Shown here piece by piece: positions 1-23,183 of a DNA stretch of 23,183 nucleotides. The number at the start of each line of letters is the position of its first letter. Within the stretch, counting starts at the first letter, position 1. Below the pieces are notes generated by a model that saw nothing but the letters and a program-made list of their open reading frames with translations, was not told the origin of the DNA and ran no database searches. Source of the stretch: a virus; IMG/VR virus record IMGVR_UViG_3300017963_000761, positions 1 through 23,183 of that record. The stretch is one strand, 5' to 3'. A program made the position numbers and the translations under genes.

Positions 1-38
1 ATAAATAGGGTGTTGGACTAGCCTTATAAATAACCAGA

Positions 39-48
39 TAACAGGAGA
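39..48 (+). promoter_or_regulatory. Recurrent extended ribosome-binding element TAACAGGAGA (first of eight copies)
   Basis: The ten bases TAACAGGAGA occur exactly at 39-48, 271-280, 705-714, 6059-6068, 10068-10077, 10694-10703 and 11148-11157 on the plus strand, and at 16417-16426 on the minus strand. Each copy sits just upstream of a start codon. AGGAG is a normal Shine-Dalgarno core, but the flanking TAAC is also invariant, which anti-Shine-Dalgarno pairing does not require. At 271 and 705 the TAA is the stop codon of the gene before. A near copy, TTACAGGAGA, precedes the DUF3310 gene. It works at least as a ribosome-binding site; any further role is inference. Confidence 0.75.
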
Positions 49-54
49 ACGGCA

Positions 55-273
55 ATGTACGAAAATAAAATTGAGCGTTTGGCAAAAACCGATGACGACC
101 AAGAGATGGCCCGTTGGTTAGTGCAGCAACTTGGATTTATTGAAGGCCGTTACGGTAGTGATGACTATGACGATTTAGCGCAAACTTTTGCTGACATAAT
201 TATACCGATGGACGGCAGCACACCAGCACAAGAAGAGATGCTTAAGTTGGCCTATGAACAATTAGCACTATAA
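55..273 (+). CDS. Hypothetical protein, 72 aa
   Basis: This small acidic protein is not recognised. It starts at an ATG preceded by ACAGGAGA with normal spacing and ends at a TAA that forms the first bases of the next gene's ribosome-binding element. The composition (many Asp and Glu, with the run GSDDYDDLAQ in the middle) suggests a soluble helical protein. No signal peptide, membrane segment or metal-binding cysteine cluster is visible. It is the first of three similarly arranged genes (55-1014) that share the same intergenic element. The gene call rests on its ribosome-binding site and operon fit. Confidence 0.75.
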   Translation: MYENKIERLAKTDDDQEMARWLVQQLGFIEGRYGSDDYDDLAQTFADIIIPMDGSTPAQEEMLKLAYEQLAL

Positions 274-287
274 CAGGAGAATAGAAA

Positions 288-707
288 ATGAGCGCACTAG
301 TTTTCAGCTTGAGGTTTCAAGACAAATGGGAACACAACCTGCAAAAATTTAATGATTGTATTGAATTACTTTCCAAAGGTGAACAGCCTTTTTGGTTACG
401 TGGTGAAAACCCACAGAACAGGCCCGTGGGAACACCCGTTTTAATGATGGAAAGCGGGCATGTTGATATAAAGAAATTTATTGTTGGCAAAATTGTTGGG
501 AAAGTTGTTGGTGAAGAATTTAGTAATGTTATAAAAATTGATTTTGCGAGCACTGTGTTGACCAATAGGCTGAGAGAAATACTGCCTGAACACAGCGAGG
601 AAATAAATTTTAGAACCTTGTTTCCACAGTTGGGCGGGTCGTACATTGAAGGCGATGAGATTAATAAAATAATACACTGTCTAAAAACCGGGATCAAAGT
701 AGCATAA
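288..707 (+). CDS. Hypothetical protein, 139 aa
   Basis: The product is not recognised. The ATG follows TAACAGGAGA at a good distance. The middle holds a Gly/Val/Lys-rich stretch (FIVGKIVGKVVGEEF) followed by alternating hydrophobic residues, which looks like beta-strand structure rather than a membrane segment. A short conserved-looking stretch near residue 40 reads WLRGENPQNRP. Long minus-strand frames cover the same DNA but lack ribosome-binding sites and oppose the local gene direction, so I treat them as shadows. Function is unknown; its neighbours are small accessory phage genes. Confidence 0.75.
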   Translation: MSALVFSLRFQDKWEHNLQKFNDCIELLSKGEQPFWLRGENPQNRPVGTPVLMMESGHVDIKKFIVGKIVGKVVGEEFSNVIKIDFASTVLTNRLREILPEHSEEINFRTLFPQLGGSYIEGDEINKIIHCLKTGIKVA

Positions 708-720
708 CAGGAGAATAGAA

Positions 721-1014
721 ATGGAGATACTACAACCGCACGACAGATACGGATGGATCACTGCCGTTATTGCTGGACGTTGGTGTCAAGCTAAAGTATA
801 TGATGAGCCGTCCACATTGGGTATTAATGACGGGCGCGTCAGCAAACTGTGTGTGGGAAAGTTTGCATTTAGAAATCGTCATTTTAACTTCTTTGACCAG
901 ATGGATTACAACTATGATCGCGGCTTGGATTTTAACCATTTACCGAGCAGCTTATTAGACCAAATTGTGACTGAACTTGAAGCGTTACCAAAACTTGAGG
1001 GGACAGTAATATGA
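721..1014 (+). CDS. Hypothetical protein, 97 aa
   Basis: Unrecognised soluble protein rich in aromatic residues (Trp, Tyr, Phe), with the segment FNFFDQMDYNYDRGLDFNHL in the second half. The start is set by TAACAGGAGA seven bases after its AGGAG core. The stop codon overlaps a following ATG in the arrangement ATGA, suggesting translational coupling to the 15-codon reading frame behind it. No catalytic motif is visible. Another short frame inside the same interval (from 770) lacks a ribosome-binding site. Confidence 0.72.
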   Translation: MEILQPHDRYGWITAVIAGRWCQAKVYDEPSTLGINDGRVSKLCVGKFAFRNRHFNFFDQMDYNYDRGLDFNHLPSSLLDQIVTELEALPKLEGTVI

Positions 1015-1058
1015 AACTAGAACAGAACGACAACTGGCAAGCCGCTAAAAACTTTTGA
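1011..1058 (+). CDS. Possible 15-aa leader peptide
   Basis: A very short frame (MKLEQNDNWQAAKNF) opens at an ATG overlapping the stop of the previous gene. Its TGA merges with GAGGAG, the ribosome-binding site for the membrane peptide that follows. It may exist only to carry ribosomes onto that next start. It is too short to separate from chance, so confidence is low. Confidence 0.3.
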   Translation: MKLEQNDNWQAAKNF

Positions 1059-1069
1059 GGAGTGGTTGG

Positions 1070-1168
1070 GTGCGTAGTCTAGAAAAGGTGTTTGCCATTG
1101 TTGGAGCAGTTTTGGTGTTAACTATTTTATTTATAGTATTGACAGAAGTAGTGAAGATATTTTTATAA
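1070..1168 (+). CDS. Small single-span membrane peptide, 32 aa
   Basis: The GTG start is preceded by GAGGAG with a seven-base gap. The product begins VRSLEK and continues into an unbroken hydrophobic stretch of about 20 residues (roughly residues 7-27) that ends in VVKIFL, so it reads as one transmembrane helix with positive charge on both flanks. Phage peptides of this form act as holin-like, anti-holin or membrane-targeting proteins, but nothing here decides which. The gene is tied to its neighbours by overlap or close spacing. The same DNA contains the -35 hexamer of a possible promoter for the next gene. Confidence 0.55.
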   Translation: MRSLEKVFAIVGAVLVLTILFIVLTEVVKIFL

Positions 1169-1169
1169 C
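1139..1169 (+). promoter_or_regulatory. Possible sigma70-type promoter for the XRE-like gene
   Basis: A perfect TTGACA lies at 1139-1144 and TATAAC at 1164-1169. The 19-base spacer is longer than ideal, so the call is moderate. It would place transcription start about 14 bases before the HTH gene, whose own ribosome-binding site (AGGAGG) is the strongest nearby. Confidence 0.4.
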
Positions 1170-1189
1170 AGTAGACTAGGAGGATTATA

Positions 1190-1405
1190 ATGGATTTAAA
1201 AATATATGAAGAAATAAAAGATGTTTTGTTGACGATGAACGTGCGTTGGGTGGCGGAGCATGCAAATGTTTCACAGGCTTGCTTGTACAATTGGTTGGAT
1301 GGGACTACCCAATACCCACGATTAGACACGATCACAAAGGTTGCTGATTGTTTAGGGTTTGACGTGGCACTAATTAAGAAAGCTAAATTGAAGAGGGTTG
1401 CATAA
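1190..1405 (+). CDS. XRE/Cro-like helix-turn-helix protein, 71 aa
   Basis: This small protein is close to the size of a single Cro/C1-type DNA-binding domain. The segment VRWVAEHANVSQACLYNWLDG (about residues 18-38) reads as the helix-turn-helix: a first helix with Ala-Glu-His, a turn at Asn-Val-Ser and a recognition helix ending in LYNWLDG. The following PRLDTITKVADCLGFDV is the usual packing helix of XRE domains. The start is supported by AGGAGG nine bases upstream. It likely binds DNA as a small regulator; its target is unknown. Its TAA overlaps the next gene's ATG by one base. Confidence 0.72.
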   Translation: MDLKIYEEIKDVLLTMNVRWVAEHANVSQACLYNWLDGTTQYPRLDTITKVADCLGFDVALIKKAKLKRVA

Positions 1406-1719
1406 TGGGACGAAAAACATTCACACCAAAATTCAAATATGACGCGGTTCAATTAGTTGTCACGGATGAGCTAACCGTTGAACAAGCAGCCAAACAAAAG
1501 AAGATCGGGAAGTCCACGCTCGGCAAGTGGGTCAGGAAGTTCAAAGACAGCGGACAAATTGACATGGAATTCACTAAGCCGAAAGCAGATCCAGCGCCTA
1601 AAAAAGCGAGGTTCGTCGACGATTTTGACGATTGTGCGCCATACAAAGAACAGATCCGAAAACTTAAACAAGAAAAAGAAGTTCTTAAACAAACGATAGC
1701 TATATTGATGGGGGACTGA
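1405..1719 (+). CDS. Stand-alone IS3 OrfA-like HTH protein, 104 aa
   Basis: The N-terminus GRKTFTPKFKYDAVQLV, then VEQAAKQKKIGKSTLGKWVRKF, follows the HTH_Tnp_1 pattern of IS3-family transposase OrfA. The C-terminal KEQIRKLKQEKEVLKQTIAIL is the matching leucine-zipper-like coiled coil. Length is normal for OrfA. No OrfB (DDE catalytic subunit) follows; the next gene is unrelated and no terminal inverted repeats were seen. OrfA proteins bind DNA and do not catalyse transposition alone. It is therefore probably either a remnant or a DNA-binding protein co-opted by the phage. It begins one base into the stop of the previous HTH gene, so both are likely coexpressed. Confidence 0.7.
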   Translation: MGRKTFTPKFKYDAVQLVVTDELTVEQAAKQKKIGKSTLGKWVRKFKDSGQIDMEFTKPKADPAPKKARFVDDFDDCAPYKEQIRKLKQEKEVLKQTIAILMGD

Positions 1720-1720
1720 C

Positions 1721-2158
1721 ATGAACATCACAAAACCAGCTTTGGAGAATCTTGAAAAAAGATACGAAAAAGAAAAAGAAAAGATTTTAAAATATGCGCC
1801 GTTGGATGGTACAATTATCTTCGATAACTTTAGAACACGATTTAAAGATTACTTAGACGACGAATTCACTAAAATCAGATTAGAAACTAATCCACAGTTT
1901 TTAAATGGAATCCTAGTTAAGATACACAAATTTGATTCATTTTTTGAATTGTTGCCGATGATTGAGTATCTAGAAAGTGTCGGGTTTGAATGCAAGGGGA
2001 GTGAAGACTACCCAGAAATTGGACGCCGAACATTTTCATTCAAGAAGGCCAGCATTGGTGCTGATTTAAAATTGATGTGTTTTGTAAGTGAAGACGCTAA
2101 AGGTTGTCACAGGGTTGAAGACGGCGTGGAAACTAAATATAAGATAGTATGTGGTTAA
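1721..2158 (+). CDS. Hypothetical protein, 145 aa
   Basis: Unrecognised. It opens with a charged coiled-coil-like segment (about residues 5-25, rich in Lys and Glu) and continues as a mixed alpha/beta protein with several Asp/Glu/Phe-rich stretches. Three cysteines (in FECKG, LMCFV and KGCHR) are scattered rather than paired. It starts two bases after the OrfA-like gene and ends two bases before the next, which supports a coupled operon. No signal or membrane segment is visible. Confidence 0.7.
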   Translation: MNITKPALENLEKRYEKEKEKILKYAPLDGTIIFDNFRTRFKDYLDDEFTKIRLETNPQFLNGILVKIHKFDSFFELLPMIEYLESVGFECKGSEDYPEIGRRTFSFKKASIGADLKLMCFVSEDAKGCHRVEDGVETKYKIVCG

Positions 2159-2159
2159 C

Positions 2160-2306
2160 ATGTTTGAAGCATTAATAAGAAATCTTGACGATGAAGAATT
2201 GCTAAAGTATTGTAATGAGGAAGAGATATGGAAATTATCTTTTGATCAAGTAGCAACATTAATCCTAGAATTAGCCAAACGGCTAGAAACTGAAAGAGGA
2301 GAATAA
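2160..2306 (+). CDS. Small acidic protein, 48 aa
   Basis: A frame from ATG at 2160 encodes MFEALIRNLDDEELLKYCNE and then a helix ending in LAKRLETERGE. The pattern of leucines and charges suggests two amphipathic helices. The last codons (AGA GGA GAA) form the ribosome-binding site of the next gene, a common economical arrangement in phage operons. It fills an otherwise empty 149-base gap between tightly packed genes, which supports its being real. Function unknown. Confidence 0.55.
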   Translation: MFEALIRNLDDEELLKYCNEEEIWKLSFDQVATLILELAKRLETERGE

Positions 2307-2307
2307 A

Positions 2308-2496
2308 ATGGGAACAGTAGAACAAAAAATCAAGCGAGCAGCACGTGAAGCAAAAACAGCCACACGGAAAACATTCCACGCTTATATGGAAGGGGTAGCA
2401 TCAGCAGAAGATTTGTTTGATTCCGTGCAAGCGTATGAAGATGCCGCTGCGAAAGTTGTTAAGTTAGAGGAATTGATTTCTGACCTAGAGGATTAA
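2308..2496 (+). CDS. Hypothetical helical protein, 62 aa
   Basis: The start is well supported by AGAGGAGAAT upstream. The N-terminal third is basic and Ala-rich (residues 6-23, KIKRAAREAKTATRKTFH) and the C-terminal third is acidic, giving a strongly polar helical protein. No motif is recognised. It ends four bases before the hypermodification gene and may belong to the same transcript; whether it takes part in that pathway cannot be told from sequence. Confidence 0.68.
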   Translation: MGTVEQKIKRAAREAKTATRKTFHAYMEGVASAEDLFDSVQAYEDAAAKVVKLEELISDLED

Positions 2497-2500
2497 TTCT

Positions 2501-3322
2501 ATGGATGTTTCAGTCCTAGTGCATTGGATAAATGAACGGCAGGCTGTGTCTAAAAAGAAAAAGGCCAGTCGTCCAAAGCCTTGGACTGATGATCCTATCA
2601 TAAGGGATTATCGGTTCTGTAACGTACACAGGGAAGATGACAAAGTAACACAATGGATCACTTCTCATTGGCGTGTACCAAATGCTCATGATTTGGATTT
2701 TTGGTTTGCGGCGGCGGTGGCTAGATATGTAAATTGGCCGGACACATTGGCCATCCTAGAATATCCGATACCGTGGTCAAAATCCCACTTCTTAAAAACC
2801 CTACAAGACATCGAAGCGCGTGGTGGTAAGGTGTGGACAGGCGCTTATATAGTAAGCACCAACGGCGTCAAAATGTCCAAGCCCGAATATGTGGCTAATC
2901 TTTTAGACAATCTTTGGCAGCAACGCGACAAAATACGGCCCACAAAAGACGACACATTAGAATCGTTCTATAGAAGGCTGGTTGCTTGCAATGGCGTCGG
3001 TCAATTTATGGCGGGCCAAATTATAGCCGATTCGAAATATGTTGGTTTGTTGGCTGTGACAAAAGATTGGGGAACCTTTGCTATCAGTGGTCCGGGAAGC
3101 AGGCGCGGGATGAATCGGTTGCTAGGCAGAGATAAAAATGCACCGATATCTGAGCGGGTATGGAAGTCCAACTTGGACAAACTAGCCGACATCATTGCCA
3201 CCGAAATATCATTTGAAATGCACAACCAAGATCTCCAAAATTGCTTATGTGAATATGATAAATATGAGCGCGTCCGTTTGAAAGAAGGGCGACCACGGGC
3301 AAAATATCCAGGAATAAAATAA
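2501..3322 (+). CDS. Putative thymine hypermodification enzyme (aGPT-Pplase / 5-hmdU DNA kinase-amino acid:DNA transferase superfamily), 273 aa
   Basis: After a basic start, residues about 30-60 read DPIIRDYRFCNVHREDDKVT, the signature I associate with the alpha-glutamyl/putrescinyl thymine pyrophosphorylase superfamily. These are helical proteins of hypermodified-thymine phages that act on 5-hydroxymethyl-dU or its pyrophosphorylated form in DNA. The following FWFAAAVARYVNWPDTL segment fits the conserved helix of the family. Near residues 160-180, NGVGQFMAGQIIADSKY resembles a helix-hairpin-helix turn as in DNA glycosylase folds. I cannot decide between a pyrophosphorylase/kinase-associated and an amino-acid-transferase subfamily; no P-loop kinase is visible in this protein. 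One base separates it from the glycosyltransferase/radical SAM gene, and a thymidylate-synthase-like gene follows, which strongly supports a base modification role. Confidence 0.72.
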   Translation: MDVSVLVHWINERQAVSKKKKASRPKPWTDDPIIRDYRFCNVHREDDKVTQWITSHWRVPNAHDLDFWFAAAVARYVNWPDTLAILEYPIPWSKSHFLKTLQDIEARGGKVWTGAYIVSTNGVKMSKPEYVANLLDNLWQQRDKIRPTKDDTLESFYRRLVACNGVGQFMAGQIIADSKYVGLLAVTKDWGTFAISGPGSRRGMNRLLGRDKNAPISERVWKSNLDKLADIIATEISFEMHNQDLQNCLCEYDKYERVRLKEGRPRAKYPGIK

Positions 3323-3323
3323 C

Positions 3324-5063
3324 ATGAAAATATTTATAATCACATTAGGTCGGCCGGACAATCAAAAAACATACAAGCAGCTTTCGTTTCTTGATGATGT
3401 TTATTTTGTATGTGACGATCATGAAGCTAGTATTCACAGGGAACTATATGGGCCTAATGTTTTATCAGACAAGTTTGATGGATTAGGTCATAAAAGGCAG
3501 TGGATTGTAGATCAATTCCCTAATGAAAAAATCGTTATGTTTGACGACGACTTGGATTTGTGTGTTCGTAAATCCGACGAGTCCTACCATTTAAGGCGCT
3601 CGGAAGATGAAGATGTTGTCAAGATGCTTGCTAAAATGGAGTCACTTTTAGACGTTTACCCTATTGTTGGATTGAGCTCGCGACAGGGGAACAACAACCT
3701 ATTCCCTAAAAAGATTGTTTATGCCACGCGGCAAACTGCTGTTCATGCGATAAACACTGGAACATTTAAAGAGCACGGGTTGTCATATATTGATGAGGAC
3801 TTCCCGTTGATGGAAGATTTCAATGTGTTGCTTTCATTACTAACACAGGGGATCCCAAATGCAGTGATCGCAGATTATGCATGGAACCACGGGGCCTCTA
3901 ATGCGAAAGGAGGCTGCTCTGCATTTAGAACGCCCGAGCTCCAAGAGCGTTGCTCTAACAATTTAAAAGCAGCTTTTCCAGACTTTGTTAATGTAGTGAC
4001 CAAAAAGAAAAAGACTGGATGGGAAGGAATGAAAGAACGTGTTGACGTAATCATCCAATGGAAAAAGGCGTTCGAATATGGTAAATCTAAAAAGGGAGCA
4101 TCAAATTCTGTGTTGGACTTAGACCCACAAGACCCACCCAATAGCATTCAAATAGAATTCACTGAAGGTTGTAATCTACAATGTTCTTTTTGTGGTGTGC
4201 AGGGCATGCGCGAAAAAGCAGGCGACTACAAATTCATGGATGAAGACACGTTAACTAGAATTGCGATTGAGATAAGAGAAGCCGGTTGGAATAGCCGGAT
4301 TGAACTTGCCATGCATGGCGAGCCAACTATGAATAAGAAGATGGTTGACTTTGTGCGCATATTACGTGAAAACCTGCCTAAACATTCTCTAATGATGACC
4401 AGTAATGGCGGCGGGTTGTTGGGCAAGCCCTATCTTATAGACGACTTATTTGAAGCGGGTCTTAACTGTTTAGCATTGGACGATTATGACACGGTCAATA
4501 TAGTGCCTAAACTAATTGAAAAATGGGAAAATAAAAACGACTATCAAGTTACGGAATACCCAAACGATCTAAACATTTCGCCACACCATCGCCGCAAGCC
4601 GAATGAACACATTGTCATTGTGATTGGTGATATCACACAGAATTCAAAAGGAACTCACGCTAAATTAGCCACGCATTGTGGAGCAGGCGGTGAACCACCG
4701 TTGGAACCATTTGAAAAACGGTGTGCAAAACCTTTTAGAGAATTGTCGTTCAGGTATGACGGATCGGTTTGCATATGTTGTGAAGACTTCCGTGGGGAGT
4801 ATTTTGTGGACAACATACATAACAATGACATTGTTTCATTATGGAATTCAGAGCGGTTTCAAGCAGCTCGGATCATGCTATACAACAAAAGCAGGGATTT
4901 CCACCCGTGCCGGTTATGCACAAACACTTCACTTCGTGTTGGCATACTGCCTGATCGAATGGGGAAGAAAGATTTGCCAAAAATAACTGATGAAGTCAAA
5001 GAAATTGTTAATGAAAAAAGCATACCTTTATCAAAAATTGTATTAAGAGAATGGGAGAAATAA
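3324..5063 (+). CDS. Fusion of a GT-A-like glycosyltransferase and a radical SAM/SPASM enzyme, 579 aa
   Basis: Residues 1 to about 250 look like a GT-A glycosyltransferase: MKIFIITLGRPDNQ opens the nucleotide-binding strand, and IVMFDDDLDL places an acidic DXD-type cluster at 74-78, where sugar-nucleotide metal binding is expected. A linker follows, then a radical SAM core with EGCNLQCSFCGVQ; Cys283, Cys287 and Cys290 form the CX3CX2C iron-sulfur/SAM motif. Near the C-terminus Cys452, 467, 483, 485, 486, 529 and 532 form a SPASM-like auxiliary cluster region, with the typical FRYDGSVCICCED strand pair. The N-terminal domain resembles the TET/JBP-associated glycosyltransferases predicted for phage base modification. 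Position between the aGPT-Pplase-like and TS-like genes suggests it finishes a modified thymine, by sugar transfer and a radical rearrangement or C-C bond step. The substrates are unknown. Confidence 0.75.
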   Translation: MKIFIITLGRPDNQKTYKQLSFLDDVYFVCDDHEASIHRELYGPNVLSDKFDGLGHKRQWIVDQFPNEKIVMFDDDLDLCVRKSDESYHLRRSEDEDVVKMLAKMESLLDVYPIVGLSSRQGNNNLFPKKIVYATRQTAVHAINTGTFKEHGLSYIDEDFPLMEDFNVLLSLLTQGIPNAVIADYAWNHGASNAKGGCSAFRTPELQERCSNNLKAAFPDFVNVVTKKKKTGWEGMKERVDVIIQWKKAFEYGKSKKGASNSVLDLDPQDPPNSIQIEFTEGCNLQCSFCGVQGMREKAGDYKFMDEDTLTRIAIEIREAGWNSRIELAMHGEPTMNKKMVDFVRILRENLPKHSLMMTSNGGGLLGKPYLIDDLFEAGLNCLALDDYDTVNIVPKLIEKWENKNDYQVTEYPNDLNISPHHRRKPNEHIVIVIGDITQNSKGTHAKLATHCGAGGEPPLEPFEKRCAKPFRELSFRYDGSVCICCEDFRGEYFVDNIHNNDIVSLWNSERFQAARIMLYNKSRDFHPCRLCTNTSLRVGILPDRMGKKDLPKITDEVKEIVNEKSIPLSKIVLREWEK

Positions 5064-5064
5064 G

Positions 5065-6045
5065 ATGCTGACGATAAGAGCACGTAATGTCAATGAGGCG
5101 TTGTACATTGGTATGATTCACATGAGAAGTGATAATGTCCGGGATGTGTCACCCCGCGGGGACGCGACTTTAGAATACGTGACGCCCGTTGCGACAACTT
5201 ACCTCAATCCATGTGAGCGGGTTTTATCCAGCAAAGTCCGTGATGCTAATCCATTTTTCCATTTGATGGAAGCACTGTGGATTTTAGCAGGCCGTCAAGA
5301 TGTGGCGTGGTTGGCCCAATTCAATAATCGTATGCGCGAATACAGTGATGATCACGAAATATTCCATGCGCCATACGGCTATAGATTACGCACCGAAGCA
5401 GGTTTTGACCAAATTGAAACCGCGATAGATTTATTAAAAGAAGATCCATCTACACGGCGGGCGGTGTTGCAAATTTGGTTCGCTGGTCGCGATCTTGGTG
5501 CGGATTCTAAAGACATCCCGTGCAATGATTTGGTGTTTTGCAAAATACGTGATGGGAAATTGAACATTAGTGTCGCCAATCGGAGCAATGATATGGTCTG
5601 GGGTGCCTATGGTGCCAACGCGGTTCAATTTAGTGTGATCCAAGAGTACATGGCAGCGAAGCTGGACGTTAAAGTTGGAACCTACACACAAGTGAGCGAT
5701 TCGTTCCACGTCTACACAGGCGGTATGGGGGGCGCTGTATGGAACAGGTTAAAAGACGACCACAGCGGTTTGATTGATTACTACCAATCGGATGAAATAA
5801 ATCCGTTCCCATTAGTAAAAGACCCAGAAAATTTTGATAAGGAATTGATGGCGTTTGTGGGGGACGACCCAACTGAATATAAATATGCCGAACCTTTCCT
5901 TGACTTTGTGGCGGTGCCTGCTTTGATCGCATGGAAAGCACACAAAGCGGGAGATATCACTAGCGCATTGAATGCGGTTGAGGCTATCATAGCACCTGAT
6001 TGGCGTATAGCGATGAGGGAATGGTTAGAACGCCGTCAAAAATAA
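5065..6045 (+). CDS. Thymidylate synthase-fold enzyme, probable dUMP hydroxymethylase, 326 aa
   Basis: The protein follows the thymidylate synthase fold. Residues seen are Glu69 in EALWILAG, the phosphate-binding Arg131-Arg132, the nucleophile Cys153 in DIPCND, Arg173-Ser174 and Asp176 in NRSNDMVWG, Asn185 in GANAVQF, and the His215/Tyr217 pair in SDSFHVYTGG. Asn185 lines up with the TS residue that selects uracil; dCMP hydroxymethylases carry Asp there, so dUMP is the likely substrate. The histidine that usually follows the catalytic cysteine in TS is Asn154 here, a sign of changed chemistry. With hypermodification genes directly upstream, 5-hydroxymethyl-dUMP is the probable product, made with methylene-tetrahydrofolate and water. 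A plain thymidylate synthase remains possible. It starts two bases after the fusion gene's stop. Confidence 0.8.
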   Translation: MLTIRARNVNEALYIGMIHMRSDNVRDVSPRGDATLEYVTPVATTYLNPCERVLSSKVRDANPFFHLMEALWILAGRQDVAWLAQFNNRMREYSDDHEIFHAPYGYRLRTEAGFDQIETAIDLLKEDPSTRRAVLQIWFAGRDLGADSKDIPCNDLVFCKIRDGKLNISVANRSNDMVWGAYGANAVQFSVIQEYMAAKLDVKVGTYTQVSDSFHVYTGGMGGAVWNRLKDDHSGLIDYYQSDEINPFPLVKDPENFDKELMAFVGDDPTEYKYAEPFLDFVAVPALIAWKAHKAGDITSALNAVEAIIAPDWRIAMREWLERRQK

Positions 6046-6074
6046 TCAGATAACACTATAACAGGAGATGAAAA

Positions 6075-6575
6075 ATGGACAAGACTGACGTCCTTGAAAA
6101 CAAATTCAAGAATAAACCGTACCCAATAAATCGACTTCCATCGAGAACAAAAAAGTGCGATTATAGATGGGTCAGTAAAAAGAGTCATGTTGGGAAAGTG
6201 GCTAAAATATTAATTTATTTGATAGCACAACCAACAAGGAAGGACGAGCAGGTTACTATCTCTCGTGAATTTGTTAAGGCCGATTATCTGTACGATAATT
6301 TCACACGGTTGCTGCCGTGGTTTAATGAAATGGAATACAAAGCAGATACAGGGAACGAAATGACGCCGTCTGTTTTGTTGAACCGTCATCACAAGATGTA
6401 TTATAAATACGATACCAAAAGTCCTGAGCTCCGGTGTGTAATGTCGAACGAGCATCCGCTCAATTCCGAAAAGCTTGCGCCGTTTTTGCAAATAGCACAA
6501 ACCATTTTTCAAAACCAAAAACCCGTCAGTCGTGAATGGGTGCTTGCACAAATCGCGGAGGTGACGAATGTTTAA
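6075..6575 (+). CDS. Hypothetical protein, 166 aa
   Basis: Unrecognised. A TAACAGGAGA element sits six bases from the ATG. The N-terminal third is basic and Arg/Lys-rich (residues 22-50), the middle contains SREFVKADYLYDNFTRLLPWFNEM, and a His-His-Lys (NRHHKMYYKY) occurs near residue 105, without a recognisable nuclease pattern around it. The C-terminus looks helical. It ends inside the start region of the HD-domain gene, whose ribosome-binding site GGAGGTGA lies in its last codons. Its place between the TS-like gene and a nucleotidase hints at replication or DNA metabolism, which is inference. Confidence 0.68.
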   Translation: MDKTDVLENKFKNKPYPINRLPSRTKKCDYRWVSKKSHVGKVAKILIYLIAQPTRKDEQVTISREFVKADYLYDNFTRLLPWFNEMEYKADTGNEMTPSVLLNRHHKMYYKYDTKSPELRCVMSNEHPLNSEKLAPFLQIAQTIFQNQKPVSREWVLAQIAEVTNV

Positions 6576-7065
6576 ATGGTTAGAAATGACGCGGTGTGGT
6601 GCAGGTATTAATCGTTTCCACACGACGCCGGTAATCGGTGATCCTCAAAGTGTCGCTTCGCATTCGTTTGGTGTTGCTATGTTGGCCTTATTTTTAGAAC
6701 CAGATTTAGCAACAATGAATTTGATAAAAGCTGCTTTATACCATGATCTAGCTGAACAAGTTACGGGCGACGTTCCTGCTCATGTTAAGTGGGAAAATCC
6801 CGCTGTGAAAGCAAGCCTGCTAGAAGTTGAAAAACGGTTTGAAATCGAATGGAATTTAGATATTAAACTAACACAATATGAACAAAACGTTTTACGATGG
6901 GCTGACATGTTGGAGTTGTTGTTTTACTGCAAAGAGCAAAGGATGTTAGGTAATAAAAACATGGATCACATTTTTGCAAGGGGTTCCGAAAGCCTGAGCA
7001 CACTACCAGCACATGAAAAAGGCCAAGAATTATTGAACTATTTACAGGAGACATACAATGAATAA
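6568..7065 (+). CDS. HD-domain 5'-deoxynucleotidase (YfbR-like), 165 aa
   Basis: This is a compact HD-domain phosphohydrolase. His32 in SVASHSFGVAML, His59-Asp60 in LYHDLAEQVTGDVP and Asp113 in RWADMLELL form the H...HD...D metal site. Arg16 lies near the N-terminus where YfbR enzymes bind the substrate phosphate. Length fits the small YfbR/DatZ-like group that hydrolyses deoxynucleoside mono- or triphosphates. In this context it may remove an unwanted thymidine nucleotide so that the modified precursor is used, or feed the dUMP pool; neither can be decided from sequence. The start is given by GGAGGTGACGA just before the ATG, and its end overlaps the DUF3310 gene by eight bases. Confidence 0.8.
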   Translation: MFKWLEMTRCGAGINRFHTTPVIGDPQSVASHSFGVAMLALFLEPDLATMNLIKAALYHDLAEQVTGDVPAHVKWENPAVKASLLEVEKRFEIEWNLDIKLTQYEQNVLRWADMLELLFYCKEQRMLGNKNMDHIFARGSESLSTLPAHEKGQELLNYLQETYNE

Positions 7066-7318
7066 TAAAGCAAACGACCGACAAGTGGCGGGCGAACATT
7101 ACAAATCTAAAATCCAACATTGGGATTATGTGATAGCTAACAATTTAGATTATTTCCAAGCACAAGTCACCAAGTATGTCACGCGACATCGTGGGAAAAA
7201 CGGAATTGAAGATTTAAAAAAGGCTCAGCACTTCCTAGAAAAATATATTGAAGTGTTAGAAGCAGAAGCTGAAGCAGAAGCCTCTGAGCCTGGACATGGT
7301 TATGTCGACCAGGATTAA
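7058..7318 (+). CDS. DUF3310 family protein, 86 aa
   Basis: The segment from about residue 8, RQVAGEHYKSKIQHWDYVI, then FQAQVTKYVTRHRGKNG and DLKKAQHFLEKYIE, is the DUF3310 pattern often seen in phages and annotated loosely as a nucleotide kinase, although no P-loop is present. The role is not established. It accompanies replication and nucleotide genes in many phages, as it does here. The C-terminal tail is a short Glu-Ala repeat (EAEAEAEASE). The ribosome-binding site is ACAGGAGA nine bases upstream, inside the end of the HD gene. Confidence 0.82.
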   Translation: MNNKANDRQVAGEHYKSKIQHWDYVIANNLDYFQAQVTKYVTRHRGKNGIEDLKKAQHFLEKYIEVLEAEAEAEASEPGHGYVDQD

Positions 7319-7341
7319 TCAGAATTAAAGGGGCAAGGGGG

Positions 7342-7533
7342 ATGGAGCATCGAAATGCCCGAATAAATGATGCTCAAGTTATTGCGATTAGAATATGGTT
7401 GAAGCACGGGTTCCGTCAAGAAGTGGTCGCTGAAGCGTTTGGAATTTCCCAAACCACTGTGAACAATGTGTGGAAGAGGAACACTTGGAAACATTTAACT
7501 GAAACAGATATTAGGAAATGTGAGTATGGTTGA
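7342..7533 (+). CDS. Small HTH protein resembling homing-endonuclease DNA-recognition modules, 63 aa
   Basis: Residues about 8-50 read as a helix-turn-helix: NDAQVIAIRIWLKHGF, then QEVVAEAFGISQTTVNNVW and KRNTWKHL. The Asn-x-x-Trp-Lys-His ending is typical of the small HTH units at the C-terminus of HNH homing endonucleases, but no nuclease domain is attached. It may be a regulator or a remnant of such an enzyme. Ribosome-binding site AAAGGGG lies seven bases before the ATG. The gene's end overlaps the DNA polymerase start by 14 bases. Confidence 0.65.
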   Translation: MEHRNARINDAQVIAIRIWLKHGFRQEVVAEAFGISQTTVNNVWKRNTWKHLTETDIRKCEYG

Positions 7534-9460
7534 TTTCCCAGATTTAAGCAGGGCGAAAGAAATTGTCATTGATGTTGAAACCAAAGATTTAAACCTACTG
7601 ACTAAAGGTCCTGGAGCGGCCCGTAGTGATGGTCATATTGTTGGGTTGGCCGTTGGTGTTGAAGGAAAACAGTGGTATTTTCCGATGAGACACGAATGCG
7701 ACGACAGCTATAAAAATATCAAGCCGGAAGTTGTGTTGCTATGGGCGCAACGTGAATTATGTCGACCAAACCAGCCGAAGATCGGCGCTAATCTAATATA
7801 CGATTTAGAATTCTTATATAAAGAAGGCGTCGAAGTGGCGGGACCGTTCTATGACATACAATACGCGGAACCTTTATTAGACGAACACGCTTTGACTTAC
7901 AGTTTGGATTCATTAGCGAACAAATATCTAAACGAAAGCAAGGTTGACGACGAATTATATGAACACTTGTGGCGCAAATTCAAAGGCCCTAAAGGACGAA
8001 AGCAGGCGGGCAACATTTGGCGTGCTCCGATTAGTTTGGTTGAGCCCTATGCAAAAGGCGACGTTGATTTACCGTTACGCATATTTGAAAAACAAAAGAT
8101 TGTATTGGAATCTGAAGGTCTAGTTGATCTGTTTAAGTTGGAATGTCGGTTGCTGCCTTTGTTGTTGGAGATGCGGTTGAATGGCGTGCGAGTAGATGTT
8201 GATAAAAGCACATCGTTGAGCAAGGAATTCGCAAAGAGCATTAACACCGCACAACTAGAATTGAATGCAATTGCTCGCAGGCCCTTGAACTTTAATGCAG
8301 CGGCGGACATTGCCAAAACAGCCGACGAGCTCGGTATTGAATACCCGCGCACAAAGAAAACCAAGGCTCCAAGTTTTACCGCAAGTTGGTTGGAGAACCA
8401 TGATCATGAGTTAATGCGGAAAATATTTGAGATACGCAAGCTAGAAAAGATACGTGGTACGTTCACAGATAGCTATATATTAAACAATGCAGTTAACGGA
8501 CGTATCCACTGCCAGTTCCACCCACTAAAGAACGACGAATACGGTACGGTCAGCGGGCGCTTTAGCAGTTCGAATCCAAACCTGCAAAACATTCCAGCAC
8601 GTGATCCAATTTTAGCACCACTCATTCGGGGGTTGTTTATACCGGAGGAGGGTGAGGATTGGTACAAGTTTGATTGGAGTCAAATTGAATATCGGTTGAT
8701 GGCGCACTATGCACTCGGGAAAGGCTCCGACAATGTTAGGGCCCGCTTTAACAAAAACCCACTGACTGATTATCACCAATTGACCGCTGAATTAATTCAT
8801 GAGCAAACAGGTTTGGACATTGGCAGGAAGGCAACTAAGAATATAAACTTTGGATTGATCTATGGTATGGGAAAGGCAGCGTTGGCCCGTGGTCTAGGAT
8901 TAAGCAAACAGGAAGCAGAGGAATTATTTAATGCATATTTTGACGGTGCCCCCTTTGTTAAAGAAACGACGGGCCAAATTAGTCGCGTCGCGGCTTCGCG
9001 CGGGTACATTAGGACCATACTTGGCCGGAGGGCCCGGTTCCCGTTCTGGGAGGATGCGAAGTTTAGAACGGATGAGGAGAAGAAGATTGTTGAAGCGGAG
9101 AAAGGAAAAGACTGGTTTAAATACACAAGAGATCCAGCCGAAGCCCGTAAAAAATGGCGACGAGTAAAACGGGCACGCACGCACAAAAGCGCGAACAGTT
9201 TGTTCCAAGGCAGCGCGGCTGATCTAATGAAGTTGGCGATGGTGCAAGTATGGGAAAGCGGTGTTTGTGATGTAGTCGGTGCGCCCTTGCTTACTGTACA
9301 CGATGAAATGGATTTTAGCATACCACGCACAAAAGCAGGCCGCGAAGCTGCTAAAGAAATAAAGCACATTATGGAAACCTGTTATGAACTAAAAGTGCCG
9401 TTGATTGCCGACGTGGAAATTGGGCCTGATTGGGGTAACGTAGACGAGGTTGAACTGTGA
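7520..9460 (+). CDS. Family A DNA polymerase with 3'-5' exonuclease domain, 646 aa
   Basis: This is the phage replicative polymerase. An N-terminal proofreading exonuclease begins with Asp18 and Glu20 in IVIDVETKDL, then GANLIYDLEFLYK and the Exo III region YAKGDVDLPLRIF. The polymerase domain has motif A (DWSQIEYRLMAHYA), the O-helix motif B (RKATKNINFGLIYGMG) and motif C (LLTVHDEMDFSIP). The O-helix carries Phe rather than the T7 Tyr, so dideoxynucleotides should be discriminated as in E. coli Pol I. There is no 5'-3' exonuclease domain, and the length is close to T7 DNA polymerase. The start may be GTG 7520 or ATG 7526; AGGAA at 7513 fits 7526 slightly better. It must accept the modified dUTP analogue if the hypermodification model holds. 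The stop overlaps the lipoprotein gene. Confidence 0.95.
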   Translation: MSMVDFPDLSRAKEIVIDVETKDLNLLTKGPGAARSDGHIVGLAVGVEGKQWYFPMRHECDDSYKNIKPEVVLLWAQRELCRPNQPKIGANLIYDLEFLYKEGVEVAGPFYDIQYAEPLLDEHALTYSLDSLANKYLNESKVDDELYEHLWRKFKGPKGRKQAGNIWRAPISLVEPYAKGDVDLPLRIFEKQKIVLESEGLVDLFKLECRLLPLLLEMRLNGVRVDVDKSTSLSKEFAKSINTAQLELNAIARRPLNFNAAADIAKTADELGIEYPRTKKTKAPSFTASWLENHDHELMRKIFEIRKLEKIRGTFTDSYILNNAVNGRIHCQFHPLKNDEYGTVSGRFSSSNPNLQNIPARDPILAPLIRGLFIPEEGEDWYKFDWSQIEYRLMAHYALGKGSDNVRARFNKNPLTDYHQLTAELIHEQTGLDIGRKATKNINFGLIYGMGKAALARGLGLSKQEAEELFNAYFDGAPFVKETTGQISRVAASRGYIRTILGRRARFPFWEDAKFRTDEEKKIVEAEKGKDWFKYTRDPAEARKKWRRVKRARTHKSANSLFQGSAADLMKLAMVQVWESGVCDVVGAPLLTVHDEMDFSIPRTKAGREAAKEIKHIMETCYELKVPLIADVEIGPDWGNVDEVEL

Positions 9461-9651
9461 AAATAATTTTTATTGTGTTGGTGCTTATGTTGACCGGCTG
9501 TGGTGGCAAGGTTAATGGATGGGAGTTTAATGGTGCGTATGAATTTTGTAAAGACAAAGGCGGTGTTGACATTGTTTACATAAACATTTTTGATACGAAA
9601 GTTTGGTGTGTTGATGGGTCTAATGAGTTTACTTACAACATAGCTAATTGA
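9457..9651 (+). CDS. Small lipoprotein, 64 aa
   Basis: A GTG start overlaps the polymerase stop (GTGA). The product opens with MKIIFIVLVLMLTGCGGK, a lipoprotein signal peptide with lipobox LTGC, so the mature protein should carry lipid on the cysteine and sit in an inner or outer membrane. The mature part is about 48 residues with two further cysteines that could pair. Phage lipoproteins of this size are often superinfection-exclusion proteins or outer-membrane spanins; no partner spanin gene is adjacent, so exclusion is the better guess. Confidence 0.7.
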   Translation: MKIIFIVLVLMLTGCGGKVNGWEFNGAYEFCKDKGGVDIVYINIFDTKVWCVDGSNEFTYNIAN

Positions 9652-9712
9652 TGAAACCAATATCACATTAATTATGGTGAAGTAACTTGCAAAGATGAAC
9701 AATAAGGCAGTT

Positions 9713-9785
9713 GTTAGCTAGTCCACCAAGCTAGCTGATTTTCTAAAGCACCTAGCTCAGTAGGTGTTTGCCGAATAGACTGAGC
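9713..9785 (+). ncRNA. Candidate structured RNA: hairpin followed by an H-type pseudoknot
   Basis: In the 160-base gap after the lipoprotein gene, 9713-9721 pairs with 9731-9739 (nine pairs including two G-U, core AGCTAG/CTAGCT). Then 9746-9754 pairs with 9761-9769 (AAGCACCTA/TAGGTGTTT), closing a six-base loop GCTCAG at 9755-9760. That whole loop is complementary to CTGAGC at 9780-9785, giving an H-type pseudoknot with a ten-base third loop. CTAGCT also recurs at 9752-9757, so alternative pairing with the first hairpin is possible. It is not a tRNA. It may be a cis-acting leader for the next gene or an independent RNA. Confidence 0.5.
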
Positions 9786-9814
9786 GCTTATTTTAAAGGA
9801 AGCTAAGTTGATTG

Positions 9815-10009
9815 ATGAAATTAAAAAGGGAAATAACACGGTGTTTTGATGCCAAGTGTAGCGATCGCGATATTTGTGAGCGGTATCTACAACGGTTTCA
9901 GGGGCGGAGGGGCCCATGGCTGCAAACCATGAAAGGCGGTGACGGGGAATGCAGACACATGCTTATAGACCCCGATTCATTCGAATCGGGTAAAAATCAG
10001 TCAAAATAG
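9815..10009 (+). CDS. Hypothetical Cys-rich basic protein, 64 aa
   Basis: Unrecognised small basic protein. An AAAGGA motif lies 13-14 bases upstream of this ATG; a TTG one codon earlier (9812) would give a better gap. Four cysteines (CFDAKC, DICERY and GECRH) could form a zinc site together with a nearby His, but the spacing does not match a standard zinc ribbon. Its 3' end contains a perfect 8-4-8 inverted repeat and its stop abuts the 12-bp tandem repeats. Translation may depend on the upstream pseudoknot. Confidence 0.5.
   Translation: MKLKREITRCFDAKCSDRDICERYLQRFQGRRGPWLQTMKGGDGECRHMLIDPDSFESGKNQSK
9971..9990. repeat. Perfect 8-4-8 inverted repeat
   Basis: CCCGATTC and GAATCGGG flank the loop ATTC. 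It lies in the last codons of the small Cys-rich gene, 17 bases before the tandem repeats. No T-run follows on either strand, so a classical intrinsic terminator is unlikely. It could be a protein-binding site or an RNA hairpin that insulates the promoter downstream. Confidence 0.6.
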
Positions 10010-10042
10010 TTTACAAAAGGGTTTACAAAAGGGTTTACATGT
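10007..10042 (+). repeat. Three tandem 12-bp repeats (GGGTTTACAAAA-like)
   Basis: Units at 10007-10018, 10019-10030 and 10031-10042 share TTTACA; the second is the full GGGTTTACAAAA, the first has a changed start and the third a changed end. The 20-mer GGGTTTACAAAAGGGTTTAC, here at 10019-10038, recurs in the other regulatory gap at 16486-16505. The repeats overlap the -35 of the promoter listed next. They may be operator or activator sites, or iterons of a replication origin near the polymerase gene. Confidence 0.7.
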
Positions 10043-10050
10043 GATATGAT
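10022..10050 (+). promoter_or_regulatory. Sigma70-like promoter for the HNH gene region
   Basis: TTTACA at 10022-10027 and TATGAT at 10045-10050 are separated by exactly 17 bases, each with one mismatch to consensus. The start would be near 10057, about 27 bases before the HNH start codon, with TAACAGGAGA between. The -35 is part of the second 12-bp repeat, so a repeat-binding protein would compete with or assist RNA polymerase. Confidence 0.6.
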
Positions 10051-10083
10051 GTTTATAAGGTAGTAAATAACAGGAGAACAGTG

Positions 10084-10689
10084 ATGAGCCCGAAAACAAA
10101 AGTTTGTACTAAATGTGAAAAAAGAAAACCCGTTGCTAAATTTGAAAAACATTCTGGTGGAAAGCATGGCCTTAGAGCGCAATGTAGAATTTGTGTTTCT
10201 GAACGAACAAAGAAATACCGAGACCAAGATCTTGTTAAAGAAAGACGTTCGCTACAAGCAAAAGAACGCTATGAAGCAAACAGGGAAGAAATTATTAAAA
10301 AGCACAGAGAATACCGAGCTGCACATAGGAAACAGCAAAGAGAATATTATAAAGAATATAGTGCGAAAGAAGAAAACAAAACTAAAAAAGCACTTTACTC
10401 AAAAGAGTGGCGTAAAAATAATCCACACTTAGGGAAATTATCTAAAATTAGAAGGGCAGAAAGAACTGAAAAGGCGACGCCTGTTTGGTTAACACCAGAA
10501 CACAAGGAAAAAATTAAGAAAGTTTATTTACGTCGTGACAAAAAGATTGAAAAAACTGGGGATGAGTATCATGTGGATCACATTGTTCCATTGCAAGGGG
10601 AGAAAGTTTGCGGACTACATGTGCCGTGGAACTTGCGTGTTATAACTGCCGAAGCAAATTTGAAGAAAAACAATAGACACACAGCTTAA
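10084..10689 (+). CDS. HNH endonuclease, 201 aa
   Basis: An N-terminal zinc-binding unit has Cys8 and Cys11 (CTKC) and Cys34 and Cys37 (CRIC). A long basic, Lys/Arg/Glu-rich helical middle follows. The C-terminal nuclease motif reads EYHVDHIVPLQGEKVCGLHV and then PWNLRVITAEANLKKNN, the ββα-metal HNH pattern. Enzymes of this form are free-standing homing endonucleases common in phages; some HNH proteins instead help packaging, but those are usually shorter and near the terminase. It has its own promoter and sits among unrelated small genes, which fits an inserted mobile gene. A GTG at 10081 is an alternative start; ATG 10084 gives the same seven-base spacing as other copies of the ribosome-binding element. 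Confidence 0.85.
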   Translation: MSPKTKVCTKCEKRKPVAKFEKHSGGKHGLRAQCRICVSERTKKYRDQDLVKERRSLQAKERYEANREEIIKKHREYRAAHRKQQREYYKEYSAKEENKTKKALYSKEWRKNNPHLGKLSKIRRAERTEKATPVWLTPEHKEKIKKVYLRRDKKIEKTGDEYHVDHIVPLQGEKVCGLHVPWNLRVITAEANLKKNNRHTA

Positions 10690-10709
10690 TTTATAACAGG
10701 AGAACAGTG

Positions 10710-10886
10710 ATGATGATTATGCATGAAATACAAATTAGCAAAAGTTTGATGATGTTTTCTGGCGAGGATGACCAAGTTATTTTAGAAGTTGAAGAAGATG
10801 ACGGCAACTTTGCGCCCGTTGTGGTTGACAGGGAAACGGCTAAGGTTTTAATTTCTAAACTGCAAGAAGCGTTTGGTTTTCAATGA
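10710..10886 (+). CDS. Small acidic protein, 58 aa
   Basis: A frame from the first of two adjacent ATGs, behind TAACAGGAGA with seven-base spacing, encodes an acidic protein with the centre DDQVILEVEEDDGNF and a helical end (RETAKVLISKLQEAFGFQ). The alternation of hydrophobic and acidic residues suggests a small beta-sheet followed by a helix. The stop overlaps the start of the next lipoprotein gene as ATGA. It is not recognised. The ribosome-binding site and the coupling support it being real. Confidence 0.65.
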   Translation: MMIMHEIQISKSLMMFSGEDDQVILEVEEDDGNFAPVVVDRETAKVLISKLQEAFGFQ

Positions 10887-11146
10887 AAACACTAACGTTA
10901 TTATTGACTGTTTCGTTGTTGGCTGGTTGTGCGCTTACTGAAGATGAAACCAATTGTGATGACGAAATACACAATGTCCGTGTTGAGTATGGTGCTCCAG
11001 ATCATTGTGGTTATGCTGACAATTATTTAAGATATGACTATTGGTTTGAAGGCCGTGGATTTGTGTTTGATTGGAGCGGGGATAGTTGCTCCGTGCAGGA
11101 AGAAAAGTACGATTCACAATATTGGCGACGTTCTAAAGGTTGCTAA
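10883..11146 (+). CDS. Lipoprotein, 87 aa
   Basis: The N-terminus MKTLTLLLTVSLLAGCALTE is a clear type II signal peptide with lipobox LAGC, so the mature protein should be lipid-anchored in the cell envelope. The mature domain of about 71 residues has five further cysteines, suggesting disulfides in the periplasm, and many Tyr, Asp and Trp residues. It is unlike the lipoprotein at 9457 except for the signal. A role in blocking secondary infection is plausible for an accessory phage lipoprotein but not shown. It overlaps the preceding gene by four bases. Confidence 0.75.
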   Translation: MKTLTLLLTVSLLAGCALTEDETNCDDEIHNVRVEYGAPDHCGYADNYLRYDYWFEGRGFVFDWSGDSCSVQEEKYDSQYWRRSKGC

Positions 11147-11163
11147 ATAACAGGAGAATAGAG

Positions 11164-11442
11164 ATGACACCGAATATTGAAGTAAGTATTGCGAACCGTG
11201 TTACCGAACAAGGTTACGAAGTGCCGAAAGAAGAGTGGCGATTCCGTGTCATTGTTTTTGGTGCTGAGAACCAGATTGTTAATATTGTAGAATGCCACCC
11301 TGATAGTCTAAGGGACTTATTTGACGACTTGAATTTGTACATAACAGAAAAAACAAAATTGAATGGCGAACACATTGAAACGGGCGAACTGAGTTTTGGC
11401 GATGTTGCTGAAATAACGTTGCTTAATATGATGGAGGAATAA
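11164..11442 (+). CDS. Hypothetical protein, 92 aa
   Basis: I choose ATG 11164 because TAACAGGAGA precedes it at the spacing used elsewhere; an in-frame ATG at 11140 lies inside the previous gene without a ribosome-binding site. The protein is acidic, with beta-like segments (WRFRVIVFGAENQIVNIVE) and a helical middle (SLRDLFDDLNLYI). It is unrecognised, with no signal or membrane segment. GGAGGAAT at its end serves the next gene. Confidence 0.68.
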   Translation: MTPNIEVSIANRVTEQGYEVPKEEWRFRVIVFGAENQIVNIVECHPDSLRDLFDDLNLYITEKTKLNGEHIETGELSFGDVAEITLLNMMEE

Positions 11443-11443
11443 T

Positions 11444-11638
11444 ATGGATTTAACATACAGAGAAAAGCGGGAGGAGATGAATGTTTCACAGACTGAAATA
11501 GCCGAAGCGATTGGGTGTACACGGCAAATGATTTGGAAGATAGAGAACCGGCCTATGCGAGCACCGAAACGCGGGCTGCCAGATATTAGCCGACAAATGT
11601 ACATGGAATATATTGATGAACGGTGGGAGACACGATGA
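11444..11638 (+). CDS. XRE-like helix-turn-helix protein, 64 aa
   Basis: The segment LTYREKREEMNVSQTEIAEA followed by IGCTRQMIWKIENRP (residues 3-37) is an XRE/Cro-type HTH: helix, Ser-Gln-Thr turn, recognition helix Thr-Arg-Gln-Met-Ile-Trp-Lys-Ile-Glu. The rest is a short basic tail. It could regulate nearby phage genes; no operator is evident immediately around it. The ATG is one base after the previous stop, with GGAGGAAT upstream. The stop overlaps the next start as ATGA. Confidence 0.75.
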   Translation: MDLTYREKREEMNVSQTEIAEAIGCTRQMIWKIENRPMRAPKRGLPDISRQMYMEYIDERWETR

Positions 11639-11820
11639 GCGATTATGAAGAACTCGCCGACGACGAGGTGTTGGCAAAGATGAAAGACATACGTGAACGC
11701 AACGCCCATTGGAAAAGCTGCCAAGACGGGAGCTATGAATATGCTATGGAAGTTTCTGGGTATTATGAACTTTTTGACATCGCTGAAGAACGCGGTTTAA
11801 TTCACACGGCAGGGAAATAA
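11635..11820 (+). CDS. Hypothetical acidic protein, 61 aa
   Basis: The ATG at 11635 overlaps the previous stop; an upstream GTG in the same frame (11623) is less likely, since GGGAGA lies just before the ATG. The protein is acidic and probably helical: MSDYEELADDEVLAKMKDIR, then a Cys/Tyr-rich middle and ELFDIAEERGL near the end. Unrecognised. The tight overlap supports coexpression with the HTH gene. Confidence 0.63.
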   Translation: MSDYEELADDEVLAKMKDIRERNAHWKSCQDGSYEYAMEVSGYYELFDIAEERGLIHTAGK

Positions 11821-11822
11821 AA

Positions 11823-12080
11823 ATGAGAAAAATAGTGTGTGATTTATGTGATGATGAAATGGCATACACAGACATTAAAGAATATGAGATGATGTTACCT
11901 AATATATCTATTCCTGTGAAGACAGATGATTTAGGTGTTCTAGGAGAAATTTCAATCTATGTTCGTGGAACACAAGTAAAGCATCTAGACATTTGTCCTA
12001 AGTGTATTTATAAAATTATAAGGGCGCACAATAGCGGTCGTGCGATGAAGACGCGGTTTAATACAGGGGTGGGGAAATAA
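11823..12080 (+). CDS. Small putative zinc-binding protein, 85 aa
   Basis: Two cysteine pairs, CDLC at residues 6-9 and CPKC at 58-61, could hold one zinc ion, with a long beta-rich insertion between (LPNISIPVKTDDLGVL and GEISIYVRGTQ). The C-terminus is basic. Such proteins in phages are usually of unknown function, sometimes host-takeover factors. It is tightly linked to the genes on either side. Confidence 0.66.
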   Translation: MRKIVCDLCDDEMAYTDIKEYEMMLPNISIPVKTDDLGVLGEISIYVRGTQVKHLDICPKCIYKIIRAHNSGRAMKTRFNTGVGK

Positions 12081-12081
12081 T

Positions 12082-12465
12082 ATGGAAATGATTTGCGAGT
12101 GCTGTGGTGGTAAAACACACACAGCGGATAGAGTTTCAATTTTTGGCATGTATGACAACCATACATTTAAAAAATTTAATGCGCGGTCGGTCGATGGATT
12201 AATTTTCTTATGGTTGGCGCATATCTCCAAACCGAATTGGATGGCGTATCACTCCGATCCAAAAGATATTTTCGACGCAGGTCCGGCGGAACTTTTTCCC
12301 GTCCGTGTGATGAGCGGCAAAAAAGAACTTCGACAGGTTGGATGCGCTGTTCATGTTGACTATAGAACAAAGCTTCCAGATTTTAAAAAACTCGAAATAT
12401 TTAGACAGGAACTTTTGTCGGATCCGGATATTCCTCGACTATTGGCAGAGGGGAACGGAGAATGA
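12082..12465 (+). CDS. Hypothetical protein with N-terminal Cys cluster, 127 aa
   Basis: The N-terminus MEMICECCGGKTHTADRV has a CECC pair and a His that may bind metal, like half of a zinc ribbon. The rest is mixed alpha/beta, with an aromatic stretch (FLWLAHISKPNWMAYHSDP) that is not long enough to be a membrane span. It starts one base after the previous stop and overlaps the next start by four bases. It is unrecognised. Confidence 0.66.
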   Translation: MEMICECCGGKTHTADRVSIFGMYDNHTFKKFNARSVDGLIFLWLAHISKPNWMAYHSDPKDIFDAGPAELFPVRVMSGKKELRQVGCAVHVDYRTKLPDFKKLEIFRQELLSDPDIPRLLAEGNGE

Positions 12466-12704
12466 CTGCAACAAATGACGACATAAACAAAGAAATTGAT
12501 AAGTCGCAACTAGAGTTTGAAATACTAAAGTTAAACGGGGCCATTCAAAAGCAGAAATTTAGAATACAAGATTTAGAAACGGCGTTGGGAACTTTGTTGT
12601 TGCTTAAATCTTATGAGGGCGAGGACAGGGATAAAGTGTGGATGGAGCAAGCTAAATGGAACGCTTGGGAATTCGCACGACGAACTTTTATGGGGATAAA
12701 ATAA
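12462..12704 (+). CDS. Hypothetical coiled-coil protein, 80 aa
   Basis: Residues about 8-55 form a continuous charged helix with hydrophobic heptads (LEFEILKLNGAIQKQKFR, then IQDLETALGTLLLLK), so a dimeric coiled coil is likely. The C-terminus is Trp-rich (VWMEQAKWNAWEFARRTF). No enzymatic motif. Its start follows GGAACGGAGA, and its final TAA shares a base with the ATG of the KdsA homologue (TAATG), which suggests translational coupling. Confidence 0.66.
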   Translation: MTATNDDINKEIDKSQLEFEILKLNGAIQKQKFRIQDLETALGTLLLLKSYEGEDRDKVWMEQAKWNAWEFARRTFMGIK

Positions 12705-13546
12705 TGAACAGTATGGACAAGGAACACAACATTAAAGAAGTAGATTTTAATAAATTCTTTTTGATGGCTGGTAATTGCATAGTTGAGGATCAAGAAACAA
12801 CATTGCACACAGCGGTCAAGTTGAAAGAAATATGCGCTGACCTAGATATCCAGCTAATCTATAAAAGCAGCTTTTACAAGGCAAACCGAACCAGCCTTGA
12901 AAGCTACACAGGGCCCGACACCGAAGTAGTCCGGCGGGCGTTCAGTTGGGTGCATGATATGGGGCTGCCTATTATTAGCGACATCCATACCGATTTAGAT
13001 GTGGACGTATACGGTGACTGGATTGACATCTTTCAGATACCGGCGTTCCTTTGCCGTCAAACCGATTTGTTACTAAAGGCAGGCGCAACCGACAAACCCG
13101 TGATGATTAAGAAGGGCCAATTTATTGATCCCCATATGATGAAATATGCCGTGGAAAAAGTACGGGCAGCACAAACGCCCATTCCAACGGGTTTTGTTTT
13201 ACCGAATAATATTTTGCTTTGTGAGCGGGGAACAATGCTTGGCTATAATGATTTAGTGGTTGATATGCGATCACTTAAAATTATGCAGCGGTTCGCTCCG
13301 GTGGTGTTTGATGCCACCCACAGTGTTCAAAATCCAGGCGGCAAAACCACAGGCGGCGGACGACAGTTCATTCCAACACTTGCACGGGCAGCAATTGCGG
13401 CGGGTATTGACGGACTGTTTATGGAAACCCACCCAGATCCATCCAGAGCGTTGTCTGATGCAGCGACCCAATATCCGCTGGACAATATGCGCGAATTATT
13501 AGAGGAGCTCTTAGAGATCCGTGCGGTGGCTTGGAGAGAAATGTAA
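12704..13546 (+). CDS. kdsA: 3-deoxy-D-manno-octulosonate 8-phosphate synthase (KdsA homologue), 280 aa
   Basis: KdsA condenses arabinose-5-phosphate with phosphoenolpyruvate to give Kdo-8-phosphate for lipopolysaccharide. The protein has the full TIM-barrel length and family motifs: YKSSFYKANRTSLESYTGP, ISDIHTD, FQIPAFLCRQTDLL, MIKKGQF, CERGTMLGYNDLVVDMRSL, FDATHSVQ and METHPDPSRALSD. Cys25 in AGNCIVED, His206, Glu241 and Asp252 match the four ligands of metal-dependent (class II) KdsA, unlike the Asn of the E. coli enzyme. The Asp normally found in KSSFDKANR is Tyr58. The start at 12704 matches family length; an upstream in-frame ATG at 12656 lies inside the previous gene. Presence in a phage suggests altered host surface chemistry during infection. 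The partner isomerase gene lies at 20419. Confidence 0.92.
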   Translation: MNSMDKEHNIKEVDFNKFFLMAGNCIVEDQETTLHTAVKLKEICADLDIQLIYKSSFYKANRTSLESYTGPDTEVVRRAFSWVHDMGLPIISDIHTDLDVDVYGDWIDIFQIPAFLCRQTDLLLKAGATDKPVMIKKGQFIDPHMMKYAVEKVRAAQTPIPTGFVLPNNILLCERGTMLGYNDLVVDMRSLKIMQRFAPVVFDATHSVQNPGGKTTGGGRQFIPTLARAAIAAGIDGLFMETHPDPSRALSDAATQYPLDNMRELLEELLEIRAVAWREM

Positions 13547-13591
13547 AAAATAATCAAAAAACTTTTTATATTTAATTATTCGGGGAAAAGT

Positions 13592-13789
13592 ATGCTAGTC
13601 GTTATCAGGTTGGCCTCAATTTTTTATCTTTTGTTGATGGTTTATGAAGAAGCTGGGATCTGGACGGCTGGAGCAGTTTTTGTTCTATTCCTAGAAAAAG
13701 AACTGCTCATGGCCAGCTATATCGGGCACCAAAAGCGCGTCAAAGAAATATTCCGTGGGATCATGCAAATGGTTGAGGACAAACATTGA
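13592..13789 (+). CDS. Small membrane protein, 65 aa
   Basis: The N-terminal 45 residues are hydrophobic, with a first span LVVIRLASIFYLLLMVY, a short linker EEAGIW and a second span TAGAVFVLFLEKELL that is interrupted by charge. The C-terminus is basic and soluble. One or two transmembrane helices are likely. Holin function is possible by form, but no lysis enzyme is adjacent. A weak GGGGA lies five bases before the ATG. Confidence 0.6.
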   Translation: MLVVIRLASIFYLLLMVYEEAGIWTAGAVFVLFLEKELLMASYIGHQKRVKEIFRGIMQMVEDKH

Positions 13790-14025
13790 GCAATCTCGAT
13801 CGCATTCTATTTGAAGGTGGCGAGATTGATGGTGTGTGGGTTCATGCACGTTATAGCTACACAACTTCGCAAGCGTGGTTATCGTATTTTGAATCGGTTT
13901 TTCCTGAAAAGTCTAAAAAGATGCGGGCGTATTCTAGCGCAATGGAGTGGAGCGAAAACATGCACCATGACGCATGGTTTCCGGTTGTTCTAAATTGGGC
14001 TAATAAAAAATTGGAGGCGTCATGA
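13786..14025 (+). CDS. Hypothetical protein, 79 aa
   Basis: A TTG start overlaps the preceding stop (TTGA), with GAGGA seven bases upstream. The protein is Trp- and Tyr-rich (GVWVHARYSYTTSQAWLSYF and MHHDAWFPVVLNWANKKLE). A His-His pair occurs late, without a known motif. It is unrecognised and soluble. The stop overlaps the next ATG. Confidence 0.62.
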   Translation: MSNLDRILFEGGEIDGVWVHARYSYTTSQAWLSYFESVFPEKSKKMRAYSSAMEWSENMHHDAWFPVVLNWANKKLEAS

Positions 14026-14258
14026 GATTTGATATGTTTGAGGCCATCGGTATGATGGAGGAAAAGTTGGGCCGCGACGTGTGCATCGAAATGAATTGCG
14101 GGATCAACGGCTATTATATCCGGCTTCGTTTGTTTAGGCATGGGAAGTTCCACACGAACCAATTCTTTGTTCCTAAAAAGGACATTGAATCCGATGATGC
14201 GCTCACAATGTTCAACCATCAGTTTAAGCGTGCGCTTTTTGAATTGGAGACGGTGTGA
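14022..14258 (+). CDS. Hypothetical protein, 78 aa
   Basis: Starts at ATG behind GGAGGCGT, overlapping the previous stop. It has an N-terminal helix with MFEAIGMMEEKLGRD, then a strand-rich part (NGYYIRLRLFRHGKFHTNQF) and a final helix. Not recognised. Four-base overlaps on both sides show it belongs to the same coupled operon as the nuclease gene that follows. Confidence 0.66.
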   Translation: MRFDMFEAIGMMEEKLGRDVCIEMNCGINGYYIRLRLFRHGKFHTNQFFVPKKDIESDDALTMFNHQFKRALFELETV

Positions 14259-14698
14259 TTGAATCGGATTTGTGGGCCTATATAAATGGTGGTATGGATT
14301 GGGAAGCGGATCGCATAGAAGACCAACTTGCCAGCGGTGTCCCCGATGTTAGCTATACGTTAACGGCGGTCAGGCACTGCCTTAATTGTGGCGCGACGGG
14401 TTTTGAATCGCGGTGTGGCTGGTTAGAACTAAAAGTGATTCCACGTTGGCCGGTGCGCGGGGGCGTGGTTAAAGTAGGGCATTTTACATCTGAACAGAGG
14501 GAGTGGTTGGAGCGGCGATTCCCTTCAACTTATTTGCTGTTATTAGTGGACGATCCAGCGGGGCGGGAGTACGTGCTGCTTGATGGCCGAACGGCTGCGA
14601 GGGCGCTTGGCAGGGTTAAACGGGAGGCGTTGCTCCTTGGTTCGTTGGGGCATTGGGCTGGCAAAATAAATTTTATTGAATTGGGAGAGTTATTGTGA
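14255..14698 (+). CDS. PD-(D/E)XK nuclease, VRR-NUC-like, 147 aa
   Basis: The core reads LASGVPDVSYTL with Asp31, then GWLELK with Glu58 and Lys60, then HFTSEQREWLERRF. This is the PD...ELK arrangement of the restriction-endonuclease fold as found in small phage VRR-NUC-like proteins. A CLNCGATGFESRC insertion (Cys42, Cys45, Cys54) between the two acidic positions looks like a zinc knuckle. The C-terminal part of about 50 residues is helical and basic. Likely roles are Holliday junction or flap processing during replication or packaging, or DNA degradation; the exact substrate is not visible. GTG start overlaps the previous stop. Confidence 0.7.
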   Translation: MIESDLWAYINGGMDWEADRIEDQLASGVPDVSYTLTAVRHCLNCGATGFESRCGWLELKVIPRWPVRGGVVKVGHFTSEQREWLERRFPSTYLLLLVDDPAGREYVLLDGRTAARALGRVKREALLLGSLGHWAGKINFIELGELL

Positions 14699-14904
14699 GT
14701 GTTGAGGATGCATTTGAATTTTATGGAGCAAGTTTAGTCAGTGCTTATGAGCATTATTTTCCTGGAGGAGAAACGCAAATTCTTAAAATTACGTCTGATT
14801 TTCTAGATGTTTATAAACGAAATTTAGAAACAAAGAATGACACTTTAGAGCCGCAAGAAGAATTGGAAACTAAAGCCACACCGCCGAAGGATTACCCAGA
14901 ATGA
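14695..14904 (+). CDS. Hypothetical acidic protein, 69 aa
   Basis: GTG start overlaps the nuclease stop. Residues 1-45 look folded and helical (FEFYGASLVSAYEHYFPGG, then ILKITSDFLDVYKRN). The last 25 residues are a disordered Glu/Pro/Thr tail. Unrecognised. Its four-base overlaps with both neighbours support the call. Confidence 0.62.
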   Translation: MSVEDAFEFYGASLVSAYEHYFPGGETQILKITSDFLDVYKRNLETKNDTLEPQEELETKATPPKDYPE

Positions 14905-15191
14905 ACAATGAATTTAATGAGATTCTAGCCAAGCTGAAAGCGGACACCGCCATTCATAAAGCACAAATTGAAACTAATCCGATTCCCTATTTAGCCGAAG
15001 CACATAAGCAGCTCATGCTCGCTCGCAAATGCTTTCACGATATTGAATACGCACTTAGCTCCGATTTTATTTTTGAATATGTTAGTGAAAACGCGCCACA
15101 CATACGGCCTATCGATTATCAGGGGCAAGATAAACTAAAAATTGATAAGGTTAAAAAAATCATCGATGACTATATGCGAGGGAAGGAATAA
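14901..15191 (+). CDS. Hypothetical helical protein, 96 aa
   Basis: Mostly helical and charged, with FNEILAKLKADTAIHKAQIE at the start, YLAEAHKQLMLARKCFHDIE in the middle and a Lys-rich end. AAGGA lies about 11 bases before the ATG. It is unrecognised. Its last bases carry the ribosome-binding site AAGGAAT of the next gene, and its stop shares a base with that gene's ATG. Confidence 0.64.
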   Translation: MNNEFNEILAKLKADTAIHKAQIETNPIPYLAEAHKQLMLARKCFHDIEYALSSDFIFEYVSENAPHIRPIDYQGQDKLKIDKVKKIIDDYMRGKE

Positions 15192-15505
15192 TGGATGCCG
15201 CTAAAAAGTACACCGATAGTGATGGCAACGAATGCTCCATTTGGCAAATCGTACGACGCGAACCCGAGTGGGCAGCTTATAGAATTCAAGCCGGTGAAGA
15301 GGCCCTTGCAAAAGTGGCTTTCCTTGAGGATTTGTTGAAAGTGCGTGACGGGGGTGCGCATGATGAAGACTGCAAGATCAATCGGGGTGGAAACTATGTT
15401 TGCAATTGTTACCACGATGCAGTCGTGAAGTATTTTGAAAACCACCTTAATGAATTCCAGTTGGTCGGCAAGGGTTCAATTAAATGCGGGCAACTTAAAT
15501 CATGA
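15191..15505 (+). CDS. Hypothetical protein with CxC/His cluster, 104 aa
   Basis: The middle shows HDEDCKINRGGNYVCNCYHD, where two cysteine groups and two histidines could bind a metal. The N-terminal part (SDGNECSIWQIVRREPEWAA) is followed by a helix. The combination DGGAHDEDCKIN...CNCYHDA is common in small phage proteins of unknown role. It overlaps the next gene by four bases. Confidence 0.64.
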   Translation: MDAAKKYTDSDGNECSIWQIVRREPEWAAYRIQAGEEALAKVAFLEDLLKVRDGGAHDEDCKINRGGNYVCNCYHDAVVKYFENHLNEFQLVGKGSIKCGQLKS

Positions 15506-15762
15506 GTGATATTAAATGCCCTAACTGTGGGACACCGCAAGAAATTAATCACGATGATGGCTATGGTTTTTCGGAAGATACCGAGTATGAACAATGGTGT
15601 TCAAACTGTGATTATGAATTCAAATACACGACGAGCATTAGCTATCATTACAACGTTTATTGTCAGGACGGCGACCATAATATTGAACCGTGGGGCGATC
15701 GGTGGCCTCGGATGTATGGTTGCACTAAATGCGAATTCTATGAATTGCGGCGCAAGGATTGA
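15502..15762 (+). CDS. Zinc-ribbon protein, 86 aa
   Basis: CPNC at residues 6-9 and CSNC at 33-36 form a classical four-cysteine zinc ribbon, and a second set with Cys54, His59 and CTKC at 74-77 may bind another zinc. Aromatic and acidic residues fill the loops. It probably binds nucleic acid or a protein partner; no specific function is visible. ATG overlaps the previous stop. Confidence 0.68.
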   Translation: MSDIKCPNCGTPQEINHDDGYGFSEDTEYEQWCSNCDYEFKYTTSISYHYNVYCQDGDHNIEPWGDRWPRMYGCTKCEFYELRRKD

Positions 15763-15764
15763 TC

Positions 15765-16028
15765 ATGAGCGAGGACACCCGTTTGTCTAAGGATAAAATT
15801 TTCAAGCAAACAGGAAAAGGACATGTCGTTCGATGGCGTGATGAAGACGAGATCCGATCCGTCGAGTCCTTTCCAGGCGAGGACGAAGTGATCCTTCGAT
15901 ATCGCCGCGACGATACTAACACAGAGACGGCGATCACACTTTTCGATATTCGATTGTCCGATGAAGCGTGCTTTAATACGATAAAAATACTGTTATCACA
16001 TGTGAACAGAAACCATGAAAAAGGATAA
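15765..16028 (+). CDS. Hypothetical protein, 87 aa
   Basis: I take ATG 15765, six bases behind AAGGA, over the TTG at 15759. The protein is polar and charge-rich with beta-like strands (GHVVRWRDEDEIRSVESF, EVILRYRRDDTN, ETAITLFDIRLSD). It looks like a small single-domain beta protein. Unrecognised. It is the last convincing gene of the rightward run before the convergent minus-strand gene. Confidence 0.64.
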   Translation: MSEDTRLSKDKIFKQTGKGHVVRWRDEDEIRSVESFPGEDEVILRYRRDDTNTETAITLFDIRLSDEACFNTIKILLSHVNRNHEKG

Positions 16029-16093
16029 AAAGCGCGTGGAAGTTCGCTATGGTTTGTCAGTCATGCGGCCTAAAATGTGCGCAAAATTAGTGA

Positions 16094-16119
16094 CCACTCC
16101 CGATGAAAACTGGGAGTGG
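16094..16119. terminator. Possible terminator hairpin between convergent genes
   Basis: CCACTCCC at 16094-16101 and GGGAGTGG at 16112-16119 form a perfect eight-pair GC-rich stem with a ten-base loop. It lies between the end of the rightward run (16028) and the end of the leftward gene (16150), where a shared terminator would be useful. No strong T-run follows on either strand, so termination might need Rho or be weak. Confidence 0.4.
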
Positions 16120-16149
16120 AGGGAGGAATTATTAATCAGTTTGCGGTTG

Positions 16150-16410
16150 TTATTGTTGTTCTTCTTCCCTTTTATTCGTTAAAAAATTATTAATTTTCGG
16201 TATTACTATTTCAGCTTCTTCAGGGGTTGCCCAAAAAACCACAGGCTGTAATCCTTCTTTTTTATTACTTGGTGTCGCTTTTATTTGGGCTATTGTGTTT
16301 CTTATTTGTTCACTGGTCTTGTTGTTTGCCCAATACGATCGTTGAGTTTGGCCACTGTCTATCATCCTTTGTCGGTAAGCTTTTTGTTTTTCGGCGTTCG
16401 TTTGTTTCAT
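16150..16410 (-). CDS. Putative small DNA-binding regulator, 86 aa
   Basis: This is the only gene on the minus strand. The start at 16410 is set by TAACAGGAGA and six bases before the ATG; a longer frame from 16449 has no such site. The N-terminal AEKQKAYRQRMIDSGQTQRS, followed by NNKTSEQIRNTIAQIK, resembles small ribbon-helix-helix-type proteins, and the C-terminal half reads VVFWATPEEAEIVIPKINNF with a charged tail. The assignment is tentative. Its promoter overlaps a near-palindromic operator that recurs three more times upstream, which fits an autoregulated repressor. It may also control rightward transcription toward the late genes. Confidence 0.62.
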   Translation of the reverse strand: MKQTNAEKQKAYRQRMIDSGQTQRSYWANNKTSEQIRNTIAQIKATPSNKKEGLQPVVFWATPEEAEIVIPKINNFLTNKREEEQQ

Positions 16411-16439
16411 TTTTAATCTCCTGTTAACTAAAAACTCAT

Positions 16440-16468
16440 ATAGTAACATACTAACTTTCGACTTTCAA
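16440..16468 (-). promoter_or_regulatory. Promoter of the minus-strand regulator, overlapped by operator 1
   Basis: Read leftward, TTGAAA (16468-16463) and TACTAT (16445-16440) are 17 bases apart; the -35 matches five and the -10 four of six consensus positions. Operator GTTAGTATGTTAC (16455-16443) occupies the spacer and part of the -10, the classic place for a repressor. Transcription would start near 16433, 23 bases before the start codon. Confidence 0.6.
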
Positions 16469-16485
16469 TTTTTGTCATTTGGAAA

Positions 16486-16505
16486 GGGTTTACAAAAGGG
16501 TTTAC
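16486..16505 (+). repeat. Second copy of the GGGTTTAC-AAAA-GGGTTTAC repeat
   Basis: This 20-mer is identical to 10019-10038 upstream of the HNH gene, and the match extends three more A bases to the left. Here it is centred about 62 bp upstream of the predicted leftward start site, inside the operator region. The same regulator may act at both places. Confidence 0.7.
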
Positions 16506-16522
16506 TTTTTGTGATTGGCTAG

Positions 16523-16551
16523 TGTTCAGGTAAGTATGTTACCTGTATAAA
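16523..16551 (+). promoter_or_regulatory. Weak candidate rightward promoter covered by operator 2
   Basis: TGTTCA (16523-16528) and TATAAA (16546-16551) are 17 bases apart. The -35 is poor and the -10 good. The extended palindrome at 16527-16545 fills the spacer exactly, which makes repression geometrically sensible. It would transcribe rightward, into the AT-rich gap. Confidence 0.35.
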
Positions 16552-16599
16552 TGTTGAACCGTTAGTATGTTACTTTTGATCGGTAAGTACTTACTTTTG

Positions 16600-16940
16600 A
16601 GAGGCTAAAGTTTAATGTCGACAATGGGTTGCTTGTAATCGATTAAAAAATACCGCTTATTCTCCTATATATGCGCACGTGGGAAATCTTTAGAAAAAAT
16701 TTTCGACTCACTGATCCAAATTGAGGAAGCACTAATATATCTCCCATATAAACTATAATTTCCAATAAGTTAGGTCATATTATTACAACTAATAATTGAG
16801 CATATGAACATATGACACAAAAATTGATCTCTTATTCTGCACAAGATCACCGCGCACGTTCAAAGAATCAAAATAAAATCTAAAATATTACTCACGCGTT
16901 ATAGCGACGAAGAGAGACAAAAAACAACCAGCGAAAGAAT
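16600..16940. other. AT-rich non-coding stretch with paired repeat blocks
   Basis: No credible gene lies here; frames are short, lack ribosome-binding sites or run against the context. CTTATTCT and GCGCACGT occur together twice: at 16656-16663 with 16673-16680, and at 16831-16838 with 16852-16859. CATATG is doubled at about 16800-16814. It may hold binding sites for late activation, packaging or replication; none is established. Confidence 0.45.
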
Positions 16941-16969
16941 TTTACTTTACTAGTTGTCGCGACTATAAT
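16941..16969 (+). promoter_or_regulatory. Strong sigma70-like promoter for the late operon
   Basis: TTTACT at 16941-16946 and a perfect TATAAT at 16964-16969 have a 17-base spacer. A start near 16976 would lie just before the first late gene and serves the whole terminase-portal-head cluster. This argues that the first gene starts at GTG 17001 and not at GTG 16974, which would fall before the transcript begins. Confidence 0.65.
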
Positions 16970-17000
16970 TTTTGTGTTATTTAGACGAGAATTTAAAAAC

Positions 17001-17564
17001 GTGCCACGGAAGAAAAACACCCAACGATTGACAAAACCCAGAAAGCGAACGAACGTGCCAACGTTCCTTCCAGAAGATGAAGACACGTTTGATAGTTCTT
17101 TCCTATCCAAAGAAGAAGAAAACCTGCTTGCCAAAACCAACGAGCCAGAATCCGACTCCAGCAAAGCGCAAGCAGCTGAGCGGATGGCCCAACGTGATTT
17201 CGATCCAGTTGAAAAATCAATGGACATGGCCCTCGGCAAAGGGAACCAAGGATATCTCCACCCGTACGCCCTTCAATTAGATTTTCACGTTAACGCCCTT
17301 CACGAATCATTAAAAAATATTTCCATAAAAAACACGGCAGGCACGTTGACTGATGAAGACCTTGATTCGGTGAAAACTCTTCTAGATGAAATCTCAGTGG
17401 AGTCTAGGCGGGAATTGTCTAATGATTACGTGCCACCAGAAGTTCGTTCGAAACACATTTTAGACCTCATGCGTTATCGCTACCCACGCCTCAAGGATAC
17501 CGAAGTCAGTGGTTCACTTGAGATAACCATGCCTCAACTTGAACTGGTGCTTAACGAAAAATGA
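17001..17564 (+). CDS. Probable terminase small subunit, 187 aa
   Basis: It sits immediately upstream of the large terminase, overlapping it by four bases, the usual place of the small subunit that recognises phage DNA and regulates cutting. The N-terminus is very basic (PRKKNTQRLTKPRKRTN) and may touch DNA. The middle is acidic and disordered-looking, then helices follow (FHVNALHESLKNISIKN, LDSVKTLLDEISVESRREL) and the C-terminal TEVSGSLEITMPQLELVL is strand-like. I do not recognise a specific family from sequence, so the call rests on position and composition. GTG 17001 is preferred because the promoter would place transcription start near 16976; GTG 16974 is the alternative. Confidence 0.6.
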   Translation: MPRKKNTQRLTKPRKRTNVPTFLPEDEDTFDSSFLSKEEENLLAKTNEPESDSSKAQAAERMAQRDFDPVEKSMDMALGKGNQGYLHPYALQLDFHVNALHESLKNISIKNTAGTLTDEDLDSVKTLLDEISVESRRELSNDYVPPEVRSKHILDLMRYRYPRLKDTEVSGSLEITMPQLELVLNEK

Positions 17565-18994
17565 AATTGGAACTCCATCCTAAACAGACAAAAGCGTTCA
17601 AGTCCACGGCGACTGAACTTCTGTACGGTGGGGCGGCTGGAGGCGGGAAATCACACTTGATGCGGATCGCTTCCATTGTGTGGTGTGCTGAGATTCCTGG
17701 ATTACAGGTTTATTTATTTAGACGACAGCACGGCGACCTCCAAAAGAATCATATGGAAGGGCCTTCTAGTTACCACGCACTTCTTGAAGAATGGATTTTG
17801 AAAAAGCTGGTTAAGATAACCGGCGACAGCATGGTTACATTCTGGAACGGGAGCAAAATATTTTTAGGACATTGCCAGCACGAGCAAGACAGGTTCAACC
17901 ACCTAGGATCAGAAATGCATGTGCTCATGATGGACGAGCTAACCACGTTCACTGAAGTTATATATCGCTTTTTCCGTTCACGCTGCCGTATGGCCCTCCA
18001 GTCAGCTGATAATCCAGCGGGTATTGCGCTCCCCGAAAAATACAAAGGACAATTTCCAAAAATCATTTGTTCCAGTAATCCAGGTAACGTGGGACACAAC
18101 TGGGTAAAACAATTTTTTGTAGATAACGCGCCTGAAGGTGAAATTGTTCAAATGTCCAAGGACGAGGGTGGACGCCGTAGACAGTACATCAATGCGAAGT
18201 TGGATGATAACCCTAGTCTTGACAAAGAAACCTATGAGGGCGATTTGATGGGGCTTGGCGATCCTGCAATGGTCAAGGCCATGCTTGATGGCGACTGGGA
18301 CATTGTGAGCGGCGGTATGATGGACGATGTTTGGGACCGAAACATCCATGTGCTTGAGCCATTTAAAATTCCAAGCAGCTGGACAATTGATCGCTCATTT
18401 GATTGGGGTTCAAGTAAACCGTTTTCCGTTGGGTGGTGGGCCGAGTCTGACGGCACCGCTGCAACGATGGCCGATGGAACAAAAATTCATTTCCCTGCTA
18501 AGACGCTCATTCGCATTGGCGAATGGTATGGCTGGAATGGCAAAGCGGATACCGGCATAAAGACAACGGCGAAAGTAATCGCTGAAGGAATTAAATCTAT
18601 AGAAGCTGAAATGGGAATCGCCGGTCGTGTGAAACCTGGACCAGCGGATGCGAGTATCTACGATACACAAAACGGGAATTGTATAGCGACCGACATGCAA
18701 CGCGCCGGAGTGAAATGGGTTAAGGCGAACAAGGCTCCTGGAACGCGGGTCTCTGGTTGTCAATTGGTTCGTGAACGTTTAGCGGCTGCCAAGCAGTTCC
18801 CAATGGAAGATCCAGCGATGTTTGTTTTTAATTCCTGTACAGACGGCTTCATTAGAACGATCCCAGTTTTACCACGTGACTCGCGCAAACCTGAAGACGT
18901 AGATACTAGCGCGGAAGACCACACGTACGACGAAGTCAGATATAGATGTCTTCATACTGTTCCAACTGTTCGTCTAGGAAGGATGGTCGCATGA
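17561..18994 (+). CDS. terL: Terminase large subunit, 477 aa
   Basis: The ATPase that pumps DNA into the head and cuts it. Walker A is GGAAGGGKS at residues 23-31, Walker B is VLMMDE at 121-126 and the coupling motif is SSNPGN at 171-176. The C-terminal RNase H-fold nuclease starts at IDRSFDWGSSKPFSVGWW with Asp281, has a second acidic strand at PADASIYD, and a likely third acidic position in EDHTYDEVRY near the end. Length is typical. It overlaps the preceding gene by four bases and is followed closely by the portal gene. Confidence 0.93.
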   Translation: MKLELHPKQTKAFKSTATELLYGGAAGGGKSHLMRIASIVWCAEIPGLQVYLFRRQHGDLQKNHMEGPSSYHALLEEWILKKLVKITGDSMVTFWNGSKIFLGHCQHEQDRFNHLGSEMHVLMMDELTTFTEVIYRFFRSRCRMALQSADNPAGIALPEKYKGQFPKIICSSNPGNVGHNWVKQFFVDNAPEGEIVQMSKDEGGRRRQYINAKLDDNPSLDKETYEGDLMGLGDPAMVKAMLDGDWDIVSGGMMDDVWDRNIHVLEPFKIPSSWTIDRSFDWGSSKPFSVGWWAESDGTAATMADGTKIHFPAKTLIRIGEWYGWNGKADTGIKTTAKVIAEGIKSIEAEMGIAGRVKPGPADASIYDTQNGNCIATDMQRAGVKWVKANKAPGTRVSGCQLVRERLAAAKQFPMEDPAMFVFNSCTDGFIRTIPVLPRDSRKPEDVDTSAEDHTYDEVRYRCLHTVPTVRLGRMVA

Positions 18995-19039
18995 TCACAC
19001 AAAACAATCCAACGAACCTAATCATGGAAGGACGAAATA

Positions 19040-20422
19040 ATGCCGGTTAGTTTGAAACATCCCTTGTATAGAAAATACGAAGCTGATTGGCGGATGCTCC
19101 GCGACTTGGTTGCTGGATCAAGAGCGGTTAAGGAACGGGGATCAACGTACTTGCCGATTCCTGGAGGCATGGACACCGATGAATATAACGCTTACAAGAA
19201 ACGCGCTGTCGTTTACGGCGCTCTCGGCAGGACAAAGCAGGGTTTGCGCGGTGCGGTGTTCCGTAAAGAACTGGATTATGAAGGGTACGCTGACGAGGAA
19301 CATCTAAAAGACGTAACGTTGCAAGGTGAAAGCCTGCAAGCGATAGCACGTACAGTGATTGATGAACTGCTTGAGATTGGCCGGTTGGGTATTCTAGTAG
19401 ATACTGCCGAAGGTGCTGAACGGCCTTGGATGTCTATTTACACTGCCGAAAATATTGTCAATTGGCGCACCACTCGCGACAAAAGCGGGAAAGAAATAAT
19501 CACTCTTTTAGTTTTGCGCGAAGACCGAAATGAAATTGATGCCGATGACCCATTCAAAACAAACCGAATTGAGCGCTACCGTGTTATAGAAACGATTGAC
19601 GGTTTTTACCAGTACACAATCTATGAAGCAACGGACAAAAATAAGAAAGAAGATTTCAAAGTCGTAGAGGGACCGATTAACCCAACGCGCAACGGTAAGA
19701 GAATGGACTTCGTTCCTTTCACGTTTATCAACACCGATGGCCTAACGACTAGCGTTCCGAAACCACCGCTTCTTGATTTAGCTGAAATCAATATGAGCCA
19801 TTACATCACGAGCGCTGATTTGGAACATGGTGCCCATTACACGGCCCTTCCAATGGCATACTTCGCAGGCTTTGATCCGGGGACTTCTGTTAAGCTTGGA
19901 TCTAGCAACGTTATGGTCACAGATAGTTCTGACGCGAAAGCAGGTTATCTAGAATATACCGGACAAGGCTTAGGATCCCTCCAAGACATCAAGCAGGACA
20001 AACAAAAACTGATGGCCGTGTTGGGTGCGCGGTTATTAGAGGAACAAAGTAAATCAAGTGAAGCGTACGACTCAAGGCGTTTGCGATTGTCGGGCGAGAC
20101 GGGCAGCCTTGCGGACATGGTGGACATCGCTGGCGAGGGGCTGGGTTTATCACTTCGATTCATGCAATGGTGGCAACAAAAACCCGAGGACGCTGTGGTC
20201 AAGCTGAATAACGATTTCCTTGATCAGCAAATTGACCCACAAACAATCCAAGCATTGTTCCAAGCCTTGCAAGCGGGTGAAATTAGTTTTGACACTTGGT
20301 TCTTTAACTTGAAACGTGGTGAACTGGTTCCGCCTGATGTTGATGCTGAAGACGAGCAGGATCGAATTGACATGCGCCCGCCCCCACTACCAGAACCAGA
20401 ACCATCAGGGTTTGAAGAATGA
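19040..20422 (+). CDS. Portal protein, DUF4055-like, 460 aa
   Basis: It forms the dodecameric channel at one head vertex. The N-terminal HPLYRKYEADWRMLRDLVAG, then TYLPIPGGMDTDEYNAYKKRAV and RTKQGLRGAVFRKE, followed by the LLEIGRLGILVDTAE region, matches the DUF4055 phage portal family. Length is usual for it. The C-terminal tail (about 30 residues) is acidic and Pro-rich. The ATG is preceded by AAGGACGAAATA. Position after the large terminase and before the MuF gene is the standard head-module order, apart from two inserted genes. Confidence 0.85.
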   Translation: MPVSLKHPLYRKYEADWRMLRDLVAGSRAVKERGSTYLPIPGGMDTDEYNAYKKRAVVYGALGRTKQGLRGAVFRKELDYEGYADEEHLKDVTLQGESLQAIARTVIDELLEIGRLGILVDTAEGAERPWMSIYTAENIVNWRTTRDKSGKEIITLLVLREDRNEIDADDPFKTNRIERYRVIETIDGFYQYTIYEATDKNKKEDFKVVEGPINPTRNGKRMDFVPFTFINTDGLTTSVPKPPLLDLAEINMSHYITSADLEHGAHYTALPMAYFAGFDPGTSVKLGSSNVMVTDSSDAKAGYLEYTGQGLGSLQDIKQDKQKLMAVLGARLLEEQSKSSEAYDSRRLRLSGETGSLADMVDIAGEGLGLSLRFMQWWQQKPEDAVVKLNNDFLDQQIDPQTIQALFQALQAGEISFDTWFFNLKRGELVPPDVDAEDEQDRIDMRPPPLPEPEPSGFEE

Positions 20423-21000
20423 AGGGCATAGCGAAACAGGTTTTACTAGACGAGGCCGTTGCGGTTGCTAATCTAGTAAACCTCATTGACCAGGATTTCG
20501 TCGACGCTTGTAATGTCATAAAGGATTGCAAAGGTCGTGTTATTGTTACGGGCATTGGAAAGTCCGGTCACATTGGCAGTAAGCTTGCCGCAACATTGTC
20601 CTCCACTGGTTCGCCTGCTTTCTTTGTTCATGCAGCTGAAGCGGGCCACGGTGACGCCGGTATGATTACTGAAGGCGATGTCGTTATAGCCATTTCTAAT
20701 TCGGGCAAAGCAATAGAAATCCAAAACATGTTTCCAATCCTAGATCATTTGAACGTCCCGCTCATAGCCCTGACTTCAAAGTCAACCTCTCCTTTAGCTA
20801 AACGAGCAGATTTTCATTTTGATCTAGGTGTTCACAAAGAAGCTTGTCATTTGGGTTTAGCGCCCACGGCAAGCACATCAGCGGCGATGGCTTTTGGAGA
20901 TGCAATGGCTGTCGCTGTTAGTGATGCGAAAGGTTTTACACGAGATGACTTTGGGCGGTCACATCCGGCAGGTGCATTGGGAGAAATTGTGAATGGGTGA
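20419..21000 (+). CDS. kdsD: Arabinose-5-phosphate isomerase-like SIS-domain protein (KdsD type, no CBS domains), 193 aa
   Basis: The sugar isomerase fold is clear: VIVTGIGKSGHIGSKLAATL, SPAFFVHAAEAGHGDAGMI, VVIAISNSGKAIEI, KEACHLGLAPTASTSAAMAF and GFTRDDFGRSHPAGALG. Lys48, His77, Glu100 and His182 correspond to the four catalytic positions of E. coli KdsD (Lys59, His88, Glu111, His193). The family enzyme converts ribulose-5-phosphate to arabinose-5-phosphate, the substrate of KdsA, which this phage also encodes. KdsD normally has two C-terminal CBS domains; this protein stops after the SIS domain, as in short isomerases. It overlaps the portal stop by four bases and the next start by eight, so it is expressed with late structural genes. 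Confidence 0.88.
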   Translation: MKGIAKQVLLDEAVAVANLVNLIDQDFVDACNVIKDCKGRVIVTGIGKSGHIGSKLAATLSSTGSPAFFVHAAEAGHGDAGMITEGDVVIAISNSGKAIEIQNMFPILDHLNVPLIALTSKSTSPLAKRADFHFDLGVHKEACHLGLAPTASTSAAMAFGDAMAVAVSDAKGFTRDDFGRSHPAGALGEIVNG

Positions 21001-22258
21001 TAGATCATATGTGACATGGCACGACGGAGTCCAACGAACCGAAGTGAGTGCGCTTGCGCCGATGCCCGTGGATATGAAAGGCGGGACGCTTGATCGAGTA
21101 ACGCAACTCGGAACGGGGGATTTGACAAATGATGCATGGGGATCACCGAAAGTTTCTCTCCCGCACTCGTTGTTTCATGGATTATGGACGTTTGATATTC
21201 CGGCGAATATGTGGTTCATGTACGAAAACGGAACGCAGGTTTATACGAGCGCAAGCGCCGTTATCAGCGAGGGTTCCGCCGCGAAAATTTCAACGACTTC
21301 GGTGATTACTAGTTGCGTTATGGAAAGCCGCGAATGTCCGAGATATCAACCGAACCGAGGCCACTTGTTCTCGACTGCATTGTGGTGTCCAGACAAAACC
21401 GCCGACGGGACGCGTACATGGGGATTATCTACCGACGAAAATGGAATCGAATTTGAACTCCGCTCGGACGGTAATTTGTACGCGGTGCAGACGAGCAATT
21501 CATCCACGACTTATTCCTCGGTTATAGACACATCCGGCGTGGCTGGTTTTAATGTTGAAAAGGGCAACGTGTACGATATTCAATACCAGTGGAGAGGCGT
21601 TGGGAATTATTACTTTTTTGTGAACTTGCAACTCGTTCACGTGATCACACATTTAGGCACGTTGACTCGCTTGTCCATGGAGAATCCCGCATTGCCGATT
21701 CACTTCCATTGCAAGCGTGCGACGGAAGACGTGACAATGTCTATCGGTTGCGCGGACGTCACCAGTGAAAACGGTCGGCAGAACGATATCGAACAATATA
21801 AATCGGCAGGCATACAAACAGTTTCCATCGGGGCAACGGGCGATCCGGTTTTATCGATCCATAATCCGCCATTAATAAACACGCAAACGAATACAAGAAC
21901 ACTAACGCTCGCACGGATCACGGTAAACTGTTCCAAAAAGGCGACGTTCCAAGTGTGGTTAACACGTGATCCAACAGCATTGACCGGAGCAACGTTCCAG
22001 CCATTAGGCGCGGGGTCATTTGTTGAAACGGATTCACCCGACATGCACGCGTCCGCAGTAACGGCGACAGCGTACGACGACAGCAAAATGAATTTTATAA
22101 CGACGATCCATGTCGAGGCGTTGAGCGAAAAGAGTATTGATAACCCATATCGTGGACGAATTGAATTTCCATTGGTGCGCGGCGATTATTTAGTGGTGAC
22201 AGGGACAGCATCTTCAGCCGATGCGGACTGTGTTGTTGAGTGGGGTGAACAGGTATGA
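20993..22258 (+). CDS. Putative virion structural protein, 421 aa
   Basis: Not matched to a named family. The sequence is rich in beta strands, Ser/Thr and Gly, low in Lys/Arg patches, and contains a central block that resembles a jelly-roll or lectin-like sandwich (residues about 60-260, for example TWGLSTDENGIEFELRSDGN and VYDIQYQWRGVGNYYFFVNL). The C-terminal 130 residues look like a second beta domain. No signal peptide. In the head module between portal and MuF genes, a head or head-fibre decoration protein, or a tail fitting, is plausible. ATG at 20993 overlaps the isomerase end by eight bases, and its stop overlaps the next start. Confidence 0.65.
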   Translation: MGDRSYVTWHDGVQRTEVSALAPMPVDMKGGTLDRVTQLGTGDLTNDAWGSPKVSLPHSLFHGLWTFDIPANMWFMYENGTQVYTSASAVISEGSAAKISTTSVITSCVMESRECPRYQPNRGHLFSTALWCPDKTADGTRTWGLSTDENGIEFELRSDGNLYAVQTSNSSTTYSSVIDTSGVAGFNVEKGNVYDIQYQWRGVGNYYFFVNLQLVHVITHLGTLTRLSMENPALPIHFHCKRATEDVTMSIGCADVTSENGRQNDIEQYKSAGIQTVSIGATGDPVLSIHNPPLINTQTNTRTLTLARITVNCSKKATFQVWLTRDPTALTGATFQPLGAGSFVETDSPDMHASAVTATAYDDSKMNFITTIHVEALSEKSIDNPYRGRIEFPLVRGDYLVVTGTASSADADCVVEWGEQV

Positions 22259-22452
22259 TGCTAGTGAAAGTGAAAGTTATTGGCAAATACCGTGGAAACG
22301 ACCGATACGAATACATAAATCCAAACAACATTGTCTCCGTTGCTCTAACGCCCAAATTTTATGACGTCCATTTAGGGGGCAAGGATTTCATAAAAGCAGA
22401 TTTAAATGATCCATATGTTAAAGGGTTGGTTGATGCGGCGGAAAGCGTTTAA
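22255..22452 (+). CDS. Hypothetical protein, 65 aa
   Basis: A small beta-rich protein: VKVKVIGKYRGNDRYEYINP, then NNIVSVALTPKFYDVHLGGKD and a final helix. The layout loosely resembles small FlbD-like folds, without enough similarity to claim it. Overlaps on both sides (ATGATG at the start and TAATG at the end) place it in the late operon. Its role there is unknown. Confidence 0.66.
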   Translation: MMLVKVKVIGKYRGNDRYEYINPNNIVSVALTPKFYDVHLGGKDFIKADLNDPYVKGLVDAAESV

Positions 22453-23183
22453 TGGCGAACGCTTCTACTAAGATTGCGGAGCAGCTTACCCGACACGGAG
22501 TTGATTTAATACGCATTGAAGCAGGGCTGCAGAAAGAAGTGACTGGGATGATAGCTAATCTACGTCGAACACTAGGCAAGCGAATTGCCGACATAGATCC
22601 AACGGAGCCTGCACGAAGAATATATCGTGATCTTAGACTGACTAAATTATTAAAAATGTCAGAGGAAGAAATTGCCGCTGCATACAAAGAAGCTAAGAAG
22701 TACATTGATGCAGAAATGATTGAGCTCGCTTCACTTGAACAGGAGCACGCAATACAGGCGTTCAATAAATCTATCGGTGTTGAACTAGTAACCAAGCGAT
22801 TAGACCGAAACGTATTGTCCCAGCTTGCAAAGGGAACACTGATCAAAGGTGCTCCATCTAGCGCATGGTGGGCGGGGCAGGATAAAAAATTACGTGATTC
22901 ATTTGAACAGAATATCCGGGAGGGGATGTTGTTTGGTGAGAATAACCAGCAACTAGCGCAACGCATACGGGGAACGCGGGCGCGAAATTTTAAGGACGGC
23001 ATTATGCAAACCGCGACACATAACGCAAACGCACTGATTAGAACGAGTGTTCAGACCGTTGCAAATGAAGCGCGGTTTGCTGTGTACGAAGAGAATGCCG
23101 ATGTTGTTAAGGGGGTTGAATGGCGGTCAACACTAGATACCAAAACGAGTGATATCTGCAAGGCGCTGGACAATCAACGATGG
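22452..23183 (+). CDS. Phage head morphogenesis protein, SPP1 gp7/MuF-like (C-terminus cut by window edge)
   Basis: The frame runs from ATG 22452 to the end of the window with 244 codons and no stop. The N-terminal 150 residues are helical, with charged coiled-coil stretches (AAAYKEAKKYIDAEMIELAS). From about residue 165 come EGMLFGENNQQLAQRIRG, then ALIRTSVQTVANEARFAVYE and VEWRSTLDTKTSDICKALD, which is the Mu gpF/SPP1 gp7 (MuF) pattern. These proteins join the capsid with the portal and help DNA entry; some carry toxin domains at the C-terminus, which cannot be judged here. Its ATG shares a base with the previous stop. Confidence 0.85.
   Translation, partial: MANASTKIAEQLTRHGVDLIRIEAGLQKEVTGMIANLRRTLGKRIADIDPTEPARRIYRDLRLTKLLKMSEEEIAAAYKEAKKYIDAEMIELASLEQEHAIQAFNKSIGVELVTKRLDRNVLSQLAKGTLIKGAPSSAWWAGQDKKLRDSFEQNIREGMLFGENNQQLAQRIRGTRARNFKDGIMQTATHNANALIRTSVQTVANEARFAVYEENADVVKGVEWRSTLDTKTSDICKALDNQRW

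Follow-up and report, generated by a model that had tools for sequence, protein, structure and literature searches.

What would a virus make of its thymine with a thymidylate synthase (TS)-fold enzyme, a DNA glycosyltransferase joined to a radical-SAM domain and a PF18723 protein encoded in three adjoining genes? To our knowledge, the known thymidine hypermodifications proceed via phosphorylated 5-hydroxymethyl-deoxyuridine (5-hmdU) and amino acids. We examined a cassette of different composition in IMG/VR record IMGVR_UViG_3300017963_000761, of which the stretch of DNA analyzed (the window) is a 23,183-nt fragment of an incomplete genome. We consider it probable, though far from settled, that the cassette directs a glycosyl-5-hydroxymethyl-deoxyuridine hypermodification in which the sugar is subsequently oxidized or epimerized by the radical enzyme, every chemical step of this reading being inferred.

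Gene identities in the cassette

Three closely spaced genes had been recognized at positions 2501-6045 in a sequence-only reading, and an ORF check found them to be real, all on the + strand and with a single base separating each adjoining pair. These genes, their domains and the downstream neighbors are as follows.

2501..3322, + strand: PF18723 gene (ORF, 273 aa)
3324..5063, + strand: TAGT/radical-SAM fusion gene (single ORF, 579 aa)
3324..4088, + strand: TAGT (PF20691) DNA glycosyltransferase domain, N-terminal in the fusion (Pfam, PHROGs)
4101..5063, + strand: radical-SAM and twitch (SPASM-like) domain, C-terminal in the same protein (Pfam, model)
5065..6045, + strand: TS-fold enzyme gene (ORF, 326 aa)
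6075..6575, + strand: unassigned 166-aa protein, encoded between the TS-fold gene and the HD gene, no convincing Pfam, PHROG or NCBIfam match
6568..7065, + strand: HD-domain 5'-deoxynucleotidase, YfbR-like (Pfam PF12917, E 6e-15), a recurrent cassette neighbor
7058..7318, + strand: small conserved neighbor, 86 aa (relative in Rhizobium phage RHph_I72 annotated DUF3310)
7520..9460, + strand: DNA polymerase A (tblastn to phage DNA polymerases, 49% identity)

Homology confirms the gene identities of all three cassette ORFs. The first ORF contains the motif RDYRFCNVHREDDKVT, as had been noted, and the aGPT-Pplase relationship proposed for its product was upheld by a profile match to HMUDK_hel/aGPT-Pplase1 (PF18723; E 1.4e-42, score 146.5 against a cut-off of 25 bits, Pfam). 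Of the three profiles suggested for this protein only PF18723 matched; PF18724 and PF18746 did not, and such matches would have appeared because the scan covered all 24,736 Pfam models. The protein is 34% identical to its counterpart in the 5-hmdU phage M6. The top PDB folds found by Foldseek for its AlphaFold2 model (pLDDT 95) are those of OGG1-type glycosylases and of PUGT (8z2n), a phage 5-PmdU glycinyltransferase, with probabilities of 0.98-1.00 and E values of 0.03-0.06; as modeled, the protein thus has an HhH DNA-glycosylase-like fold, the E values making this likeness a distant one. We propose a function, inferred only, as a recognition or base-flipping partner for 5-hmdU DNA. As a separate observation, the PF18723 family is a kinase partner by name, yet is mostly without a kinase in the sampled loci.

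The TS-fold enzyme (Thymidylat_synt E 4e-20, Pfam; phrog_5131 TS 1e-105, PHROGs) is 42% identical to that of M6. The choice between dUMP and dCMP is set by residue 177 (PMC8670742), and the window enzyme retains the Asn177 equivalent, in agreement with the dUMP-type residues previously ascribed to it. Equivalents of the catalytic Cys146 and of Asn177 are kept in all 159 TS-fold homologues, Trp80 is lost in all 159 and His147 is replaced by Asn in 157; the window enzyme lacks the Trp80 and His147 equivalents, the same as the M6 enzyme. From these residues the protein is predicted to be a dUMP 5-hydroxymethylase, with 5-hm-dUMP rather than dTMP as its inferred product.

These residues also bear on the possibility that cytosine (5-hmC), not thymine, is the target, to which we assign only the slimmest of chances. 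The characterized TAGT does work in hmC phages, and one exceptional relative (L169), without TS or PF18723, has a TET/JBP dioxygenase, another route to 5-hydroxymethylpyrimidine in DNA, in place of the TS-fold gene. However, all 159 TS-fold proteins have the dUMP-type Asn and none a dCMP-type Asp, and the TET/JBP enzyme was seen in just 1 of 49 records.

The proposed fusion of a glycosyltransferase with a radical-SAM enzyme likewise holds, with matches to TAGT PF20691 (E 7e-19, 69 bits against a cut-off of 27.5), Radical_SAM (E 9e-12) and SPASM (E 1e-9) falling within one ORF (Pfam), together with a match to phrog_842 (beta-glucosyl-HMC-alpha-glucosyltransferase, 1e-45, PHROGs). The DxD-type DDD metal motif of the TAGT domain (residues 74-76) is invariant. 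This domain is predicted to be a DNA glycosyltransferase, its transfer of sugar to 5-hydroxymethyl-pyrimidine DNA being inferred; acceptor and sugar are undetermined because the characterized T6 TAGT glucosylates glucosyl-hmC and not hmdU. Within the window the fusion has a linker in frame and both halves complete. It is unique to the window and was seen in a single contig, so that a frame error as its origin cannot be excluded. Searching with the fusion protein as a lone sequence gave nothing, and alignments were required.

All eight Cys of the radical-SAM domain are invariant, and both the CX3CX2C motif (residues 283/287/290) and the auxiliary-cluster Cys (467/485/529/532) are conserved in 33 of 33 sequences. 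The full SPASM motif has seven Cys, CX9-15GX4C-gap-CX2CX5CX3C-gap-C, and binds two auxiliary clusters (PMC6231123); it is not met here, where only CX12GX4C, CX2C and one extra Cys are invariant. A structure model (pLDDT 91) covers the radical-SAM half and not the full-length fusion, because the mixed TAGT/radical-SAM alignment was misaligned. Its best structure match is BtrN (TM 0.81, E 3e-14), followed by PqqE, the twitch dehydrogenase SpeY and the epimerase EpeE, and a profile search with the radical-SAM family also gave BtrN (E 1e-21), the four auxiliary-cluster Cys aligning with BtrN spacing. BtrN oxidizes an alcohol of a sugar-like aminocyclitol (PMC9012708). Since function does not sort SPASM/twitch enzymes into clusters (PMC6231123), BtrN-like oxidation of a sugar alcohol is a best guess only, with the chemistry inferred from the modeled fold.

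Glycosyltransferase and kinase in related loci

The familiar P-loop 5-hmdU kinase had been reported missing from the window, and we reach the same result: neither PF18748 nor iterated home-made profiles found a kinase in these 23 kb, and a Walker-A scan recovered the terminase alone. The amino-acid:DNA transferase (ADDT, PF18724) was similarly absent from the window with both kinds of profile, and gp53 and gp52 of M6, representing the M6-type radical SAM and PLP enzyme, had no match there. The PF18748 profile, which scored in all of its positive controls (M6, P26218 and RHph_I72), gave no score in the TAGT-bearing records searched, in 44 further radical-SAM records or in relatives with longer records, of up to 114 kb, and no TAGT-bearing record had a PF18724 match over the cut-off.

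Among loci sampled via PF18723 only, 15 had the kinase only, 22 a glycosyltransferase only, 6 neither and none both (Fisher P 4e-7), and PF18723 adjoins TAGT with the kinase absent in 21 of 23 dereplicated TAGT loci. We attribute the lack of kinase and amino-acid transferase in the window to this pattern, in which PF18723 genes pair with a kinase or a glycosyltransferase and almost never with both. A fragment of 23 kb cannot prove that this virus has lost the kinase. A hypermodification of the M6/ViI kind, with kinase and transferase encoded in genome sequence beyond the window and the TAGT-radical-SAM protein adding a further decoration, would suit the small size of the window and the PF18723 family, which takes its name from the 5-hmdU kinase and adjoins it in M6. 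We nevertheless judge this quite improbable, as kinase and glycosyltransferase occur together in only 1 of 92 PF18723 clusters, an exception (L132) whose P-loop protein is not scored by PF18748, and as the longer and TAGT-bearing records were empty in the searches above.

The radical-SAM half represents a virus-metagenome family with 148 relatives, one relative in genomes and no relative among 50,697 phage records; it is missing from every cultured phage record. The sugar-plus-radical gene combination is present in dozens of uncultured phages. A glycosyltransferase lies near the radical SAM in 48 of 48 dereplicated loci, which include PF18723 in 41, the TS-fold gene in 42 and ADDT in none, while 28 of them have the HD gene no more than 6 kb away. 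An exception lacking TS and PF18723 is the relative with the TET/JBP dioxygenase, whose alternative supply of 5-hydroxymethylpyrimidine in DNA is also in keeping with the main reading. In a distance-correlation test the gene distances of the cassette members correlated no better with one another than with polA, and thus add nothing in favor of co-evolution. The earlier prediction that sugar transfer plus a radical step replaces the kinase route is strengthened, because kinase and glycosyltransferase exclude each other and the radical-SAM family adjoins glycosyltransferases in many unrelated phages; it remains a prediction, and the product has not been shown.

The window also holds KdsA and KdsD-like genes. 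KdsA was considered as the donor-sugar gene and rejected, kdsA being outside the cassette unit since it is missing from the 36 related records searched. Phages carry LPS glycosyltransferases, and with the Kds genes this could suggest a plain thymidylate synthase beside a glycosyltransferase/radical-SAM protein that decorates a host surface glycan or other non-DNA target. Such an arrangement appears very unlikely given that PF18723 and TAGT are DNA-modification families, that the TS-fold enzyme shares its missing Trp80 and His147 equivalents with M6, that kdsA does not accompany the relatives and that polA lies within 6 kb of the radical SAM in 34 of 48 clusters.

Many phages have the cassette trio without the radical SAM, which is therefore a separable tailoring step. 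This separability would also permit the same cassette to operate with the radical SAM modifying the nucleotide sugar ahead of its transfer, or the base itself (e.g. 5-hydroxymethyl to 5-formyl), which we regard as unlikely: the BtrN substrate is a small molecule, and BtrN-type alcohol oxidation would suit -CH2OH equally. Fusion to a DNA glycosyltransferase and the glycosyltransferase in all 48 clusters instead fit a step on a target handled by that enzyme, and oxidation of the base hydroxyl would remove the glycosyltransferase acceptor.

A proposed pathway

From the observed gene identities, folds, conserved cluster ligands, gene association, kinase exclusion and fusion, we propose a route of four steps to a glycosylated and then altered 5-hmdU. 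Before replication, the TS-fold enzyme would convert dUMP to 5-hydroxymethyl-dUMP, a step inferred because this enzyme has dUMP-type residues and is closely related to that of M6. The product would be phosphorylated, and PolA, which probably uses the resulting hmdUTP, would place it into phage DNA; the competing dTMP/dTTP may be drained by the HD nucleotidase. With a nucleotide sugar as donor, the TAGT domain would then glycosylate the 5-hydroxymethyl group in DNA, with the PF18723 protein recognizing or flipping out 5-hmdU, and the glycosyltransferase would here occupy the place of the P-loop kinase in M6-type phages. Finally, the fused, BtrN-like twitch radical-SAM domain would abstract hydrogen from a sugar carbon, leaving it oxidized to a ketone or epimerized. 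The end product would be a nucleotide that resembles base J but carries an altered sugar, resisting host nucleases or glycosylases. It may be a DNA base not yet described, although the product is inferred and an earlier mention of the gene combination in the literature is not excluded.

A wider reading, which we hold to be evenly balanced between right and wrong, places the window in a widespread undescribed branch of phage DNA hypermodification. There, a sugar would be attached to 5-hmdU in DNA and, once bound to the DNA, would be remodeled by a twitch radical SAM specific to viruses, so that glycosyl thymines of a keto, epi or further-substituted form result; PF18723 would be a general 5-hmdU-DNA adaptor serving either kinase or glycosyltransferase. 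If true, a sugar and radical branch acting on DNA would broaden the range of natural DNA bases, the puzzling PF18723 family would be explained and double-stranded DNA would be the predicted substrate of a radical enzyme. Some of the 'solitary' TAGT genes, present in 288 of 753 phage genomes with a function 'yet to be defined' (PMC13216743), would also gain a function. The fused protein would be a single two-step enzyme and is testable as such.

Comparison with known systems

The Pseudomonas phage M6/SN1 cassette lies beside polA and comprises ADDT, PLP enzyme, radical SAM, PF18748 kinase, PF18723, TS and HD genes (PMC9476957; NC_007809). It has in common with the window the dUMP-type TS-fold enzyme, PF18723 protein, HD nucleotidase and polA-adjoining position. 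The kinase, the PF18724 transferase and the PLP enzyme are found in M6 only, and although both pathways include a radical SAM, that of M6 is photolyase-like and of another family, whereas that of the window is a twitch enzyme fused to a TAGT glycosyltransferase. For HTVC023P-type pelagiphages, unlike the window, no radical SAM is mentioned and there is no fusion (PMC9599517).

T6 TAGT belongs to the same GT-A family (PF20691) as the N-terminal domain of the fusion, as the phrog_842 match reflects, but puts a second glucose on glucosyl-hmC (PMC13216743), whereas the window TAGT is coupled to a dUMP-type enzyme. BtrN, the twitch radical-SAM dehydrogenase of butirosin biosynthesis (PDB 4m7t), shares its fold, CX3CX2C motif and four auxiliary-cluster Cys with the window domain at about 20% identity, but is a stand-alone enzyme acting on a small aminocyclitol and not on DNA. 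Base J of kinetoplastids is glucosyl-hmU and resembles the predicted product in bearing a sugar on 5-hydroxymethyluracil. Its hydroxyl arises within the DNA through JBP dioxygenases and we know of no radical SAM that acts in its formation, and in both respects the window differs.

Gene cassette in the window

The 23,183-base virus record, which is probably a fragment of a larger genome, carries three genes separated by single-base gaps:

2501-3322, + strand: PF18723 protein gene
3324-5063, + strand: TAGT/radical-SAM fusion gene (579-aa product)
5065-6045, + strand: thymidylate-synthase (TS)-fold enzyme gene

Each ORF has a clear assignment in Pfam, PHROGs and NCBIfam, bearing out the sequence-only reading of a compact cassette of an aGPT-Pplase-like protein, a glycosyltransferase (GT)/radical-SAM fusion and a TS-fold enzyme. 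PF18723 is the 5-hmdU DNA kinase helical domain, formerly named aGPT-Pplase1, and the single fusion protein holds PF20691 (TAGT), PF04055 (Radical_SAM) and PF13186 (SPASM). An unknown gene, then an HD 5'-deoxynucleotidase and PolA, lie 3' of the cassette. Elsewhere, the 1405-1719 protein has a transposase-type HTH_Tnp_1 domain (Pfam E 2.5e-9) with no adjoining transposase catalytic gene. A phage-borne 3-deoxy-8-phosphooctulonate synthase (KdsA) gene at 12656-13546 was ruled out as a cassette member because none was found among 36 related records; a KdsD/KpsF-like arabinose-5-phosphate isomerase (20419-21000; SIS domain only, 193 aa), encoded between portal and virion structural protein genes, would together with KdsA supply KDO synthesis.

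The same reading placed no P-loop 5-hmdU kinase in the window, and this held: neither PF18748 (the kinase) nor PF18724 (the amino acid:DNA transferase, ADDT) scored anywhere in it. As PF18748 is not fully sensitive, overlooking a kinase-like gene of related contig L008 that direct comparison detects, we added our own profiles from M6, P26218, RHph_I72 and metagenomic kinases; these gave no match in the window, nor did M6 gp52/gp53.

Predicted properties of the cassette proteins

The TS-fold enzyme is 42% identical to M6 gp58 over a full-length alignment. Equivalents of Cys146 and Asn177 (dUMP type) are kept in 159/159 homologues, residue 177 being the one that sets the choice of dUMP or dCMP (PMC8670742); the Trp80 equivalent is missing and His147 is replaced by Asn in 157 of the 159, as in M6. 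This pattern fits a dUMP hydroxymethylase, an activity inferred from residues without an assay.

The PF18723 protein has a confident AlphaFold2 model (pLDDT 95). In the PDB, the folds nearest to it belong to 8-oxoguanine DNA glycosylases and to PUGT, a phage 5-PmdU glycinyltransferase; Foldseek rates these matches as highly probable, but their E-values are weak. Invariant polar residues are numerous across both GT-linked and kinase-linked members, and we infer recognition or flipping of 5-hmdU in DNA, a role common to both branches. Because of the resemblance to PUGT and a weak PF18724 match overlying a PF18723 gene fragment in contig L025 (1-400), the two families look distantly related.

The closest match to the radical-SAM domain model (pLDDT 91) is BtrN (TM 0.81, E 3e-14); PqqE, the dehydrogenase SpeY and the epimerase EpeE come next. 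A profile search also recovers BtrN (E 1e-21), and in that alignment the four cysteines of the auxiliary cluster line up; eight cysteines are invariant across 33 sequences. Judged by the published SPASM motif (PMC6231123), the domain falls short of a full SPASM and counts as a twitch. BtrN catalyzes two-electron oxidation of an aminocyclitol alcohol, with the auxiliary cluster the probable electron acceptor (PMC9012708).

Related loci

A search with an alignment of five TAGT domains retrieved 80 of 186 viral-contig relatives. Among 23 dereplicated loci with enough flank, a TS-fold gene occurred in 23, PF18723 in 21, radical SAM in 10, and kinase and ADDT in none. Tandem TAGT genes adjoin PF18723 and TS in L017, L051, L055 and L057, which suggests disaccharide decoration.

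The radical-SAM alignment matched 148 viral-contig relatives, of which 80 were retained; the family gave no match among 50,697 phage records and a single locus in 84,980 species genomes, on a Patescibacteria MAG contig. In the 48 loci that had 9 kb or more of flank after dereplication, a GT was present in every one (TAGT in 40, other GT-like genes in the rest, labeled by eye and by mutual similarity without a Pfam match), PF18723 in 41, TS in 42, HD in 28, kinase in one and ADDT in none. PF18748 had no match in 44 further radical-SAM records. In many loci TAGT and TS are separated by a radical-SAM gene standing on its own, which matches the C-terminal half of the fusion at 44-50% identity; the window holds the only fused copy among the loci compared. 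Gene order is variable, and minimum identity across relatives falls to 13% for PolA versus 40% for radical SAM, from which we infer that the module has moved between phages that are unrelated.

Several contigs show variations on this arrangement. L169 lacks TS and PF18723 but encodes a TET/JBP dioxygenase, roughly 2-3 kb from its radical SAM:

5869-6975 and 9263-10168 (L169): radical-SAM relative and TET/JBP dioxygenase pair, TET/JBP in place of the TS-fold gene

In L164 (4664-6972 and 11723-12766) radical SAM directly follows a GT4-like glycosyltransferase near a sugar-kinase-like gene (HldE-type by eye), with TS and PF18723 both absent within 6 kb. In L161/L162 and L168 a single module carries a pair of radical-SAM paralogues together with two TAGTs, and L168, L151, L173 and L099 have additional intra-module gap ORFs without a Pfam match that by eye resemble deacetylases or sulfotransferases.

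Proposed pathway and kinase-based systems

We propose that dUMP would be converted to 5-hm-dUMP, that PolA would incorporate the hydroxymethylated nucleotide, that TAGT, assisted by the PF18723 protein, would glycosylate 5-hmdU in DNA, and that the fused radical-SAM domain may oxidize or epimerize the sugar. DNA modification via 5-hmdU and a sugar is likely; the oxidation, which we put at slightly below even odds, is the weakest point of the scheme. Further GT-like genes in other phages' modules, and an FkbM-type methyltransferase in L163, suggest additional decoration.

The trio (PF18723, TAGT, TS-fold) is already partly known, part of it having been noted in pelagiphages (PMC9599517), and a 2026 paper leaves TAGT function still to be defined (PMC13216743). 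Neither a GT branch that lacks the kinase and has its own dedicated, virus-specific twitch radical SAM nor the TAGT/radical-SAM fusion was found in the literature searched, which excluded the field's central papers.

In a set sampled via PF18723 alone, 22 of 43 clusters had GT only, 15 kinase only, six neither and none both (Fisher P 4e-7). Pooling all samples gave 61 GT only, 17 kinase only, 13 neither and one both, counts biased by partial sampling through GT or radical SAM. The twitch radical SAM accompanies GT, whereas the M6-type radical SAM accompanies the kinase. In Pseudomonas phage M6 the genes run ADDT, PLP enzyme, radical SAM, kinase, PF18723, gp56, TS, HD and polA, with which the SN1 phage paper agrees (PMC9476957).
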